From: Haloplanus ruber
GTDB lineage: Archaea; Halobacteriota; Halobacteria; Halobacteriales; Haloferacaceae
DNA length: 64,000 nucleotides
Assembly: GCF_024494725.1 (NCBI RefSeq)
Contig: NZ_JANHDK010000001.1
Coordinates: 434,001 to 498,000 of the forward strand
Reading direction: 5' to 3'
Shown here: piece after piece, positions 1 through 64,000 of the stretch
How positions within the stretch are numbered: position 1 is the first letter of the stretch
Layout: every line of letters begins with the position of its first letter
The notes under the pieces: model-generated
Told to the model about the DNA's origin: nothing
What the model saw: the letters and a program-made list of their open reading frames with translations, nothing else
The model's database searches: none
Made by a program: the position numbers and the translations under genes

Positions 1-1
1 G

Positions 2-364
2 ACGGGCGCGACCGTGAGCGTCAAGGTGCGCACCGAGATCGACGGCGTCGACCTGCCGGCGACCGCCAGACGGGTCGCCGCCGCAGGGGCCGATATCGTC
101 CACGTCGACGCCATGGACAGCGAACCTGTCGTCGCCGACGTCGCCGCCGTGACGCCTGACACTCGCGTCCTCGCCAACAACGGCGTCCGTGATCGGGAAA
201 CGGCGTGGGAGTACCTCGCCTACGGCGCCGACGGCGTCAGCGTCGGCCGGCCGAGCGACGACCCGGCGGTGCTTCGGCGGGTCGCCCGCGCCGTCGACGA
301 CTGGGACCGCCGGGCCGCCGAGCCACCGACGGCCGACCGCCGCGACGGGAGGGTCTTGGAGTGA
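2..364 (+). CDS. Dihydrouridine-synthase-like TIM-barrel protein (C-terminal part)
   Basis: Only the last 120 codons lie in the window; the reading frame is already open at base 2, so the true start is upstream. The visible part reads as the C-terminal half of a beta/alpha barrel: an ADIVHVDAM strand, a VLANNGV strand with a following helix, and a YGADGVSVGRP phosphate-binding-like loop. This arrangement is typical of the dihydrouridine synthase/dihydroorotate dehydrogenase superfamily found in archaea. The stop codon overlaps the GTG of the next gene (GTGA), so it is translationally coupled to the CitG-like gene. Its substrate cannot be decided; the neighbours suggest cofactor metabolism rather than tRNA modification. 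Confidence 0.6.
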   Translation, partial: TGATVSVKVRTEIDGVDLPATARRVAAAGADIVHVDAMDSEPVVADVAAVTPDTRVLANNGVRDRETAWEYLAYGADGVSVGRPSDDPAVLRRVARAVDDWDRRAAEPPTADRRDGRVLE

Positions 365-1236
365 CCGACGCGGCTCGGTCGGCGGCGCACCCCCGGCCCG
401 GGATGTCACCGGTCGATCACGCCGAACTCGCCCTGTTGCTGGAGGTGGCGAGTACGCCCAAGCCGGGCAACGTCGACCGTCGTCGGGACCACGCGGACCT
501 CCGGTTCGAACACTTCCTCGCGGGTGCCGTGGGCGCCCGCCCCGGTCTCGGCGCGGCGGCCGATCCCGACCGCCCGCTCGGCGACGCCTTCGAGCGTGCG
601 GTCCAGGGCATGAGCCAGCAGGACGGCGACAACACGCAGTTCGGCTGCCTCCTCTTGCTCGTCCCGCTGGTCCGGGCCGCCTCGACGGATCGACTCTCGC
701 CCGCGGGCGTCGACGCTGTCGTCGACGCGACAACTGTCGACGACGCCGTCGCCTTCTATCGCGCGTTCGAACACGTCGACGTGGCGGTCGACGACCCGCC
801 GCCGGACGCGACGGCCCTCGACGTGCGCCAGGGTGCCGACGCGGAACCGGCGATCAGAGAGCAGGGGGTGACGCTCGCGGACGTGATGGCCACGAGCGCG
901 GACCGCGACGGCAACGCCGCGGAGTGGACGGGAGGCTTCGAGCGGACCTTCGCGGCCGCCACCGCCGTCCGCGACGATACGGGGCCGGTCACCGACCGTC
1001 TGGCCCGCGCCTTCCTCGACCTGTTGGCCGAGCGGCCGGACACACTCGTGGCCACCGAACACGGCTCCGAGACGGCCGCAGCGGTGAGCCGACGGGCCGC
1101 GGCCGTCCGCGGTGACCTCGACGCCGCCGAGGATCTGGCCGCGCAGTTCCGCGCCGAGGGGATCAACCCCGGGACGACCGCCGATCTCACCGCGGCGGCG
1201 GCCTTCGTCGCGCTCGAACGGGGGGTGCCGGTGTGA
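361..1236 (+). CDS. CitG/MdcB-like triphosphoribosyl-dephospho-CoA synthase family protein
   Basis: The protein has 291 residues from a GTG start that overlaps the preceding stop as GTGA; an internal ATG at 403 is an alternative. The family signature STPKPGNVDR near the N-terminus and the later DGDNTQFG and GINPGTTADLT segments identify the CitG fold, which in bacteria attaches a phosphoribosyl-dephospho-CoA group from ATP and dephospho-CoA. In archaea and H4MPT-using methylotrophs, CitG-like proteins are encoded beside DUF447 and pterin genes rather than citrate lyase, so the bacterial reaction should not be assumed. No citrate or malonate decarboxylase genes are visible here. Family assignment is secure; substrate is unknown. 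Confidence 0.8.
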   Translation: MTDAARSAAHPRPGMSPVDHAELALLLEVASTPKPGNVDRRRDHADLRFEHFLAGAVGARPGLGAAADPDRPLGDAFERAVQGMSQQDGDNTQFGCLLLLVPLVRAASTDRLSPAGVDAVVDATTVDDAVAFYRAFEHVDVAVDDPPPDATALDVRQGADAEPAIREQGVTLADVMATSADRDGNAAEWTGGFERTFAAATAVRDDTGPVTDRLARAFLDLLAERPDTLVATEHGSETAAAVSRRAAAVRGDLDAAEDLAAQFRAEGINPGTTADLTAAAAFVALERGVPV

Positions 1237-1841
1237 CCGCCACCGACGGCTGGCCGGCCGACCTCGCGGGGGTCACCGAGTCGGTGGTGGCGACGCTCGG
1301 CCCCAACGAGCGCTGGAATCAGGCGGCCCTCGGCCTCCACGCGCCCGAGGAGGCGGACGACCCCGTGACTGCGACGACGTGGGGTCACACGCGAACCCGT
1401 GGCAACTTCGAGCGGCGGGGTGGTGGCGTCGTCCAGTTCACGACCGACCCTCGCGAGTTCGTCGCCGCTGCCCTCGACGTGACCGAGACGGACGAGCCGG
1501 TTCGGGACGGGGCGGCGGCGTGGGTCGAGGTGACCGCCGAACGCCTCGACGAGGGGGAAGAAGGCGGCACCGAGTGGGTACGCTGGGCGCTCACGCCGGC
1601 CGAGGCGACGGTTCGGGAGCGACGGGTACCGACGATCAACCGCGGGTTCTACGCCGTCATCGACGCGACAGTGGCGGCCTCGCGCCTCGACGTGCCAGCG
1701 TACGACACCGACGCCCTGCTCGACCGCCTAGCGTACTTCGCGGAGACGGTCGAGCGGTGTGGCGGGCCGGCAGAGCGTGAAGCCTTCGACCGGATCGACG
1801 AACTGACCGACTGGCGTGCGCGGCGGAACGAATCGCTTTAG
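1233..1841 (+). CDS. DUF447 family protein
   Basis: A 202-residue protein starting at GTG in another GTGA overlap with the CitG-like gene. The N-terminal half (about residues 10-90) has the split-barrel, flavin-reductase-like pattern seen in DUF447, including PNERWNQAALG and the TRGNFERRGGG segment; the C-terminal half is helical and carries the RRVPTINRGFYAVIDATV stretch. DUF447 genes occur in archaea and in methylotroph tetrahydromethanopterin clusters, usually with CitG-like genes, as here. Biochemical role unproven; a part in pterin-type cofactor synthesis is inference from the neighbourhood. Confidence 0.8.
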   Translation: MTATDGWPADLAGVTESVVATLGPNERWNQAALGLHAPEEADDPVTATTWGHTRTRGNFERRGGGVVQFTTDPREFVAAALDVTETDEPVRDGAAAWVEVTAERLDEGEEGGTEWVRWALTPAEATVRERRVPTINRGFYAVIDATVAASRLDVPAYDTDALLDRLAYFAETVERCGGPAEREAFDRIDELTDWRARRNESL

Positions 1842-1865
1842 TGGCCCAGTAGCACAACTGTCCGT

Positions 1866-2060
1866 ATGGCCATCAAACCCAAATACGTCAAACAGCTCGG
1901 CGGGCTCCTCCTGGAGCGATATCCGGAAGCGTTCAACACCGACTTCGAGACCAACAAGGACAGCGTCTCCAAGCTGACGAACGTCGAATCGAAGGGCGTT
2001 CGCAACCGGATCGCGGGCTACATCACGCGCAAGAAGGCTGGCGCGGCCGCTCAGGCCTAA
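1866..2060 (+). CDS. rps17e: 30S ribosomal protein S17e
   Basis: A 64-residue basic protein with the family opening KPKYVKQLGGLLLERYP and the conserved VESKGVRNRIAGYITRK segment, full length for archaeal S17e. It is a component of the small ribosomal subunit found only in archaea and eukaryotes. It lies 24 bases after the DUF447 gene on the same strand, so it may be read through from the upstream operon or from its own promoter in the DUF447 3' end. Confidence 0.96.
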   Translation: MAIKPKYVKQLGGLLLERYPEAFNTDFETNKDSVSKLTNVESKGVRNRIAGYITRKKAGAAAQA

Positions 2061-2151
2061 TACTGTCGGCTGTACGTCGCTAGAGACACAGCCCGTAGCG
2101 ACGAGTCCGTCGAACGGGGGCCACGGATCGACCGCTCGTCGCCACTGTCGG

Positions 2152-3693
2152 TCACTCGGCCCGCCGAAGCTCCACGGCGAAGACCACGCCGCTCGGCTCG
2201 TTGTCCATCACCCGAACGCACCCACCGTACTTGTCGACGAGCACGTCGACGATGGAGAGGCCGAATCCGCCCCAGTCGCGGGCGTGCGAAAAGCCGCCGC
2301 CGTCGAATAGCTCCCCACGCCGTTCGGGGGGAATGCCGACCCCGTCGTCGGCGACGCGCACCGTGACCGTCTCTGCGTCCGCCTCGACGTCGACGGTCAC
2401 GCTGATCGATCCGGCGTCGTTGTGTTCGACCGCGTTCGTCAGGAGGTGATCGAACACCGTCTCCAGCATGTCGTCGGCGTGGACCTGAGGGATTCCCTCG
2501 GGCGGGGACCACTCGACGGCCGCCTGCGGGTACGTCTCCCGGACGTTGGAGACGGCCGCCGAGAGCGGGTCGACGACGGAGATTGCTTGCTCCGTGGGTT
2601 CGTGGGTCACGTCGTTCGCCAGTCGTCGTGCCGTCTGGACGAGGTCGACGATTTCCTCGCTCCGGTGGCGGGCCACGTCCACGTCGTCACATCGGTCGTC
2701 GGGAACCTCTCGGGACAGCGCGTCGAGTTTCGCCAGCACGAGGTTCATGCCGTTGAGGATGTTGTGTCTGAGCAGTCGGTTCAGGAACTCGACGCGGGCG
2801 CGCTCCTGGCCGAGTTCCTGTTTGCGGCGGGTTCGCTCGGTCACGTCCCGCAGCGCCGAGAGATGACGCCCCGGCAGGACGTTCGCGGTGGCGGCGAAGG
2901 CGACGGTTCGAACCTCGCCGTCCGCGCGGACGAGGTCGAACTCGCCGCGCTGACGTCCATCGTCGAGAAACGACGACCACTGCTCGTCGACGTCGGCGTC
3001 ATCGGGCGTGAAATCCGAGACCTGCTTGCCGATCAGCTCCGACCGGTCGAGGCCGAACAGGTCGGCGGCCGCGGGGTTCACGGCCACGTACCGGCCGCCG
3101 TCGTCGGTGACGACGAGGGCGTCGAGCGTTCCCTCGAACACCGCCCGGAACTGGCGTTCTCGCTCACTCAACCGGCGGTGACGACTCCGGGCCCGCAGGT
3201 CGTACCGGCTGACCAGCAGTCCGGCCACGGCACCCGTGGCGGCGATGTCGTACGCCAGGAACCACGGCGATTCGACGATGTGGCCGTGGCTCATGTGCAG
3301 AGAGAGGATGTACAGCGATACGAGACCGGAACCGACGAGGCCGGCGAGGACCCAGAATGCGGTCACCGTGGGCGCAGTTTCGTCGTCGCTTCCCCATCGG
3401 AGCCAGACGCCGGCCGCCACCAGCGTGGCGCCGAACACCAGCGGCACTAGGTCGCCCAGTAGCCCCTCGATAGAGAGTCCGTGACGGAACAGGTGATTGA
3501 CGGGGACGGAGACGAGCAGTAGCCCGATACCGGCGACGACGCCGCTGCCCAGACGGCGACGCCACGCGACCGACAGGCCGCCGAATCGTGTCCCCAACCT
3601 CCCCGTGAGCCACCCCTTCTGTGGCTGCGTGGCGAGGAGTCCGACGGGACCTCCGATCTGCCCGTCGTCGATGCTCCCGCGTTCGTCGCTCAC
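2152..3693 (-). CDS. Membrane-anchored PAS sensor histidine kinase
   Basis: A 513-residue protein beginning at GTG. The N-terminal third has four hydrophobic segments (about 51-67, 81-98, 110-132, 145-162). A PAS domain follows (about 183-285, with FGLDRSELIGK and LRDVTERTRR), then an H-box LRHNILNGMN with the phospho-acceptor His310, and a HATPase_c domain with the N-box LLTNAVEHND, DDGVGIP and GGFGLSI. It should autophosphorylate on His310 in response to a membrane or cytosolic cue. No response regulator is adjacent, which is usual in haloarchaea, where such kinases are often orphans. A TATA-like GTATATGCGTATT lies about 27 bases upstream of the start. Confidence 0.9.
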   Translation of the reverse strand: MSDERGSIDDGQIGGPVGLLATQPQKGWLTGRLGTRFGGLSVAWRRRLGSGVVAGIGLLLVSVPVNHLFRHGLSIEGLLGDLVPLVFGATLVAAGVWLRWGSDDETAPTVTAFWVLAGLVGSGLVSLYILSLHMSHGHIVESPWFLAYDIAATGAVAGLLVSRYDLRARSRHRRLSERERQFRAVFEGTLDALVVTDDGGRYVAVNPAAADLFGLDRSELIGKQVSDFTPDDADVDEQWSSFLDDGRQRGEFDLVRADGEVRTVAFAATANVLPGRHLSALRDVTERTRRKQELGQERARVEFLNRLLRHNILNGMNLVLAKLDALSREVPDDRCDDVDVARHRSEEIVDLVQTARRLANDVTHEPTEQAISVVDPLSAAVSNVRETYPQAAVEWSPPEGIPQVHADDMLETVFDHLLTNAVEHNDAGSISVTVDVEADAETVTVRVADDGVGIPPERRGELFDGGGFSHARDWGGFGLSIVDVLVDKYGGCVRVMDNEPSGVVFAVELRRAE

Positions 3694-3783
3694 GAGGCCA
3701 GTTTTTGGACGGCGTCCGTATATGCGTATTGGACCGCGTTGGACCGTCTCTTAGGCAAAACGTGTCAACCGAAAAATCTTTGC

Positions 3784-4038
3784 TCAGAGTCGGTCGGTGC
3801 GCCCCGCAGCCGTCCAGTCGTCGGTCGGCACGCCGTCGGGGATTCGAACCGACCGACCCTGGAGGCTCTCGATCCGACCGGCGAAGACCCAGCGGCGCCC
3901 GTTCCACCGCTCCTCGGTTGGCGCCGCGGCGGCCGCCGCCGCGGCACGTTCGCCGTCACGCACGTGGGCACCGACCGCAGCCGCGATGGCCGCGGCTTCG
4001 GCGTCGTCGGCGTCGTCGGGGATGTCGAGTCCGTCCAT
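3784..4038 (-). CDS. pccX: PccX-like small subunit of acyl-CoA carboxylase
   Basis: An 84-residue protein with an acidic helical N-terminus, an alanine-rich hinge of eight consecutive alanines near residue 34, and a short [11 protein letters not shown] beta motif. It begins one base after the stop of the carboxyltransferase gene, so it is part of that operon. This is the pattern of PccX, the small third subunit of haloarchaeal propionyl-CoA carboxylase described in Haloferax mediterranei, and it resembles the epsilon subunits of actinobacterial acyl-CoA carboxylases. It probably helps the alpha and beta subunits assemble. The biotin carboxylase alpha subunit is not in the window. Confidence 0.75.
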
Positions 4039-4039
4039 C

Positions 4040-5590
4040 TCAGATCGGGATGTTGCCGTGTTTTTTCTCCGGGTTCGAGACGCGCTTGGTCGTGAGCATC
4101 TCTAGGTCGTCGATCAGGCGACGACGGGTGTCCTGCGGTTCGATCACGTCGTCGATGAACCCGCGGTCGGCGGCGGTGTAGGGGTTGGCGAACTCCTCGC
4201 GATACTCCGCGACGAGGTCCTGCCGGCGAGCCTCCGGGTCGTCCGCGTGGTCGAGTTCGTCGCTGTACAGGATGTTCACGGCGCCCTCCGGTCCCATGAC
4301 CGCGAGTTCGGAGGTCGGCCACGCGTAGTTGACGTCGGCGCCCAGGTGTTTCGACGCCATGACACAGTAGGCGCCGCCGTAGGCTTTCCGCGTGATGACG
4401 GTCAACAGCGGGACCGTCGCCTCGGAGTAGGCATAGAGGAGTTTCGCGCCGTGGCGAATGATCCCCCGGTGTTCCTGGTCGGTCCCCGGCATATAACCAG
4501 GGACGTCGACGAGCGTGAGGATGGGGACGTTGAACGCGTCACAGAAGCGGACGAACCGCGAGGCCTTCATGCTGGCGTCGACGGTGAGGGTGCCGGCGTT
4601 CGACCGGGGCTGGTTAGCGACGACGCCGACCGAGCGTCCATCGAGGCGGCCAAACCCGACGACCACGTTGCGTGCCCAGTCGCCGTGGATCTCGAAGAAC
4701 GAGCCCTCGTCGACGACGGCGTCGATCACGTCCGTCATGTCGTAGGGTTTCTGTGGCTCGTCCGGCACCACGTCGGTCAGCTCGTCGGCCGGACGATCCG
4801 GATCGTCCCAGGGGTCGAGCCGCGGCGGGTCCTCGACGTTGTTCTGAGGGAGGTAAGAGAGCAGGCGACGGATGTTATCGAGAGCCGTCTCCTCGTCCTC
4901 GAAGGCGCCGTGAGCGACCCCCGTCTCCGAGGCGTGGGTGACCGCCCCGCCGAGTTCCTCGAACGTGACCTCCTCGCCGGTGACGGTCTTGATCACGTCC
5001 GGCCCGGTGATGAACATGTGACTCGTGTCTTTCACCATGAAGACAAAGTCGGTGATGGCGGGAGAGTACACCGCGCCGCCGGCGCACGGACCCATAATGC
5101 CCGAAATTTGGGGGACGACGCCGCTAGCTTGCTGGTTTCGGTGAAAGATGTCGGTGAAGCCGGCGAGGCTGCGGACCCCCTCTTGGATGCGGGCGCCCGC
5201 GGAGTCGTTGAGGCCGACGATAGGCGCACCGACGTCCATCGCCTTATCCATCACCTTACAGATTTTCTCGGCCATCACCTCGCCGAGTGATCCGCCGAAG
5301 ACGGTGAAGTCGTGGGCGAAGACGAAGGTCTTGCGCCCGTTCACGTCACCGTAGCCGGTGACGACGCCGTCGCCCGGCAGTTGTTTTTCCTCCATGCCGA
5401 ACTTGTGGGTTCGGTGGGTTCGGAACTGGTCGAACTCCCGGAAGGTGCCGTCGTCGAGGAAGTAGTCGATCCGCTCGCGGGCGGTCATCTTCCCCTTCGA
5501 GTGCTGGGAGTCGATCCGGTCTTGGCCCCCGCCGAGGAGCGCCCGCTCCCGCTTCTCGCGGAGTTCCTCGATCCGCTCGTCCATGGTCAT
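4040..5590 (-). CDS. pccB: Acyl-CoA (propionyl/acetyl-CoA) carboxylase beta subunit
   Basis: A 516-residue carboxyltransferase starting at the ATG giving [13 protein letters not shown]; an open upstream extension of the frame has no homology and is ignored. It transfers the carboxyl group from carboxybiotin to an acyl-CoA. Both carboxyltransferase halves are present: oxyanion-type glycines in [16 protein letters not shown] in the N-terminal half, and [11 protein letters not shown] plus [11 protein letters not shown] in the C-terminal half. Length and motifs match propionyl-CoA carboxylase beta chains. The partner small subunit follows immediately; the biotin carboxylase subunit must be encoded elsewhere. 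In haloarchaea this enzyme serves propionyl-CoA assimilation and the methylaspartate or 3-hydroxypropionate routes. Confidence 0.93.
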
Positions 5591-5652
5591 GGCCCACCAC
5601 CTATCATCGTCCACAACAAGGTTCGACCGGCGGCAAAAGGATTCCGCCGCCG

Positions 5653-7071
5653 TCACACCGCCGCGCGCCCGCGCCGGAGGCCGATGAGCGCAATCCCGGC
5701 GCCGACGACCACGACGGCGGCCCCGACGGTCGGCCAGAAGCCGATTCGGGCGTCGACGCCGAACGTCGTCAGAAGGGTAAAGACCAGAAAGAGAGGGATG
5801 GCGACGCCGACAGCGAGCAGCCAGGGGGTGCCAAAGCGGGTCGCCAGCGGCCCCGCGCCGGTCGCGTACTCGGCGACCGCGTCGCGGCCGAGCACCCACC
5901 CCGCGAACAGCAGGAAGGCGATCAACCCGCCGGTGAGCAGCAGATCGACCAGCGTTCCGGCGACGAAGTCGAAGAGTCCGGGCTGGAAGGCGGTGATCGT
6001 CCCGGTTGTCGCGATGAGGGCGAGCAATGCCCCGACCGCCCGTCGCCGTGACCATCCCACCTCGTCGACGAGGACGGCGACCGGAATCTCCAGCATGCTA
6101 ATCGAACTCGACAGCGCAGCGAAGGCGACGACGCCGAAAAACAGGATCGCGAGAAGTTCGCCCCCGGGCAACTGGGCGAACGCTCCGGCGATGCCGACGA
6201 ACAGCGCCCCGGGGCCGCCACTCCCTGGGTCGATCCCCTGAGAGAAAAGCAGCGGGAAGACAACGAGGCCGGCGAGGACGCCCACGCCCGTGTTGAGGAG
6301 GGCGATGACCGACCCGTCGAAGGGAAGCGACCGATCCTCGTCGAGATAGGAGGCGTAGGTGATCATGGTTCCCGCGCCGACCGAGAGAGTAAAGAGCGCC
6401 TGCCCAGCCGCAGGCCCGAGGATCGAGAAGAAGTCCGCCCGAATGGTCGCGAGGTCGAAGGTGAGAAAGAAGTCGTAGCCGGCGCCGGCCCCTGTCCGTG
6501 TCGACACCCAAGCGGCCATCCCGACGAGGAGCGCGAGCACCGCAGGCATCATCACCTTCGTTCCGAGTTCGATCCCTCGACGGACGCCACCGAGGACGAT
6601 CAGACCGGTGAGCGAGAGAAAGAGAAGGTGAAAGCCGGCAGCTTCGACGCCGAAAGAAATCGTCTCGAAGTACGCTCCCGGATTGGCGAGGTAGGCTGTC
6701 CCGCCGGTGACGGGACCGGTCAACGAGACCAGCAGGTATCGCAGGATCCACCCGCCGACGACGCTGTAAAACGAGAGGAGTGCGACGCCGGTTATCGCGG
6801 AGACACCGCCGACGGCGGCCCAGCGTCGCGATCCAGAGAGGTCGCCCAGCGCGCCCATGGGATTGCGCCGCGCCCGGCGACCGATGACGAACTCCCCGAG
6901 CAGTCCCGGCACGCCGACAGCGAGGACGATGACTAGATAGACGAGCAAGAAGGCGCTACCGCCGTTCTCGGCGGTCATCCAAGGGAACCGCCAGATGTTC
7001 CCCAGCCCGACCGCGCTCCCCGCGGCGGCCAGGATGAAGCCTGTGCGCGTACCCCACGTCTCTCGTGCCAT
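5653..7071 (-). CDS. Sodium-dependent neurotransmitter:sodium symporter (SNF) family transporter
   Basis: A 472-residue membrane protein starting at [12 protein letters not shown], right after a TAA in another frame. It has about twelve hydrophobic helices and the family's signature first helix with the sodium-site motif [14 protein letters not shown], the FYSVVGGW motif and [11 protein letters not shown]. It should import an amino acid or similar small solute with sodium at the cytoplasmic membrane; the substrate cannot be predicted. It lies 65 bases downstream of a paralogue on the same strand, and the two are likely a tandem duplication that has diverged considerably. Confidence 0.92.
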
Positions 7072-7136
7072 TAGCAAACGGTGGGTGAATCCCCGTAAAG
7101 TGGGTTTCGAGTCGGGAGTCGTCAGCGGTCCGAGAG

Positions 7137-8474
7137 TTAGACGATAGCCTCGGCGATCAGTCCCGCCCGGACCGCCAGCGACTGCAGGCCCAGAAGCAGC
7201 GTCACCAGGACACCCAGGGGGACGACGGTGCGGACGAACCAGAGCCAGGCGGTGGCGCCACCCTCGCTCAGGCCGGTGCCCCGACGGAGTTCGGTGACGG
7301 CGTCGGCGGCGTCCACCCAGCCGACGAAGATGAGTAGGCAAAACACCGACAGGGGCAGCAGGAGGTTGTAGGCGATAGCGTTGTACCACGCGAGGATCGA
7401 CAGCCCGAACGCGCTGGGAACGCCGAGCACGAAGATTGCGGCCCCGAGGCCCACCGCCAGCGTCGAGCGCGAGCGGTCGGTGTTGTCGACGAGGTAAGCG
7501 GTGACGACTTCGAGCAGACTGATCGCGGAGGAGAGCGCCGCGAGCAGGAGGACGACGAAGAAGACGACTCCGAGGAGGCGTCCGGCGGGCAACTGTGCGA
7601 AGGCACCGGCGAGGGTGATGAAGGCGGCACCGAGACCACCGCTCCCGGGATCGATACCCAGCGAGAAGAGGATGGGGAAGACGACCAGCCCCGCCAGCAG
7701 GCCGACGAACGTGTTGAGGACGACGATGGTCGCGCCGTCGGCCGGCAGCGAGTCGTCGCGGCCGAGATAGGAGGCGTAGGTGAGCATCGCACCCATCCCG
7801 AGCGAGAGGGTGAAGAAGGCCTGGCCCACCGCCGCCGGGAGGATGCTCCCGATGTTCGCCACGAGGGTGTCTATGTCGGGCGAGAGGTAGTAGGCGTAGC
7901 CGGCGCCGCCGCCGTCGAGGGTCGCGGCCCAGATGGCGAGACCGCCGAGTAGGACGACGATGCTCGGCACCATCAACTTCGTCGACCGCTCGATGCCGTC
8001 GGTGACGCCGAAGGCGACGACGCCGACGGTCAGTGCCATGAAGAGAGCGTGCAGGCCAATCGCCTCGGGGCCGGCGGAGATGGCTCCGAAGTACGCTTCG
8101 GACCCGGAGAAGTACGCCCCGGTGGCACTCCCGACGATGTACCGGATCACCCACCCGCCGACGACGCTGTAAAAGGAGAGGATCCAGAACGCCGAGATGG
8201 TGCCGATGGCGCCGACGACACGCCAGTCTCGGTGGCCGAGACGGGCGAAGGCGTCGATTGGGTTTCGTTCGGCGCGGCGACCGATCACGAACTCCGCAAG
8301 CATGGCGGGAAAGCCGATCACGAAGACGGCGGCCAGGTAGACGACGATGAAGGCGGCGCCCCCGTTTGCGCCCGTCTGGAACGGGAACTGCCAGACGTTA
8401 CCGAGACCGACGGCGCTTCCGACGGCCGCGATGATAAAGCCGACCCGCGTCGCCCACGTTTCTCGCTGTGACAT
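7137..8474 (-). CDS. Sodium-dependent SNF family transporter (paralogue)
   Basis: A 445-residue protein starting at MSQRETWATRVGF; an upstream in-frame extension is unlikely because the N-terminus then begins before the conserved family start. It has the same architecture as its downstream neighbour: [14 protein letters not shown] in helix 1, [26 protein letters not shown], and DPGSGGLGAAF. The helix-1 motif carries Gln in place of the Arg that closes the extracellular gate in LeuT-type transporters (WQFPF versus WRFPW in the neighbour), which may reflect different substrate handling. Sodium-coupled uptake of an amino acid-like solute is the expected role. Confidence 0.92.
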   Translation of the reverse strand: MSQRETWATRVGFIIAAVGSAVGLGNVWQFPFQTGANGGAAFIVVYLAAVFVIGFPAMLAEFVIGRRAERNPIDAFARLGHRDWRVVGAIGTISAFWILSFYSVVGGWVIRYIVGSATGAYFSGSEAYFGAISAGPEAIGLHALFMALTVGVVAFGVTDGIERSTKLMVPSIVVLLGGLAIWAATLDGGGAGYAYYLSPDIDTLVANIGSILPAAVGQAFFTLSLGMGAMLTYASYLGRDDSLPADGATIVVLNTFVGLLAGLVVFPILFSLGIDPGSGGLGAAFITLAGAFAQLPAGRLLGVVFFVVLLLAALSSAISLLEVVTAYLVDNTDRSRSTLAVGLGAAIFVLGVPSAFGLSILAWYNAIAYNLLLPLSVFCLLIFVGWVDAADAVTELRRGTGLSEGGATAWLWFVRTVVPLGVLVTLLLGLQSLAVRAGLIAEAIV

Positions 8475-8558
8475 GCTCCGGCATCCACCACGACGGAAAA
8501 AAAGGATCACGATCCGCCGCGACGACCGCCGTGGTGTTGGGGCGCCGGGCCGGAGGCC

Positions 8559-9266
8559 TCAGGCCTCGCCGTAGACCGGGACCGCCGCGCCGCTGGTCGC
8601 CGCCGTCGCCTCCGAGGAGAGCGAGAGCACCGTTCGCGCGATGGTCGCGGGGTCGACCCAGGCGTCGTGGTCGGCGTCGGGCATCGCCTCGCGGTTCGCC
8701 GGCGTGTCGATGACACTCGGCATGACCGCGTTCGCTCGCACGACACCGGCGTTTTCGGCGGCGACCGTCTCGGTCAGGAGGCGCACTCCGGCCTTCGAGG
8801 CGCGGTAGGGACCGTCGCCCTCGCCGCCCGAGAGCGACGACCGCGACGCGACACTTACTAGAGTCCCTTCGCGCTCGCGCAGGTGTGGGAGCGCGTGTTT
8901 CGACGCCAGAAACATCGTCTTCAGATTCACGTCGAGCAGGAATTCGACGGTCTCGGCGTCCGTCTCGTGGAGCGGCGTTCCGCCCCGCCACGTCCCCGCG
9001 ATGGGACAGAGGTGATCCAGGCCGCCGTGGGCGTCGACGACTGCCTCGACGACGCTCGCGACGTCCGACTCGTCGGTGAAGTCGCCCTCGTAGAAGTCGA
9101 TAGCCGTCGGATCGATCAGTGCGTCCTCGTCGTCGGGCGCGACCAGGTCGGCGCCACAGACCGTCGCCCCGGCGTCGGCAAAGGCCGCCGCGACGGCGCT
9201 GCCGAGGGCGCCACTCGCACCCGTCACCAACACGACCCGGTCCGAGAAGTCGAAGGATACGGACAT
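8559..9266 (-). CDS. Short-chain dehydrogenase/reductase
   Basis: A 235-residue classical SDR. The nucleotide-binding TGASGALG loop is at residues 15-22, the catalytic YRASK at Tyr154/Lys158, and the serine lies in VASRSS around 141-144. The motif normally reading NNAG is CPIAGT here, so the Asn is not in its usual position. It should be an NAD(P)-dependent alcohol/ketone oxidoreductase. The substrate is unknown, and the neighbouring quinone-oxidoreductase-like gene may be co-transcribed since it lies upstream on the same strand with a short gap. Confidence 0.9.
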   Translation of the reverse strand: MSVSFDFSDRVVLVTGASGALGSAVAAAFADAGATVCGADLVAPDDEDALIDPTAIDFYEGDFTDESDVASVVEAVVDAHGGLDHLCPIAGTWRGGTPLHETDAETVEFLLDVNLKTMFLASKHALPHLREREGTLVSVASRSSLSGGEGDGPYRASKAGVRLLTETVAAENAGVVRANAVMPSVIDTPANREAMPDADHDAWVDPATIARTVLSLSSEATAATSGAAVPVYGEA

Positions 9267-9328
9267 ACTTGTGATTCGGTACCGAGGCTCAAAAGCCCGC
9301 GGGTGGTGGCGCTCGCCCGTGGATCGAC

Positions 9329-10291
9329 TCAGGGTGTGACGACGAGCTTTCCGAGGAAGCTGTCGTGCAGGACGTCGCGCTGGGCTTGGGCCACCTCATC
9401 CAGGTCGTAGGTGCGGGCCACGTCGATGTCGAGGTCACCCTCACCGAGCAGGGTCGCGACCCGTTCGAGTCGCGGACGCAACGTCGGCGTGTTGTACATG
9501 CTCATAAACTGGAAGGTGAGTTCCTTCCCGCGGGCGGCGCCGTCGTTCGTGAAGCCGGCCGCAGGGTCGTTCTCGCCGATGCCGACGATCCGAGCGCCGT
9601 GATCGGCCACGTCGGCGTCGAACTGGAGGTAGTCATCGAGGCGGTGATCGAGGATCACGTCCGGGCCACCTGCGCTCGCCTCGACGACGGCTTCCCGCAG
9701 GTCGTCGCGGGCGTAGTCGAGGACGGCGTCGGCTCCGAGGGCGTCGAGGTGGTCGTGGTACGCGGGCGCGGCGGTGGTGACGACACGCGCCCCGGTTGCG
9801 GCGGCGAGTTGGACGGCCGCGTGGCCCACCCCGCCGCTTCCGCCGTGGATCAGCGCCGTCTCGGCGGGTTCGAGGCTGGCGTGGTCGATCAGCGCCCGCC
9901 AGGCGGTCACAGCGGCAACCCCCGCCCCGCCCGCGGCGACGAGGTCGGCGCCGGCTGGAAGTTCGACGACGCGGTCGGTCGGGACCGCGACGTACTCCGC
10001 GCAGGTACCGTAGTGGTCCTTGTTCAGGCCGGTGGCGACCACGGCATCGCCGGCGTCGATGCCCGCGACGTCGTCGCCGACCGAGGCGGCCTCACCCGCG
10101 GCGTCGACGCCCGTGACCATCGGCAGGGTGAATGGCTCGTAGGCACCCTCGCGAAAGTAGGTGTCCACGGGGTTGACACCCGCCGCCGCCACCTCGATCA
10201 GGACCTCGTCGGCGGCCGGTTCGGGCCGGTCGATCTCCTCGACTTGCAGTACCTCGGGGCCGCCGTACTCGTGGTATCGGACTGCGCGCAT
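9329..10291 (-). CDS. Medium-chain dehydrogenase/reductase, NADPH:quinone oxidoreductase-like
   Basis: A 320-residue protein starting at MRAVRYHEYGGPEVL, the canonical opening of the zinc-free quinone oxidoreductase branch of the MDR family; a longer in-frame start adds a non-homologous arginine-rich tail. The N-terminal GroES-like fold contains VNPVDTYFREG, and the Rossmann fold has HGGSGGVGHAAVQLA. No structural or catalytic zinc-binding cysteine cluster is seen, in line with the QOR subfamily. It is cytosolic, probably NADPH-dependent, reducing a quinone or enone. It precedes the SDR on the same strand. Confidence 0.88.
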   Translation of the reverse strand: MRAVRYHEYGGPEVLQVEEIDRPEPAADEVLIEVAAAGVNPVDTYFREGAYEPFTLPMVTGVDAAGEAASVGDDVAGIDAGDAVVATGLNKDHYGTCAEYVAVPTDRVVELPAGADLVAAGGAGVAAVTAWRALIDHASLEPAETALIHGGSGGVGHAAVQLAAATGARVVTTAAPAYHDHLDALGADAVLDYARDDLREAVVEASAGGPDVILDHRLDDYLQFDADVADHGARIVGIGENDPAAGFTNDGAARGKELTFQFMSMYNTPTLRPRLERVATLLGEGDLDIDVARTYDLDEVAQAQRDVLHDSFLGKLVVTP

Positions 10292-10352
10292 GAACCGGCG
10301 TACGTGGACCGCCCGAATAAAGCCACGCTGTCCTCGATTCACCGTCCCGCCG

Positions 10353-10844
10353 TCACCAGTCGAACTCCTCGTGGACCCGGCGCCCCTCGTCGTTCAGGAC
10401 GGGGCCGACGACGTCGGTGACGCCATCGAGTACGTCCGCCGAGCGGACTGACGGACTATCCCCCGTGAACGCCCCGATTTCGTCGCCCCCGACGCTGTAG
10501 ACGACGCGGCCGAACCCCGCCCGCACCATCCCGCCGGCACACATCGGGCACGGTTCGGTGCTCGTGTACATGACCGTCTCCGCGCGGTCCGCGGGGTCGA
10601 GTTCCCGGCACGCGCGGTAGGCGAGATGGAGTTCGGGGTGGCGGCGAATGTCGTCTTCCGTGACGATTCGGTTCGAGTCGGCCATGACGACTTCATCGTC
10701 GCGGACGAGGACGCTGCCGAACGGTTCGTCGCCCCGGTCGGCGGCCTCGCGGGCGAGTTCGAAGGTCCGCTGCATGTGCGACTCGTGGTCGAAGGCGTCG
10801 AAAGCGGCGTCGGTCACGTCCCCATCGTCGACCGGGAAAGGCAT
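10353..10844 (-). CDS. Nucleoside deaminase (cytidine deaminase superfamily)
   Basis: A 163-residue protein of the zinc-dependent deaminase fold. Zinc and catalytic residues are in His69-Pro70-Glu71 (the HxE motif) and the PCPMC motif with Cys99 and Cys102, preceded by YTSTE. The HPE variant of the usual HAE resembles guanine/nucleoside deaminases more than TadA. It should hydrolytically deaminate a free base or nucleoside in purine or pyrimidine salvage; which one cannot be fixed from the sequence. It reads towards the oxidoreductase gene, 61 bases away. Confidence 0.85.
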   Translation of the reverse strand: MPFPVDDGDVTDAAFDAFDHESHMQRTFELAREAADRGDEPFGSVLVRDDEVVMADSNRIVTEDDIRRHPELHLAYRACRELDPADRAETVMYTSTEPCPMCAGGMVRAGFGRVVYSVGGDEIGAFTGDSPSVRSADVLDGVTDVVGPVLNDEGRRVHEEFDW

Positions 10845-11101
10845 TAAACGCCCGCCACGCGCCCCGACTGGTCCCGTGGTCGTGAGAGGCGTATCGACCG
10901 ATCTTGCGTTCAGAACCCGTCCGCCACGGCGTCAATCTCACTCGACACAGCGGTCGCCGAAGACACAGCCCACGTCGTACGGGCCGCCGTGGCCCTCTAT
11001 TGTGCCGTCTCGATTCTCGACCCTGGCGACGACGCCGAGTGACAGTTCGCTCCGACCGATACTACTAACTCCCATTCGCCGGTACCTCGGAACGATTCGA
11101 C

Positions 11102-12247
11102 ATGAGACTCCACGAGTATCAGGCGAAGGGTATCTTCGCCGACGCCGGGATTCCGACGCCCGACTCCCGGCTCGCGACGAGCGTCGACGAGGTGGTTGAC
11201 GCCGGGGCGGCGCTCGGTTACCCGGTCGCGGTCAAGGCACAGGTCCACGTCGGCGGCCGCGGAAAGGCCGGCGGCATCGAAATCGCGACCGACGACGACG
11301 AACTCCGCGAGGCCGCGGACGCCATCTTGGGGATGGATCTCAAGGGCTATCACGTCGACCGCGTTCTCGTCGAGTCGGCCGTCGACTTCGTGAACGAACT
11401 CTATCTCGGTGTGACGATGGACCGTGGCGAGGGCGAACCCGTCGCGATGGTCTCCTCCGAGGGTGGCGTCGATATCGAGTCGGTCGCCGAGGAGACGCCC
11501 GAGGCCATCGCCCGCGAGGGGGTCGATCCCGCGTTCGGGATGCACCCCTATCAGGCTCGCAAGGCCGTCTACGAGGCAGGGGTGCCACGCGATGTGTCCC
11601 GCGCCGTCGCAAGCGTCCTGGAGACGTTGTACGACCTCTGGGAGAGCAAGGACGCCAGCGAGGCCGAGATCAATCCGCTGATGGTGACCGACGGCGGCGA
11701 CGTCGTCGCCGCGGACGCCGTCTTGAACGTCGACGACGACGCGCTCTTTCGCCACCCCGACCTCGCGGACATGGAAGAGGAGTCGTACACCGACGACCTC
11801 GAACGCAAGGCCGGCGAATACGGCTTCGACTACGTTCGCCTCTCGGGCAACGTCGGCATCATCGGCAACGGCGCCGGCCTCGTCATGGCGACACTCGATC
11901 TCGTCGACCACTACGGCGGTGACCCCGCGAACTTCCTCGACATCGGCGGTGGCGCCAAGGCCGAACGCGTCACCAACGCCCTCGATATGGTGTTCTCCGA
12001 CCCCAACGTCGACTCCGTCGTGTTCAACATCTTCGGTGGCATCACCCGCGGCGACGAGGTGGCCCGCGGTATCAACGACGCGCTCTCGCAGTTCGACGAG
12101 ATTCCAAAGCCCGTCGTGGTCCGTCTCGCCGGGACCAACGCGAGCGAAGGGATGGAGATTCTCGACACCAGCCTCGTCCAGGTCGAGGAGACACTGGAGG
12201 ACGCCGTCCAGCGTGCGGTCGCCAACGCCGAGGAGGTGCAGTCATGA
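11102..12247 (+). CDS. sucC: Succinate-CoA ligase (ADP-forming) beta subunit
   Basis: A 381-residue ATP-grasp protein beginning [18 protein letters not shown], the standard SucC N-terminus. GGRGKAGGI supplies the ATP-grasp glycines, EINPLMV carries the metal-binding Glu and Asn, and [14 protein letters not shown] plus FLDIGGGAK mark the C-terminal domain that contacts the alpha subunit. It performs the substrate-level phosphorylation step of the TCA cycle. It overlaps sucD by ATGA, so the two chains are made together. About 250 gene-free bases upstream presumably hold its promoter. Confidence 0.97.
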
Positions 12248-13113
12248 GCGTCTTGGTCGACGCCGACACCCGCGTGGTCGTACAGGGGATCACCGGCGGG
12301 GAAGGCAAGTTCCACGCCGAGCAGATGATCGAGTACGGCACGAACGTCGTCGCCGGCGCGGTGCCCGGCAAAGGCGGTCAAGAGGTCGCCGGCGTTCCCG
12401 TCTACGACACCGTCCACGAGGCCGTCCGGCAGGAGGACGCGGACGCCTCCGTGGTCTTCGTTCCGCCTGCCTTCGCCGCCGACGCGCTGTTCGAGGCCCT
12501 CGACACCTCGCTCGACCTCGTCGTCGCTATCACCGAGGGCATCCCGACCCAGGACATGGCGACGGTGAACCGTCGACTCTCGGAGACGGATACGCACCTC
12601 GTCGGCCCGAACTGTCCGGGCGTCATCACGCCCGGCGAGGCGAAACTCGGCATTCTCCCCGGCAACATCTTCGCTTCGGGGAACGTCGGTCTCGTCTCCC
12701 GGTCGGGGACGCTCACCTACCAGGTGGTCGACAACCTGACCAACCGCGGCATTGGGCAGACGACCGCAATCGGCATCGGCGGCGACCCTATCATCGGCAC
12801 CTCCTTCATCGACGCTCTCGAACTCTTCGAGGCCGATCCGGAGACTGAGGCGGTCGCCATGTGCGGTGAGATCGGTGGCGAAGACGAGGAGGAAGCCGCG
12901 GAGTATATCGCCACGCAAATGGACACGCCCGTGGCGGCCTTCATCGCCGGGCGGACGGCCCCGCCGGGCAAGCGCATGGGCCACGCCGGCGCCATCGTCT
13001 CCGGGAGCGGCACCGGGACGGCCGAGAGCAAGATCAACGCGCTCAACGACGCCGGCGTTCCCGTCGGCGATACGCCCGAAGAGGTCGCGGACCACATCGA
13101 AGGCTACCTCTAG
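12244..13113 (+). CDS. sucD: Succinate-CoA ligase alpha subunit
   Basis: A 289-residue partner of SucC. The CoA-binding Rossmann domain starts with [14 protein letters not shown]; the phosphohistidine that relays phosphate is His247 in [18 protein letters not shown] and [15 protein letters not shown] are the other family signatures. The start ATG overlaps the sucC stop (ATGA). Together with SucC it interconverts succinyl-CoA, ADP and phosphate with succinate, CoA and ATP in the cytosol. Confidence 0.97.
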
Positions 13114-13171
13114 CCGCTGTACTCGCGACGCGGTCGACCATCGACGGCTTCGGACCGGCGTTCGTCGCCGG

Positions 13172-14008
13172 CTAGTCGTCGGTCGCTCCGTCGGCCATCG
13201 ACTCCGCGTCGTCGCCCGGGACGGGGAGCGTCGACAGCCTGCCCCGGTGAGTCGAGCGGTAGCCGAGGAGGACGTCGTGGCCGTCGCTGGACATGAGGAC
13301 GGGACAGAACTCCTCGTCGGCCGTCAGGTCGTCGCCGTCGACGGTGGCAAACGGTTCGCCGGCGGGAACGCGCTCGAAGTTCTCGCCGAGGAACCGGTAG
13401 GCTCGGCCGGGTTCCTTGTAGACGGGATCGGTCACCTCGTAGAAGTCGGGGTCGGGCGCGGGCGGTTCGCCAGGGAGGACATCCGTGGCCCGGAGAAAGG
13501 CCACCAGACAGTCGTAGGCGTTGTCGGCGGCCGCGGCCGAGCCTTGGTGGCCCGCCTCGATATCGACGAATCCGGGCAGTTCGACCGAGCGGCCGTCGGC
13601 GACGACGGTGAAATCGACAACGGCGTCGACGGGCAGGTGGGCCACGGCGTCGCGTTTTCGCTCGTTCAGATACGCCACGTTGGCGAACGGGCGGTCGTAG
13701 GAGACCGTCGAGTGGATGCCGAGTGCGAGACAGTCCTGGACTTCGGTCATGAGTTCGGCGGCGAGGCGCTCCTCGTACTGGTCGCTCTCGGGGTCGCCGG
13801 GCAGACACCGGTTGAGGTCCGTATCGACGTACCGGACGCCCCGCTCTAGGGCGCGTTCGTTGGCGACGATCAACTTCGCCGGGCGGTCGACGTCGGGTTC
13901 GGTTTCGAGGAAGCGCTGGATCGCACGGGCGCCACAGGGTTCGTCCCCGTGGACGGCGCCAACGACCGCGACCTCGGGGGTCCCGTCACCGACCGTGTGG
14001 ACCTGCAT
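13172..14008 (-). CDS. Succinylglutamate desuccinylase/aspartoacylase family protein
   Basis: A 278-residue zinc carboxypeptidase-like hydrolase. The metal ligands can be seen as His20 and Glu23 in GAVHGDEPCG and His99 in LGIHST, and the likely catalytic Glu151 lies in VDIEAGHQG. The DTDLNRCLPG segment is typical of the AstE/AspA family. All catalytic residues are present, so an active amidohydrolase acting on an N-acylated amino acid or similar compound is expected; no arginine succinyltransferase pathway genes are nearby, so the substrate is open. It is divergent from the next gene, sharing a 63-base spacer. Confidence 0.85.
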   Translation of the reverse strand: MQVHTVGDGTPEVAVVGAVHGDEPCGARAIQRFLETEPDVDRPAKLIVANERALERGVRYVDTDLNRCLPGDPESDQYEERLAAELMTEVQDCLALGIHSTVSYDRPFANVAYLNERKRDAVAHLPVDAVVDFTVVADGRSVELPGFVDIEAGHQGSAAAADNAYDCLVAFLRATDVLPGEPPAPDPDFYEVTDPVYKEPGRAYRFLGENFERVPAGEPFATVDGDDLTADEEFCPVLMSSDGHDVLLGYRSTHRGRLSTLPVPGDDAESMADGATDD

Positions 14009-14071
14009 GGACGGTACTGGGAGGCCCGCCCCCGAAAAACTGTCCCATCGGCTCCGGCGATAACAAGCTTG

Positions 14072-15352
14072 ATGCCCGTTCCCGGGGACAGTTCGGCCGA
14101 TGAGGATTCGAGTCAGCCGTCGGGAGGTGAGAGGGGCGGACGGCGCAACGACCGGGCGCCCGGAACGGTGATTCCGTCGCCGCCGCGGACCGTCGCCGGC
14201 CGTCTCGCCGGAGCCGACCGCCTGTCGACCGCCCAGCAGGCGATCCTGGGCTACTACGCGGAGAGCGGCCGCTTTGACTACCGCGCCCTCCGGATCAAAT
14301 CGGCGGTCGACGAGACGCTCGATGCCATCCTCGACGACGTGTACGCCGACATCGAGGACGCCGTCGCCGCGGAACTGGGCGTCGAGACGGTCGATTTCGC
14401 GTACGAGACGAAGCTCACGCTCCCGGCGGAGCTAACGCTTGGCTACCTGTACCGACGGGCAATCGCACGCTCGACGGCCGGCTACGACCCGGTCACCGAC
14501 GACGCTACCGGGCTCCGGGGACGACTGGGCCGTGTCGACCCGTCCGCGACCGCCAACCGCGAGGCGCGCGAGTACGTCGAACGCGCCGAGGAGGCGACCG
14601 CACTCATCGTCCAAGCGCTGCTCGATGGCGATATGCGCGACGCGATCAACGACGACGAGTTCGAGGACTTCGCGGTGCGTGTCGACGGCGACGACGTCGA
14701 CCGCGAGCGGGTTGCAGTGGTCGCACAGACACACCTCCAAACCGTCGTCGAGGCGGCGTTCGACCGCGCGCCCGACGCGGTGCGGGTCGCCTACGATGAC
14801 GCGGTCGAACGGTCCGAAGCCCACCAGGCACAGGACCACCGGTTCCGCGAACTGCTCGCCGACGCCCTCGACGGCGACACCGAGGCCGTCGACCGCATCG
14901 AATCCGAGTACAAGTTCGCACCTGTCCCCGACGACGCCCCATTCGAGGGCGCGGAACGCGACCTTCCGTATCTCCGGACCCAGTACGACCGCGTGGGCGT
15001 CATCTACCGCGGAATGCTCGATGCCTACCGCGGCATCGGCTTCGAAATCCCTGCCGCGTTCGGGACGTCCATCGTCCTCGCGATCATCGGCGCACAGATC
15101 TGGCTCGACGACGTCGACGACTACCGCGACGACGTGGCCGAGGGACAGCTCACGCCCGTCACCGCGGAGTATGTCCTCGCGGACGACGACCCGACGGGAT
15201 ACGAGAACGTCGTCGCCGTCGCCGAGCGCTACTTCGATTTAGCCCGGGAACACGCCGCCGAGGCAGGGTCGCCACTCAACGGCATCGCTATCGAGTACAT
15301 CCTCCGTTCGGGCGACCCGAGGCGACTCCCCGGGAGCGGCACCGACGCGTAG
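14072..15352 (+). CDS. Unrecognised haloarchaeal protein with prenyl-synthase-like aspartate-rich segments
   Basis: A 426-residue soluble, largely helical acidic protein that I do not recognise. The first 45 residues are Ser/Gly/Arg-rich and probably disordered. Two acidic clusters stand out: ILDDVYADIED near residues 86-96 and AQIWLDDVDDYRDD at 341-354, followed by EGQLTPVTAEY. The second looks like the GxxxQxxDDxxD helix of class I isoprenoid synthases, and a hydrophobic helix (GTSIVLAIIGA) precedes it, as in that fold. This is a resemblance only; overall length and the rest of the chain do not confirm it. It is divergent from the aspartoacylase gene and convergent with a small zinc-ribbon gene 2 bases from its end. 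Confidence 0.55.
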   Translation: MPVPGDSSADEDSSQPSGGERGGRRNDRAPGTVIPSPPRTVAGRLAGADRLSTAQQAILGYYAESGRFDYRALRIKSAVDETLDAILDDVYADIEDAVAAELGVETVDFAYETKLTLPAELTLGYLYRRAIARSTAGYDPVTDDATGLRGRLGRVDPSATANREAREYVERAEEATALIVQALLDGDMRDAINDDEFEDFAVRVDGDDVDRERVAVVAQTHLQTVVEAAFDRAPDAVRVAYDDAVERSEAHQAQDHRFRELLADALDGDTEAVDRIESEYKFAPVPDDAPFEGAERDLPYLRTQYDRVGVIYRGMLDAYRGIGFEIPAAFGTSIVLAIIGAQIWLDDVDDYRDDVAEGQLTPVTAEYVLADDDPTGYENVVAVAERYFDLAREHAAEAGSPLNGIAIEYILRSGDPRRLPGSGTDA

Positions 15353-15354
15353 CC

Positions 15355-15558
15355 TTACCCGGGCGCGCCGCCGCCGCCACCGGCGTACATCCGCCCAACC
15401 TCCTCTAGGTTGGGCGATCCACACTCGTCACACGTCGCCTCGTCGGCTTCCGCGTTCGTCGTGAACGTCGTATCGCACTCTTGACACTCGTAGTCGTAGA
15501 GCACTGTCTCCCCGTCGTCGGGTGCCAATAGCTCCTTTACCTTGTCCATGAGGCTCAT
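15355..15558 (-). CDS. Small zinc-ribbon protein (FmdB-like)
   Basis: A 67-residue protein with an N-terminal amphipathic helix MSLMDKVKELL, then a four-cysteine ribbon, YECQECDTTF and CDECGSPNL, and a glycine-rich tail. The spacing matches FmdB-type putative regulatory zinc ribbons. Its start is far enough from the gene upstream for an independent promoter. It ends 2 bases from the convergent 426-residue gene. Function unknown; protein or nucleic-acid binding is the usual inference. Confidence 0.85.
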   Translation of the reverse strand: MSLMDKVKELLAPDDGETVLYDYECQECDTTFTTNAEADEATCDECGSPNLEEVGRMYAGGGGGAPG

Positions 15559-15614
15559 ACGTCACCACCGACCACACGTTACCGAGTATCGTACATAATT
15601 GTTCGTGTTTCCCG

Positions 15615-16241
15615 TCAGCTTCGACCCAGGTCGAGCGTCGATCCGTCCGCGACCAAGACGCCACGCTCGATTGCCGTCTCCAGAATACGGTCACACTGTG
15701 GCTTCGATACGTCGTACGCGCCCGTCACGATGTCGACGAGTGTGGTCCGTTCCATCGGGAACTCGCGGTTCTGGAGGAGGCGCAACACCGTGTAATACTC
15801 TTCGGGGACGTCGTCGTCCACCGCCCCACCCTCGTCGTCGCTCGTCGTCGACCGCTCACCAGTCCGTTCGTCTGTCGCTTCCGAGTTCGACGACGGTTCC
15901 GGTGGCGTCCGGTCGCTCGGCGAAGCGTCCGCCTCGTCCACCGCCTTGGGTGTCGCATCCCCGTCCGCCCCCGCGTCGGCCGTTCCCGTCGACGCCCCGC
16001 CGTCGGCACCCGATCCGAAGGTGACTTCCTGCAGCGATGCGGGTCCGGGGTTGGTCGTGCCCGCCGTCTCGGACGCCTCGGCTAGTGGTTCGAGCATTCG
16101 CCGGAGTTTCTCGTGACAGGCCGAACACAGTACCGCTGACCGCCCGTTTCCGCCGGCGTCGAGACGCTCTGGCACCACCTCATACTCGTGAAGCGAGTCG
16201 CCGACGCCGCCACAGAAGTAACAGGAGCGCAACTGAACCAT
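15615..16241 (-). CDS. Zinc-finger plus C-terminal winged-helix haloarchaeal protein
   Basis: A 208-residue protein with three parts. Residues 1-50 hold two CxxC pairs, Cys7/Cys10 and Cys39/Cys42, in SCYFCGG and LCSACHEKL, like a treble-clef or HNH-type zinc site but without an obvious catalytic HNH triad. Residues about 55-135 are a low-complexity Ala/Gly/Asp/Ser/Thr linker. Residues about 140-208 form a helical domain with PEEYYTVLRLL and YDVSKPQCDRILETAIERG that looks like a winged helix. A DNA-binding regulator is the likely role. It faces a 150-base divergent promoter region shared with a 37-codon zinc protein. Confidence 0.7.
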   Translation of the reverse strand: MVQLRSCYFCGGVGDSLHEYEVVPERLDAGGNGRSAVLCSACHEKLRRMLEPLAEASETAGTTNPGPASLQEVTFGSGADGGASTGTADAGADGDATPKAVDEADASPSDRTPPEPSSNSEATDERTGERSTTSDDEGGAVDDDVPEEYYTVLRLLQNREFPMERTTLVDIVTGAYDVSKPQCDRILETAIERGVLVADGSTLDLGRS

Positions 16242-16362
16242 ACGTCCTCTCCCGAGGGGCGCGTGCTAAGTGTTTCCGGTCCCCCATCCGGGACGGTAAC
16301 GACCGTTCGTAGGGAGAAGTCGGAAAAAATCCGTTGCCCGTGCCCCAATATGGCAGAAAGGT

Positions 16363-16370
16363 TAATTATC
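16363..16370 (+). promoter_or_regulatory. TATA box for the 37-codon zinc-finger gene
   Basis: TTAATTAT is the only AT-rich octamer in a GC-rich spacer and is centred about 26 bases before the ATG at 16392. That spacing predicts a leaderless transcript beginning at the start codon. Confidence 0.6.
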
Positions 16371-16391
16371 GAGCATACGTGATGGGTTGTT

Positions 16392-16505
16392 ATGGCGCGC
16401 TACGTCTGTCCGGGGTGTGACCGGGAGATCGAAGCGGGACCGTTTCGGGTGACCTGTCCGACCTGTGGTGGACGGCTGGTCAACTACCGGCGCGCCCGAT
16501 CATAG
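16392..16505 (+). CDS. 37-residue double zinc-knuckle protein
   Basis: A very short gene encoding 37 residues with two cysteine pairs, CPGCDRE and CPTCGGR, that together can bind one zinc ion. It starts at ATG directly after a well-placed TATA element and ends TAG. Haloarchaea encode many such zinc-finger micro-proteins of under 70 residues, some affecting growth, swarming or biofilm formation, but this one cannot be matched to a named member. The C-terminal RRARS tail is basic, which would suit nucleic-acid contact. Confidence 0.75.
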   Translation: MARYVCPGCDREIEAGPFRVTCPTCGGRLVNYRRARS

Positions 16506-16546
16506 CCGGCGGCACCACGGCAGCCGTCCGGACCGCCGCCCTCGTC

Positions 16547-17341
16547 TCAGTGGGTGAGTTCGTCGGGATCGACCTGTTTTGCGGCCTCCCAGTACGCCTC
16601 GAAGGTCTCGCGTGCCCAGTCGCGAACCGCCACGTCGTCGGTGTCGACCGACGCCTGTAGGATACCGTTCTCGTCTCGGAGAAGCATGTGGACCACGCTG
16701 TCCGCGACGGTCACCGCCACGGGAATCTCTCCGTCCCGTACCCGCACCGTCGCCGCCGAAGTCTCCAGCAGCGACCCGAGGCGGCGCCGGAGGCCAGCGT
16801 CGTCGGCGACGGCGTCCAGCGCGCTCCGTGAGAGGACGCCCTCGAAGGTCATCTCACCGGCGTTCACCCGCTTCTCGATCACCCGGAGGCTTCCCTCGTT
16901 GAACGCGTGGGAGAATACCCGTACCTCTGTGGCTGTCCGGAGAAAGTCGAGCACTCGCTTGACCGGTGCGTTCGGCTTCGTCCCGCTTGGCACGGTGATC
17001 GTCGCGTCCGCGAACCGTCGTAGGTCGAAGCCAAGTTCGTCGGCTGGGAGATAGCGGACGATCGGTCGGAGTTCGCCCTCGATCTCCATGATCTCCAGTA
17101 GGTCGAGAAAGCCCTCCGCGACAAGCGTTCCCGTCGCGGTGGCGACGTATCCGCCTTCGATCCGCCGGATCCACGACCGTTCCTCGAAGTCCCGGAGAAT
17201 CCGCCCGAGCGTCGCCTGGGACGCGCCCGTCGCCACCACGAGGTCCGTGCGCGTGTGTGGCTCCTGTGCAAGTCGGCGGAGGACCGCCACCCGGTTCGGC
17301 GAGAGCGCGAGGAACTCGATCTCCGACAGTGCCGACTCCAT
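16547..17341 (-). CDS. Winged-helix regulator with FilR1 (DUF1724) domain
   Basis: A 264-residue protein. The N-terminal 65 residues form a winged helix (LSPNRVAVLRRLAQ, RTDLVVATGASQATLGRIL as the recognition helix region, then a GGYVATATG wing). Residues about 100-260 resemble the FilR1/DUF1724 domain found in archaeal one-component regulators, ending in FEAYWEAAKQV. It probably senses a small ligand and binds DNA. The divergently arranged EamA transporter unit begins about 145 bases upstream of its start, making that transporter a plausible target. Confidence 0.8.
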   Translation of the reverse strand: MESALSEIEFLALSPNRVAVLRRLAQEPHTRTDLVVATGASQATLGRILRDFEERSWIRRIEGGYVATATGTLVAEGFLDLLEIMEIEGELRPIVRYLPADELGFDLRRFADATITVPSGTKPNAPVKRVLDFLRTATEVRVFSHAFNEGSLRVIEKRVNAGEMTFEGVLSRSALDAVADDAGLRRRLGSLLETSAATVRVRDGEIPVAVTVADSVVHMLLRDENGILQASVDTDDVAVRDWARETFEAYWEAAKQVDPDELTH

Positions 17342-17450
17342 GATCGCAGTCCGCTCCGGCGCGACAAACCACTTTCGCCCCGTGAAATCGTTGCACGGCC
17401 CGAACGCACCGGACGGACTGCACGTCTTTCTTGCTATGAAATAATTTACG

Positions 17451-17460
17451 AATTAAACTA
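17451..17460 (+). promoter_or_regulatory. TATA box upstream of the leader ORF/EamA unit
   Basis: AATTAAACTA sits in an AT-rich tract in an otherwise GC-rich spacer. It is centred about 32 bases before the ATG at 17488, so the predicted transcript starts at or just before that codon and not near the EamA GTG 100 bases away. Confidence 0.5.
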
Positions 17461-17487
17461 AACGGCTCCGTCGCGTACGTGTATTCG

Positions 17488-17559
17488 ATGAGTATCCGAC
17501 AGCGGATTTCGACCTTCGGACCGCGCGACGAACAGACCTTCCACGGGGTTGGGGAGTGA
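17488..17559 (+). CDS. Possible 23-codon leader ORF coupled to the EamA gene
   Basis: ATG to TGA encodes MSIRQRISTF plus 13 further residues ending in GVGE. Its stop overlaps the GTG start of the transporter as GTGA, and its ATG sits where the TATA element at 17451 predicts a leaderless transcript to begin. Both facts suggest it is translated and couples translation to the transporter. The frame differs from that of the transporter, so it is not an N-terminal extension. No homology is recognised and the length is too short for codon statistics. Confidence 0.4.
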   Translation: MSIRQRISTFGPRDEQTFHGVGE

Positions 17560-18539
17560 CCGCGGCGGACCGTCGCTCCCTGCTTGCCTTCGCGGTCACG
17601 GGTCTCCTCTTCGGAGGGACGTTCGTGGCGGCCAAGGCCGGACTCGTGTACTTCCCGCCGCTCCTCTTTGTCGCGCTCCGGTTCGATGTCGCGGCGGTCG
17701 CCCTCTTGGGCTATGCCGCGCTGACGACGGAGCGAGCGAACCTCTTTCCCCGGACGTGGCGGGACGCAGTCGCCATCCTGGCGACCGGCGTGTTCGCTAT
17801 CGGGATCACGAACGCACTCCTGTTCGTGGGCCAGGGGTACACCACGAGCGCCGTCGCCGCCATCGTGTTCAGCCTCAACCCGATCCTGACGCCCGTCTTC
17901 GCCTCGTTTCTCCTGGCTGACGAACGGCTCTCGCTTCGGGGTATCGCGGGGATGGCGCTGGGATTCGTCGGCGTCGCGCTGGTCGTCAACCCCGATCCTG
18001 CGACGCTGATGGCCGGCGGCGTGGGCAAGGTCATCCTCTTTGGGGGTGCGGTGAGCGGCGCCCTCGGTAGCGTCCTGATCCGGTGGGCGGGCGGCGGCCT
18101 ATCGAGTACGGTCCGAACCGCCTGGGGCCTCCCCTTCGCGGCGCTTTGCTGTCACCTGTTCAGCTTGGGTGCCGGCGAGACGCCTACTGCGATCACGTGG
18201 ACGCCCGAGGCCGTCGCCGCCCTCGCCTACGTCGGCCTCCTCGCCGGCGCGGTGGCCTACATCGCCTACTTCGGTCTGCTCGACGCCGCGGGGGCAATTC
18301 GGGCGAATCTCGTCTTCTACTTGGTGCCCGTCGTCGCCGCCCTCGGCGGGTGGGCGATTCTCGGGGAAGCCATCTCGACGGCCGCAGTCGTTGGCTTCCT
18401 GACGATCTTCGTCGGCTTTGCGGTGATCGGCAGTGAGTCCATCGACCTCCCGACTCTGCGGCGTGGGGTGAGCGAACGGACACCAGGCCACGCCGACGCG
18501 CCAGCCACGGACGATAGTCGGGGCATCGAGGCCGACTGA
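17556..18539 (+). CDS. EamA/DMT family transporter
   Basis: A 327-residue membrane protein starting at GTG, with ten hydrophobic helices in two EamA repeats (about 10-140 and 150-290). Signatures include GLLFGGTFVAAKAGL in helix 1, SAVAAIVFSLNPILTPVFA in helix 4, and ANLVFYLVPVVAALGG in the second repeat. The last 30 residues are a hydrophilic cytosolic tail. It is a drug/metabolite exporter-type protein of unknown substrate. The divergent FilR1 regulator may control it. Confidence 0.9.
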   Translation: MTAADRRSLLAFAVTGLLFGGTFVAAKAGLVYFPPLLFVALRFDVAAVALLGYAALTTERANLFPRTWRDAVAILATGVFAIGITNALLFVGQGYTTSAVAAIVFSLNPILTPVFASFLLADERLSLRGIAGMALGFVGVALVVNPDPATLMAGGVGKVILFGGAVSGALGSVLIRWAGGGLSSTVRTAWGLPFAALCCHLFSLGAGETPTAITWTPEAVAALAYVGLLAGAVAYIAYFGLLDAAGAIRANLVFYLVPVVAALGGWAILGEAISTAAVVGFLTIFVGFAVIGSESIDLPTLRRGVSERTPGHADAPATDDSRGIEAD

Positions 18540-19343
18540 CAGGCGTCCGTGTCCACGCTCTCGCCCCGGAAAGTTAAGTAAGCTGAAATGATGGGTCCAT
18601 GGGGGACGGTCGACACTGTCAGTCCCAGGCGGGTGGCACCCATCGACGCGACATGCCCGCATTCCGATCAGGAACACCCACTCCGCCCAGCAAAGCCGTG
18701 TCGCTGTCTCCCACGACGATGGCGGCCCCACCGCCATCGTTTCTCTCCCGGAGTCCGTGGCCGAGAAAGCGGGACCGACCGACGACTGTGGGCATCCTCT
18801 CTCGACTCCACGCTTCGCGACGCCCGATCCGGACGCGACGTGAGTTTCCACCCGTCACCCCCGCCTCATCGCTCGACGTTGGCTCGTCGGTGACCACCCC
18901 GCTCGTCGACAGTGGCCTGACGGTCCGTGCTGTCGAGTCCCGTCCCCGGACGTTGTGAGCGTCTTCACAACTACTTGGGCGGCCCACTCGCCGGGACGCC
19001 CCACTCGACGGAGGCCAGTCCTACCACGCCGAACGACGGCACGTCTCCTCACTGCGGCCACCTCTCGTCACCACACGAGAGTCTTGTCGCCTCTGCGTGC
19101 ACCCAACCACGCCAGACTCCCGATAGCGTCGGGGTCGGTTTCAACCGGCACCGCCCCTAGCCACCGTCCGACGGTCCCTTCGACCGCCGAGAGACGGGGC
19201 CGTCGCTCTGGTACGACGGATGGTGTACGACTCGTGAAAAGAAGGAGGCACGCTTCGGCATCACCGACCACTCGGGTGATGTCGCGGCCACAGTCGGCCG
19301 CTCGACGAGTCAATCGAAGCCTGGTAGCCGGTGAGCAGACCCG
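18540..19343 (+). other. 804-base stretch without a supportable intact gene; possible decayed gene
   Basis: Several ORFs run through this stretch, but their products are Arg/Pro/Ser-rich and lack the acidic composition of every real gene around them. A TATA-like TTAAGTAA near 18572 lies about 27 bases before an ATG at 18599. Beyond it, fragments in different frames resemble a SpoVT/AbrB-type N-terminus: TVDTV and GGTH near 18608-18642, and AIVSLPESVAEKAG near 18728-18769. This suggests a frameshifted remnant of a small AbrB-like regulator. From about 18860 to 19343 I see nothing recognisable. Confidence 0.35.
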
Positions 19344-20063
19344 CTACAGGTCGACGGACTGCTCGCCGGAGAGTGACTGCGGCACTTGGACGCGGATGAT
19401 ACTAGTGGCGCCACTTTCGGTGTTGACGCGGATGGTGGCAGTCTCGCCCGCGGAGAGAGGGCCGTTAACGAAGGGATCGGTGTTGGCCGTCGCGTTGAGG
19501 TCGAGCGTAACGACCAGTCGATCCGTCCGACTGTTCAGGATGAGCCCGTTGCCACGGCTCTCGTTGAGCGAGTTATCGTCGTCTTGGAGCGCGCGAGTGC
19601 GGTCGTCGGGACCAGTCGCGCCGCTCCGGTTGACGGCCGTCTCGTTCGTGAACGCGAAGCGGTCGGTGCCCTCGGGACCGACGAGTTCGAACGTCGTCGC
19701 GCTCATGTTGATGTCGCTAGCCCCCGGAGCCTTCTGGACCACCAGGGAGACCTCATTGATCACTAACGATTGGTTCTCCTTCGAAAGGTTCGCCTCCGAT
19801 TCTGAGAGAATCGTGGTGTCGTTGCCCGGATCGGTGGCGTTGGTGCTGTCGTAGATGGAGACGTTCCCAGTCTTCGACACCGGTTCGAGGCGGTCAGTGA
19901 CCTGTGCGCTACTCTGTTGCCCGGTCTGTTCTGATTGAGTCTGCAGGAAGCCAGCCGTGTTGATGAGGACGCCAGCCGCAATCGCTGCGACTAGGACCAT
20001 CGCGATGAACACGATGAGCGTCCCGATACCGACCTGCCCCCTATCCATTCGTTCTTCGAACAT
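19344..20063 (-). CDS. Archaellin (archaeal flagellin)
   Basis: A 239-residue protein starting [14 protein letters not shown]; an ATG four codons upstream fits the TATA position better but is less typical. The class III (type IV pilin-like) signal peptide is cleaved by the archaeal prepilin peptidase ahead of the hydrophobic helix [20 protein letters not shown], followed by the archaellin-type [17 protein letters not shown]. The outer domain is Asn/Ser/Thr-rich with several N-x-S/T sequons (for example NDT, NLS, NQS, NMS, NRS), suitable for N-glycosylation. No arlCDEFGHIJ genes are nearby, so this is a solitary filament subunit gene. Confidence 0.92.
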
Positions 20064-20094
20064 TATGCTGTACATTCAGTCACCGGGAATCTTA

Positions 20095-20102
20095 CTTAAG
20101 CT
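20095..20102 (-). promoter_or_regulatory. TATA-like element for the archaellin gene
   Basis: CTTAAGCT lies in the 126-base spacer before the archaellin start, about 24-36 bases upstream depending on which of the two in-frame ATGs (20075 or 20063) is used. Confidence 0.4.
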
Positions 20103-20189
20103 TCGTGTGCCAATTATCACTGGGAAAAATCGGAGGGTTTGAGAGAGTCAACTCCCCGGGCAGCGTGGTTGCAGCGAGAACGCGCTAGG

Positions 20190-20263
20190 AGCCAGGGGTG
20201 GGATTTGAACCCACGAAGTCTCGATTACAAGTCGAGTGCATGAACCGCCCATGCTCCCCTGGC
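20190..20263 (-). tRNA. tRNA-Thr (anticodon TGT)
   Basis: A 74-base cloverleaf on the minus strand. The acceptor stem GCCAGGG pairs with CCCTGGC and the discriminator is T. The D stem is GCAT/ATGC, the anticodon stem CTCGA/TCGAG encloses CTTGTAA (anticodon TGT, reading ACA), and the T arm is GTGGG-TTCAAAT-CCCAC. Positions 8 and 14, normally T and A, both read G. No CCA is encoded and no intron is seen. Confidence 0.93.
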
Positions 20264-20277
20264 ACGCCGACGGATTA

Positions 20278-20760
20278 TCAGTTCCCGCGGGAGTGTTTAT
20301 CGTTTTCGACCTTCCGCTCGAACTCGACGCGGTGTGGACGATACCCCCGCCGTTCGTACAGCCGGATCGCCCGCTCGTTGTCCGCCAGCGCCTCAACGCT
20401 GACGGCCTCGACGCCCCGCTCCTTGAGAGTCGTCTCCGCGGCGTCCAGCAGGGCGGTTCCAATCCCTTCACCCCGCCGTTCGGGGACGACGTAGAGGTCG
20501 TTGACCACGCCTCGGGTCAGATCCTGAGCGAGCGACCCTCGTTCGACGGTGTAGTGGACGAAGCCGACGACATCGCCGTCGTCGCGGGCCACGTCGAGTC
20601 GGCCGTCAGCCGCAGCCCGCGCCATCGCCGCTTTGATGGGTTCCCGGTTCGCCGCGGCACGGAGATGCGACCCGTAGCGCCGCTGACCGTTCGCCAACGC
20701 CACCCAGAGGTCCGCGACCGTCGCTGCGTCGCCCGGCTCCGCCGCTTCGACCGTCCACAT
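20278..20760 (-). CDS. GNAT family N-acetyltransferase
   Basis: A 160-residue single-domain GNAT protein. The acetyl-CoA pyrophosphate loop is in VPERRGEGIGTALL, preceded by the beta-4 strand VVNDLYV, and the C-terminal NERAIRLYERRGYRP motif is typical. It should acetylate an amine on a small molecule or protein N-terminus in the cytosol; the target is unknown. It is 15 bases from the tRNA-Thr gene on the same strand, so its transcript may run into the tRNA. Confidence 0.9.
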   Translation of the reverse strand: MWTVEAAEPGDAATVADLWVALANGQRRYGSHLRAAANREPIKAAMARAAADGRLDVARDDGDVVGFVHYTVERGSLAQDLTRGVVNDLYVVPERRGEGIGTALLDAAETTLKERGVEAVSVEALADNERAIRLYERRGYRPHRVEFERKVENDKHSRGN

Positions 20761-20836
20761 ACGTCTCGTACGGCGCCGCCGCCGAAGTCAGTTCCGTCCG
20801 CCACACTTCGCCGTCACATCAGACTGATGAAAGAAA

Positions 20837-20847
20837 GGTTTATGTTT
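20837..20847 (+). promoter_or_regulatory. TATA box for the livHMGF operon
   Basis: GGTTTATGTTT is centred about 30 bases before the livH ATG at 20872, in a tract (GAAAGAAAGGTTTATG) much richer in A/T than its surroundings, predicting a leaderless or nearly leaderless operon. Confidence 0.55.
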
Positions 20848-20871
20848 GCGTCACGTTCCCACACATGACGA

Positions 20872-21987
20872 ATGGGATTCACGGAATCGTTCACCGGACC
20901 GTGGCGGCTGACGGCCGACCGAGTGCTGGCGGCCGTCTTCGTCGCTGTCGGTCTCTTGTTTCTCGTCGATCTGTTCTGGGGGCTGCTGATCTCGGGGTCG
21001 ATTTCGTTCTCGCGACTCGGCTCGCTGGCCTGGGACGGCCTGATGCGTGGCCTCGTGATCGGTCTCGCTGGGATCGGCCTCTCGATGACCTACAGCATCC
21101 TGAACTTCGCGAACTTCTCGCACGGTGATTACATCACCAGCGGCGCGTTCGCGGGGTGGGCGACGACCTACCTGCTGGCCGGTTTGGGGCGGGCCGACGT
21201 CGGGTCGCTCCTCCTGGTCGGCGCCGGAGGCTCGGTCCTCGGCGGTGCCCTCGACATCGGCGTCACGACCACGCCCGTGGCGGTGGTCGCCGGTATCGTC
21301 GTCGCCGGCGTCGCCACCGTCCTGTTGGCGCTGGGACTCGACCGCGTCGTCTACGAGCCGATCCGCTCCGAGAGCGGGATCACCCTCCTCATCACGAGCA
21401 TTGGTGTCGCCTTCGCACTCCGATATCTGATTCAGTTCGTCTTCGGCTCCGACGTCCGGGGGACGACCGCCGCAGGGTCGATCCCGCAGCTTCAGTTGTA
21501 CTTCGTCGACGGCGTGGTCCGGATCGACGCCCACGACGTCACGCTTCTCGCGGTCACCGTCGGGTTGATGCTTGGGGTCCACGTCCTGCTCCAGACGACG
21601 AAACTCGGCAAGGCGATGCGGGCGATGTCCGACGACGAGGATCTGGCGCGTATCACCGGCATTCCCACCGAGCGGGTCGTCCGCGCGACCTGGATCATCG
21701 GCGGCGGGTTGACCGGTATCTCGGGGTACGTGTTCGTCCTCTGGAAGGGGACACTCGGGTTCAACGACGGCTGGCTGCTCCTGCTTTTGATCTTCGCGGC
21801 GGTCATCCTCGGCGGTATCGGCTCCATCTACGGCGCCATCGCCGGTGGCCTCATTATCGGCGTCACGGCCTCGGTATCGGTGCTCTGGATTCCCTCTGCG
21901 TTCTCCCGTGCGGCCGCCTTCGTCGTCATGATCGTTATCCTGCTGGTCCGTCCGCAGGGGCTGTTCTCCGGGAGGTCGACCGCATGA
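20872..21987 (+). CDS. livH: Branched-chain amino acid ABC transporter permease LivH
   Basis: A 371-residue membrane protein with about nine helices. Family signatures are SMTYSILNFANFSHGDYITSG after helix 2, LGKAMRAMSDDEDLARITGI (the EAA-like loop that contacts the ATPases) and GGIGSIYGAIAGG. The binding partner livM overlaps it as ATGA. It carries an extra hydrophobic pair around residues 100-155 compared with E. coli LivH, consistent with the longer chain. It forms half of the transmembrane channel. Confidence 0.93.
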   Translation: MGFTESFTGPWRLTADRVLAAVFVAVGLLFLVDLFWGLLISGSISFSRLGSLAWDGLMRGLVIGLAGIGLSMTYSILNFANFSHGDYITSGAFAGWATTYLLAGLGRADVGSLLLVGAGGSVLGGALDIGVTTTPVAVVAGIVVAGVATVLLALGLDRVVYEPIRSESGITLLITSIGVAFALRYLIQFVFGSDVRGTTAAGSIPQLQLYFVDGVVRIDAHDVTLLAVTVGLMLGVHVLLQTTKLGKAMRAMSDDEDLARITGIPTERVVRATWIIGGGLTGISGYVFVLWKGTLGFNDGWLLLLLIFAAVILGGIGSIYGAIAGGLIIGVTASVSVLWIPSAFSRAAAFVVMIVILLVRPQGLFSGRSTA

Positions 21988-23363
21988 GTACCGCCGACTC
22001 CGCCCGCCAACTCTGGGAGGCGGACGCGACCAAGATCCTCGTCGTCCTCGCCGCAATCTACGCCACCTACCTGCTGAGCGGCCTCGTCCTCGGATACAGC
22101 CTCCGGGGCCAGTTGAACTCCATCGCCTCGCTCACCTTCTATATTGGCGTCTTCGCCACGCTCGCACTCGCCTTGAACCTCCACTGGGGGTACACCGGAC
22201 TCTTCAATATCGGCGTTGTCGGGTTCATGGCCGTCGGCATCTACGTGATGGCCTTCGTCTCGAAGCCCCTCTACGGCTCCGGAGGCGCGGCACAGGTCGG
22301 CGGACTCGGCCTGCCGATCCCTGTCGGCATCCTGGCGGGGATGGTCGCCGCTGCCCTCCTCGGATTCGTCGTTGCGCTCCCCGCGCTCCGCTTGCGCGCC
22401 GACTATCTCGCCATCGTTACCATCGCCATGTCCGAAATCGTCCGGTTTACCTTTCTCTCCTCGACGTTTCAGCAGTTCCAGGTCCCCCACACGCTGGCCG
22501 GCGACTGGACCCGCGTCGGCTTCGGCGGCGGCAGTGGACTTATCCTCGATTTCCCCGATCCACTCTTGGCGCTGATCGACGTCCTCGGTCTCTCGACCGT
22601 CTACGACGGCCTCGTCGGTCTCGTCGGTACTGTCGTCCCGAACAATCCCGATCCGATCGTCCACAGCCTCGTCTACGGTCTCGTCCTCCTCGGGGTCGTC
22701 GCCGGCTACTTCTGGCTACTGAAGCGGACCGGCGAGTCGCCGTTCGGCCGCGTGCTGAAGGCGATTCGCGAGGACGAGGACGTGGCCCGCGCACTCGGCA
22801 AGAACACCGGGCGATTCAAGATCACATCGTTCATGCTCGGCTGTGCGCTCATGGGGCTGGTCGGTATCCTCTGGCTGATGGGCCAGGGTGCCGTCACGCC
22901 CAACTTCTTTCGGCCGCGGCTCACCTTCTTCGTCTGGATTGCACTCATCATCGGCGGTGCCGGGTCGAACACCGGGAGCGTCGCCGGTGGCGCCATCTTC
23001 GCGGCTGTCCTCTACCAAGGGCCGCTCTACTTCCAGAACCTCGTCACGAGCGTCTTCCAGCCCGGTGACGCCCCGGGGAGCTTCGGCCCGGCGGTCGCGC
23101 CGCTTATCGCGAATTTCGATCCCGTTCCCTTCCTGCTCTACACGCTCGACTCCGTCCGCCAGCTCCAGCTCGTCGTCATGGGTGTGGTGCTGATCTGGTT
23201 GATGCACAACCGCCCCGAGGGGATGCTCGGCCACCGGAAGGAGACGGCCGCGGCCATCCCGCTCGTTGGACGGTCGGAGCAGGGCGAGCGGACGGACGCG
23301 GACGCCGTCGGCACCGATCCCACACCCGCCGGCGACGCGAGCGGAGGTGAGCGAGATGAGTGA
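21984..23363 (+). CDS. livM: Branched-chain amino acid ABC transporter permease LivM
   Basis: A 459-residue permease starting at the ATG that overlaps the livH stop. It has about ten helices; NLHWGYTGLFNIGVVGFM and LRLRADYLAIVTIAMSEI are LivM signatures, SPFGRVLKAIREDEDVARALG is the ATPase-contact loop, and GGAGSNTGSVAGG follows. A periplasm-side insertion around residues 160-220 and a hydrophilic C-terminal tail of about 45 residues (Asp/Glu/Gly-rich) make it longer than bacterial LivM. It pairs with LivH. Confidence 0.93.
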   Translation: MSTADSARQLWEADATKILVVLAAIYATYLLSGLVLGYSLRGQLNSIASLTFYIGVFATLALALNLHWGYTGLFNIGVVGFMAVGIYVMAFVSKPLYGSGGAAQVGGLGLPIPVGILAGMVAAALLGFVVALPALRLRADYLAIVTIAMSEIVRFTFLSSTFQQFQVPHTLAGDWTRVGFGGGSGLILDFPDPLLALIDVLGLSTVYDGLVGLVGTVVPNNPDPIVHSLVYGLVLLGVVAGYFWLLKRTGESPFGRVLKAIREDEDVARALGKNTGRFKITSFMLGCALMGLVGILWLMGQGAVTPNFFRPRLTFFVWIALIIGGAGSNTGSVAGGAIFAAVLYQGPLYFQNLVTSVFQPGDAPGSFGPAVAPLIANFDPVPFLLYTLDSVRQLQLVVMGVVLIWLMHNRPEGMLGHRKETAAAIPLVGRSEQGERTDADAVGTDPTPAGDASGGERDE

Positions 23364-24180
23364 CGCCGACGCCGGCGCCGACGCGCAGGGCCGGTCACGC
23401 CCCGAGGTGACCGATACGCCGCTCCGGGTCGAGGGAATGTCCAAACACTTCGGCGGGATCACAGCCGTCGACGGTGCGACCTTCGAGGTAGAACGCGGAA
23501 CCCTCACCGGACTCATCGGCCCGAACGGCGCCGGCAAGTCGACGACGTTCAACCTCATCACCGGGATGCTCACCCCCGACGCCGGAACCGTCTCCTTCGA
23601 GGGCGAGGATATCACCGGACTCGAACCGTACGAAATCGCCGACCGCGGCCTCGTGCGGACGTTCCAGATCGCCCGCGAACTCCAAGAGATGACCGTCCTA
23701 GAGAACATGATGCTCGCCCCGAAGGGCCAGCGCGGTGAACGGCTCTGGCGGTCGGTCCTTCCGGTCGCTCGCCGGGACGTCGTCGACCAGGAGACCGAAC
23801 TACTGGACCGGGTGTGGGAGATTCTAGAGTTCTTCGAAATCGAACACCTCGCCGAGGAGTACGCGGGCAACCTCTCCGGCGGCCAGCGCAAACTGCTGGA
23901 GATGGCGCGGGCGCTGTTGACCGATCCGGACGTCCTGCTTCTCGACGAACCGTTCGCGGGCGTCAACCCGACGCTCGAACGCCGACTCCTCGATCACATC
24001 CACGAACTGCGGGATCGAGGCTACACGTTCCTACTCGTCGAACACGACATGGACCTCATCATGGAGAACTGCCGTCACGTGGTCGTGATGCACCAGGGTC
24101 GAATCTTGACGGAGGGGACCCCTGAGAAGGTCAAGGCGGACGAGGAGGTCATCGAGGCGTATCTGGGAGGCGACGTATGA
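23356..24180 (+). CDS. livG: Branched-chain amino acid ABC transporter ATP-binding protein LivG
   Basis: A 274-residue ATPase whose ATG lies inside the end of livM (8-base overlap). Walker A is GPNGAGKST, the signature motif is NLSGGQRK, Walker B is DVLLLDEPFAG, and the switch His is in LVEHDMD. The N-terminal 25 residues are an acidic extension before the conserved LRVEGMSKHFGGI. It hydrolyses ATP to drive uptake together with LivF. Confidence 0.95.
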   Translation: MSDADAGADAQGRSRPEVTDTPLRVEGMSKHFGGITAVDGATFEVERGTLTGLIGPNGAGKSTTFNLITGMLTPDAGTVSFEGEDITGLEPYEIADRGLVRTFQIARELQEMTVLENMMLAPKGQRGERLWRSVLPVARRDVVDQETELLDRVWEILEFFEIEHLAEEYAGNLSGGQRKLLEMARALLTDPDVLLLDEPFAGVNPTLERRLLDHIHELRDRGYTFLLVEHDMDLIMENCRHVVVMHQGRILTEGTPEKVKADEEVIEAYLGGDV

Positions 24181-24890
24181 GCGCCGACGACTTACTGATC
24201 GTCGAGTCCCTCGATGCGGGCTACGGCGACCTGCAGATCCTCGACGGCGTCGACCTCGCCGTCGGTGACGAGGAGTACACCACTATCGTCGGGCCGAACG
24301 GTGCCGGCAAGTCGACGGTGATGAAGTCCGTTTTCGGCCTCACAACGCACATGGGCGGTTCGGTTCGATTCGACGGGGGGGACATCACCGGCCTCGACCC
24401 GGAGGAGATCATCTACGAAGGGATCGGATACGTGCCACAGTCCGACAACGTCTTCGCGTCCCTTTCGGTCCGGGAAAATCTGGAGATGGGAGGGTATATC
24501 CTCGATTCGGTGCCCGAAGAGCGGTTCGACGCGGTGTTCGAGCGGTTCCCCATCCTGGCGGAGCGGTCGGCCCAGACCGCGGGGACGCTCAGCGGCGGGC
24601 AACGACAGATGCTCGCGATGGGGCGGGCGCTGATGCTCGATCCGGAACTCCTCTTGCTCGACGAGCCGAGCGCGGGGCTGGCGCCAGATCTGGTCGACGA
24701 GATGTTCGACCGCATCGACGAGATCAACGACGCGGGGACTGCGATCCTGATGGTCGAACAGAACGCGAAGGAGGCGCTTCGCCGCTGTGACCGGGGATAC
24801 GTCCTCGCCAACGGAACCAACCGCTTCGAGGGTGACGGCCGGACGCTCCTCGACGACGAGGAGGTGCGCCGGGAGTTCCTCGGCGGTTAG
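24177..24890 (+). CDS. livF: Branched-chain amino acid ABC transporter ATP-binding protein LivF
   Basis: A 237-residue ATPase overlapping livG by ATGA. Walker A is GPNGAGKST, the signature is TLSGGQRQMLAMGRALM, Walker B is ELLLLDEPSAG, and the switch region is VEQNAKEALR, where the LivF subfamily has Gln in place of the switch His. Its TAG stop overlaps the TAA of the convergent binding-protein gene by three bases, so the two transcripts meet tail to tail. Confidence 0.95.
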   Translation: MSADDLLIVESLDAGYGDLQILDGVDLAVGDEEYTTIVGPNGAGKSTVMKSVFGLTTHMGGSVRFDGGDITGLDPEEIIYEGIGYVPQSDNVFASLSVRENLEMGGYILDSVPEERFDAVFERFPILAERSAQTAGTLSGGQRQMLAMGRALMLDPELLLLDEPSAGLAPDLVDEMFDRIDEINDAGTAILMVEQNAKEALRRCDRGYVLANGTNRFEGDGRTLLDDEEVRREFLGG

Positions 24891-26227
24891 GCAGACAGCG
24901 CCGTTTCGATCACCGAGGAGTACGACGACTCGCCGATGTTGAACGCGACTTGGTCCGTGACCGTCCCGCCGAAGGTATCCTCGAACTCCCCGGTGAAGCG
25001 CTCGGAGAGCTGCTGCCCGTAGTCGTTGTTGACATAGAGCGTCGCGGCCGTCGTGTTGCCGAGCCGTTCGGAGGCGACCTGTGCCATCACGCGTCCCTGC
25101 AACTGGTCGGACGGAGCCGTCCGGAAGATGAAGTCGTCGTCCTCGAGGTTGGTGACCGAAAGCGCCGTGCTGGAAGGCGAGCAGCCGACGATCTGGTTGG
25201 GGATGAACACCTCCTGAGAGACGGGGACGTTCACGCCCGAGGACGCCGATCCACAGACGCTTGGCATGCCGGAGTTGACGAGTGACTCGGCCGCCGTGAC
25301 GCCGGTCGACGGCGAGGTCTGTGTGTCCTCGACTTGGGCGTTGACCTCGAGGTCGAGGTCGGATTCGTTGACCTGTTGGGCCGGCAACTGTGCCGCCTGA
25401 ATCATGGGCCCACCCACGGAGGCGAGATCACCTGTCTCCGGCAGGAGGATACCGACGTCGATGGTTCGGCCCATCCCACCGGGGGCGCTGTCGGCGCTCT
25501 GGCCACCGCCCTCGGGGTTTTCGCCCTCGAAGCTCTGCACCTCGATCTGACTGGTGCTTTGGGAGTCGGCACCCTCGAACTCCCAGATTGAGTAGGCCGC
25601 CGAGGCGGGGTCGCCCGCCTCGTTGAAGTTGGTCGCACTGGAGGCGCCCTGGTAGTTGATGTCGTCGCCGTTTGCCGCCGCCTCGACGGCTTCGAGGAAG
25701 TTCTGGGGGCCGTACTCGTCGCCGCTGGGGTTGGCGATCCGACGCATCTGATCGCGAACGGCCATCCCGTCGTTTTCGCCCGCTGCCGCGTTAGCGAGGA
25801 TTTGGATGGCGACCGAGTCGTAGGACTGCGAGGTGAACACCCCGGGTGACTCGCCGTACTGCTCTTCGAAGAAGCTCGCGAACGCCTCTTGATTCGGGCC
25901 ACCGGCGGCGGGGGCCGTCCCGACGACGTTCGCCATGTCGTTGCCAACTTGGCCGGGCATGGCGCCGTCGCGAAGGCCGTCCGGTACCAGAATATCGTGG
26001 TCCCCGCTGGACATCGAGTAGTAGTCCCGGAACAGTTGGATACCGCTCTCGGGATAGCCGATGACGATGAGCATCTCGGGGCCACCGTCGCCGCTATCTT
26101 CGCCGTCGCCGCCGCCATCTCCGCCGTCGCCGCCGTCTCCACCGCCGCCGATACATCCCGCGAGTCCGAGGGTACCGGCCGTTCCGGCCCCGACGAGGAA
26201 CTCACGTCGTCCGATATCACGTACCAT
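24887..26227 (-). CDS. Branched-chain amino acid ABC transporter substrate-binding lipoprotein
   Basis: A 446-residue LivJ/LivK-type binding protein on the opposite strand from its transporter genes. The start is MVRDIGRREFLVGAG: a Tat twin-arginine signal (Arg7, Arg8) followed by a lipobox with Cys25 in GLAGC. A Gly/Asp linker (about residues 26-50) tethers the domain to the membrane. The periplasmic-binding fold follows with DVGILLPETGDLASVGG-type sequence, though the two halves appear circularly arranged, with that GILLPETGD strand near residue 240 and not at the N-terminus. The substrate could be leucine-type amino acids, amides or urea. Confidence 0.85.
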   Translation of the reverse strand: MVRDIGRREFLVGAGTAGTLGLAGCIGGGGDGGDGGDGGGDGEDSGDGGPEMLIVIGYPESGIQLFRDYYSMSSGDHDILVPDGLRDGAMPGQVGNDMANVVGTAPAAGGPNQEAFASFFEEQYGESPGVFTSQSYDSVAIQILANAAAGENDGMAVRDQMRRIANPSGDEYGPQNFLEAVEAAANGDDINYQGASSATNFNEAGDPASAAYSIWEFEGADSQSTSQIEVQSFEGENPEGGGQSADSAPGGMGRTIDVGILLPETGDLASVGGPMIQAAQLPAQQVNESDLDLEVNAQVEDTQTSPSTGVTAAESLVNSGMPSVCGSASSGVNVPVSQEVFIPNQIVGCSPSSTALSVTNLEDDDFIFRTAPSDQLQGRVMAQVASERLGNTTAATLYVNNDYGQQLSERFTGEFEDTFGGTVTDQVAFNIGESSYSSVIETALSA

Positions 26228-26246
26228 ACCCACAGTAACGCTCGGA

Positions 26247-26259
26247 TAATTTATAAAAG
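26247..26259 (-). promoter_or_regulatory. TATA box for the substrate-binding protein gene
   Basis: The plus-strand run TAATTTATAAAAG is centred about 26 bases upstream of the minus-strand start at 26227, ideal for a leaderless haloarchaeal transcript, and gives the binding protein its own promoter separate from livHMGF. Confidence 0.65.
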
Positions 26260-26300
26260 CTTCCGAGAACTGAGGGTCGCCGGTTGGCGTTTCGGCCCGC

Positions 26301-26615
26301 TCAGGCGTCGCCGACGAACTCCTCGGCGCCTTCGTAGAACCAGTACCCACTCTCGCGCATCGTCTCACCGAGAGCACGATGGAGCGTCGTGAAGTCCGCG
26401 AACTCCTCCTCGTCGACCCCCTCGAAGACGTCGCGCACGGAAACGACCGTCTCGGAGTCGATCCGAACGGGGTCGTCGCCGTACTCCGCGACGAACGCCG
26501 CGACGTCGAGCGGGAAGTCCTCCTCCTCGTCTACTTTCTTCGCGATGACGGCGTGACCGTACTTGCGTCGGCCCTCGCTTCCCTCCTCGCCGTCGGGGTC
26601 GTGTGGCCAGTCCAT
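26301..26615 (-). CDS. DUF5785 family haloarchaeal protein
   Basis: A 104-residue very acidic protein starting MDWPHDPDGEEGSEGRRKYGH and ending in a GYWFYEGAEEFVGD motif. It matches my recollection of DUF5785, a small haloarchaeal family with no known function. There is no signal peptide, membrane helix or cysteine. It lies in tandem with the binding-protein gene downstream and a C2H2 finger gene upstream on the same strand. Confidence 0.75.
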   Translation of the reverse strand: MDWPHDPDGEEGSEGRRKYGHAVIAKKVDEEEDFPLDVAAFVAEYGDDPVRIDSETVVSVRDVFEGVDEEEFADFTTLHRALGETMRESGYWFYEGAEEFVGDA

Positions 26616-26681
26616 AACCGACTCTTGGACGGGTGGCCCAAAGCCGTTACGTTCGGTCCGCGGTGGGTCACCGCAGGCGGG

Positions 26682-26801
26682 TCACCACGGCGTGAATCGG
26701 TGCACCTCTCGGGCGTGTTCGAGAAGGGCCTCCGTCGAGTCGAACGTCTCACCACACCCGCACCGATGCAACGACGCCGAGGTCGACCCTTGTGTCGACA
26801 T
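26682..26801 (-). CDS. 39-residue C2H2 zinc-finger protein
   Basis: A short gene from ATG to TGA encoding MSTQGSTSASLHRC and on to EVHRFTPW. It contains one classic finger, with CGC as the Cys-x-Cys pair, a conserved Phe and Leu, and a terminal His-x3-His (HAREVH), in the order of the eukaryote-like C2H2 fold. A TATA element lies 26 bases upstream, predicting a leaderless mRNA. It belongs to the class of haloarchaeal zinc-finger micro-proteins; its target is unknown. Confidence 0.78.
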   Translation of the reverse strand: MSTQGSTSASLHRCGCGETFDSTEALLEHAREVHRFTPW

Positions 26802-26823
26802 AGACACTCGTACGCCCGCCAAG

Positions 26824-26833
26824 TATATAATTA
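26824..26833 (-). promoter_or_regulatory. TATA box for the C2H2 micro-protein gene
   Basis: TATATAATTA is centred 27 bases upstream of the start at 26801 and is the strongest AT-rich tract in the local sequence, supporting transcription of the short gene. Confidence 0.65.
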
Positions 26834-27118
26834 TTGTTCATGTTGTTTGGTGACGCGTATCGAGGTAGCTGGTCACACGGCCGGGGTAGTTTGTGACTCC
26901 GGCGAGCGGTTCGTCTACAGTGCTACGCTTCCCCGCCACTGGTCAGCGCTGACTAGTCACTAGCGTCGATACGGCTGTGGAGCGACGCAGTCGCGTCGCT
27001 CGAACGCATCCAGCGGCCGCGTTTCGCTCACTAGCGTTCGCAAAGAGTCGGTAGGAGTCCCGCGAGCGAAGCGAGAGGGACGGTATCGAATCGACGAGAC
27101 GAGCGAAGCGAGTGGATT
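26834..27118. other. Gene-free spacer before tRNA-Ser
   Basis: With the promoter just before it, a little over 300 bases separate the C2H2 gene and tRNA-Ser(TGA). No ORF with haloarchaeal amino-acid composition is present. It holds small palindromes, TCAGCGCTGA near 26943 and CTAGTCACTAG near 26951, and a repeat described separately. It includes the 3' trailer of tRNA-Ser, since that gene reads towards it. Confidence 0.5.
27064..27112. repeat. Two direct copies of GAGCGAAGCGAG
   Basis: The 12-base word occurs at 27064-27075 and again at 27101-27112, immediately downstream of the tRNA-Ser 3' end on its transcribed strand. A related CGCAGTCGCGTCGCTCG lies upstream at 26985. Similar CGAGCGAAGCGAG words recur near haloarchaeal RNA genes; a role is not established. 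Confidence 0.6.
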
Positions 27119-27202
27119 CGGTGGGACTGGGATTCGAACCCAGGAAGCCGTGAGGCTACCTGCTTTCAAGGCAGGCGCAATAGGCCGCTCTGCCATCCCA
27201 CC
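27119..27202 (-). tRNA. tRNA-Ser (anticodon TGA)
   Basis: An 84-base class II tRNA on the minus strand. The acceptor stem GGTGGGA pairs with TCCCACC with discriminator G, and T8 is present. The anticodon stem CCTGC/GCAGG encloses CTTGAAA (anticodon TGA, reading UCA). A long variable arm, TAGCCTCACGGCTTC, with its own stem follows, then the T arm CTGGG-TTCGAAT-CCCAG. No CCA or intron. Confidence 0.95.
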
Positions 27203-27263
27203 GCGGACGGACGTTCGGCGTCGTCCCGCTAAGACCTGTCGGTCCCGGTCGCCGCGTCGGCCA

Positions 27264-28019
27264 TCAGTCCCGGACCAGTTGCGGTTCGCCGTCGTCGTGG
27301 ACGACTCGCAGTCCCGTGCGGTCGACGAAGGCGGCGGTGTTCGCGGGGGCGATCCGTTCGGCCGCGACCCGTGCGTTCAGTGCTGGCACCACGTCGAGGA
27401 GGTCTGCCCCTGTTTCGACAACGGGGTGGATCGGCAGGAAGTCGACGGCGTGACCGGCCGCCCGGCTACGGTCGGTGAGCGTCTCCAGGGCGGGCGCCGC
27501 GAACGCGTCGGCGAAGTCGACCGGTTCGGTGAAGCCGGCGTAGTAGGTCCGGCCACGGGTCGACACACCGAGGACAGCCTCGGAGCGTCGGAGCTTCATC
27601 GCCGCGTTGTCGATGAGCGACCGGGTGAGAAACGGGGTCGTCGGCTCGACGACCGCCGCCGAGACGACCCCCTCCTCGCGGAGCAGATGCGTAATCGTGT
27701 TGCCCGCGCGGGCGTCGAAGGTCGATCCCACCTGTGGTTCGAACCGCACGTCGCTGGGGTCGTCAAGCGCCGCGGCCGCGAGCGCCCGCACCTCCGCCGC
27801 GGCCGCCGTGTCGGTGACGTACTCCGCCGGCAGGAGGTCGTCGGGTCGATAGTTGACGAGCAGGTCGGCCCCCGACTCAGAGACCGCGACGAGGACATCC
27901 CGGAGCATCGCGGCGTAACACTCCGTGGCTTCCGCCTCGGTCAGCGGACTCGTCGCCGCGAGGTCGGTAGCGACCAGTCCCTCGCGCGGGGGGGCCGCCA
28001 TGACGGCGATGGTGGTCAT
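27264..28019 (-). CDS. DUF2064-like GT-A-fold protein
   Basis: A 251-residue protein whose N-terminus (TIAVMAAPPREGLVATDLA) and the block TECYAAMLRDVLVAV resemble the DUF2064 group of nucleotide-sugar-transferase-like proteins (TIGR04282-type), which have a GT-A Rossmann-like fold. The central EPTTPFLTRSLIDNAAMKL and the later EPVDFADAF are consistent with that, but the canonical DxD-like metal site is not obvious. It is a cytosolic protein of unknown substrate. The GNTITHLLREEG segment is unusual for the family, so the assignment is moderate. Confidence 0.55.
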   Translation of the reverse strand: MTTIAVMAAPPREGLVATDLAATSPLTEAEATECYAAMLRDVLVAVSESGADLLVNYRPDDLLPAEYVTDTAAAAEVRALAAAALDDPSDVRFEPQVGSTFDARAGNTITHLLREEGVVSAAVVEPTTPFLTRSLIDNAAMKLRRSEAVLGVSTRGRTYYAGFTEPVDFADAFAAPALETLTDRSRAAGHAVDFLPIHPVVETGADLLDVVPALNARVAAERIAPANTAAFVDRTGLRVVHDDGEPQLVRD

Positions 28020-28081
28020 GTCACCCGCTCGTGGCGGCGTGGCCTTGAACGCGCCGGTCCAAACCGCTCACGACGCTCGTC

Positions 28082-28723
28082 TCAGTCGTGGGCGCCGCTC
28101 CGGCCTTTCGTCTGCCGGTAGTCGCGCCCAAGTACCGACTCGGCGACGTGTTCGACGAAGGCCGCGGTCTGGGCGTCGGTCTGGTCGTCGAGCGCCCGCA
28201 TGGGCACGAGTTCGAACCCGCGGCCGCGGATCGTCGTCGCGTGACACGCCTCGACGTCCAGCGAGTCGGCGTCCCGCGTCGTGTGTTCGACCGCCACCTC
28301 CCGGAGTGCGAGTTCGCCGACCGGAATGATAATCTCCGGGTTGATCATGCGGAGGTCCGCGGTCAGGTAGGGGTCGCAGGTGCCGACCTCCTCGCTTGTC
28401 GGGCCGCGGTCGGGGTGGCGGCAACGTGTGAGGTACGTGAGATACGCGCCGTCGAGTTCGGGTTCGGCGGCGTCGGGTGGCGAGTGCGAGAAGCCGAGTT
28501 CGCCGAGGATTCGCTGGAGTCGGCGGCCGGCCTCGTCACCGGTGAACGGGACGCCGGTGCGGTCCGCGCCCGGACCCGGACGCCCGCCGACGAACATGAA
28601 ATCCGCCGCGACGTCGCCGTACCCGTGGACGACGTTCGTCCGCACGTCACAGAGGCCTGAACAGTTCCGACAGTCGGTATCCATGCCGAACGGGTTGTCG
28701 GGGTGTTCCTGTGCTGGGTCCAC
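28082..28723 (-). CDS. Uracil-DNA glycosylase family (type 4/5-like) protein
   Basis: A 213-residue protein taken from a GTG; an ATG at 28684 (200 residues) is an alternative. Cys residues in CRNCSGLC plus a later CRHPDRG and CDPY could form the iron-sulfur site of type 4/5 glycosylases. The uracil-pocket motif is represented by FMFVGGRPGPGADRTGVPFTG, and EIIIPVGELALREV is the next family strand. It should remove uracil from DNA. The usual first catalytic motif GEAPG appears here as GGRPG, so the acidic residue is replaced; activity would need testing. Confidence 0.75.
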   Translation of the reverse strand: MDPAQEHPDNPFGMDTDCRNCSGLCDVRTNVVHGYGDVAADFMFVGGRPGPGADRTGVPFTGDEAGRRLQRILGELGFSHSPPDAAEPELDGAYLTYLTRCRHPDRGPTSEEVGTCDPYLTADLRMINPEIIIPVGELALREVAVEHTTRDADSLDVEACHATTIRGRGFELVPMRALDDQTDAQTAAFVEHVAESVLGRDYRQTKGRSGAHD

Positions 28724-28816
28724 ACACCAGCCTCGCGCCCCGGGCACAAAAGCGGTCGGACGTGACCGGACGGGCACGAACGGTACGGAGCCGGTGATTC
28801 GTTCCGTCGCCGGTCG

Positions 28817-29845
28817 TCAGGAGTTCGAGACGCGGCGGCGGTTGACGACGCCCACGTGGTTGGCGACGTCCTCGGTGATGACGCGGAAGGCGTCGGCAGT
28901 CGGGTTGTCTGATTTCAACACCATCGGCTCGCCGCCGGTTCTGATCTCGGGGTCGAGCGGAACGCCGCCGAGGTAAGGGAGGTTGTTCGCCTCGGCAAGC
29001 CCACGGCCGCCGCCGGAGCCGAACACGTCGTGTTCGCCGCCACAGTCGGGGCAGACAAAGGAGCTCATATTCTCGATCAGGCCGAGCACGTTCGTGTCGT
29101 GGCGGCCGAACATCCGGATGCCCTTGCGGGCGTCGTCGACGGCCACTTCCTCGGGTGTCGTGACGATGACCGACCCCGTGAGCGGGAGGGTCTGGAGGAT
29201 AGTAAGCTGTGTATCACCCGTCCCCGGCGGCAGGTCGAGGACGAGGTAGTCGAGTTCCCCCCACTCGACGTCTTCGACGAGTTGGGTGAGCACTTGGTGG
29301 ACCATTGGGCCGCGCCAGATCACCGGGTCGTCCTCGCCGACCATGAAGGCCATGCTGATGAGTTTCACGCCGTAGCGCTCCGGTGGAATGATGGTGTCGT
29401 CGTCGGTCGCGGTCGGCGGGTCCTCGGAGTCGAGCATTCGCGGCACGTTCGGCCCGTACACGTCCGTATCGAACAGGCCGACTCGGGCGCCGAGTTTCGA
29501 GAGGCCCGCCGCGAGGTTCACCGCGACGGTCGACTTGCCCACACCGCCCTTGCCTGAGGCGACCGCGACGACGTTTTTGACGCCTGGCAACACCTCGTCA
29601 TCCCGGAGTTCGGCCGGCCGTTTCGCCGTGAGTTCGACGTCCAGTCCGGCGTCGGCGAGCACCTCCCGGACGTCGGCAGCGATGGCGCTTTCCGCCGGGG
29701 CGTAGGGGGCCCCGAGCGCCAGCGACACCTTGGCGGTGTCGTCCTCGATGGCCACCCCGTTGACCAGCCCCAGCGACACGATGTCGTCGCCGAGATCCGG
29801 ATCGTCGACCCGGCCGAGCAACTCCCGTACGTCGGCTTCGTCCAT
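28817..29845 (-). CDS. Mrp/NBP35-type iron-sulfur carrier ATPase
   Basis: A 342-residue protein with an N-terminal MIP18/DUF59 domain (about 1-80, VDDPDLGDDIVSLGLV) followed by a P-loop ATPase with the deviant Walker A GKGGVGKST at 98-106. A CPDCGG pair in NMSSFVCPDCGG lies in the C-terminal part and is the likely bridging cluster site of the dimer. It should bind and transfer 4Fe-4S clusters in cytosolic Fe-S protein assembly. Full length and all motifs intact. Confidence 0.93.
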   Translation of the reverse strand: MDEADVRELLGRVDDPDLGDDIVSLGLVNGVAIEDDTAKVSLALGAPYAPAESAIAADVREVLADAGLDVELTAKRPAELRDDEVLPGVKNVVAVASGKGGVGKSTVAVNLAAGLSKLGARVGLFDTDVYGPNVPRMLDSEDPPTATDDDTIIPPERYGVKLISMAFMVGEDDPVIWRGPMVHQVLTQLVEDVEWGELDYLVLDLPPGTGDTQLTILQTLPLTGSVIVTTPEEVAVDDARKGIRMFGRHDTNVLGLIENMSSFVCPDCGGEHDVFGSGGGRGLAEANNLPYLGGVPLDPEIRTGGEPMVLKSDNPTADAFRVITEDVANHVGVVNRRRVSNS

Positions 29846-29972
29846 GGCGTAGCCTCGGCGTGAACACCGGATAAGCGTTTTGTCGCGGGTCGCTGGCTGA
29901 AACCGTGCAGGCGAACCTGGGAGGCCGAGATGTAATCGTTAGTAGTTACACCACCCCCGGCAGAACGTCTCC

Positions 29973-29980
29973 ATTTAAGC
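29973..29980 (+). promoter_or_regulatory. TATA box for moaA
   Basis: ATTTAAGC is centred about 29 bases before the ATG at 30006, within CCATTTAAGCCG, and is typical of haloarchaeal promoters. Confidence 0.6.
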
Positions 29981-30005
29981 CGCTCCGGACGAACGCTCAG
30001 GTAGA

Positions 30006-31013
30006 ATGCTGGAGGACGACTTCGGGCGCGAGGTGTCGGGCGTGCGCGTCTCGCTCACCGACCGCTGCAACTTCGACTGTGTCTACTGCCACAACGAGGG
30101 ACTCGGTGACACCCGGGGACCGATGGACCCACAGGACGACGAGATGTCGACCGACGACGTCGTTCGGTTTCTGGAGGTCGCCGCGGAGTTCGACGTCGAC
30201 AGCGTGAAGTTCACCGGCGGGGAGCCGATGCTCCGGGGAGACTTAGAGGAGATCATCCGACGGACCCCCGACTCGATGGAGGTGTCGATGACCACCAACG
30301 GCACCTATCTACCCGGGCGCGCGCCGGACCTGGTCGACGCCGGTCTCGAACGGGTCAACGTCTCACAGGACGCTCTCGATCCCGACGCCTTCGCCGAAAT
30401 CACGAAATCCGGCGCCTACGACAAGGTGATGGAGGGTGTCGAGGCGGCACTCGATGCGGGGCTCGATCCCGTCAAACTGAACATGGTCGTCTTCGAGCAC
30501 ACCGCAGGCTACGTCGAGGACATGGTCGATCACGTCGCCGAGAACGACGGCCTCCAGCTCCAGTTGATCGAGTACATGCCCGAACTCACCGGCAAGCCCG
30601 AGTGGAACATCGACATCGGGCGCGTCCACGACTGGCTGGCCGACATCGCCGACGAAATCGAACACCGCGAGATGCACGACCGGAAGCGCTACTGGGTGAG
30701 TGGGACCGACCCCGACGGGCCGACCGCCCCACCAGCCGAGCGGGGGATGGTCGAAATCGTCGATCCCGTCGAGAATCCGACGTTCTGTGCCAACTGTCAC
30801 CGGGTCCGTGTCACCCACGAGGGCTACCTGAAGGGCTGTCTCAACCGCAACGACGACCTCCGGTCGATGGGTGAGATGACGAAAGCCGAGATCAGGGAGA
30901 CCTTCCGCGAGACGGTGGCGAACCGCGTGCCCTACTACGGCGAGTACATGATCAAAAACGACGAGGGCGAGTGGGAGATCAACGAGGAGTACCTCGGCGC
31001 GCCGACGGCGTAG
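30006..31013 (+). CDS. moaA: GTP 3',8-cyclase MoaA
   Basis: A 335-residue radical SAM enzyme. The N-terminal cluster that cleaves S-adenosylmethionine is held by Cys21, Cys25 and Cys28 ([12 protein letters not shown]); the second cluster, which binds GTP, by Cys261, Cys264 and Cys278 (CANC and LKGC). It converts GTP to 3',8-cyclo-GTP, the first step of molybdopterin biosynthesis. [10 protein letters not shown] is the SAM-binding GGEP motif. The C-terminus lacks a visible GG tail, as is common in archaeal MoaA. It stands alone; no other moa gene is in the window. Confidence 0.95.
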
Positions 31014-31150
31014 GTCCGTTTTCTCCGCGATAGCGAGCGCCGTGAACAGTCCACGAAATCGCCCTCCTGTGTCTTATTTATCCCACCAATCGAGCCGTGA
31101 AACAGTGAGGTCTACCGCCAGATGGCGATTCAACACAGCCCAGCGGATCT

Positions 31151-31825
31151 TTATTCGGTGATATCGGGTGTTTCGACTCGCGTCGTCTCACTCGGCTCGA
31201 AGGTTTCGTAGTGGACGATTTCCTCAACCGGTCGCCGGCCCTTTCGCTCGTTTTCGATGTCAGCAGCGTCAGCAGCCGGATACCCGAGTGTCACCAGCAT
31301 GACCGGTTCGTATCCCTCGGGGATATCGAACGTCTCGACGAGTGCGCCACTGTCGAACCCTTCCATCGGACAGCTCGCAACCCCCTGTTCCCACGCCGCG
31401 TACATCAGCGTCATCGCTCCCAGAGCAGTCGACCGCGTCGTCCAGACGCGGCGCTCAGCCTCCGACATGCTCGCCATCGCTTCGACGTTCTCGAGCAGGG
31501 CAGACCGCACGTTTTCGTCCGGAATGTACTCCTTAGCGAGCCAGTCGTCGAAAACTACCTCGGCGTGAGCCATCGGGTCGGTGTTCCCGAGCACGACGAC
31601 AGCTGTGTCAGCCGCCGTGACGTGGTCCTGTCCGTTTGCGACCTCTTTGAGAGCTGTTTGTGTCTCCTCGTCGCGGAGAGCGAGAAACTCCCACGGCTGG
31701 AGGTTGTACCCCGATGGCGTGAGCGTCACACGCTCGAAAATCGAGTCTAATGTGGACTGGGAAATTTCCTCGTCGCTGTACTGATGCACTGATCGTCGTG
31801 TCGCGGCCGTCTCTGTGAACTGCAC
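31151..31825 (-). CDS. Nitroreductase family protein
   Basis: A 224-residue FMN-dependent oxidoreductase starting at GTG (reading VQFTETAATRRSVHQYSD); in-frame ORF upstream is non-homologous. The TRRSVHQY motif near the N-terminus binds FMN phosphate, TPSGYNLQPWEFLAL is the second FMN-binding block, and LVTLGYPA is the C-terminal one. A dimeric NAD(P)H-dependent reductase of unknown substrate is expected. It lies alone between moaA and the ribosomal operon. Residue use (more Ser, Thr and Gln) and somewhat lower GC than its neighbours suggest a different history. Confidence 0.88.
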   Translation of the reverse strand: MQFTETAATRRSVHQYSDEEISQSTLDSIFERVTLTPSGYNLQPWEFLALRDEETQTALKEVANGQDHVTAADTAVVVLGNTDPMAHAEVVFDDWLAKEYIPDENVRSALLENVEAMASMSEAERRVWTTRSTALGAMTLMYAAWEQGVASCPMEGFDSGALVETFDIPEGYEPVMLVTLGYPAADAADIENERKGRRPVEEIVHYETFEPSETTRVETPDITE

Positions 31826-32013
31826 ATCGGAACCACGGGAAGCTCGTATTAGATTGTTGGGGGGACGACTGTTACTCCTGTCCCGGTGACCGATCCACAA
31901 CAGCGCAGGGACCGTCCAGTACAGAGCACGGGGTTTCCCGATGGGTTCGCGATTCGGTGGACGGCATTTCGTCGGTATGAGCCTGCGCCCCACGCCCCCT
32001 TCCTTTCGTGATG

Positions 32014-32021
32014 TTTAAGTA
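32014..32021 (+). promoter_or_regulatory. TATA box for the tRNA-Ser/ribosomal protein operon
   Basis: TTTAAGTA in GATGTTTAAGTACC is the best TATA match in the 280-base spacer between the nitroreductase gene and tRNA-Ser(GCT). It would start transcription near 32040, about 65 bases before the tRNA, so the tRNA would be cut from a leader shared with rps13. Confidence 0.5.
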
Positions 32022-32104
32022 CCGTCCCCGGGTTGATCTGAGTGCATACGCTGCAGGGGCGTCCGGCCCCGAGTCCGAGAGGGCGACAATACACGAACGC
32101 AGGT

Positions 32105-32189
32105 GTTGCGGTAGCCAAGCCTGGCCCAAGGCGCAGGGTTGCTAACTCTGTGGCGTCAAGCCTCCGGGGTTCGAATCCCCGCCGCAACG
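32105..32189 (+). tRNA. tRNA-Ser (anticodon GCT)
   Basis: An 85-base class II tRNA. The acceptor GTTGCGG pairs with CCGCAAC with discriminator G; T8 is present. The anticodon stem GCAGGG/CTCTGT region encloses TTGCTAA (anticodon GCT, reading AGC/AGU). A long variable arm, GTGGCGTCAAGCCTC, precedes the T arm CGGGG-TTCGAAT-CCCCG. It ends 17 bases before the rps13 ATG. Confidence 0.95.
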
Positions 32190-32206
32190 CTCGCACCCAG
32201 ATATCC

Positions 32207-32731
32207 ATGAGTGCAGAAGAACCACAGGACGGCTCCCCCGAGGACGACGAAGACCTTCGGTACTTCGTCCGAATCGGACAGACCGACCTCGACGGGACGA
32301 AAGCCGTCGAGCGGAGCCTCACCGACATGAACGGCATCGGCAAGCGCACGGCGCGCATCGTCGCCGACGCGGCCGACGTGGATCGAACCGCCACGTTCGG
32401 ACGCCTCGACGACGACGAAATCGACAGCGTGATCGAGGTCGTGGAGAACTTCTCGGACGAAGTCCCCGAGTGGATGGTGAACCGCCGGAACGACTTCTAC
32501 ACCGGCGAGAGCAGCCATCGAGTCGGCTCCAACCTCAGTCAGACGCGCACGCAGGACATCAACCGGATGAAGATGATCGACTCCTACCGTGGCGTCCGAC
32601 ACAAGCGCGGACAGAAGGTGCGCGGCCAGCGGACGAAATCCACCGGCCGCACCGAAGGCACCATCGGCGTCAACGTCGAGGCCATCAAGGAAGACATGGC
32701 CGAGGACGCCGCGGAGGAAGACGAAGCATGA
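32207..32731 (+). CDS. rps13: 30S ribosomal protein S13
   Basis: A 174-residue archaeal S13/S18e protein from [10 protein letters not shown]. It has an acidic haloarchaeal N-terminal extension, then [13 protein letters not shown], the helix-hairpin-helix [12 protein letters not shown], and the basic C-terminal [17 protein letters not shown] that contacts rRNA and tRNA. It sits in the head of the small subunit. It overlaps rps4 by ATGA. Confidence 0.97.
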
Positions 32732-33255
32732 CCACCGGCAAGAACACCAAGTTCTACGAAACGCCGAACCACCCGTATCAGGGCGAGCGCATCGCCGAGG
32801 AGGCCGACCTCCTCGGGCGCTACGGCCTGAAGAACAAACAGGAGTTCTGGCGCGCCCAGTCGGAACTGCGCGAGATGCGCCGCGAGGCGCGACGACTGCT
32901 CGGCGACGCCCAGGGCGACGTCGAGGCGGCCGCGGAGGCCGGCAGCGAGTTCGTCGCCCGACTCCAGCGACTCGGTATCCTCGACGAGCAGGACGACATC
33001 AGTGACGTCCTCTCGCTCGAAGTGACCGACCTGCTCGAACGACGGCTCCAGACGGTCGTCTACCGACAGGGGCTGGCCAACACGCCCCAGCAGGCTCGCC
33101 AGTTCGTCAGCCACGGACACGTCACCGTCGAGGGCGCACGCGTGCGGACGCCCTCGAAGAAGGTGGAAGTCGACGAACAGCCGACCGTCGCCTTCGACGA
33201 GAACAGTCCGCTGGCCGACGACCTGCACCCCGAACGCGCGGAGGCGCAAGAATGA
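32728..33255 (+). CDS. rps4: 30S ribosomal protein S4
   Basis: A 175-residue archaeal S4/S9e protein. It opens with [17 protein letters not shown], and the S4 RNA-binding domain is [25 protein letters not shown] followed by HGHVTV. It binds the 5' domain of 16S rRNA early in assembly. It is coupled to rps13 and rps11 by four-base overlaps. Confidence 0.97.
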
Positions 33256-33644
33256 GCGCCGAGGAAGCACAGGACAAGTGGGGCATCGCCCACGTCCACG
33301 CGTCGTTCAACAACACGCTCATCACGATCACCGACCAGACCGGCGCGGAGACGCTCGCCAAGTCCAGCGGCGGAACGGTCGTGAAACAGAACCGCGACGA
33401 GGCGTCGCCGTACGCCGCGATGCAGATGGCCGAAGTGGTCGCCGAGGAGGCCCTCGCGGCCGGCCTCGAGGGCGTCCACGTTCGCGTCCGCGGCCCCGGC
33501 GGCAACGGCAACAAGTCCCCCGGGCCGGGCGCGCAGGCGACGATCCGTGCGCTCGCCCGTGCCGGCCTGGAGATCGGTCGCATCGAGGACGTAACGCCGA
33601 TGCCCCACGACGGGACGCGCGCGCCCAAAAACAGCCGCCTCTAA
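33252..33644 (+). CDS. rps11: 30S ribosomal protein S11
   Basis: A 130-residue protein with [19 protein letters not shown] at the N-terminus, [19 protein letters not shown], and the C-terminal [13 protein letters not shown], all S11 signatures. It lies on the platform of the small subunit near the mRNA exit. Its ATG overlaps the rps4 stop; rpoD follows after 4 bases. Confidence 0.98.
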
Positions 33645-33648
33645 CATC

Positions 33649-34398
33649 ATGGTAGCCGACTTCGAGGTCGAGTTCATCGAACGCGACGACCGGAACGCAC
33701 GCTTTCTCGTTCGGGGAGCGTCGCCGGCCTTCGCCAACGGCATCCGCCGGGCGATGATCGCCGACGTACCGACGTTCTCCATCGACACCGTCCGGTTCGT
33801 CGAGAACTCCTCTGTGATGTTCGACGAGATGATCGGCCTCCGCCTGGGGCTAGTGCCGCTGACAACCCCCCTCGACGACTTCGAGGTGGGCGAGACGGTG
33901 ACGCTGGCGCTGGACGTCGAGGGTCCGGGGACGGCCTACTCGGGCGACATCGAAACGTCGGACGACCTGGTCGAACCCGCCGACGACAACATCCCGATCA
34001 TCGAACTCAAAGAGCAACAGCGGATCGAACTCGAGGCGGACGCCGTCCTCGATACGGGCCGCGAACACGCCAAACACCAGGGTGGGGTGGCCGTCGGCTA
34101 CCGCCACCTCCAGCGCGTCGAAGTCGTCGGCGACGCCGGCGAGTTCGACGAGGGGGAGCCGAACATCCTCCGCGGGGTCATCGAGACCGAGGACGGCGAA
34201 CTCGTCGCGACCGATGAGTTCGATCACGACCTCGCCGAGCGATACCCCGGCAAGGAACTGGCGGTACACGACGTGCCCGGCGCCTTCGTCTTCCACGTGG
34301 AGACGGACGGGTCGTTCAGCGTCGAGGAACTGGTCACGCGCGCCGCCGAGTCAATCGGCGCCCGCGCGGCGGAACTAGAGACGAAAGTCGCAGTCTGA
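33649..34398 (+). CDS. rpoD: DNA-directed RNA polymerase subunit D (Rpo3)
   Basis: A 249-residue protein homologous to bacterial alpha and eukaryotic Rpb3. [25 protein letters not shown] is the conserved dimerisation region and [15 protein letters not shown] the second conserved block. With RpoL it forms the assembly platform of the polymerase. The cysteine cluster for a 4Fe-4S site found in some archaeal RpoD chains is absent, as in other haloarchaea. Position after rps11 is the classic archaeal order. Confidence 0.97.
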
Positions 34399-34531
34399 GA
34401 CCCCACAATGCCCCGAACACCACCATCGACGCCCGCCTCCGCGCCGACGGTCACAGCCACGAGCGCCGCGACCCGGCGGGGTGCGGGAATCGAAACTGGT
34501 TTGAAGGGGCGACCGATACTGCGATATGCGT

Positions 34532-34616
34532 GCAGGGATAGCCAAGTCAGGCCAACGGCGCAGCGTTCAGGGCGCTGTCCCATAGGGGTCCGCAGGTTCA
34601 AATCCTGCTCCCTGCA
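34532..34616 (+). tRNA. tRNA-Leu (anticodon CAG)
   Basis: An 85-base class II tRNA. The acceptor GCAGGGA pairs with TCCCTGC with discriminator A and T8. The anticodon stem CAGCG/CGCTG encloses TTCAGGG (anticodon CAG, reading CUG). The variable arm is TCCCATAGGGGTC and the T arm GCAGG-TTCAAAT-CCTGC. It lies inside the ribosomal protein/RNA polymerase operon, between rpoD and rpl18e. Confidence 0.95.
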
Positions 34617-34636
34617 CTCCCTTTTGGAGGTAGACA

Positions 34637-34987
34637 ATGAGTAAGACTAATCCGAGACTCAATAGTCTCATCGCCGAGTTGAAGGCGGTTTCCCGCGAGT
34701 CCGGTGCCGGAGTCTGGCAGGACGTCGCGGACCGCTTGGAGAAGCCACGGCGCACCCACGCGGAGGTCAACCTCGGGCAGATCGAACGATACGCCCGCGA
34801 AGAGGAGACCGTCGTTGTTCCCGGCAAGGTGCTGGGCAGCGGTGTGCTCGAAAAGAACGTCACCGTCGCGGCCGTCGACTTTTCGTCGACGGCACGCCGG
34901 AAGATCGAACAGGTCGGGGCGGCCGAGCAACTGGAACAGGTTGCCGAGTCGAACCCCGAGGGATCCAACGTCCGGGTGATTCGATGA
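34637..34987 (+). CDS. rpl18e: 50S ribosomal protein L18e
   Basis: A 116-residue archaeal/eukaryotic L18e protein. [17 protein letters not shown] opens it, [10 protein letters not shown] and [13 protein letters not shown] follow, and the end is the basic-acidic VRVIR. It begins 20 bases after tRNA-Leu, so its mRNA 5' end is probably made by tRNA processing. It overlaps rpl13 by ATGA. Confidence 0.96.
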
Positions 34988-35421
34988 GCCTCGCAGAATT
35001 CGACGCTGACACCGTCGTCGACGCGCGTGACTGCATCATGGGCCGGGTCGCCAGCGAGGTGGCCCAGCGCGCCCTCGCCGGCGAGACGGTCGCCGTCATC
35101 AACGCCGAGGACGCGGTCATCACTGGCAACGAGGAGTCGACGATGGAGACCTACCGCACGCGAGCGGAACTGGGCTCCGACAGCGGGCCGTACTACCCCA
35201 AGCGGCCGGACCGCATCTTCAAGCGGTCGATCCGTGGGATGCTGCCGTACAAGAAGCCACGCGGCCGTGAGGCGTTCGAGAACGTACGCGTCTACGTCGG
35301 CAACCCCTTCGACGAGGACGGCACCGTGCTCGAAGGCACGTCGCTGGATCGCCTCTCGAACATCAAATTCGTCTCCCTCGGAGACGTCTCCGAACAACTG
35401 GGTGCGAACGTCACATGGTAA
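34984..35421 (+). CDS. rpl13: 50S ribosomal protein L13
   Basis: A 145-residue archaeal L13 (uL13). [20 protein letters not shown] is the conserved N-terminal block, [23 protein letters not shown] the archaeal signature, and the C-terminal [11 protein letters not shown] follows. It binds 23S rRNA early in assembly. It overlaps rps9 by seven bases. Confidence 0.97.
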
Positions 35422-35813
35422 CCAACACGAGCGGTAAGAAAAAGACGGCCGTCGCCCGCGCCACGGTGCGTGACGGCGAGGGTCGCGTGCGTATCAACTC
35501 CCAACCCGTCGAACTGGTCGAACCGGAGCTGTCGAAGCTGAAGATGCTGGAGCCGTTCCGCATCGCCGACGACGAGCTCCGCGACACCGTCGACATCGAC
35601 GTGACTGTCTCGGGTGGCGGCTTCGCCGGGCAGGCGGACGCCGTGCGGACCGCCATCGCCCGCGGGCTGGTGCAACATCACAACGACGCCGAACTCCGTG
35701 ACGCGTTCATGGAGTTCGACCGGTCGCTGCTGGTCAACGACGTTCGCCAGTCCGAACCCAAGAAGTGGGGCGGCCCCGGTGCGCGGGCCCGCTACCAGAA
35801 GTCCTACCGCTGA
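35415..35813 (+). CDS. rps9: 30S ribosomal protein S9
   Basis: A 132-residue S9 (uS9). [23 protein letters not shown] is the conserved start, [18 protein letters not shown] the central helix, and the chain ends in the conserved RARYQKSYR whose terminal Arg contacts the P-site tRNA. The ATG at 35415 lies within the rpl13 coding end. Confidence 0.97.
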
Positions 35814-35825
35814 GGTGATCCACCC

Positions 35826-36017
35826 ATGATGATCCCAGTCCGGTGTTTCACGTGCGGGAAGGTAATCGGCGAACACTGGGAGGAGTACCAGGCTCGCCTC
35901 GACGACGGTGAGGACCCCGCCGAGGTACTCGACGACCTGGGCGTGACCCGTCACTGCTGTCGCCGCATGTTCGTCTCACACAAGGACCTGGTCGACGTCG
36001 TCTCCCCGTACCAATGA
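35826..36017 (+). CDS. rpoN: DNA-directed RNA polymerase subunit N (Rpo10)
   Basis: A 63-residue zinc-bundle protein with CFTCGK at the N-terminus and the paired RHCCRRM, the invariant Rpo10/Rpb10 pattern. It stabilises the RpoD/RpoL platform. Two adjacent ATG codons could start it. It is coupled to rpoK by ATGA. Confidence 0.97.
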
Positions 36018-36193
36018 GTCAGGGACGCTACAATCGATACGAGAAGGCACGCATCCTCGGGGCGCGAGCCTTGCAGGTGTCCTACGGCGCGCCGGTGCTG
36101 GTGGACACAGAGCAGGGCGAACCGATCCTCGTCGCGGCCGAGGAGTACGACGCTGGCGTGCTTCCGTTCACGGTCAGGCGGGAGGGCAAATGA
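36014..36193 (+). CDS. rpoK: DNA-directed RNA polymerase subunit K (Rpo6)
   Basis: A 59-residue protein reading [20 protein letters not shown], with the family core [19 protein letters not shown] and a PFTVRREGK end. It is homologous to bacterial omega and eukaryotic Rpb6 and clamps the largest polymerase subunit. It is too short for many gene callers, but both ends overlap neighbours by four bases (rpoN upstream, eno downstream), confirming it as part of the operon. Confidence 0.95.
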
Positions 36194-37395
36194 CGCTGGT
36201 TCGCTCGGTGAGCCTGCGCCGGATTCTCGACTCGCGGGGGAACCCGACAGTCGAGGCGGACGTGTTGACCGACTCCGGTGGGTTCGGACGGGCGGCGGCA
36301 CCGAGCGGTGCATCAACCGGCGAGTACGAAGCCATCGAACTGCCCGCAGGCGAGGCCATCGCATCGGCCCGCCAGCACGCCATCCCCCGTCTCGTGGACG
36401 AGGTCCACGCGGGGAACCAGCGGGAGGTCGACGCGGCCCTCCGTGGCGCGGACGGGACCGACGACTTCTCGACTATCGGCGCCAACAGCGCGGTCGCTAT
36501 CTCCATGGCGGCCGCGAAGGCCGGCGCCGACGTGCTGGGGGCACCGCTCTTCCAGCATCTCGGCGGCACCTTCCGGGGCGACGGCTTCCCGACTCCGCTC
36601 GGGAACGTCCTCGGCGGCGGCGAACACGCCAAGGCGGCGACGCACATCCAGGAGTTTCTCGCCGTCCCACACGGCGCACCGAACGTCGCGGAGGCCGTCT
36701 TCGCCAACGCCGCGGTCCACGACCGTATCGGCGCGTTGCTTGACGAGCGGGACCTTCCCGCCGGCAAGGGCGACGAGGGCGCGTGGGCGCCCGCGGTCAC
36801 GGACGCCGAGGCGTTCGACATCGTCGCCGCGGCGACCGACGACGTGGCGGCGGACGTCGGCTTCGACGTGGCGGTCGGTCTCGACGTTGCGGCGTCGGAA
36901 CTGTACGACGCCGACGCCGAGGTCTACCGCTACGGCGACGTTGAGCGGACGCCCGCCGAGCAGGTCGACTACATCGCCGGCCTCGTCGACGAGTACGACC
37001 TCGCGTACGTCGAGGACCCCGTCGAAGAGGACGACTTCGGCGGCTTCGCCGACCTGACCGACCGGGTCGGCGACCGGACGGTCCTGTGTGGCGATGATCT
37101 CTTCGTCACCAACGTCGACCGACTTCAGCGAGGGATCGACGAGGGGGCGGGCAACGCCATCCTCGTCAAGCCCAACCAGATCGGGACGCTGTCCGACGCC
37201 GTCGACGCGGTGGAACTTGCGACCCGGAACGGTCTCGACGCCGTCGTGTCTCATCGCTCGGGCGAGACTGAGGATACGACTATCGCACACCTCGCCGTGG
37301 CGACCGGTGCCCCCTTCATCAAGACGGGGACGGTCGGCGGCGAGCGAACCGCCAAACTCAACGAACTCATCCGCATCGCGGAGGACGCTGTATGA
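36190..37395 (+). CDS. eno: Enolase
   Basis: A 401-residue enolase. [19 protein letters not shown] is the conserved N-terminus; GASTGEYEA contains the substrate-loop residues; [29 protein letters not shown] and [13 protein letters not shown] supply metal ligands and the catalytic Lys; [10 protein letters not shown] the second loop. It interconverts 2-phosphoglycerate and phosphoenolpyruvate in the cytosol. Its location between rpoK and rps2 is a conserved archaeal arrangement. Confidence 0.97.
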
Positions 37396-38171
37396 CTGAC
37401 AACGACAACGAACTCGCCGACGTCGAGGACGAGGAGGGGGCCGACGAGGCCGCCGCCGACTCCGACGCCGGCACCGTGGCGACGGAGGAACCGACCGCCG
37501 AGGCGGCCGACGAGGCTCCCGAGGCAGAGGCAACGGAGGAAGCCGAGGACGACGCCTCGCCGTTCGACGAGAACGTGATGCCCGACGACGAGGCCGACCT
37601 TCTCATCCCGGTCGAGGATTACCTCGGCGCGGGGGTCCACATCGGGACTCAGCAGAAGACCGAGGACATGGAGCGGTTCATCCACCGCGTCCGCGACGAC
37701 GGCCTGTACGTCCTCGACGTGAGCCAGACCGACAAGCGGATCCGGACGGCCGCGGACTTCCTCGCGAACTACTCGCCCGAGCAGGTTCTCGTGACCTCCT
37801 CGCGCCAGTACGGCCGGTTCCCGGCCGAGAAGTTCGCCGAGGCCATCGGCGCCCGCGCCCGCACGGGGCGGTTCATCCCGGGGACGCTGACGAACCCGGA
37901 CTACGACGGCTACATCGAACCCGACGTGGTCGTCGTCACCGACCCCATCGGCGACTCGCAGGCGGTCAAGGAGGCCATCACGGTCGGCATCCCCGTCATC
38001 GCCATGTGCGACTCCAACAACCAACTCAGCAACGTCGACCTCGTCATCCCGACGAACAACAAGGGGCGGCGCGCGCTGTCGGTCGTCTACTGGCTGCTCG
38101 CCAACGAGACGCTCGACCGTCGGGGCGCCGAACCGACCTACGCCCTCGACGACTTCGAGGCAGGCATCTAA
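37392..38171 (+). CDS. rps2: 30S ribosomal protein S2
   Basis: A 259-residue S2 with an unusually long acidic N-terminal extension of about 65 residues made of Ala, Asp and Glu, typical of haloarchaea. The conserved core starts at [19 protein letters not shown] and continues with [31 protein letters not shown] and [20 protein letters not shown]. It overlaps eno by four bases and is the last gene of the operon; no mevalonate kinase gene follows. Confidence 0.96.
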
Positions 38172-38258
38172 GGCACCATCGAGTCACTTTTCGCGACGAT
38201 CACCGGATCATAGCGGCCGCTACGGAAGCGTTTTCACGCGCCCACCGTACCGTCCGGT

Positions 38259-39233
38259 ATGAATCTCTTCCGGAGCGTGCGAACCGTCACCGGCGCCTCA
38301 GGGACGGGCTACGTCGACTGGACGGCCGTCGCCGAGGCAGCGAAAGACGGCACGGTGCCGGGCGAACTGACGCTCTCCGACGCCGAGCGCGAGGGGTACG
38401 CGACCGACGTCCGCGACGCCCGGGACCGACTCCGTCGACTGGGTGACATCGCGTTCGACCTGCCGGAGACCGTCGAGATACAGAACCGCCACCACTGGAT
38501 CGACGCGAACGTCGACACCTTCCGACGGGTGATGGCACCCATGGAGGCAAACGGCCCCGAGGTGCTCTTTCCCGACATCTCGCGGGTCGTCAACACCGGG
38601 ACGTGTTCCCTGCTGCTCGCCTTCCTCGGCCGGAACGTCCTCGGCCAGTACGACCCCCTCCTCCTCGCGGAGACCGACCCCGGCGACCGGGACCACGGTC
38701 TCTATTTCGTCCACCCCAACATCGTCAGAGTGGCGGCCGAACTGGACGTACCCTACCCGCGGTTCCGCCGTTGGATCGCCTTCCACGAGGTGTCCCACGC
38801 CGCCGAGTTTGGCGCCGCGCCCTGGCTCTCGACACACCTCGAACGCCGCCTCGAACGGGGGGTGGACGGCTTGGTCGCCGGCGACATCGACCGCGAGGCC
38901 TTCCGAGAACTCGATACGGCGATGACCGCCGTCGAGGGGTACGCCGAACTGTTGATGGATCGCGCCTTCGACGAGGACTACGCGGATCTACGGGCGAAAC
39001 TCGACGCCCGCCGACAGGGTGGCGGCCCGGTCGCCCGACTGGCCCGCCGTCTGCTCGGTCTCGGCCTGAAGCGCCGGCAGTACGAACGCGGTGCGGCCTT
39101 CTTCGAGGCCGTCGCGGACGCCCGCGGGCTGACGGGGGCCAGCGTGGTGTGGGACCGGCCGGAGTATCTGCCGACGGAGGACGAACTCGACGCCCCCGAG
39201 CGGTGGCTGGCGCGGGTCGAGGACGGGGCGTAG
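38259..39233 (+). CDS. DUF2342-type putative zinc metallopeptidase (F420-associated family)
   Basis: A 324-residue protein containing a perfect zincin motif, His176-Glu177-Val-Ser-His180 in AFHEVSHAAEF, with downstream acidic helix AVEGYAELLMD supplying a possible third ligand. The N-terminal VDWTAVAEAAK and the central FPDISRVVNTGTCSLLLAF fit the DUF2342/TIGR03624-like group, which in actinobacteria and haloarchaea is phylogenetically linked to coenzyme F420. No F420 genes are adjacent, so this link comes only from the family. No signal peptide, so it is probably cytosolic. Confidence 0.8.
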   Translation: MNLFRSVRTVTGASGTGYVDWTAVAEAAKDGTVPGELTLSDAEREGYATDVRDARDRLRRLGDIAFDLPETVEIQNRHHWIDANVDTFRRVMAPMEANGPEVLFPDISRVVNTGTCSLLLAFLGRNVLGQYDPLLLAETDPGDRDHGLYFVHPNIVRVAAELDVPYPRFRRWIAFHEVSHAAEFGAAPWLSTHLERRLERGVDGLVAGDIDREAFRELDTAMTAVEGYAELLMDRAFDEDYADLRAKLDARRQGGGPVARLARRLLGLGLKRRQYERGAAFFEAVADARGLTGASVVWDRPEYLPTEDELDAPERWLARVEDGA

Positions 39234-39235
39234 CC

Positions 39236-39460
39236 TCAGCGCCCGCCGGATCGCCAGTCCTGTCCGATCCACTCGAGATATGCGAGGAGGAGTCCGCCCA
39301 CGAGAAGCCCGGCTACGACGGCGACGACTCCCTGTACCGGTGTGGCGTCGGCGGCGAGGGCGACGAGGCCACCCGAGAGGCCGATCAGCGCGACGAATCC
39401 GAGTTTGAGCCGCCGGGAGGCGACCTGTCGCTCGTCGTCTGTGAAGCTCGGGCCGACCAT
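39236..39460 (-). CDS. Small membrane protein with two helices
   Basis: A 74-residue protein with a charged N-terminus (FTDDERQVASRR) and two hydrophobic segments, LGFVALIGLSGGLVALAA and VVAVVAGLLVGGLLLAYL, ending WIGQDWRSGGR. Its ATG overlaps the stop of the SnoaL-like gene by one base (TAATG), so the two are co-translated. It is convergent with the metallopeptidase gene, 2 bases from its end. No function can be assigned. Confidence 0.75.
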   Translation of the reverse strand: MVGPSFTDDERQVASRRLKLGFVALIGLSGGLVALAADATPVQGVVAVVAGLLVGGLLLAYLEWIGQDWRSGGR

Positions 39461-39837
39461 TACCCGTCGGCGTACGGCGTGCTCACGTGCATGCCGACGA
39501 ACAGCCACTCGTCTGCGCGCGGTTCTAACGTGCCGCTCCACCGGGTCGAGAACGCGTACTCGTGGTCGGCCGCGCGGTCGGTCCAGGCCATCTGCACCGA
39601 ATCGGAGAAGTAGGCATGGTCGTCGCCTTCGGTGACCCGGAGGTCACAGCTCTCGACGGTCCAGTCCTCGGTCGTCCGACTCTGTTCGCGGAGGCCTTCG
39701 GCGACGGCGTCGTAGCCGACGAGTCGCTCGCCGACGCCGAACTTCACCACGTCCGACCGCTCGGCAAAGTACGGATAGAGCGGTTCACCCCGACGCAACG
39801 CCTCGTAATACTCCCGGACGGTTTCGGCGGCGTTCAT
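39460..39837 (-). CDS. SnoaL/NTF2-like protein
   Basis: A 125-residue single-domain protein with the cone-shaped alpha+beta NTF2 pattern: an N-terminal helix AAETVREYYEALRRGE, then YPYFAERSDVVKFG, and alternating strands ending in WLFVGMHVSTPY. Members bind small ligands or act as isomerases or hydrolases; no catalytic residues can be assigned with confidence. It is coupled to the small membrane protein downstream. The longer in-frame upstream reading has no homology. Confidence 0.75.
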   Translation of the reverse strand: MNAAETVREYYEALRRGEPLYPYFAERSDVVKFGVGERLVGYDAVAEGLREQSRTTEDWTVESCDLRVTEGDDHAYFSDSVQMAWTDRAADHEYAFSTRWSGTLEPRADEWLFVGMHVSTPYADG

Positions 39838-39871
39838 GCCCCGAATCTCGCCCCGACGGCTGTTAACTCTT

Positions 39872-40459
39872 TCAACCCTGACAGCCGGCAATCGCCCGTC
39901 GGACCGTCCGCAGGCCGACGAACCGGGGAACGCGTCGGGCGTATCGCTCGTAGGCCGCGCCGAACTCCGCCCGCAGGTGTGGCTCCTCGGCACGCGGAAG
40001 CAGGACCACCCATCCGACGTGGACGACTGCGAGGGCCGCCACCAGCGCCGAATCGGTCGCCAGCGCGAAGCCCGTCACGCCGACGATCATCCCGACGTAC
40101 TGTGGGTTGCGGGTGTAGGCGTACGGCCCGTCGGTGTAGAGGTCACCGGTCACACCCATCGTCTCGTCGGTGTGCAGCGTCCGCGCCCCCCACGCGAAGA
40201 CCGCGGTGCCGAGAACGGCCAGGGCGCCTCCGACGAGCGATACCGACTGTGGGAGCGCCCACGCACCCCAGTCGAGGGCGGCGGTGACGACGAGCGCAAC
40301 GTCGAAGACACTCACGAGCGTCCAGTGAAGGTAGTACGCCGGCGTCCGGTCGCCGGGTGGCCACCACTCGTGGTCGGTCAGGAGCGTTCCGAGCACCAAG
40401 ACGTACACGCCGGCGGCCGACAGCAGGCCGGTCCCGAACGCGAGTCTGATCGGCGTCAT
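39872..40459 (-). CDS. Isoprenylcysteine carboxyl methyltransferase-like membrane protein
   Basis: A 195-residue integral membrane protein with five hydrophobic segments. The C-terminal motif DGPYAYTRNPQYVGMI and EEPHLRAEFGAAYERYARRVPRF matches the PEMT/ICMT-like family, where the RxPxY loop and the Glu-Glu helix bind S-adenosylmethionine. Substrate could be a lipid or an isoprenoid-modified compound. It stands alone, divergent from the HTH-10 regulator. Confidence 0.82.
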   Translation of the reverse strand: MTPIRLAFGTGLLSAAGVYVLVLGTLLTDHEWWPPGDRTPAYYLHWTLVSVFDVALVVTAALDWGAWALPQSVSLVGGALAVLGTAVFAWGARTLHTDETMGVTGDLYTDGPYAYTRNPQYVGMIVGVTGFALATDSALVAALAVVHVGWVVLLPRAEEPHLRAEFGAAYERYARRVPRFVGLRTVRRAIAGCQG

Positions 40460-40544
40460 ACGAGTCGGCGTTGGGCACAGCGCCGGGAGTCGGAACTGCC
40501 TCACGAGTGAGGCTTTTTGTGTACGCCAACACGACGGGTGGCCG

Positions 40545-41204
40545 ATGAAATACGCCCGACTGCGGGTGGCCCACGACGCCGACCGCCGCCACCCGATGCA
40601 CGCCTTCGAGATGCAACACGACGACATCGAGCGTGCGACGCTCTGTCACTGGAACGCGGTCCTCGACGGGACGAACGCGATGGTGTTTCGCGTTCGGGGC
40701 GACCCCGACCCGTTCCGCGCGAAACTCGACGCGCGGGCGGCGACGGTGGCGTACGCCCTCACCGAGGTGGTCGACGGCGTTTTCTACTGCTGTGTCCGTG
40801 ATCGGGCGACGGACGCGGACCGACAGTACATCGACGCGTTCGCCCGAGGGACGCTTGTGGTGGTCCCACCGGTCGCGTTCGAACCGGACGGGACGACGCG
40901 GCTGACAGTGGTCGGGACGGCGAGCGACATCGAGGCCGCCGTCGAGTCGTTGCCAGCGGGGATGCGGGCGACGGTGGAGTCGGTCGGCCCGTACCGCCGT
41001 CGGGCCGGGGCGCCGGTCTCGCGGCTCACCGACCGCCAGCGCGAGGCCGTCGCGGCCGCCGTCGACTGCGGCTACTACGACTCGCCGCGGGCGGGGAGCG
41101 TCGCGGACGTGGCTGCGGCTCTCGATATCGCGCCGGGAACGGCGGCCGAGCACCTCCGGAAGGCGGAGGCGACGCTGATGCGGCAGGCGGTCGACGCCCG
41201 GTAA
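40545..41204 (+). CDS. Bacterio-opsin activator-type HTH-10 regulator
   Basis: A 219-residue protein. Residues 1-155 form the N-terminal ligand or partner domain common in haloarchaeal Bat-like proteins; residues about 165-219 are the HTH_10 domain, LTDRQREAVAAAVDCGYYDSPR followed by DVAAALDIAPGTAAEHLRKAE. It lacks PAS and GAF domains, so it is a short one-component type. It is convergent with phoU, with no gap between their ends; its target is not known. Confidence 0.88.
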   Translation: MKYARLRVAHDADRRHPMHAFEMQHDDIERATLCHWNAVLDGTNAMVFRVRGDPDPFRAKLDARAATVAYALTEVVDGVFYCCVRDRATDADRQYIDAFARGTLVVVPPVAFEPDGTTRLTVVGTASDIEAAVESLPAGMRATVESVGPYRRRAGAPVSRLTDRQREAVAAAVDCGYYDSPRAGSVADVAAALDIAPGTAAEHLRKAEATLMRQAVDAR

Positions 41205-41888
41205 TCAGTACAGCAGTTCGTCGTCGTTTTCGACCATATACAGGGTGCGTGCCGCGACGTTGACGGCGTGGTCGCCGATTCGTTCGAGGTCACGGATGGT
41301 CAACAGAAGTCGGGAGACGTCCTGCATCAGCGACTCCAGTTCCTCGTCGCCCTCGCCGTCGCCGAGATAGTCTCCCTCGATCAGGTCGCGGACGACGAGT
41401 TCGCTCGCCGCCTCACACATCGCGTCGACCTCCTCGTCGTGGTCGGCAACCGCGTAACAGCCGTCGGCGTCCTCGTCGGCGTACGCGCTCATCGCGTCGT
41501 CGAGCATCTCTAGGGTCGTCCGTCCGATCCGCTGCATGTCCACGTCCGGGAAGAGGTCGCGTTGGGCATCGAGGGCGTAGCCGCCGAGGTTGACCGCGAG
41601 GTCTGCGATGCGTTCGAGGTCGGTGATGATCTTGAACGAGGCGGCGATGAATCGCAGGTCGCTCGCGACCGGTTGTTGGAGGGCGATGAGGTCGACACAC
41701 GTTCCCTCCAGTTCGAGGTACATGTCGTTGATCTCGTCGTCACCCTCGATCACCTCTTGGGCGAGCCGTTCGTCCTTCCGTTCGAGGGCGTCCAGCCCCG
41801 CCCGGAGCCGCTCCGCGACCACTTCGCTCATGTAGAGAACGTCGTCGCGGAGTTCCTCCAGCGACGACTGATAGTTCGTTCGCGCCAT
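41205..41888 (-). CDS. phoU: Phosphate signalling protein PhoU
   Basis: A 227-residue protein from MARTNYQSSLEELR made of two PhoU three-helix repeats. The metal-binding E/D-x3-D signatures occur as VIEGDDEINDM in the first repeat and VADHDEEVDAM in the second. RIADLAVNLGG and RIGDHAVNVAA are the paired conserved helices. It damps Pst transport and phosphate signalling. It is separated from pstB by 129 bases holding a TATATAGAT element, so it may have its own promoter in addition to operon read-through. Confidence 0.93.
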   Translation of the reverse strand: MARTNYQSSLEELRDDVLYMSEVVAERLRAGLDALERKDERLAQEVIEGDDEINDMYLELEGTCVDLIALQQPVASDLRFIAASFKIITDLERIADLAVNLGGYALDAQRDLFPDVDMQRIGRTTLEMLDDAMSAYADEDADGCYAVADHDEEVDAMCEAASELVVRDLIEGDYLGDGEGDEELESLMQDVSRLLLTIRDLERIGDHAVNVAARTLYMVENDDELLY

Positions 41889-41952
41889 ATCCGTACACGC
41901 CACTCGACCCCCCTAAGCGTTATCCCTTCGTCAATAGTCCGCTATGGAGTAG

Positions 41953-41961
41953 TATATAGAT
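41953..41961 (-). promoter_or_regulatory. TATATAGAT element upstream of phoU
   Basis: TATATAGAT (plus-strand reading) lies 65 bases upstream of the phoU start, in the only AT-rich part of the pstB-phoU spacer. The same TATATAGA core recurs before pstS and before the AbrB-PhoU gene, so it may be the TATA or P-box element of a phosphate-responsive promoter. Confidence 0.5.
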
Positions 41962-42017
41962 TGAGGGCCGTTTATCGGCATCGGCACGCACTTGCGGACC
42001 GGCAGATCCCGGGGCGG

Positions 42018-42893
42018 TCAGCCAAACTTTCCGGTGATGTAGTCCTCGACGCGTTGACTATCGGGGTTCTCGAAGATTTTCTCGGTGTCGTCGAATTCGA
42101 CGAGTTCGCCGCCGGTGAGGAAGACGGCGGTCTTATTCGAGATGCGGGCGGCCTGTTGCATGTTGTGGGTGACGATGACGACCGTATACTCCTCGGCGAG
42201 TTCGGAGATGAGATCCTCGATCTTGGAGGTGGCGACCGGATCGAGCGCCGAGGCTGGCTCGTCCATCAGGATCACCTCGGGGTCGGGGGCGATAGCCCGA
42301 GCGATACAGAGTCGCTGTTGCTGGCCGCCCGAGAGGTCGAGACCGGACGTATCGAGTTGGTCCTTGACTTCGTCCCACAGCGCTGCCCGCTTCAGCGAGT
42401 TCTCGACGATTTCGTCGTAGTCGCCGTCCTTGTTCTGGATCTTCAGGCCGTAGGCGACGTTGTCGTAGATGCTCTTGGGGAAGGGGTTAGGCGACTGAAA
42501 CACCATGCCCACGCGCCGGCGGAGAGCGACGGGATCGACATCGTCGTCGTAGACGTTCTTGCCGCGCAGGTGGAGATCACCCTCGACGCGTGCGGCGTCG
42601 ATCATGTCGTTCATCCGGTTGATACACCGGAGGAAGGTGGACTTTCCACACCCTGACGGGCCGATCATGGCCGTCACCTGATTCTCCGGAATTTCGAGGG
42701 AGATGTCTTGAAGCGCCTGATCGTCGTTGTACCAGACGTCGACGTTCTCGGCGCGGACGACGGGGGCTCCACTCGTCGTCGGCCCGGACGCGGAGACGCT
42801 CTCGCTCACGTCGGTCCGGATGGCCATGTCGTCGGTCGTCGGATCATCGGTCGATTCATCGGCGGCGTACTCCTGTTTCTGATTATCGGTCAT
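42018..42893 (-). CDS. pstB: Phosphate ABC transporter ATP-binding protein PstB
   Basis: A 291-residue ATPase with an acidic 45-residue extension before [20 protein letters not shown]. Walker A is GPSGCGKST, the signature [14 protein letters not shown], Walker [14 protein letters not shown], with the switch His in [32 protein letters not shown] is PstB-specific. It follows pstA after 6 bases. Confidence 0.96.
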
Positions 42894-42899
42894 GGGTGA

Positions 42900-44498
42900 T
42901 CACTGGTCACTCTGGTACTTGTTTCGGAGGACGATTGCGATGGAGTTCATGCTGAGCAGGACGATGAGCAACACGACGACGCCTGCGGGAACGGCCGCCT
43001 GGTAGAAGGGTTCGCTGGCGAAGAGACTCGCCCAAGCGTACACCTGCAAGGGCATCGCGCTCACCTTCGAGGAGAGTGCCGTCGGCAGTGAAAAGAGGAC
43101 GTTCGGCGCGCCGATCATGATGAGCGGGGCCGTCTCGCCGATGGCGCGGCCGAGTGCGAGGATGGTCCCCGTCAGAATGCCGGGGAACGCCCGCGGCAGG
43201 ACGACGTTTTTGATCGTCTGCCAGCGGGTCGCCCCCATCCCGTAGGACGCCTGGCGCATCGAGTCCGGGACACTCCGGAGTGCCTCGCGCGCGGAGATGA
43301 TGACGATAGGCAGGATGAGCAGCGCGAGCGTCGCCCCACCGATCAGGACGGTCCCGGTCGACTGGCCGAGATACGTGACGAACACGCCGAGACCGAGCAA
43401 CCCGTAGACGACGGAGGGAACACCCGCCAGATTCGAGATGTTGACGTCGATAAAGCGGGTGAGTCGGTTGTCGGGGGCGTACTCCTCCAGATACACCGCG
43501 GCGCCGACGCCGAGGGGAAAGGAGAGGGCGGCGACGGTCACCATCAGCAGGATCGATCCGCCGATGGCCGGGTAGAGACCGGCGTTCGCCGCCGTCCCGC
43601 TATGGGCGCTGGTGAGAAAGCCCCAGTCGACCCACGACTGCGGGCCGGCAAAGCCGAGGGCGTCAACGGCGACGGCGCCGACCACCGTCCCCCCGAGGAT
43701 CACGGCGGCGAGGCCGAGGCCGGCGCGGCGCTCGGGGTTGCGGCGGATCCGGCCGATAGCGTAGCCGCCCGTGGGGACGACGGCAACGGCCAAGACGACC
43801 GTCGCAGGGACCGGGGTGACGCCGACGAGTGGGCCGACGAACGCGCCCAAGCCGACGACGACGAGCGTGGCAACGACCGCGGCGACCCGCCGACGCCGGC
43901 CGTCCGCGGCGGCGACGTAACGGCCGACGACGAGCGCGATGGGTGCGCCGACCGAGAGCGTCAGTAGCACGCCGTCGCTCGGGTAGACGGGAAGCGACGT
44001 GACGGCGCCGGGAACGACCAGCAGCGAGACGAGGACGATCACGCCGGCGGCGACAAAGCGGACGAGGAAGGGAAGCCGCCGGTCGAGGCGTTCAATGACG
44101 ACGACGCCGCCGAGTGCGAGACAGAGCGCGAGGACGTAGGCGAACCAGGTGACCGGTTCGACGATGTCGACAAAGAGCATCGCCACCCCGCCCGCGAACA
44201 TGGTGCTGACGGCGAGGGTGCCGACGATGGCGCCGCCGAACCGGAACGAGGCCGGGTCGGTTCGGAAGAGGTACGCGCCGACGGCGAGTGTCGGGAGGAC
44301 GAGCGTCAGCAGGAAGGTGAGATGCCAGCCCGGATCGGCGGTCAGCGGGCGGATGGCGTCGTTCGCGACGTAGATCAGGAGGACGGTCAGTGCAACGATG
44401 CCGAACAGTGTCGCCGCGAGCAGCAGATACCGAAAGACGGTGCCCGCGGTCCGGCTGACGTGGCCGAAGCTCTCGATGGTCCCGCGTTCGGTCGCCAT
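42900..44498 (-). CDS. pstA: Phosphate ABC transporter permease PstA with extended N-terminal membrane region
   Basis: A 532-residue permease starting at MATERGTIESFG, one base after the pstC stop. The C-terminal 260 residues are a standard PstA: FPLGVGAAVYLEEYAPDNRLT, NISNLAGVPSVVYGLLGLGVF and the EAA-type SMRQASYGMGATRWQTIKNVVLP. The first 270 residues carry about seven extra hydrophobic helices not found in bacterial PstA (about 300 residues), a variation seen in other haloarchaea. The extra domain could be regulatory; its role is unknown. Confidence 0.92.
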   Translation of the reverse strand: MATERGTIESFGHVSRTAGTVFRYLLLAATLFGIVALTVLLIYVANDAIRPLTADPGWHLTFLLTLVLPTLAVGAYLFRTDPASFRFGGAIVGTLAVSTMFAGGVAMLFVDIVEPVTWFAYVLALCLALGGVVVIERLDRRLPFLVRFVAAGVIVLVSLLVVPGAVTSLPVYPSDGVLLTLSVGAPIALVVGRYVAAADGRRRRVAAVVATLVVVGLGAFVGPLVGVTPVPATVVLAVAVVPTGGYAIGRIRRNPERRAGLGLAAVILGGTVVGAVAVDALGFAGPQSWVDWGFLTSAHSGTAANAGLYPAIGGSILLMVTVAALSFPLGVGAAVYLEEYAPDNRLTRFIDVNISNLAGVPSVVYGLLGLGVFVTYLGQSTGTVLIGGATLALLILPIVIISAREALRSVPDSMRQASYGMGATRWQTIKNVVLPRAFPGILTGTILALGRAIGETAPLIMIGAPNVLFSLPTALSSKVSAMPLQVYAWASLFASEPFYQAAVPAGVVVLLIVLLSMNSIAIVLRNKYQSDQ

Positions 44499-44499
44499 G

Positions 44500-45459
44500 T
44501 CAGTACTCCTCCCGGTATCGCTGTGCGACGAGGTCACTGATGATGTTCATGACGAGCGTGATGACAAAGAGCGTGAGACCGATAGCGAAGAGGCTCCGGT
44601 AGGCGATGCCGCCGCCGGTGATGTCTCCGGTGAGGAGGTTCACCATCGCGGCGGTCATCGGCAGTGCCCCCTCCAGATACGAGGCGGGGTTCAGTGGGTT
44701 GAGGAGGTTCGCCTGTGATCCCGCGGCGACGGTCACGGCCATGGTTTCGCCGATAGCCCGCGAGAGCGCGAGGATGAACGAAGAGAAGATTCCGGAGAGA
44801 GAGGCGGGGACGACGATACCGACCGAGACGTCGAACTTCGTCGCGCCCATCCCGTAGCCGGCCTGCCGCAGCGAGTCGGGCACCGCCGACATCGCGTCCT
44901 CGCTGATCGAGGCCACCATCGGAATGATCATGATCCCGACGACGATGCTCGCAGAGAGCATGTTGAACGTCCCGAGATTGGGGATAATCGTCTTGAGCGC
45001 GGGCGTGATGTAGACGACAGCAAAGAAGCCATAGACGACTGTGGGGACGCCAGCGAGCACTTCGAGGGCGGGCTTGAGGAGTGACCGCGCACGCGGCGTG
45101 GCGTACTCGCTGAGGTAGATGGCCGTGGCGACGCCGAGGGGGAGCGAGACGACGGCCGAGCCGATGGTGATGGCGAGGGTGGCCGACACCAGCGGCAGGA
45201 CGCCGAACTGCTCGTTGTTGATGACCCACTCGGTGCCGGTGAGGAAGTCGACGACCGACGCGGTTGGTCCCTCGACGCCCATCAGCGGGGCGGTCACGCT
45301 GAAGAACTTCGCCGCCTCGGTGGTCAACAGCACGATAATGCTGAGCGTGGTGACGATGGACAGCACCGCACACAGGAAGAAAAACGAGCGCGTCAAGAGT
45401 TCCTGTGGCGCGTTCTCCGTTCGCCGGGTGAGATCCTGTGTCAGGTCGTCCGTGCTCAT
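44500..45459 (-). CDS. pstC: Phosphate ABC transporter permease PstC
   Basis: A 319-residue permease of standard length, with six to seven helices, SLPLGVATAIYLSEYATPRAR, PALEVLAGVPTVVYGFFAVV, and the EAA loop SLRQAGYGMGATKFDVSVGIVVP. With PstA it forms the channel. Its stop is one base from the pstA ATG. The pstS stop is 53 bases upstream of its own start. Confidence 0.96.
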   Translation of the reverse strand: MSTDDLTQDLTRRTENAPQELLTRSFFFLCAVLSIVTTLSIIVLLTTEAAKFFSVTAPLMGVEGPTASVVDFLTGTEWVINNEQFGVLPLVSATLAITIGSAVVSLPLGVATAIYLSEYATPRARSLLKPALEVLAGVPTVVYGFFAVVYITPALKTIIPNLGTFNMLSASIVVGIMIIPMVASISEDAMSAVPDSLRQAGYGMGATKFDVSVGIVVPASLSGIFSSFILALSRAIGETMAVTVAAGSQANLLNPLNPASYLEGALPMTAAMVNLLTGDITGGGIAYRSLFAIGLTLFVITLVMNIISDLVAQRYREEY

Positions 45460-45512
45460 CTAGTGTGTGATGGGATTCGTGCTCGTTCGAAAAACCCTTC
45501 GTTCGGACGTCG

Positions 45513-46538
45513 CTACCCAGACGCGTTCTCGATGGCGGATTCGAGGGCGTCCATCGTGGCCTGTTGGTCCTCGTCGTTCAGGGGGACGTAGCCAACCTCG
45601 TCGGCGACAATCGACTGACTCGTCGCGTTCTCCAGCCAGAAGCGGGCGAACTCGGCGACGTGTTCCTCGGCCAGCGAGGACTGCTTGACGTAGGTGAAAA
45701 GCGGCCGCGAGAGGGGCGTATACTCGCCAGTCCGGGCCGTCTCCAGCGACGGTTCGACACAGCCGTCGCCGTCGTCGATGCCGAGAGCCTTCACGCGGTC
45801 GGTGTTCTGCGAGTAGTACGCGAAGCCCAGATAGCCGATGGCGTTCTCCGATCCCTCGACCCCCTGGATGATCGTGCGGTCCTGCTCGGTCGCGGAGTAG
45901 TCCTGTCGGTGACCCGGACCCTCCTCGCCGAGAATGGCCTCGATGAAGTAGTCGTAGGTGCCGGAGGCGTCGGTCGGACCGTAGAGTTCGATGTCTTGGT
46001 CCGGCCAGTCACTGTTCACCTCACTCCAGGTTGTCGGCGGGTCCTCGGCGGACCAGATCTGCCGGAGTTCCTCGACGGTCATGCAGTCGATCCAGTCGGC
46101 CTCGTTGTTGACGACGACCGTCAGCGCGTCCGTCGCGACGGTGAGTTCGACGGGTGTGATGTCGTTTTCCGAACACGCCTCCTCCTCCTCGGGCTGGATG
46201 GGTCGGGAGGCGTTGTTGAAGTCCGTCCGCCCGGGACAGAAGTGGTTCGCGAACCCGCCACCGGAGCCGGTCGACTGAATGTTGATGTTGACCTCCGGAT
46301 GCCCTGACGGGGAGTCTGGGGACTGGAAGCGCTCGGCCATCGCCGTCGCCAGCGGAAAGACGGTCGAACTGCCGGCGATGTCGATGGTGCCGGAGAGAGA
46401 ACTGCCATCGCCGCCGTCGCCACCGTCGCCGCCGCTTCCACTCTGCGTACAGCCGGCAAGCGCCAGCGCGCCGGCCGACCCGGCCGCAGTTAGGAACTTT
46501 CGCCGCGATGTGGAACCGCCCGTAGGTTCATCGGTCAT
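45513..46538 (-). CDS. pstS: Phosphate-binding lipoprotein PstS
   Basis: A 341-residue binding protein. The N-terminus is MTDEPTGGSTSRRKFLTAAG with a Tat motif RRKFL (12-16) and lipobox Cys30 in ALAGC, followed by a short Gly/Ser/Asp linker. The mature domain begins GTIDIAGSSTVFPLATAMAERF, where the GSSTV loop binds phosphate, with TGSGGGFANHFCPGRTDF the second loop and QGVEGSENAIGYLGFAYY the later one. A GTG one codon before the ATG is a possible alternative start. It is the first gene of pstSCAB. Confidence 0.95.
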   Translation of the reverse strand: MTDEPTGGSTSRRKFLTAAGSAGALALAGCTQSGSGGDGGDGGDGSSLSGTIDIAGSSTVFPLATAMAERFQSPDSPSGHPEVNINIQSTGSGGGFANHFCPGRTDFNNASRPIQPEEEEACSENDITPVELTVATDALTVVVNNEADWIDCMTVEELRQIWSAEDPPTTWSEVNSDWPDQDIELYGPTDASGTYDYFIEAILGEEGPGHRQDYSATEQDRTIIQGVEGSENAIGYLGFAYYSQNTDRVKALGIDDGDGCVEPSLETARTGEYTPLSRPLFTYVKQSSLAEEHVAEFARFWLENATSQSIVADEVGYVPLNDEDQQATMDALESAIENASG

Positions 46539-46582
46539 CACCCGAACGTGGCCTTCTGTAGTGTAAGTACCCTTCTATTATA

Positions 46583-46592
46583 TCTATATAGA
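46583..46592 (-). promoter_or_regulatory. Palindromic TCTATATAGA promoter element of pstS
   Basis: TCTATATAGA is a perfect 10-base palindrome within ATTATATCTATATAGAGATA, 45-55 bases upstream of the pstS ATG. It may be the TATA box of pstSCAB with a short leader, and shares TATATAGA with the phoU and AbrB-PhoU upstream regions. Confidence 0.55.
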
Positions 46593-46799
46593 GATACGTA
46601 CGACAATCGATGACGATGGTCCCTTCCAACGGTGGGCCGACCGCCTCGTCACCGCCATCGTCCGCCGCCTCGATAGCCGCGATATCGGACATAGAGCGGG
46701 TTTGAAGCGGTTTTCTACGCGATACGTGTTCCGTAAGACGAACGCAAGTCGGGCAGTCACCCCGACCCACGACCGACGCCGTCGCCCCGATCAGAGAAG

Positions 46800-46808
46800 T
46801 ATATAGAT
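46800..46808 (+). promoter_or_regulatory. TATATAGAT element of the AbrB-PhoU gene
   Basis: TATATAGAT continues as TATATAGATATGG and lies 40-48 bases before the ATG at 46848. An earlier in-frame ATG at 46809 would be inside the promoter core, so the later ATG is the better start. Confidence 0.55.
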
Positions 46809-46847
46809 ATGGATGGTTTTATTTCGTCCCGTCGGTTTCCTTCGTGT

Positions 46848-47849
46848 ATGGTCGAAACCCGCAAGGTGCAGGTGACCGGTGGATCGACGTACACCGTGTC
46901 GATCCCGAAAGACTGGGCGACCGATAACGGCGTCTCCGCGGGCAGCGAGGTGGCGTTCTACCCGGAGGGCGACTCGCTGTTCATGACGCCACGGACGGGC
47001 GAGGAGCGGACCGAGGGCACCCTCGATATCGGCGACCTGGTGGGCGAGGAACTCATCCGCGCCGTGATGACGATGTACGTCAGCGGTTTCGACATCATCG
47101 CTCTGGAGAGCACCCGTATCACGACCGATCAGCGGCGGACGATCAGGCAGGCGACCCAGAGTCTCGTCGGCCTGGAAGTGCTCGAGGAGACTCGCGACCG
47201 GGTGGTCATCCGTGACCTGCTCGACTCCTCGGAGCTGTCGATCAACAACGCCGTCACCCGGATGCGTCTCATCGCGCTCTCGATGCTGGAAGACGCCGTC
47301 GGGGCGCTAGTCGACCTCGACGCCGACCTTGCCCGCGACGTCATCCAGCGCGACGACGACGTCGACCGTCTCTGGATGGTCGTCTCCCGAATCTTCCGGG
47401 CGACGCTTCGAAGCCCCCGCGCGGCCGAGGAACTCGGCGTCACCCGCGAGGTGTGTTTCGACTATCAGTCCGCGGCCCGCCAACTCGAACGCATCGCCGA
47501 CCACGCGACCAAGATTGCCCACCTCTCACTCGAGTTCGAGGAGGCGGTTCCGGACGATGTCGCCGCTGCCCTCGAAGAACTTCACGACGACGCGTCGGCC
47601 GTAACCGACGCCGCGATGGATTCGCTCTTTCTCGACGAGAACGACGAGTCGACACGCCGCGCTAACGAGGCCCGGGAGTCGGTGCAGGACATCGACGAAC
47701 ACGCCCGAGCCATCGACGAACTCCTCCGGGAACTCGATCCGACGCGGGCACAGCTTTTGGGACTCGTCGTCGACTCGCTGTCCCGGAGCGCCGACTACGG
47801 GGGAAACATCGCGGAGACGGCGTTGCAGAAGGCGGCACCGACGCCGTAA
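46848..47849 (+). CDS. AbrB-PhoU fusion phosphate regulator
   Basis: A 333-residue protein from MVETRKVQVTGGSTYTVSIP. Residues 1-45 form a SpoVT/AbrB swapped-hairpin DNA-binding domain (IPKDWATDNGVSAGSEVAF); residues about 100-330 are two PhoU-like repeats with RDDDVDRLWMVVSRI, ARQLERIADHATKIA and SRSADYGGNIAETAL. This fusion is the usual haloarchaeal phosphate-uptake regulator. It is divergent from pstSCAB and probably controls it in response to PhoU-type signalling. Confidence 0.92.
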   Translation: MVETRKVQVTGGSTYTVSIPKDWATDNGVSAGSEVAFYPEGDSLFMTPRTGEERTEGTLDIGDLVGEELIRAVMTMYVSGFDIIALESTRITTDQRRTIRQATQSLVGLEVLEETRDRVVIRDLLDSSELSINNAVTRMRLIALSMLEDAVGALVDLDADLARDVIQRDDDVDRLWMVVSRIFRATLRSPRAAEELGVTREVCFDYQSAARQLERIADHATKIAHLSLEFEEAVPDDVAAALEELHDDASAVTDAAMDSLFLDENDESTRRANEARESVQDIDEHARAIDELLRELDPTRAQLLGLVVDSLSRSADYGGNIAETALQKAAPTP

Positions 47850-47907
47850 GTCGGCGTTGGAGGGTCGGCTTCGCGCGCACCACGCGGCCGACTACTGACG
47901 GCCCGTC

Positions 47908-48279
47908 TCAGTCCAGCAGAACCGCGTTGACCTGACCGGTCTGGCCGGGGCGGGACGTGACGCGGGCCTGCCCCGCGTCCGTCTCGATGATGGCACCTTT
48001 CGTGAGGATGTTTCGTCGGGCGTAGTTGGTGTTCGAGGGATTCTCCACGACGTTCTCGATTTCGGCCTCGACAGTCTCGGCGCCGTCGGCGACGTGGGCG
48101 ACGTTCGTGGCGAGCGCCCGCGTTTTCGTCTCCGTCCCGCGGGCGTCGATTGTCTGGAACCGGGGTTCGCCGACCGTCGTTTCGGCCGGCTGACGGCCCA
48201 GCTGGTACCGCTTCTTGTTTCGGAACGGCCGGAGGCGGCCGCCCGTCCGCTTGCGCGTCGAGCGTCCCTGATCTTTCAT
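47908..48279 (-). CDS. rps8e: 30S ribosomal protein S8e
   Basis: A 123-residue archaeal S8e. It begins MKDQGRSTRKRTGGRLRP and RNKKRYQLGRQPAETTVGE, and carries the conserved VVENPSNTNYARRNILTKGAII. It is a small-subunit protein found only in archaea and eukaryotes. It is divergent from the DUF2240 gene. Confidence 0.97.
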   Translation of the reverse strand: MKDQGRSTRKRTGGRLRPFRNKKRYQLGRQPAETTVGEPRFQTIDARGTETKTRALATNVAHVADGAETVEAEIENVVENPSNTNYARRNILTKGAIIETDAGQARVTSRPGQTGQVNAVLLD

Positions 48280-48371
48280 ACCGCTATTCAGTCTGAGGAA
48301 CTACTTGAATCGCTCGAAACGCGAAGCCGGAACGGATAGGGTTTAGTGGGCCCGCCCCCGCCCTGTGGGGC

Positions 48372-48839
48372 ATGAGCCTCGAAACCGCGGTGGCGGCGCC
48401 GTTCCGCGACCGGGGGCGGTCCCGACTCGACGAGGGGGAGTTCGTCGTCGCTCTCTCCCTGGACCGTGACTGGTTCACGCCCGATCAGGCCAAACGACTC
48501 GTCGACGTGGCAGCCGGCCGCGGCCTCCTCGACCGCGAGGGCGACGACCTCGTCGCGACGTTCGATCCCTCTGGCGTCACCATCCCCTCGGGCTTCGTCC
48601 CCGACGAGTCCGTCCTCCGGGAGCAGTCCGCGTTCGAGCGTGTCCTCGACGCACTCGTCGACGCCGGCGTCGAGAAACAGGACGCCGTCGCGGCGATCAA
48701 CGAGCGACAGCGCGAACTCGGCGTCACCATCGAGGCCGCGGCCGTCCTCTATGCCCGTCGTCACGGTGTCGACGTCGACGATGCCGCCGACCGTGCGCTC
48801 GCCGACCTCGGGGAGGGGTCGGACGCCGACCCCGCGTGA
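48372..48839 (+). CDS. DUF2240 family protein
   Basis: A 155-residue helical protein. The N-terminal SLETAVAAPFRDRGRSRLDEGEFV and DWFTPDQAKRLVDVAAGRGLL segments and the C-terminal GVTIEAAAVLYARRHGVDV are those of DUF2240, an archaeal family with winged-helix-like content and no established role. It is often near ribosomal protein genes; here it is divergent from rps8e. Confidence 0.82.
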   Translation: MSLETAVAAPFRDRGRSRLDEGEFVVALSLDRDWFTPDQAKRLVDVAAGRGLLDREGDDLVATFDPSGVTIPSGFVPDESVLREQSAFERVLDALVDAGVEKQDAVAAINERQRELGVTIEAAAVLYARRHGVDVDDAADRALADLGEGSDADPA

Positions 48840-48929
48840 GACGGCGGCCCATACGGCTTCTTGTAAGCCAGTCTCGGAGGTTCGCGAAGACTCCAACGAA
48901 CCACCAGTACCCAGTTACAGTACTCTGTA

Positions 48930-50027
48930 TCAGTCGTCGGCGTCGACCTCGGACGTGGAGACTCCGCTTGCCCCGCTTTCGACGGTGACTCCCTCCCAGT
49001 CGTGGTCCGCGTGGAACCCTTCCCGCTCCCGCGCGCTCGCGGCGACGCGGACGAACTCGGCTCGGTCCCTGGCGTCTTGGATGGTGTGGCCGCCGCAGTA
49101 AGAGAGTCCAGAGCGGATCCCGGCACAGAACTCGGCCGCGACGTCGGCGACGGGTCCCTTGTACGGCGTCAGCGCTTCCACACCCTCGTCCGCCGCGACG
49201 TCTTCGCCCTTGTCGTCGCGGTCTGCCGCGGCGGCGGTGGTGGCCATCCCCCGAGAGCGCTTGTAGCGCGTACCGTCGACCTCGATCACGTCCCCCGGCG
49301 CCTCCTCGGTCCCGGCGAACAGACTCCCGAGCATCACCGTGTCCGCGCCGGCCATCAGCGCCTTTGTCGCGTCGCCGGAGTTGCGGATGCCCCCATCGGC
49401 ACAGATCCGCACGTCGAGGTCCGCGGCCGCCTGCGCGCAGTCGTCGACGGCGGTCAACTGCGGGACCCCGGCGCCGGCCACCTTCCGCGTCGTGCAGTGT
49501 GATCCCGGCCCGATCCCCACCTTCACGCAGTCGGCCCCCGCCGTCGCGAGGTCCGCGACGCCCGCGGGTGTCGCGACGTTCCCCGCGGCTATGTCCGTCT
49601 CGGGAAACGCCTCGGCGATGGCCTCGACGGCGGTGAGCGTCCGTTCGAGATGCCCGTGTGCGACGTCGACGACGAGGACGTCGACGCCGGCCGCGACCAG
49701 TTGCTCACACCGCGCGACGTAGTCCTCGTCGATGCCGACGGCAGCACCGACTTGCACCCCCGCATCGACCGCCCGTTCGACCGCCTGTGCCTGCGCCGTA
49801 GGGGAGAGAAAGCGGTGGATGACGCCGAGCCCGCCGGCCCGCCCGAGTTCGACGGCCATCGCCGCTTCGGTGACCGTATCCATCGCCGCGGAGACGAGCG
49901 GCGTCGACAGTTCGACCCCCGGCGTGAACGCCGTCGTGAGGTCGACATCGTCCCGGCTGTCCACCGGGGACCGTTTCGGTACAAGAAGGGCGTCGCCGTA
50001 GCTCAGCCCGGTTCGAAGATCGTTCAT
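48930..50027 (-). CDS. IMP dehydrogenase/GMP reductase family protein without CBS domains
   Basis: A 365-residue TIM barrel starting [20 protein letters not shown]. The nucleophilic Cys178 is in [11 protein letters not shown], and the phosphate-binding [18 protein letters not shown] and YKRSRGMAT blocks are intact. Unlike the standard haloarchaeal GuaB (about 500 residues), it has no tandem CBS insert, and the flap lacks the DRYF motif that supplies the catalytic Arg-Tyr pair of IMPDH (it reads DRDDKGED). It may act as a GMP reductase or a divergent IMPDH; the sequence does not decide. Confidence 0.85.
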
Positions 50028-50052
50028 ACCCCTCCGAGCGAAGCTACCTGGA

Positions 50053-50062
50053 GATATAAAGC
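50053..50062 (-). promoter_or_regulatory. TATA box for the IMPDH/GMPR-like gene
   Basis: GATATAAAGC on the plus strand (GCTTTATATC on the coding strand) is centred about 30 bases upstream of the start at 50027, the standard position for a leaderless transcript. Confidence 0.6.
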
Positions 50063-50121
50063 TCTCGGACCGCGCCTCGTGACGGGGAGCGTTGAAACGG
50101 CTCCATCCCGTTACACAATTC

Positions 50122-50496
50122 ATGGTCGACTCCACGCTCGCCGACGGCGTCCGGATTGCACAGTTACTCGCCTCGGACCTCGTCGGCCACGAGGGCCGCC
50201 TCGCAACCGTGTCGGTGACCGACGCCGACCCGGACGTCGAACCAACCCCCGACGGCAGTCGCGCGTACGCGGTCCAGGCCGGGGACGAATCGCTGGCGAC
50301 GGCGTTCGTCCACCCCGAACGCGTCCGCCTCGACTTCCGCTGTGCCCCCGAGGCTGTCGTCGACGCGGCGAGCGAGGCCGGGCTGCGAGTCCGGCCGAAG
50401 GCGGTCGACCCGCCGCGGACGGTCATCTTCGTCGAGGACGGCGCCGAGGTAAAACGCGCGCTTTCGGTCTTCGAGCGCGCGGTAGCCGCCCGCTGA
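50122..50496 (+). CDS. Conserved haloarchaeal protein of unknown function
   Basis: A 124-residue alpha/beta protein starting MVDSTLADGVRIAQLLASDL (an in-frame ATG ten codons upstream is less likely). It alternates short strands and helices: LATVSVTDADPDVEPT, RAYAVQ, LATAFVHPERVRLDF, RTVIFVEDGAEVKRAL. There is no signal peptide, membrane helix or metal motif. It is convergent with the HAD phosphatase gene, 5 bases apart. I do not recognise the family beyond its haloarchaeal look. Confidence 0.7.
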   Translation: MVDSTLADGVRIAQLLASDLVGHEGRLATVSVTDADPDVEPTPDGSRAYAVQAGDESLATAFVHPERVRLDFRCAPEAVVDAASEAGLRVRPKAVDPPRTVIFVEDGAEVKRALSVFERAVAAR

Positions 50497-50501
50497 GCCG
50501 G

Positions 50502-51155
50502 CTATCTCGACGCCAAGAACTCGGGGAGCTGTGACGGCAACGCGTCACGGTCGACGTGTGCAGCCGCCGCCGGATCCGGCTCGGGCCCACCGGGGAACGT
50601 CACCTGCACCGCATCGAGACCGGCGGCCGTCGCGCCCCCGACGTCCGCCTCGACGTCGTCGCCGACGAACACCGTCGACGTGGCGTCCGTGCCGAGAGCG
50701 TCGAGAAGTCGTTCGAAGGCGACCGTCTCGGGTTTGCCCGCGCTCAACTCGCCGGTGACCAGCGCGGCGTCGAACCGGTCGGTCCACCCGAGTGCCCGGA
50801 GCTTCGACCGCTGGGCGACGACGGGACCGTTCGTCAGCAGGCCGAGTCGGTACCGTTCGGCGAGCCTCGAAAGCATCGCCTCGACGCCTGGTACGGGCGA
50901 GAGCGCCTCGTTCACCCGCTCGCGGTACGCCCGAGCCAGCGCCGCCGGATCGACGTCCGTCCCGTCGAGAAGCACCTCGAACACCGGTTTCCGACTCCGT
51001 GCGGTCAGGTTGTCCGCGTGGGCGTCGAGATACGCCGCCCGCGACCGGTGCGGGGCGCCGACTTCGCGACACGCCGCCGCCAGCAGCGTCGCGCGGTCAA
51101 CGCCCGTCACCGCGAGCGTATCGTCGAGGTCGAACGCCACCGCGGCCGTATCCAT
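50502..51155 (-). CDS. HAD family hydrolase
   Basis: A 217-residue haloacid dehalogenase-type phosphatase. Motif I is AFDLDDTLA with nucleophile Asp9 and Asp11, motif II is LLTNGP, motif III the Lys in LSAGKPETVAF, and motif IV FVGDDVEADVGGATAAG. The cap is helical (residues about 15-90). It should dephosphorylate a small metabolite such as phosphoglycolate or a nucleotide. It is divergent from nurA with about 95 bases between. Confidence 0.9.
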   Translation of the reverse strand: MDTAAVAFDLDDTLAVTGVDRATLLAAACREVGAPHRSRAAYLDAHADNLTARSRKPVFEVLLDGTDVDPAALARAYRERVNEALSPVPGVEAMLSRLAERYRLGLLTNGPVVAQRSKLRALGWTDRFDAALVTGELSAGKPETVAFERLLDALGTDATSTVFVGDDVEADVGGATAAGLDAVQVTFPGGPEPDPAAAAHVDRDALPSQLPEFLASR

Positions 51156-51250
51156 ACGCCGTCTACCCGGTCGAGGGGTATGAGCGTGCCGGCTTCGGCG
51201 ATTCGCGATCCGACGGATGGGTATTTGTGTCCCCGTCCGGTTGGTCCTCC

Positions 51251-52492
51251 ATGACCCTCGATCCGGTCCACGTCGACGGCATCGCCGACCTGGCCGGCCG
51301 CCTCGCCCGCCGGGTCGACGACACCGACCACGACGACCTGGCGCGGACGGCGTTCGAGGAGTTTCTCGACCCCCTCCGCGCCGACGGTCGGACGGTGATC
51401 GAACCCCTCGACGAGTGTCGGCTTCGCTCTGTCTCCGTCGACGACGTGGCGCTCATCGACCCCCCGTATCCGACCGTCCACGGACTCGACTCCGGGACGA
51501 TCAACCCGACCACGTTCAAAAACGGGCTGGTGCTCGACGTGGCTCACGCCGCGATGGCCGCCGAGCCATCGGACCTCGACTTGCACCGCGCCCGTAGTCT
51601 GGTGACGACCGTTCACGCGAACGATCCGACACTCGCGCTCGAAACCGACTGGGCGCGCGGCGACGAGGGATACTTCCAGCACAAGATCCTGCACGCGCCG
51701 CGCGTGAACCGCTACGCGGAGGGGGTCGTCCACGCCCTGGCGCTCTATCTCGCCGAGAGCGCTCACGCCATCGAACACGCCGACGCCGTCGACGACTGTC
51801 TGCTTCTCGACGGACCACTCTACCCCAAGGAACTGCTCAACTGGCAGGACCGCGACGCCGAACTCGGCGCGCTGACGACGGAGGCCAAACCCCGGTCCAT
51901 CGTCGAGAACTACGTCCACCTCGTCGAGCGACTCCTCGACCGGGATGTCGCCGTCGCCGGCTTCGTCAAGAACCCCTCACCGAAGCTGATCACCCGGACG
52001 CTCCGCGCACACGGCGTCGGCGCGCCCTGGGTCGACGACACCGCGTTCTTCACGCGCCTGCTGGAACCCGAGGGTGACGACGGCGGTCGGCCGACGGATC
52101 GGCTCACCTTCACCAACTGGTTCCGGTCCCGTGGTGGCTCCGACCGAACCCTCGCCGACGACGGCGACGCCCTTGGCGTCGAGCGCCAGCGTGACCCCGT
52201 CGACTACGAGGTGACCTTCCTCGTCGTCTACGACCCCCGTGAGGACCTCTGTTACCGCGTCGAGGCTCCCGCTGGCCTCACCCGTGACCCCGACGCCCGG
52301 GACCGACTCACACGGCAGGTCCTCCGCGACGTGGCGACCGCCCGCGGCCCACCGCCGGTCGTGGAGCGGGCAGACGCACTGGCACGCATCGGCGTCGACG
52401 AGAAGGCGGCACTCCGGCGTAAGTTCGAGGAACGACTCGACTCCCCGTTCGTCCGAACCTACGACGACCACCGCTGGGGCGAGGAGTTCTGA
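51251..52492 (+). CDS. nurA: NurA-type DNA repair nuclease
   Basis: A 413-residue protein starting MTLDPVHVDGIADLAGRLAR. The NurA catalytic domain covers most of the chain: HGLDSGTINPTTFKNG holds the first metal-binding Asp, DDCLLLDGPLYPKELLNW the second, and VAVAGFVKNPSPKLITRTL and YEVTFLVVYDP the conserved core strands. NurA is a 5' to 3' nuclease that works with the HerA ATPase in double-strand break resection with Mre11-Rad50. A HerA-type ATPase gene lies 8 kb downstream in the window, not adjacent as in most archaea. Confidence 0.88.
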   Translation: MTLDPVHVDGIADLAGRLARRVDDTDHDDLARTAFEEFLDPLRADGRTVIEPLDECRLRSVSVDDVALIDPPYPTVHGLDSGTINPTTFKNGLVLDVAHAAMAAEPSDLDLHRARSLVTTVHANDPTLALETDWARGDEGYFQHKILHAPRVNRYAEGVVHALALYLAESAHAIEHADAVDDCLLLDGPLYPKELLNWQDRDAELGALTTEAKPRSIVENYVHLVERLLDRDVAVAGFVKNPSPKLITRTLRAHGVGAPWVDDTAFFTRLLEPEGDDGGRPTDRLTFTNWFRSRGGSDRTLADDGDALGVERQRDPVDYEVTFLVVYDPREDLCYRVEAPAGLTRDPDARDRLTRQVLRDVATARGPPPVVERADALARIGVDEKAALRRKFEERLDSPFVRTYDDHRWGEEF

Positions 52493-52503
52493 CCTGTCGG
52501 CGC

Positions 52504-52842
52504 TCAGTCTATCGGATCGGCTTTCTCGATTTCGACCGACACCGTCGATTCGGAGACGCCGACCCGCGCAAACTGGGTCCGCAGATGCTCCTTTGCCGCC
52601 TCGACTGCCTGCTCCCGGGTGTCGAATCCGCGCGGCATCGGCGACTCGAAGGCGACCTGGATCTCCTCGCCGTCGATGTGTGTGGTCGATCCGCCGCTCT
52701 CGACCTCGTAGAACTCGTCGCACACCCATACGTAGGCGGCGTCCTCGTCGGGCGCGCCCCGAAAGCTCGGCGCGCGCTCACCCCGTTCGTACACCGTCCC
52801 GGTGAGCGTCGTGTCCCCGCCCGTGCCGCGGATCAGTAACAT
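52504..52842 (-). CDS. Haloarchaeal conserved protein (resembles DUF7113)
   Basis: A 112-residue protein opening MLLIRGTGGDTTLTGTVYER, with AYVWVCDEFYEVESGGST in the middle and a helical TREQAVEAAKEHLRTQFARVG ahead of a C-terminal strand VSVEIEKADPID. From memory it matches DUF7113; I cannot confirm it. It is convergent with nurA, 11 bases from its end. Confidence 0.6.
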   Translation of the reverse strand: MLLIRGTGGDTTLTGTVYERGERAPSFRGAPDEDAAYVWVCDEFYEVESGGSTTHIDGEEIQVAFESPMPRGFDTREQAVEAAKEHLRTQFARVGVSESTVSVEIEKADPID

Positions 52843-52915
52843 TACCGTCAGATACGCGTGCGCAACATAAAAGGCGTGTGCGGCGGCTATCGGTCGCGAG
52901 AATGCGGCCGGGGTC

Positions 52916-53866
52916 TCAGCCTTGGTCGAAGGCGGTCGCCAAGCCGTCGGCGATCACCTGGCGCGCGTCTGCCGCCCGGTCGAGATCCGGGAACGAGGCG
53001 AACACGTGGACCATTCCCGGGTAGTTTTCGTGGGTCACCGACACGCCCGCCTCGCGCAGGCGGTCGGCGTATTCCGCGCCCTCGTCCCGCAACGGATCGT
53101 AGCCGGCAGTGATCACTGTCGCCGACGGCACCCCAGACAGATCCGTGGCCCGGAGCGGCGACGCGTAGGGGTTTGCGCCGTCGATATCGTCTCCCAGGTA
53201 GCGCTCCCAGTACCAGCGCATACTCGCCCGCGAGAGCAGGTAGCCCGCCGCGTTCTCGTCGTAGGACGCCGTGTCGAACGCGTAGTCGGTCACCGGATAG
53301 AGCAACACCTGATGGGCGAGTTCCGGGCCGCCGCGTTCCCGCGCCAGAAGCGTCACCGCGGCCGCCAGATTGCCGCCGGCGCTGTCGCCGCCCACCGCCA
53401 CCCGATCCGGGTCACCGCCGACGATTGCTGCGTGATCGGCCGCCCACGCCGTCGCGGCGTAGGCGTCGTGGACCGCCGCCGGGAACCGGTGTTCCGGCGC
53501 TCGCCGGTAGTCGACCGAGACGACGACACAGTCGGCCGCCTCGGCGAGGAGGCGACAGAGGCCGTCGTGGGTGTCCAAGTCACCGCGAACCCAGCCGCCG
53601 CCGTGGAAGTACACGAACACCGGCCGGGCCGCGTCGCCGGGCGGCGTGTAGGTTCGAATCGCAATCGGCACTTCGGGGTCGCCGCCAGGACCCGGGATCG
53701 AGAGGTTTCGAACCCGGAGGTCGTCGTTCGGCGGCTCCTCGGTGACCAGCAGCTCCCGGAGCGCCTCGCGAGCACCGTCGACCGAGAGCGAGGCGGTCGG
53801 TGGAAGGTCGACACGGGCGAGGATAGTCTCCGCTTCAGGGTGGAGGTCAGGGCTACGACCGGTCAC
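52916..53866 (-). CDS. Alpha/beta hydrolase of the hormone-sensitive lipase family
   Basis: A 316-residue esterase starting at GTG. The oxyanion-hole motif HGGGW is at 88-92 and the nucleophile Ser162 in GDSAGG (160-165), the HSL arrangement. The catalytic Asp is expected in TAGYDPLRDEG and the His in PGMVHVFASF, both present. No signal peptide, so it is a cytosolic carboxylesterase acting on short acyl esters. Confidence 0.92.
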   Translation of the reverse strand: MTGRSPDLHPEAETILARVDLPPTASLSVDGAREALRELLVTEEPPNDDLRVRNLSIPGPGGDPEVPIAIRTYTPPGDAARPVFVYFHGGGWVRGDLDTHDGLCRLLAEAADCVVVSVDYRRAPEHRFPAAVHDAYAATAWAADHAAIVGGDPDRVAVGGDSAGGNLAAAVTLLARERGGPELAHQVLLYPVTDYAFDTASYDENAAGYLLSRASMRWYWERYLGDDIDGANPYASPLRATDLSGVPSATVITAGYDPLRDEGAEYADRLREAGVSVTHENYPGMVHVFASFPDLDRAADARQVIADGLATAFDQG

Positions 53867-53948
53867 GGGCGATCACTCCGAGTGCGGACGTCACGTCCCA
53901 TGGCCCGGTTGGCGGTCCGTGTCCGTATAAAACTCCGGACGGGGGCGA

Positions 53949-54521
53949 TCAGCCGTCGGCCGCCGTCTGGTTGCGCGTCGTCGTCCCCGTCTCGTTTCCG
54001 CTGGCACTGTACGTCCCGGGACAGTCGACGGCGTACGTCTGTGTGCCCCCGGAGACGTCGACGTTCGGTCCCGTCGCTGCGTCGAGTTGGACGCGCAGCG
54101 AGTCGGCACCGGAGACGTTGCTGGCCGTGGGCGGATTCACTCGTATCTCGGCTGCGTCACCGGGGTCGTACGATCCCCCGACGGTCAGATCGAGCGCCTT
54201 ACCCGGCCGTAGTTGTTGAACCTCGCCGTCAGTCCCGCCGACACGGACGTACCCACCGACCGCCTGTACCGTGACGTCGATCTGTTCGACGGTAGTGTTT
54301 TCGGGAAGCCGGTTGCGAACGAGCGTCTGGTCGTCCCCGGCACTCCCCGGCCCGCACTGCAGGCGTTCGCCGAACGCCAGATACGCTTCCGACGGTTCGG
54401 CGACAGTGACGTTCACGCTCCGATCCGGCGAGGCTGTGGAGTACCCCCCGACGCCGAAGGCGAGGCCTACGGCTACACACAGCGCGAACACCGCCACGAG
54501 CCGTCGACGTTGGCGACTCAT
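53949..54521 (-). CDS. Small exported protein with SipW/DUF1102-like N-terminus
   Basis: A 190-residue protein from MSRQRRRLVAVFALCVAVG. The basic, hydrophobic N-terminus followed by GVGGYSTASPDRSVNVTVAEP resembles the exported beta-rich proteins cleaved by SipW-type signal peptidases (DUF1102/camelysin-like), where a GaYStvsadRsv motif follows the signal. The mature part is predicted to be mostly strands, with several N-x-S/T sequons and two cysteines (LQCGP and VDCPG) that could form a disulfide. It is coupled by ATGA to the DUF7344 gene and lies divergent from the SipW-like gene cluster, a likely partner. Confidence 0.7.
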   Translation of the reverse strand: MSRQRRRLVAVFALCVAVGLAFGVGGYSTASPDRSVNVTVAEPSEAYLAFGERLQCGPGSAGDDQTLVRNRLPENTTVEQIDVTVQAVGGYVRVGGTDGEVQQLRPGKALDLTVGGSYDPGDAAEIRVNPPTASNVSGADSLRVQLDAATGPNVDVSGGTQTYAVDCPGTYSASGNETGTTTRNQTAADG

Positions 54522-55054
54522 CTGTCGACTTCCGGTGGTGGTCCCTCCGATCCGAGCCGCATCCCTCGGGTGTAGTAGGTGTGGATCAGTGCTAGTGTGG
54601 CGATGGCGGCGACGGTGAAGGTCGCACAGCCGACGTGGGTCATCCCAGACAGCATCGGGAGACCGAGGCCGTGACCGAGGGTCACGGCCCCTGCCAGCGT
54701 CCCAACACCGAGGTAGTAGAGGCTCCAGGGGAGTTCGTGACCCTGAACGACCTCTAGGTAGAGGTCGACGTCGTTCGCGTCGTCGGTGAGTTCGACCTCG
54801 CCCGCGCGCTGATCGAAGATCACGAGGTTCAGATCCGCCATCTTCGGGAGGTGAAACTGCTGGAGCGAGGTGTAGACGTTCTTGCGTGCGTCCGATCCCA
54901 CCGCCGCGACGTCGATATCGTTCTCCCACGCGGCGACGTGTTCCGCGAGGGTACCCAGTGCTGCCCGCTGTCCGTTCCGCTGTAGGTAGTGGATGACGAA
55001 CCGTCGCCGTCGGTTGCTCAGTACTTCGTATACGTCGTCCCGTGCGAGGCTCAT
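54518..55054 (-). CDS. DUF7344 membrane-associated winged-helix protein
   Basis: A 178-residue protein. Residues 1-100 form a winged helix typical of DUF7344: DDVYEVLSNRRRRFVIHYLQ, ARKNVYTSLQQFHLPKMADL, with a GEVELT wing. Two hydrophobic segments follow (about 110-130 and 137-160), so the DNA-binding domain is attached to the membrane. It is the first gene of a pair and could control the surface-protein cluster that it faces across a 350-base promoter region. Confidence 0.85.
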   Translation of the reverse strand: MSLARDDVYEVLSNRRRRFVIHYLQRNGQRAALGTLAEHVAAWENDIDVAAVGSDARKNVYTSLQQFHLPKMADLNLVIFDQRAGEVELTDDANDVDLYLEVVQGHELPWSLYYLGVGTLAGAVTLGHGLGLPMLSGMTHVGCATFTVAAIATLALIHTYYTRGMRLGSEGPPPEVDR

Positions 55055-55406
55055 ATCGTTCGGATCCCCCCAGGTTCACACATTCCGGACAGGCTACACT
55101 CTCCCCTCCCTTCCACATAAGTAACCGTTGCTGCCGGGTATTTCAGGCCCGGCAAACCGGTTCTCAAGCTCCCCCTGAACAACCTCTGTAGCCAGCTAAA
55201 ACCGGGAATTCACGTGTTTATCGGGGTTGTATCCGCCGTTCACGGATAGACCGGTGTTCGTGGGCGCCGCCGTTGGGTCGGCGGCCGAACCGCGGGCGCT
55301 GACCCGTGGCATCCCTCCTCGTCTCCGTCGGCGACGGAGGACACGTGCTACTCGGGGCCCGTTTGATAGCGTTCAATAACCCTACTACCAAGTGAATACC
55401 CCACCG
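55055..55406. other. Divergent intergenic region with three hairpins
   Basis: No credible ORF lies in these 352 bases between DUF7344 and the large surface-protein gene. Three inverted repeats are visible: GCCGGG...CCCGGC at 55133-55153, GCCGCCG...CGGCGGC at 55266-55285, and CTCCGTC-GGC-GACGGAG at 55323-55339. AT-rich tracts CATAAGTAACC (about 55115, for the minus-strand unit) and TTCAATAACC (about 55371, for the plus-strand unit) are possible TATA boxes. Confidence 0.5.
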
Positions 55407-56942
55407 ATGGAGTCGCACGGAGAACGGATGAGACCACGACGTTTTCTCGCCGTCCTCGCTCTTCTCGTCGCGGTAGCTCTTGCGCTTCCAACCTTCGCTG
55501 CCCCACTCGGCGACCCCGTCGGCGACGGCGTCAGCGTCGTCACCACCAACAGCACCAACGCCGAGTACGTCCGCGTCACCGGTGACGGCGAACTCACCCT
55601 CGATCTCGCCACATCCAATCCCGCGCTCTCCGGCGCTGGCGTCAACGCCGAGGCCGTCACCTACATCGACGATGCCTTCCGCGTCCGCTACGACGGTGAT
55701 CGGTTTGCGAGCGTGTGGCTCACTACCGAGGCCGACGGCATCGCCTTTCGTGCCCGTGGCGCACGCCTCGGCTCGCGCGCGGACGCGATCAGACTCAACC
55801 CTAATGGCTCCGCCTCGGTCGGGGTCGTCGTCGACACCACGACCGGCACTCCGCCCGAGGACGCCTCCTTCTCCGTCGAGGCACGGGTGGCCGAAGCGGG
55901 TGACGTGACTGACGGTACGGCGTCGAGCGGCGGTACCGGCGGCAGTACCGGCGACGGCTCCGGCGAAGAGACGCTGATGCAGGTGGAACACCCCAGCGCC
56001 ACCAGCCGGACGGTGACGGTCGAAAATGCCGTCGTGGGACGGCCGAACACGGCGGCGATGGATCGCCTCGTGGTGGACCGCGAGGGAGACGGCGTCGTCA
56101 CCCTCGACGAACTGACGGTCGTCGGCCAAAGCACGCTGGAGATGGACGTATCCGTAACCGAACCGGACGCCGCAGGGCCGCTCCCGGCCAGCACGTCGAT
56201 GCGGCCGGTTGGTGCGGTCAGGGTCGAGGAGCGGCGGGGGACAGTCGACCAGGCGATCTTCCGGTTCGCGGTCGACCGGGCGTACCTGGCCGCGACCGGA
56301 GTCGATCCCGAGTCGCTGACCCTCTACCGGTACGACGGGAGCGAACGGTCGGAACTCGACGTCGAGGTGGTCGGCCGGAGCGGAGGCGACGTCTTCCTCG
56401 AAGCCGACACGCCGGGGTTGTCGACGTTCGTCATCGCGGCGGCGGCTCCCAGTATCCGGGTCGAAGCGGCCGAACTCCGGCCTGCGACCGTCACCCCCGA
56501 CGAACGGACGACGGTGACGGCGACGGTGACGAACGACGGACGCGTGGCCGGCGAGCGAACGGTCGCGCTGACACTGGACGGTGATGTCGTCGGGGAACGA
56601 CGTGTGACGCTTGCTCCCGACGAGTCGGCACAGGTGACGTTCCGGGTCCGGGCCCCGGGAGGCACACACGATGTTCGCGTCGGCGCGGCCGACGCGGGTC
56701 GCCTCGTCGTCGAGGGAGCGACGCCGGACGGCGGGGCCACGCCGGTTGCCTCGAACCCCGCGGAGAACGTCACGGAAACGCCGCCCGCTGTGTCGCCGGA
56801 GGCGGCCGACACGCCCGCCGTATCGACCGACGAACCGGTGGCCGAACCCGCGGGAGGGTCGCTGCCGGCGACAGCCGCGTTCGTCGCCGGGTTGCTCGCG
56901 TTGCTCGTGCTCATGGCCCTCGCCCGTCGCGTCCGGCGGTGA
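55407..56942 (+). CDS. Large DUF1102/CARDB-type surface protein with C-terminal anchor
   Basis: A 511-residue exported protein from MESHGERMRPRRFLAV (a GTG 15 bases earlier or an ATG 21 bases later are alternatives). A signal helix is at about 12-27. A DUF1102-like region (about 30-165, with LTLDLATSNPALSGAGVN and YIDDAFRV) comes first. After a Gly/Ser-rich hinge there is a PGF-pre-PGF-like domain (about 220-345, IFRFAVDRAYLAATGVD, TPGLSTFVIAAAAP) and a CARDB-like beta domain (about 345-430). A Thr/Pro/Ala-rich stalk and a single C-terminal helix followed by ARRVRR end it. A cell-surface structural or adhesive role is inferred. Confidence 0.75.
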   Translation: MESHGERMRPRRFLAVLALLVAVALALPTFAAPLGDPVGDGVSVVTTNSTNAEYVRVTGDGELTLDLATSNPALSGAGVNAEAVTYIDDAFRVRYDGDRFASVWLTTEADGIAFRARGARLGSRADAIRLNPNGSASVGVVVDTTTGTPPEDASFSVEARVAEAGDVTDGTASSGGTGGSTGDGSGEETLMQVEHPSATSRTVTVENAVVGRPNTAAMDRLVVDREGDGVVTLDELTVVGQSTLEMDVSVTEPDAAGPLPASTSMRPVGAVRVEERRGTVDQAIFRFAVDRAYLAATGVDPESLTLYRYDGSERSELDVEVVGRSGGDVFLEADTPGLSTFVIAAAAPSIRVEAAELRPATVTPDERTTVTATVTNDGRVAGERTVALTLDGDVVGERRVTLAPDESAQVTFRVRAPGGTHDVRVGAADAGRLVVEGATPDGGATPVASNPAENVTETPPAVSPEAADTPAVSTDEPVAEPAGGSLPATAAFVAGLLALLVLMALARRVRR

Positions 56943-57000
56943 CCTCCGTCGACGAACGGCGGAGCCGAGGGCTTTTCCGGTGACGGTGACGTCCTCCGAT

Positions 57001-57843
57001 ATGCTCCCGCGGTCACCGTTTTCGGTGGCAGTGCGACGGGCGATCCGCGGCCGGGACTGTCTGGCCCTCGCCACCGTGCCTGTCGTCCTTGTCGGCGTCT
57101 ACCTCTCCCCGGAGCCGTTCCGCCGATCGCTGACCTTCTCGTATGCCGATCCGGCGCCCCTGTCGGCGGTCGCCGCCCACTTCGTCCACTTCGCACCCGA
57201 GCATCTGCTGGTGAATCTCGTCGGCTACGTCGTCCTCGCCGGGTGTGGCTACCTGCTCGCGGCGCTCGGAGGCTGTCGGCGGCTGTTCGGCGTCGCGGCG
57301 GCGACGTACCTGCTCGCCTTTCCGCCGATCCTGTCGGCGCTAAACCTCGCGGTCCCGCGTCGTGCCGTGGGCTACGGCTTCTCTGGCGTCGTCATGGCCT
57401 TCGCTGGGGTACTCCCGGTCGTGCTGTCGGTGTACGCGGGGCGGCGATTGGACGCCCGGGTCCGTCCGCGACACGCACCGACGCCCTTCTTCGCTGCGCT
57501 GGCGCTAGTGGCGCTGTCGCTCCCGCGAACGCCGCTCACCCTCGGTCTCGCGACGGCGGCGGGTGTCGCGACCATCGGGTACGCGGTGTCGGTCGCGTCG
57601 GCGCTCCGCGGAACGGACCCGCCCGCGACGCCCGCCGGACCGCGAACCGGATGGCTCGACGCCTTCATCGTCGGGGTCGTCGCCATGTTCGGGTACGTCG
57701 CCGTCGGGTTCGCCGTCGCCCCGACCGTCCGGGGTGGCGTCGTCAACCGCTACGTCCACTTACTCGGGTTCTGTCTGGCCTTCATCGTCCCGTACGTCGG
57801 GGTGGAACTCGGCCTCTTCAACGTGGCGGAGGCCGCCGAATGA
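57001..57843 (+). CDS. Rhomboid-family intramembrane serine protease
   Basis: A 280-residue membrane protein with about seven helices. The rhomboid signature residues are present: HFVHFAPEHLLVN in helix 2 with His68 and Asn72, the nucleophile Ser128 in GYGFSG (helix 4) and His253 in RYVHLLGFCLA (last catalytic helix). All of the residues needed for a Ser-His dyad are there, so it should be an active intramembrane protease. It lies between the surface protein and the signal peptidase genes, whose substrates it may cleave. The WR motif of loop 1 is not obvious. Confidence 0.75.
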   Translation: MLPRSPFSVAVRRAIRGRDCLALATVPVVLVGVYLSPEPFRRSLTFSYADPAPLSAVAAHFVHFAPEHLLVNLVGYVVLAGCGYLLAALGGCRRLFGVAAATYLLAFPPILSALNLAVPRRAVGYGFSGVVMAFAGVLPVVLSVYAGRRLDARVRPRHAPTPFFAALALVALSLPRTPLTLGLATAAGVATIGYAVSVASALRGTDPPATPAGPRTGWLDAFIVGVVAMFGYVAVGFAVAPTVRGGVVNRYVHLLGFCLAFIVPYVGVELGLFNVAEAAE

Positions 57844-57904
57844 CCGTCACTGTGGCCGGCGTCGACCCAGGATTTTTCTCGTCGACCACCGTTGGTGCCG
57901 GTGA

Positions 57905-59050
57905 ATGTCACCCCGTCGCGTCCTCGCGTTGGGGGTCGAGGCCGCCGTCGTCGTCGTCGCCATCTCGCTGGTCGCCGGCCAGGTGCTCGGCTACCCCGTC
58001 CTCCTGAGTTACGTCGAGACGGGGAGTATGGCGCCGACGATGGAACCCGGCGACGGCTTTGTCGCGGTGCCGGCACCCCTCGCGGGCGACGTCGGCGAGG
58101 GCGACGTGATCACGTTCCGCGCCGAGGAGATCCAAGGTGGCGGGCTCACTACCCACCGGGTCGTCCGCGAGACGGAACGGGGCTACATTACGCGCGGTGA
58201 CGCCAACCCCTTTACCGACCAGCAGGGGACCGAACCGCCGGTGACGGACGAACAGATCGTCGCGCACGCGCTGCAGGTCCGGGGGACGGTCGTCGTCCTC
58301 CCGAACTTCGGGACCGCCGTCGTCGCCGTGCAGGATGCCTTAGCTGGCGCTCAGCGGTGGCTCGCGGCGACGTTGGGCACTCGGTCGCTGCTCGGAACAC
58401 AGGGGCTTACCTACCTGTTGTTCGCCCTCTCGGCGCTCGCGTACGTCCTCGACCTGCTTCTGGGTGGTGAGCGTGACCGAGAGCGGTCTCGGAGCCGTAC
58501 CGATGGCGTCTCGACGCGACTCGTGATGGTGGGACTTGCACTACTCGTGATGTCGACGGCGACGGCGGCGATGGTCGTCCCCGCGGGCACACAACAGTTC
58601 GGGGTCGTCAGCGCCGAGTTCGACGCCGAGGACCCGACGACCATCCCTGCCGGCGAGTCATCGACAATCGACTACGGCGTCCCCAACGCGGGTCTCGTTC
58701 CAGTTCACGCCTACCTCGAACCGGGGAGTGACCGGGTAGGGGTCGACCGGCGGCACGTCTACGTGCCGAGTCGCGGGACGGAGACGGTCGGTCTGACGCT
58801 CACGGCGCCGCCGGAGACCGGCTATTACCGCTACTATCTCACCGAGCGGCGGTATCTCGCGGTGTTGCCGGCGTCGGTGATCGACGGTCTCTATCGGCTT
58901 CACCCGTGGGTGCCCATCGTCGTCATCGACCTCGTCCTCGGTGTCCCCTTCTACGTCCTCGGCGTCTCTCTGGTCGGGACGGGACGCCTTCGGACCCGGT
59001 CGCGGGACCGTCCCTCTCGTCTCCGTCGCCTGTGGACCCGGTTCACCTGA
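57905..59050 (+). CDS. SipW-like signal peptidase I with a fused C-terminal domain
   Basis: A 381-residue membrane protein. Residues 1-130 are an ER/archaeal-type signal peptidase: the catalytic Ser41 in ETGSMAPTM, His84 in TTHRVV in place of the bacterial Lys, and Asp99 in RGDANPFTDQ. A second helix (about 165-180) is followed by a hydrophobic segment (about 200-220), then an outer beta-rich region (about 225-320) and a last helix (about 335-360). The outer domain is not part of minimal archaeal peptidases and could hold or guide substrates. It likely processes the exported proteins in this cluster. Confidence 0.85.
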   Translation: MSPRRVLALGVEAAVVVVAISLVAGQVLGYPVLLSYVETGSMAPTMEPGDGFVAVPAPLAGDVGEGDVITFRAEEIQGGGLTTHRVVRETERGYITRGDANPFTDQQGTEPPVTDEQIVAHALQVRGTVVVLPNFGTAVVAVQDALAGAQRWLAATLGTRSLLGTQGLTYLLFALSALAYVLDLLLGGERDRERSRSRTDGVSTRLVMVGLALLVMSTATAAMVVPAGTQQFGVVSAEFDAEDPTTIPAGESSTIDYGVPNAGLVPVHAYLEPGSDRVGVDRRHVYVPSRGTETVGLTLTAPPETGYYRYYLTERRYLAVLPASVIDGLYRLHPWVPIVVIDLVLGVPFYVLGVSLVGTGRLRTRSRDRPSRLRRLWTRFT

Positions 59051-59136
59051 TCGGCGGCGTCGGTCTACCGGCCCCGGCGGCGCATCTCTCCTCCGTTCCT
59101 CAACTTTCTTGTCGCCGCCCCGGAAAGTAGGCGTTC

Positions 59137-60309
59137 ATGGCGTGGGGGAGCGACTGGCCGCGAGGCCGTATCGTCCTGTCAGAGTGGTTCGTCGTCATCG
59201 CCGCCGTCGCGGCGATGTTGGCCCTTGTCGGAGGGGCCGTGACGTACACCGCGTACGCCTCGCCGGGGACGACCGTCGAGGAACGCCAGGTGTCCTCGTG
59301 GGAGGGTAACGGCACCTACACCACGACGGCTCGGGTGACCGAACCAAACCCGCTGTATCCGGTCGGCACGGAACTGTCGGAGCGCCCGGCGTATTTCCTC
59401 TCGGTGAGCCCACGGATGCAAGGTCGGTTCGCGTTCGGCTACGAGGCAACCGATGACGGGTCACTCGACGTGACCGCGGAGAGTCGGCTGGTGATGCGCT
59501 CTATTGCGGAGTCAGATGACGGATCGCCCGTCGAGTACTGGCGCATGGAGGAGTCCATCGACTCGACGCGGGTGACGGGGGTACCACCGGGACGGTCGGT
59601 CGAACTGACCTTCGAGCGCAACGTCTCCCGGACGCTCGACCGGATGGAGAACGTCTCGGATCGACTCGGCGGCTCGCCGGGGTCGCTCCAACTGCGCGCG
59701 GTGACCCGCGTCCGAATCGCCGGCGAGGTGAACGGACAGTCGGTGAACCGCTCTGCCGAGTACACGCTGCCCATCGAGACGGACCGATCGACCTACCGCC
59801 CACGGTCGACCCAGGGGTCGGCAGTCACGGGATCGACCACCGAGCGAATTACCCGCCAGCAGACGTACGGGCCGCTGTGGCGCCTCGGTGGACCGGCGGC
59901 GACAATACTCGGTCTCGTCGCCTTTGTCGGTCTCCTCTATGGCCGCGCGGCCGGCCGGTTTGCCGTCACGGACGCCGAACGTGAAGCGGTTGCGTTCCGC
60001 ACGACCCGCGAGGAGTTCGACGACTGGATCACTGTCGCCCGGCCCCCGGAGTCGGTGTTCGACCGCCCGCAGGTCGACGTGGCGGATCTGACAGGGCTAG
60101 TCGACACCGCCATCGACACCGACGAACGGGTGTTCGAGCATCCGGACGGTACCGCGTACTACGTCCTCCACGACGACTGCTGTTACGTGTTCGAGCCGCC
60201 GACCGCCTCGACGGATCACGCTGTTCCGGGCGACGGCCCGACCGAGGGCGAGGACCCCTCACCCGAGGCCGCCGACGGCTCACAGGACGCGCCCGACGCC
60301 GATTCGTGA
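59137..60309 (+). CDS. DUF5305 membrane protein
   Basis: A 390-residue protein. A short cytoplasmic N-terminus and a helix (about 17-40) precede a large outer region of alternating strands (about 45-240, with ASPGTTVEERQVSSWEGN, VSPRMQGRFAFGYEA and RSAEYTLPIETD), and a second helix at about 255-275 returns the chain to the cytoplasm, where an acidic tail of about 110 residues follows (DDWITVARPP, HPDGTAYYVLHDDCCYVFEP). This fits DUF5305, an archaeal family often found beside SipW-type peptidases. Its role is unknown. Confidence 0.82.
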   Translation: MAWGSDWPRGRIVLSEWFVVIAAVAAMLALVGGAVTYTAYASPGTTVEERQVSSWEGNGTYTTTARVTEPNPLYPVGTELSERPAYFLSVSPRMQGRFAFGYEATDDGSLDVTAESRLVMRSIAESDDGSPVEYWRMEESIDSTRVTGVPPGRSVELTFERNVSRTLDRMENVSDRLGGSPGSLQLRAVTRVRIAGEVNGQSVNRSAEYTLPIETDRSTYRPRSTQGSAVTGSTTERITRQQTYGPLWRLGGPAATILGLVAFVGLLYGRAAGRFAVTDAEREAVAFRTTREEFDDWITVARPPESVFDRPQVDVADLTGLVDTAIDTDERVFEHPDGTAYYVLHDDCCYVFEPPTASTDHAVPGDGPTEGEDPSPEAADGSQDAPDADS

Positions 60310-60399
60310 GGGACTGGCCTCCCCTGTCGTCGCCCGGGAAGACTGCGCGGCGATGCCCTTGCCGAAAGGCGTTTCACCCCCACTTCCGTGATAGAGGAT

Positions 60400-62223
60400 A
60401 TGTCCGATCTCGGGGATTTCACGGAGGTGTCACCCGGCGACTCGTCGGCCGACGGGGCGTCGACCGGCGACGACGATCCGACGGCGGCCGGCGAGGCGGC
60501 GTCGAGCGACGACGCCGACGCGGACTTCGACACCTACGACGTCTCGCCGGCCGGGGCCGACCACGGTCTCGGCTCCATCTCCGTCTCCCAAGGGCTCCGC
60601 GTCGCTGAGGATGGCGACGATACGGCGCTAAAGGCGTTCATCACCAGTGACAACCGCGAATCGGTTCGTCTCGGGAAGTACGTGATCGTCCCCTATCCGG
60701 ACGACGAGACGCTCTTCTCCCGTATCACGGCCTTGGAGTACGCCCAAGAGTTCGAGGCCGACGACGCCACCGAAATCCACGCCCGACGGGCGATGCGCCG
60801 CGACGACTTCACTGAACGCGATTACAAGTTTGTGGCGACGCTCGATCCCGTCGCAGTGCTGTTCTCGGAGGGCGGAGAGTTGAAACGCCGGATGACCGAC
60901 CGGGTGCCGAAGCCAGGGGCGGTCGTGGGCGAGGCGACCGACGCCGAACAGATCAAGACGGGGCTTGCCATCCCCGCCGATGGCGTCTTTCTCGGCCATC
61001 TCGCCGTCGGGGGCGAGACGGTGCGGACGGCCGCGACGCCGCCGACTATCGACTACCGACTCACGGACGACTACGCCGACGGCGACCCACTTGTCTTCCG
61101 GCACACCCTCGTTGCCGGCGGCACAGGGTCGGGGAAGACCCACGCCTCGAAGAACGTCCTCCGCCAGTACCTCGACGCGTCGTATCCGATGGACGACGGC
61201 CGCGAGGTGCAAACGGCGGTGGTCCAGTTCGACCCCCAGGACGAGTACGCCCAGATGCACGACGACAACCCTGCGATGGACGACGACTTCGCCCGCCGCC
61301 TCGACCGCGAGGGGGTTTCCCACGGCGGCCACGACGACACTGTCGCTCTCGTCCCCGAGGTCGATGGGGCGTCGTACGGGGGCGCCACCCACCGCGCCGA
61401 GCAGGTCCCCTTCACCGTCCCGTTCCGAATGGTCCGGCGCCGGCCGTGGCTGGTCGCGGGTGCCCGCCTCAACGACAACCAGTACCAAGCGCTCGATTAT
61501 CTCCTCGACCGCTTCTTCCGCGATTACGGCGACAAGGCGACCTACGACGCGTTCACCTCGTTTCTCGACGACCCTGCGCTCCGCGAGGAACTCGACGAGT
61601 CCGGGCGCATCCACGAGGCTACCTTCGACGCCGTCCGGCGGCGGGCACTCGGGAGCGCCTTCTCTCGGGTGTTCGACCGCGACGCGCGCCCCGTAACCGA
61701 CTTGGTTCACGAACTCGTCCGCCCCGGTGGCTTGACCGTCGTCCCCACGTACCACGTCAACGACACCCGTGCAACCGAACTGGTCGTCCTCGCGGTGGCG
61801 AGTCTGCTGGTAGACGAGAAGCTATCGAATGATCCCACGTACGACCGTATCAAGGAGACACCGCTGATCGTCGGGATGGACGAGGCACACAACTTCCTGA
61901 CCGACGCCGAGAGCGTTCAGGCCCGGAAGGTCATCGGGAAGTTCACCGAGGCGGCCAAACAGGGCCGGAAGGAACGACTCGGTCTCTTTCTCATCACGCA
62001 GGACCCGCAGGATATCGCCGATTCGGTGTTCAAGCAGGTGAACACGAAACTGGTGCTCAACCTGGGCGACGAAGACGCCATCAGCAGCGTCAACATTCCG
62101 TCGACGCTGGAGGACAAGGTGCCGTACATGGAGAAAGGGCAGATGGTGGTCTACTCGCCGGACAACTCCGAACCCGTCGAACTCACCGGGTTGCCGGTCT
62201 GCGTGACCCGACACGGCGACTGA
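60400..62223 (+). CDS. herA: HerA-type ATPase (helicase HerA/DUF87 family)
   Basis: A 607-residue ATPase from MSDLGDFTEVSPGDSS (a GTG 12 bases earlier is possible). An acidic 55-residue N-terminus comes first, then the HAS-barrel region (about 60-220), and a RecA-like motor with Walker A GTGSGKTH at 241-248, Walker B LIVGMDEAHNFL and the sensor LITQDPQDI. HerA hexamers translocate DNA and act with NurA in end resection. The arginine-finger region (AAKQGRKERLG) is present. It could be the partner of the NurA at 51251. Confidence 0.85.
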   Translation: MSDLGDFTEVSPGDSSADGASTGDDDPTAAGEAASSDDADADFDTYDVSPAGADHGLGSISVSQGLRVAEDGDDTALKAFITSDNRESVRLGKYVIVPYPDDETLFSRITALEYAQEFEADDATEIHARRAMRRDDFTERDYKFVATLDPVAVLFSEGGELKRRMTDRVPKPGAVVGEATDAEQIKTGLAIPADGVFLGHLAVGGETVRTAATPPTIDYRLTDDYADGDPLVFRHTLVAGGTGSGKTHASKNVLRQYLDASYPMDDGREVQTAVVQFDPQDEYAQMHDDNPAMDDDFARRLDREGVSHGGHDDTVALVPEVDGASYGGATHRAEQVPFTVPFRMVRRRPWLVAGARLNDNQYQALDYLLDRFFRDYGDKATYDAFTSFLDDPALREELDESGRIHEATFDAVRRRALGSAFSRVFDRDARPVTDLVHELVRPGGLTVVPTYHVNDTRATELVVLAVASLLVDEKLSNDPTYDRIKETPLIVGMDEAHNFLTDAESVQARKVIGKFTEAAKQGRKERLGLFLITQDPQDIADSVFKQVNTKLVLNLGDEDAISSVNIPSTLEDKVPYMEKGQMVVYSPDNSEPVELTGLPVCVTRHGD

Positions 62224-62247
62224 ACGGAGCGCCCTCGACGGCTGGCG

Positions 62248-63052
62248 TCACAGCGGCGGGTAGAAAACCTCCGCGAGTACGAACAGGAGGACCCACGCCG
62301 TCACGAACGCGAAGCCGGTGAGTCTGACTCGGCGGCCGTACTCGCTCAGATCGTCGTGACGCGTCCGGAGAATCGTGACGAGACGCGACGGATGCCGGAA
62401 CGGACTCGGCGGCGTTCAACACGGCCGCGACGAGGGCGACGAGCGAGACGAGCCCCGCCACGCTACAGCCCACGATCAGGCGAACTGCCAGCCGGTGTAC
62501 GGTCGCGGCCTCCACCCCGAACGTCGACGGCGACGTCACGTCGCTCTCGGGGCGGAGATCCGTCTCCCGCCCCGGGTGTTGCGCGCCGCGACTGTCTAGG
62601 CCAAGCAACAGCAACCCGACAGCCCCAGCACCGACCGCCCGAATCGGCCAGGGCGTCCGCTCCGGTATCAGGAACCCCTTGCTCGGGTCGTCGGGCAGGA
62701 CGTAGGCCCGTACTGTCGTTCCCGGCGTGTAGGGGTCGATCACCGATTCGACCCTCGACCGTCGGTCGTACCGCGACGTTCTGGGGCCGGGAAACACCTG
62801 GTCGCTGGTGTACGTCTCCCCACGGTACCGGTACGTGTACTCGACCCGTGGGACGTACTCGATGCCGCGCCCGGTCTCACGGCGGTCGGTTCCTGCGTCG
62901 GTAACCGTCGCTTGGACGGCCACCGCGTTGGAGAGGGCCTGCGACTGTTGTACGTAGCCGTAGCCGCCGTATCCGACGAGGCCGACGAGGAGGGCGAGGA
63001 CGATTCGCTTCCGCGAGAGGTGAACCGCCGTTTCGCCGACGGGGACGTTCAT
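62248..63052 (-). pseudogene. DUF3592 membrane protein gene with a frameshift near its 3' end
   Basis: The reading frame from MNVPVGETAVHLSRKR (an ATG 12 bases earlier is also possible) has a first helix at about 17-33, a DUF3592 outer region (YVPRVEYTYRYRGETYTSDQ, YTPGTTVRAYVLPDD) and helices near 135-155 and 190-215. Unshifted it then becomes Arg/Pro-rich and runs 41 bases into herA. One frame over, from about 62414, the sequence reads PFRHPSRLVTILRTRHDDLS, then a helix AFVTAWVLLFVLAEVFY and stops at 62248, before herA. The missing or extra base lies near 62414-62425. It could be a true mutation or a sequencing error. Confidence 0.65.
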
Positions 63053-63208
63053 CTCACCCGGCACGATGGCGGGGCGGCAGTAGTAGCGTGACGCCGGGTA
63101 CCGGATCGCTTCGCGGGTCGTTCCGTCCGCGCGCCCGAGAACCGGTCGTTCGCCGCCGCTCCTCCCACGGATCGCTGGGTTCTTGCCCGCGTCGTCCTAC
63201 CCCAATAT

Positions 63209-64000
63209 ATGACACTCGACCCGGATCGCCGGGCGTTCCTGCACCGCCTTCTGGAGACACCGAGTCCGTCGGGGTTCGAGACGCGTGGCCAGCGCCAGTG
63301 GGTGGACTACGTCAGCGACTTCGCGGACGAGGTACGGACCGACGACTACGGCAACGCGGTGGCGGTCCACCGCGGCGACGCGGCCGTCGATACGTCCTTT
63401 GCGGTCGCCGGCCACGCCGACGAGATCGGATTCATCGTCCGCCGGATCGACGACGACGGCTACGTCCGTATCGGCGCCATCGGCGGCGCCGACCGCACCG
63501 TTTCGAAGGGGCAACACGTGACGATCCACAGCGACGACCCCGTGTCCGGCGTGGTCGGCCAGACGGCCATCCACCTCCGGGAGACGGGCGAGGAGCGCTA
63601 CGACGACATCGGGGAGCAGTTCGTCGACGTGGGCGCGACCGACGGCGACGAGGCCCGTGCCCTCGTCTCGGTCGGCGACCCAGTTACGTTCTCGACGACG
63701 GTCGAGGACCTCCACGGAACCCGGGTGGCGGCCCGTGGTCTCGACAACCGTATCGGCGTCTGGGCGGCCGCCGAGGCGCTCAGGCGGGCGGCCGCGGCCG
63801 ACGTCGACGCGACCGTCTACGCCGTGAGTACGATCCAAGAAGAGGTCGGACTGCAGGGCGCGCGGATGATCGGGGTCGATCTCTCGCCCGACGCGGTCGT
63901 CGCGGTGGACGTGACCCACGCCACCGACTCGCCGGGGGTCCCGGAGAAGCGGCGAAGCCCCGTCGAACTCGGCGGCGGTCCCGTCGTCTCGCGGGGGAGC
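63209..64000 (+). CDS. M42 family (glutamyl/tetrahedral) aminopeptidase, N-terminal part
   Basis: 264 codons are seen from the ATG after CCAATAT to the end of the window with no stop. The start TPSPSGFETRGQ and the metal site residues His69-x-Asp71 in GHADEIGF, the Asp in GLDNRIG, the Glu-Glu pair in STIQEEVGLQGA and the Asp in VDVTHATD are all present, so a full-length M42 enzyme with two metal ions is expected. These form large tetrahedral dodecamers that trim peptides released by the proteasome. The C-terminal end lies beyond the window. The upstream ORFs on the other strand are shadows. Confidence 0.9.
   Translation, partial: MTLDPDRRAFLHRLLETPSPSGFETRGQRQWVDYVSDFADEVRTDDYGNAVAVHRGDAAVDTSFAVAGHADEIGFIVRRIDDDGYVRIGAIGGADRTVSKGQHVTIHSDDPVSGVVGQTAIHLRETGEERYDDIGEQFVDVGATDGDEARALVSVGDPVTFSTTVEDLHGTRVAARGLDNRIGVWAAAEALRRAAAADVDATVYAVSTIQEEVGLQGARMIGVDLSPDAVVAVDVTHATDSPGVPEKRRSPVELGGGPVVSRGS

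Follow-up and report, generated by a model that had tools for sequence, protein, structure and literature searches.

A divergent tafi-type locus of Haloplanus ruber with a rhomboid-family protease and a candidate C-terminal partner tag

Introduction

Rhomboids are intramembrane serine proteases, and to our knowledge the natural substrates of those found in archaea are poorly known. Haloarchaeal surface anchoring, for its part, is explained mainly by archaeosortase A. A locus of Haloplanus ruber brings both subjects together: within the window (the whole 64,000-nucleotide stretch of DNA that was analysed), six genes in two divergent groups place a rhomboid-like protein beside a large surface protein, a small exported protein and a signal peptidase. 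What such a locus makes, and what the protease does in it, are the questions addressed here. As the rhomboid has just one candidate substrate next to it, and this candidate bears a recognisable sequence tag, the questions of substrate and of anchoring become testable.

Organisation and conservation of the locus

The six reading frames, named A to F in the order B, A, C, D, E, F along the window (Table 1), are all open and lie in the positions and orientations of the original prediction. The genes A and B overlap in an ATGA, the stop of the DUF7344 gene lying over the start of the small-protein gene. C measures 516 residues from its GTG and 511 from the ATG at 55407, while the ATG at 55428 is also a possible start. 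Promoter and TATA scans of the divergent region between A and C gave no promoter evidence, and comparison with PHROGs returned nothing useful.

The co-occurrence of the six families across haloarchaeal genomes, proposed at the outset as a check, is borne out by a strongly conserved gene order. D and the surface protein C occur together in 33 of 243 genomes of the order and are adjacent in 31 of these 33. Around D, the relatives present B and A on one strand, then none to four additional small subunit genes (X) and, next, C, D, E and F on the other strand. This layout was found in Halorubrum, Halolamina, Halobacterium, Halarchaeum, Halobellus, Halospeciosus, Haloparvum, Natronosalvus, Natronocalculus and Haloarcula; since order and orientation are kept in so many genera, the arrangement is not due to chance. 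Gene calls in the relatives come from an in-house script trained on the codon usage of the window, so that starts and some small genes may be misplaced. As for the limits of the locus, a HerA/VirB4-like ATPase directly 3' of the DUF5305 gene (60388-62223) was considered as a further member and rejected, being tagged in no other locus. Neither this ATPase nor the upstream hydrolase is a conserved neighbour, and thus the boundaries first drawn are good.

Table 1. Features of the locus (window positions) and of the orphan subunit-like genes (contig positions in the same genome, G000)
Feature	Position	Strand	Basis or label
B, small exported beta-rich protein, 190 aa, positional counterpart of TafC	53949..54521	-	SipW-type signal region GGYSTASPDR
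A, DUF7344 winged-helix protein with membrane helices	54518..55054	-	PF24035
Divergent intergenic region, expected site of both promoters	55055..55391	.	position alone
C, TafF-like surface protein, 516 aa from GTG	55392..56942	+	profile vs TafF, CARDB, PGF-pre-PGF
PGF-pre-PGF domain of C, residues 283-349	56238..56438	+	TIGR04213, 36.9 bits (cut-off 28)
CARDB domain of C, residues 361-442	56472..56717	+	PF07705, 31.4 bits (cut-off 22.7)
C-terminal tripartite tail of C (VAEPAGGSLPA, hydrophobic helix, RRVRR), proposed D substrate	56814..56939	+	tail profile, E 1e-12
D, divergent rhomboid-fold intramembrane serine protease, 280 aa	57001..57843	+	fold and conserved residues
Codon of Ser128, presumed nucleophile of D (GFSG)	57382..57384	+	invariant, 61/61
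Codon of His253, presumed catalytic residue of D (HLLG)	57757..57759	+	invariant, 61/61
E, archaeal/SipW-type signal peptidase with long C-terminal extension	57905..59050	+	TIGR02228, motifs
F, DUF5305 membrane protein, final conserved gene of the locus	59137..60309	+	PF17231
Orphan subunit-like genes, two in tandem	C1:656777-657909		L248
Orphan subunit-like gene	C2:258261-258821		L220
Orphan subunit-like gene	C1:1076297-1076824		L249

Relation to tafi fibre loci

Tafi (Tat-fimbriae) fibres (Galeva et al. 2025) are known here through their citation in PMC12687288 and through the NCBIfam models NF052520-NF052523 for TafA, TafC, TafE and TafF. The canonical gene layout was derived from TafA-centred loci collected independently of D, and consists of F on the forward strand, TafF and TafE on the reverse, TafA, DUF7344 and TafC on the forward, and a SipW-like peptidase on the reverse. 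The DUF7344 gene thus lies between TafA and TafC, and a DUF5305 gene is present in tafi loci both with and without D. In the window, A matches PF24035 (DUF7344) with 100 bits (cut-off 27.8) and F matches PF17231 (DUF5305) with 163 bits (cut-off 29); both proteins had been correctly named from the sequence, and both are tafi companions. A coupling of DNA binding to the envelope through DUF7344, as first suggested, is conjectural. The SipW-like nature proposed for E is upheld by the archaeal signal peptidase I model TIGR02228 (55.3 bits, cut-off 51.85) and by intact TGSM, TTHR and RGDANPFTD motifs, the Ser/His/Asp motifs TGSM, TTHR and RGDANPF being found in the orthologues as well, although the Bacillus SipW model itself stays below its cut-off (32.9 of 190 bits).

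The remaining correspondences come from the comparison of profiles. The profile of C aligns with that of TafF over 149 columns (98.6% probability), and NF052523 (TafF) is matched by 4 of 16 C orthologues. The earlier description of C as a DUF1102/CARDB-like protein holds for its CARDB domain, while a DUF1102-like N-terminal part is backed by profile comparison only. B stays below the cut-offs of the curated models TafE (27.3 of 155 bits) and TafA (25.8 of 190 bits); its orthologue profile aligns with TafC over 139 columns (98.3% probability). The X subunits of the relatives align with TafE over 173 columns (99.5% probability), and their profile also matches a solved 215-residue chain labelled 'Pilin' (PDB 9p0a, chain 9p0a_C, E 1.9e-31), an entry for which a literature search found no paper. 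A signal region is common to B and X, and an RR motif, suggestive of Tat export, is carried by the subunits of the relatives and by the orphan subunits only.

All window proteins score below the curated Taf cut-offs. Proteins which do exceed the TafA, TafC and TafE cut-offs are found in several genomes among the same companions. Taken together with the correspondences of C to TafF, B to TafC and X to TafE and with the pilin match, these neighbourhoods indicate a divergent tafi-type fibre locus: TafF and TafC homologues share one neighbourhood (98% profile probability) with DUF7344, a SipW-type peptidase and DUF5305. On the evidence of its protein profiles, it is therefore a divergent tafi relative. 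An extracellular fibre of TasA-like type had been suggested for it, of which the fibre biology is retained on the strength of the gene-by-gene tafi match and the pilin hit, and the TasA-like part gives way to a tafi-type one. The TasA- or AbpX-like fold expected of the 190-residue protein did not appear: no TasA was among the matches of a fold search with the predicted model of B (pLDDT 71), whose best hits, up to Z 7.6, were unrelated mixed beta-sandwiches.

The window locus contains no X gene, and four orphan X-like exported genes (TafE/DUF1102-like) are found elsewhere in the same genome, where they are candidates for fibre subunits supplied in trans. The genome holds a single D of the locus clade and a single F. 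The locus may therefore serve as a hub at which subunits encoded in trans are processed and anchored.

Genomes with TafA and without D are common, which means that tafi can be made without the protease. The notion that a rhomboid is no standard member of such loci applies to tafi in general and fails for the present subtype, of which the protease is a standard member. In the Halorubrum tafi loci where D stands beside TafF (L063, L067), TafF ends in a single-helix ELAGFG tail. Some canonical tafi loci hold an incomplete D, truncated or in fragments (genomes G083, G162 and G020), and the gene seems fragmented or truncated in the Haloarcula-type tafi loci L208, L206 and L219, which suggests recent loss.

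Identity of the rhomboid protease

D is not matched by the rhomboid model PF01694, either by protein scan or in a whole-genome search, and no search against Pfam, NCBIfam or PDB sequences placed it above a cut-off; the rhombosortase model TIGR03902 gives 18.2 of 84 bits. The fold search alone settled its identity. An AlphaFold2 model built with 36 homologues (pLDDT 92) has GlpG structures as its best 33 solved matches (Z 11.8-13.1), the top one covering 177 residues at 3.4 A; iRhoms and a designed rhomboid fold come next at Z 9.7-10.8, before unrelated folds begin at Z 6.2. Moreover, all 61 homologues share Ser128 (GFSG), His253 (HxxG), His63 and His68, and 58 of them also have Asn72; the GxSG, HxxG and HxxxN motifs of rhomboid proteases are present. 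Given this GlpG-like fold and the invariant residues, the protein had rightly been read as a rhomboid with its catalytic residues intact, even though Pfam misses it.

The fourth position after the active serine is Tyr or Phe in ordinary rhomboids, while a His there marks the rhombosortases (PMC3237569). In D homologues this position is Met in 35 of 61 and Ala in 16, and the His of the rhombosortase SGMLH is missing. Judged by predicted fold and active site, D is thus a rhomboid outside both the ordinary-rhomboid and the rhombosortase groups. Homologues were found by a single-sequence search in 96 of the 243 sampled genomes. With a profile of the locus-associated D proteins, a clade scoring at least 165 bits comprises 52 genomes, and the following clade starts at 104 bits. 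This second D-like clade (L074-L092, about 70-104 bits) lies in several genomes near a protein of 706-814 aa.

Pairing of the protease with a C-terminal tail

The C proteins encoded beside D end in a tail of three parts: an acidic-Pro motif, EP[AGS][GA][FIL], a single hydrophobic helix and Arg-Arg. A profile made from 23 aligned tails, the sole means by which tails were sought genome-wide, gives at least 28 bits in 34 of the 52 genomes of the D clade (at least 165 bits) and in none of the 191 others, an association (Fisher 1e-28) which is inflated by the relatedness of the genomes. One of the 23 tails was entered with an E in place of D at the first column. The pairing was also approached independently of D, using tail-less C as the query. 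A C-type protein was thereby found in 41 genomes, and its tail is present in 33 of 33 genomes with D as opposed to 1 of 8 without it. The exception is G094, in which C ends in something similar, EEEGGFG. Among the 33, G072 reaches 23 bits with the tail profile, yet its sequence reads EPAGF. The covariation extends into a single genus (g55), where G101 has both D and the tail and G155 has neither. Genomes devoid of D still have B, A, X, E and F in the locus, and C is absent or has another end.

Tailed proteins also occur far from D. This is the case in seven genomes, all of which possess D (hypergeometric 1.5e-5, the related genomes again not being independent counts), as a trans-acting enzyme would allow. 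Four Halorubrum genomes have a second B-A-X-C set without D, E and F, and G113 has a B-A-X-C-E-F set without D. In the second Halorubrum sets, the tail of C is of EPxG type in L183, L185 and L186, and has diverged in L187. Furthermore, the same tail ends otherwise different giant surface proteins (1300-2650 aa, with CARDB, PKD or Big domains) beside D paralogues in L073, L132, L133, L143, L145, L146 and L151. In L132 and L133, the giant tailed protein and the D paralogue are accompanied by a further signal peptidase copy.

The pairing is not complete. D neighbours lack the tail in L061, L065, L069, L071, L090 and L219, no tail of at least 28 bits was found in 18 of the 52 D genomes, and the window C itself carries a weaker version, EPAGGSLPA instead of EPAGF. 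Together with the broken copies of D, this leaves room for other substrates of D or for a looser link. The tail was also considered as an already catalogued CTERM signal, an idea set aside on finding weak NCBIfam matches only (best GVDTG_CTERM, E 5e-4, 4 of 23). A gene for archaeosortase A (ArtA) is present elsewhere in the window genome; ArtA was rejected as the enzyme acting on C because the tail of C has no PGF motif. The covariation of tail and rhomboid lends indirect support to the second, intramembrane cleavage of an anchored protein that had been envisaged, the most likely substrate of D being C rather than the 190-residue protein.

Proposed mechanism and alternatives

We consider it probable that the locus is of tafi type and makes a thin fibre, or its anchored base or adapter, with E maturing the subunits and D as a dedicated protease, akin to rhombosortase, cutting the tail of C. 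In such a scheme, small beta-rich exported subunits (B, and X-like proteins encoded elsewhere) would form the fibre or its base. The subunits and C would be exported, the subunits possibly by the Tat system as suggested by the RR signals, and E would remove their signal peptides. The TafF-like C would then be held in the membrane by its single C-terminal helix, and D would recognise EP-x-G ahead of this helix and cut there. Cut C could be either released or handed to a new anchor, the latter by analogy with bacterial rhombosortase (PMC6219818) and archaeosortase A (PMC7157517). More tentatively, this would amount to an undescribed archaeal sorting system, in which a rhomboid-family enzyme that is neither archaeosortase nor rhombosortase, with an EPxG[FIL] signal, processes a Taf-type base protein and some giant surface proteins, possibly onto a lipid anchor.

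Whether a new anchor is involved is the point at which a simpler function of D has to be weighed, namely the regulated release of a fibre or adhesin by cutting the anchor of C. Rhomboid proteases hydrolyse, and canonical TafF stays anchored by a two-helix C-terminus, mostly in the absence of D, so that a cleavable single-helix anchor would fit release. However, the short tail of motif, helix and basic residues is built like GlyGly-CTERM and PGF-CTERM, signals whose substrates are reported or thought to be given a new anchor by the enzymes concerned (PMC6219818, PMC7157517), and release as the sole function appears rather unlikely. It is quite improbable that D is a rhomboid with a general role in membrane quality or signalling, placed in the operon by chance, with EPxG as part of an ordinary haloarchaeal anchor: the many tafi-type loci which do without D and C and keep the rest, and the D neighbours without a tail, are what would be expected of it, but the presence of the tail follows that of D from genome to genome, and within one genus too, and D is present wherever copies of C in trans carry the tail.

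The product of the locus is likewise subject to other readings. C could be a stand-alone adhesin or an S-layer companion, with B and the orphan subunits as minor exported proteins and no fibre at all. The window locus does lack the extra subunit genes of its relatives, four subunit-like genes are orphans, and the modest model of B recalls beta-sandwiches of mixed kinds; nevertheless, the gene-by-gene correspondence with tafi and the profile match to a solved pilin make this unlikely. A TasA/camelysin-type system, not specifically tafi, would share the SipW-type peptidase and the SipW-like signal region, and TasA and the archaeal bundling pili are related donor-strand fibres (PMC9674648). Against it, the closest annotated relatives are TafA, TafC, TafE and TafF, and no match to TasA or AbpX appeared by sequence or fold, an absence which is not an exclusion; such a system is very improbable here. 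The tafi-type reading with a dedicated protease is thus the one retained: the rhomboid is a fixed component of this tafi subtype, and with its partner tag it may represent a new system of C-terminal processing in archaea, which can be tested.

Comparison with known systems

The tapA-sipW-tasA operon of Bacillus subtilis resembles the locus in pairing a dedicated SipW-type peptidase with small fibre subunits, and differs from it in having no rhomboid, TafF-like or DUF5305 protein and no detectable sequence match. The rhomboid proteases RhoI and RhoII of Haloferax volcanii (PMC11985538) are also haloarchaeal and affect adhesion and biofilm, but they belong to the ordinary rhomboid family, whose model does not detect D.

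Closer to the proposed role of D is the rhombosortase/GlyGly-CTERM system (TIGR03902; PMC3237569, PMC6219818), where a rhomboid-fold serine protease is similarly paired with a C-terminal tail of motif, helix and basic residues on surface proteins. In this system cleavage exposes a glycine, which then carries a glycerophosphoethanolamine moiety (PMC6219818). D differs by its low score with the model, by the residue following its active serine, by a motif which is EPxG and not GlyGly, and by its archaeal host. The archaeosortase A/PGF-CTERM system has in common the tripartite C-terminal signal and the haloarchaeal surface proteins, C even having a PGF-pre-PGF domain, whereas ArtA is an enzyme apart, whose site is of the sortase-like Cys/Arg/His kind, and a PGF motif is lacking from the tail of C.

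Finally, the tafi locus shares with the present one a homologous surface protein and small subunits, a DUF7344 gene overlapping a TafC-type gene, the SipW-type peptidase and DUF5305, together with the Tat-like RR signals in the subunits of the relatives. The window locus is distinguished by the lack of a TafA-type gene, by the fixed presence of the rhomboid and by the cleavable-looking single-helix tail of C, in contrast to the two-helix hairpin, without the motif, in which canonical TafF ends. The recently described tafi fibres thereby gain a subtype equipped with a rhomboid, and a single kind of TafF-type base protein would exist in two forms, one proteolysed and the other permanently anchored.

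Follow-up and report, generated by a model that had tools for sequence, protein, structure and literature searches.

A gene for a predicted intramembrane protease that lies between the genes of a large surface protein and a signal peptidase raises the question of which protein the protease acts upon. This arrangement is found in the haloarchaeon Haloplanus ruber, within the stretch of 64,000 nucleotides that was analyzed here as a whole (the window). The first-pass annotation had read a complete rhomboid catalytic set in the middle gene and had proposed the C-terminal helix of the surface protein as its likely substrate. The features on which the argument draws are listed below in window positions.

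53949..54521, minus strand: TafE/TafA-like exported protein of 190 aa, candidate fimbrial subunit (weak matches to TafE and TafA)
54518..55054, minus strand: DUF7344 protein, possibly the regulator of the cluster (PF24035, E 9.1e-29)
55407..56942, plus strand: exported surface protein of 511 aa, the proposed substrate; strand-rich, with PGF-pre-PGF and CARDB domains
56844..56939, plus strand: tripartite C-terminal tail of the surface protein (EPAGGS box, helix, Arg-rich end), from alignment A3 and the model
57001..57843, plus strand: predicted rhomboid-fold intramembrane serine protease gene (open frame of 280 aa, homology, model)
57202..57216, plus strand: codons His68 to Asn72, HxxxN in TM2, invariant in 39/39 rows
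57382..57384, plus strand: codon of the predicted catalytic Ser128 (GFSG), with which the TM4 helix starts
57478..57612, plus strand: additional hairpin of two helices between TM4 and TM5, residues 160-204 (AlphaFold2 helices 160-172 and 178-204)
57757..57759, plus strand: codon of the predicted catalytic His253 in TM6
57905..59050, plus strand: archaeal type I signal peptidase of 381 aa (TIGR02228)
59137..60309, plus strand: DUF5305 protein, with which the conserved part of the cluster ends (PF17231, E 7.9e-48)

The rhomboid-fold protein and its subfamily

The residues named in the first-pass annotation (His68 and Asn72, Ser128 within GFSG, and His253) were verified in the translation of positions 57001-57843, in which the motifs EHLLVN, GYGFSG and YVHLLG start at residues 67, 124 and 251, respectively. 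They also occupy the expected helices of the AlphaFold2 model built with a 39-row alignment (pLDDT 90.4, pTM 0.88), with His68/Asn72 in helix 66-89, Ser128 opening helix 128-150 and His253 in helix 250-269. Alignment A1 comprises 39 rows, the window protein and 38 homologues of 35-53% identity; three further loci were omitted from it because the frame was split (L020), in pieces (L031) or truncated (L034), and L031 was likewise omitted from alignment A2. His63, His68, Asn72, Gly126, Ser128, Gly129, Asn249, His253 and Gly256 are invariant throughout A1, and the catalytic residue set is thus not a product of chance.

The scan of named genome contigs for homologues gave 41 loci, all of them haloarchaeal by record title except one titled only 'uncultured archaeon', and a rhomboid-clade match at E <= 1e-10 occurs in 146 of the 341 genomes of the class. 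The full catalytic set is present in all 43 fetched loci of at least 300 bits, a sample which includes the window's own gene and shares species with the 41 loci. It is partly missing in 4 of 31 loci at 150-300 bits, owing in two of them to an incomplete ORF, and at 70-150 bits Asn72 is missing in one of 18 loci. On a Halolamina pelagica contig (L020), the rhomboid and signal peptidase frames are each split in two, reflecting either real decay or sequencing error.

The Pfam rhomboid model PF01694 does not match the window protein; it matches 5 of the 39 A1 rows at E <= 0.1 (best 0.00023), and its three loci in the whole-genome search all lie elsewhere than the window gene. This model is a curated detection tool and not itself a defining trait of rhomboid proteases, MEROPS family S54; the S54 traits found in the window protein are the GxSG serine at the start of TM4, the TM6 histidine, the HxxxN of TM2 and a predicted six-helix fold. 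In a VIA-align 2 comparison, the model superposes on E. coli GlpG over 170 of 182 residues with an rmsd of 3.3 and 14% identity (Z 13.0). The 38 highest rows, which span Z 13.0 to 8.4, consist entirely of folds of the rhomboid, iRhom or designed-rhomboid type, and row 39 drops to Z 6.2; a Z below about 13 may reflect an arrangement common in helical bundles. The Foldseek E-values of the model are weak, the best being 0.042 and none reaching 0.001, and when the rhomboid alignment served as a profile against solved structures, only four rubisco chains were returned (E 0.13-0.21). Taken at the level of sequence and prediction, the catalytic residues and rhomboid fold assigned to the window gene are supported by comparison.

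Several traits set the protein apart. In GlpG, TM4 leads directly to TM5, whereas the model places the additional hairpin between them. The spacing from Ser to His is 125 residues, within a range of 119-166 in 81 loci of at least 300 bits; the three rhomboids that Pfam recognizes in this genome have spacings of 61, 63 and 74. The fourth residue after the serine (Ser+4) is Met in 38 of the 39 A1 rows; its counterpart in GlpG is Tyr205. The hairpin, the spacing and the methionine therefore indicate a distinct subfamily. The first-pass annotation took the protein for a rhomboid in the general sense; the hairpin and the methionine mark a separate haloarchaeal subfamily. The methionine, in the place of which bacterial rhombosortases have His, and the hairpin would also suit a rhomboid-like pseudoprotease, i.e., a fold without protease activity that serves as an escort or assembly factor, and iRhoms appear among the structural matches. 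Such a role is nevertheless highly improbable: the serine, the histidine, HxxxN and GxSG are unvarying in the close members examined, and pseudoproteases are not expected to keep them.

The gene cluster and the C-terminal tail

Of the 41 loci, 36 have the gene of a surface-protein homologue upstream, on the strand of the rhomboid gene; a signal peptidase accompanies the rhomboid in 37 and a DUF5305 protein in 36; some loci are partial, L034 starting inside the rhomboid and L006 stopping inside the signal peptidase. None of the three partners is found at four loci (L033, on a short contig, L036, L037 and L038). In the window, the gene downstream of the rhomboid is confirmed as a signal peptidase by TIGR02228 (55.3 bits, cut-off 51.85), and it also matches the SipW model at E 4.6e-08, far under the SipW cut-off. 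Upstream of the surface protein, the DUF7344 gene and the TafE/TafA-like gene form a divergent pair on the minus strand (53949-55054), overlapping by four bases, which perhaps represents a regulator and a fimbrial subunit of the same cluster. Directly beyond the cluster lies a HerA-like ATPase gene (60388-62223, plus strand), which is not assigned to it.

The surface protein has the 511 residues originally ascribed to it if translation starts at the ATG at 55407, and the alternative ATG at 55428 would give 504. Numbered from the latter, its tail consists of the EPAGGS box (473-478), a helix (479-503) and then the Arg-rich end. In the structural model (pLDDT 81.5, pTM 0.61), a disordered linker spans approximately residues 431-476 and the box sits where the disorder gives way to the helix; a second-look structural alignment of this model covers mainly residues 340-434, the CARDB region. 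The C-termini of its relatives follow the same plan, in which a variable linker is followed by the box, of the form E-P-x-G-[FI], and then by a single helix and arginines. Alignment A3 comprises 36 tails; a Glu and an Arg are the same in all of them (36/36), and the Pro, the Gly, a second Gly in the helix, a Leu and a second Arg are each conserved in at least 90%. The linker ahead of the box is hypervariable, in contrast to the conserved box. The window's own box, EPAGG, deviates from the F/I consensus.

In its own genome, the tail model gives a confident match to the window surface protein alone (37.5 bits, the next being 15.5), so that the pair of rhomboid and surface protein looks one-to-one here. 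Several genomes of the genus designated g2 hold second surface-protein copies with related tails away from the rhomboid, and recognition in trans is therefore possible there. At L179-L183, L185, L186 and L188-L190, second copies in genomes with a rhomboid elsewhere carry a related tail ending in RRAPR and are candidate clients in trans; the stretches fetched for these loci contain no match to the rhomboid, the signal peptidase or DUF5305.

The tail and the rhomboid are distributed together. Matches to the tail model (E <= 1e-5) occur in 54 of the 341 genomes, and all 54 code for a rhomboid-clade member. The tail is present in 51 of the 56 genomes with a rhomboid member of at least 290 bits versus 3 of the 285 others, a comparison which is partly circular, since the tail model was derived from rhomboid-adjacent loci and since neither the box pattern nor the 290-bit line was fixed before the data had been seen. 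For these reasons, and because relatedness among the genomes (one large genus, g2) inflates the p values of co-distribution, its p value of 4.8e-51 overstates the case.

A further comparison considered surface-protein homologues of at least 250 bits. The strict box E[PA]xG[FIVLTMG] is found at 66 of the 76 loci with a rhomboid within 700 bp, a set that contains species twice, and at 6 of the 21 without one, of which 20 were hand-picked from 21 rows of about 250-418 bits (G253:C65 was left out), the remaining homologue being the second copy in L001. After removal of duplicate tails the proportions are 44/51 and 5/18. Ten loci have a nearby rhomboid and no strict box: in seven of them (L015, L027, L028, L058, L059, L064 and L076) the x-G pair is replaced by G-S, S-A or G-A, while in L031 the frame ends early, L088 reads EPATL and L094 has the box further from the end. 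Of particular relevance are four genomes (L175-L178) in which the surface gene and the signal peptidase are only 1-71 bp apart, with no rhomboid between them; their tails keep the helix and the arginines, and the box is gone. A clade member (E <= 1e-10) is absent in three of the four, and the fourth (G233) has one elsewhere; this clear loss of the box is confined to a single genus. L173, from the window's own genus and without a clade member, reads EPGAL. L174, L184 and L187, with no adjacent rhomboid and a clade member elsewhere, keep EPAGG or EPAGF.

More distant clade members were examined at 60 loci (L084-L143), hand-picked from the ranked clade matches, with two tail filters. By the second filter, an adjacent ORF with a tripartite tail accompanies 21 of the 42 rhomboids of at least 150 bits versus one of the 18 weaker ones (Fisher p 0.001), where the match at L123 is probably a spurious ORF and box-bearing neighbours at L086, L092 and L095 were missed; by the first filter (<= 650 bp) the counts are 23/42 and 0/18. 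The neighbours at L107 and L108 do not match the surface-protein model and that at L096 matches at 45 bits only, and all of them bear the E-P-x-G box as EPGGF or EPAGL ahead of the helix; the L104 neighbour, a partial surface-protein relative (130 bits), has EPFGF. Among other tail-bearing ORFs, the box pattern occurs in 8 of 17 near a clade member versus 2 of 17 far from one, both of the latter through the E-A alternative only. The presence of E-P-x-G on neighbours of distant clade members hints at a wider sorting signal. The surface proteins beside such members at L107, L108, L116, L121, L096 and L104 range from 297 to 1631 residues, with E-P-x-G before the last helix.

Taf clusters, rhombosortase and archaeosortase

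The composition of the window cluster resembles that of the fimbrial clusters described by the NCBIfam models TafA, TafC, TafE and TafF, 'Taf' being a database label; a search for papers on Taf proteins gave nothing relevant among the matches listed. The window proteins are under every Taf cut-off: the gene at 53949-54521 matches TafE at E 2.9e-06 (27.1 bits, cut-off 155) and TafA at E 9.5e-06 (25.8 bits, cut-off 190), and TafF has no match at E <= 1 at the window locus. TafF does match 14 of the 36 surface-protein relatives at this threshold, the window's own protein not being one of them, and in one related genome (L115, G055) TafE and TafA exceed their cut-offs, with TafF some 1.4 kb away from the rhomboid. 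A second difference concerns the tail, for the TafF proteins that could be read (19/19 loci with readable frames, L153-L171) have two terminal hydrophobic stretches, with neither box nor arginines. Of the 13 genomes whose TafF exceeds its cut-off, just 4 show a rhomboid-clade match of any kind, and a weaker clade member lies 0.4-5.9 kb from a TafF match in six genomes (G051, G055, G082, G112, G139 and G179). At L115 and L113 the TafF tail lacks box and arginines although a rhomboid-clade gene sits in the cluster.

The persistence of a clade member in those six genomes, whose TafF lacks the tail, would fit a rhomboid that cuts another membrane protein of the cluster, such as DUF5305, the signal peptidase or a fimbrial subunit, the tail of the surface protein being a mere anchor; the signal peptidase and DUF5305 are indeed found with the rhomboid no less often than the surface protein is. 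This is nonetheless rather unlikely. Nine loci of weaker clade members (L096, L106-L108, L110-L112, L116 and L121) have a tail-bearing neighbour and no match to the signal peptidase or DUF5305 in the stretch, and in the rhomboid-less loci L175-L178 the signal peptidase is kept and it is the tail box that changes.

The closest functional parallel is bacterial rhombosortase (RssP, TIGR03902) with its GlyGly-CTERM targets, which likewise combines a rhomboid-fold serine protease with targets ending in a motif, a helix and a basic C-terminus. According to the available portions of two papers (PMC3237569, PMC6219818), rhombosortase and target genes tend to adjoin where the target is single. The co-occurrence of a tripartite C-terminal signal with the rhomboid, as counted above and with the same partial circularity, is a rhombosortase-like trait as well. 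The sequences themselves differ. The rhombosortase motif is Gly/Ser-rich, and its host bacterial; here the box is E-P-x-G-[FI], the enzyme has the extra TM4-TM5 hairpin and the host is archaeal. The features given for rhombosortase in the accessible text of PMC3237569 are WRxxS/T in loop 1, SGMLH with His at Ser+4, and AHxxGxxxG in TM6. In A1, the place of the His at Ser+4 is taken by Met in 38 of the 39 rows; Ala precedes the TM6 histidine in one of the 39 rows (Val in 35), and the last position of this motif is Ala in 22 and Gly in 17, with VHxxGxxxA in the window protein. At residues 40-43 TRRS is commonest instead of WRxxS/T, and the window protein has FRRS and a loop 1 without Trp.

Membership in the rhombosortase family was also considered by means of TIGR03902 and rejected. 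The score of the window rhomboid is 18.2 bits, where 84 are required, and no locus exceeds this cut-off of 84 bits in the 341 genomes of the class, other loci reaching up to 49.3 bits. Weak matches in 31 of the 39 A1 rows (E <= 0.1) are unspecific, since 323 of the 341 genomes match at E <= 0.001, as do all 14 control genomes, and many other loci outscore the window rhomboid. The GlyGly-CTERM model TIGR03501 was not among the 22 families matched by the 36 relatives at E <= 1, a search in which the HMMER filters may lose short models. In the literature covered, which was mostly open-access, excluded preprints and was available in part, no archaeal rhombosortase or archaeal rhomboid with a C-terminal signal was found.

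The haloarchaeal rhomboids Rho1 and Rho2 of Haloferax volcanii also affect cell-surface processes, and the available text of PMC11985538 leaves the identification of their natural substrates as future work; in the part of PMC9263693 at hand, rhomboid substrates are named as putative ones only. Rho1 and Rho2 were compared by description, the contrast in sequence being that with the three Pfam rhomboids of the genome (Ser-to-His spacing of 61-74 versus 125).

Archaeosortase A with its PGF-CTERM signal (PMC9263693 and PMC7157517, in the portions available) similarly acts on a tripartite C-terminal sorting signal of haloarchaeal surface proteins, and the accessible text of PMC7157517 mentions bacterial rhombosortase only as its nonhomologous analogue. 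Archaeosortase A is unrelated to rhomboids. Since the genome codes for archaeosortase A (335.6 bits) and has seven PGF-CTERM matches over cut-off, and the surface protein itself contains a PGF-pre-PGF domain, archaeosortase might handle the tail in the manner of PGF-CTERM, leaving the rhomboid an unrelated role such as quality control; the L122 neighbour, with its PGF-like tail, is in line with this. Such a division of labour is improbable, as the presence of the box tracks the rhomboid and the PGF-CTERM model (TIGR04126) misses the tail: the tail is not among the 21 genome matches at E <= 10, nor is there any match in the 36 relatives at E <= 1.

The proposed enzyme-substrate pair

The comparative evidence of gene order, conserved tail and co-distribution thus supports the original suggestion that the C-terminal helix of the neighbouring protein is the likely substrate. 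The strongest evidence goes beyond that reading and comprises the conserved E-P-x-G box, its loss in one genus whose clusters are without the rhomboid, and the Taf-like fimbrial setting. It is thus probable, though far from assured, that a rhomboid of a haloarchaeal subfamily acts on the tail of the surface protein encoded upstream of it, perhaps also on close paralogues encoded elsewhere. The best reading is of an enzyme that functions as rhombosortase does in bacteria but falls outside that family.

The proposed course of events would begin with export of the surface protein, whose N-terminal signal peptide may be removed by the cluster's own signal peptidase. The last helix would then stay in the membrane with its arginines inside, an orientation that would present the box at the outer membrane edge. 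Rhomboids open at the outer edge of the membrane. The enzyme would recognize the E-P-x-G-[FI] box there, together with the helix rich in small residues, and Ser128, activated by His253, would cut at or just after the box by way of an acyl-enzyme. The freed surface protein might then either be released, possibly to become part of a Taf-like fimbria, or be handed on to another anchor. For bacterial rhombosortase, the available text of PMC6219818 proposes resolution of the acyl-enzyme by water or ethanolamine and reports a product mass in Vibrio cholerae that fits glycerophosphoethanolamine; by analogy, release and re-anchoring are both conceivable for the present product.

Several observations run counter to the proposed pair, namely the tail-less TafF clusters with a nearby rhomboid, the four partner-less rhomboid loci (L033, L036-L038), the PGF-CTERM-like tail on the L122 neighbour, which suggests archaeosortase instead, and the 21 of 42 stronger clade loci without an adjacent tail by the second filter. 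A broader scheme can be put forward only tentatively and has the odds against it: an eight-helix haloarchaeal subfamily, specialized independently of rhombosortase, may cut E-P-x-G-[FI]-CTERM tails and re-anchor the proteins, with fimbrial proteins of the Taf-like kind and several large surface proteins as its clients.

The natural substrates of haloarchaeal rhomboids are still sought, according to the available text of PMC11985538, and the pair described here provides a concrete enzyme-substrate hypothesis. Its motif is defined, its gene order is conserved, and loci without the enzyme serve as natural controls. If the hypothesis is true, C-terminal sorting tails in archaea would be handled by a second route in addition to archaeosortase and unrelated to it, in parallel to the split between rhombosortase and exosortase in bacteria, and the assembly of fimbriae might gain a protease step.
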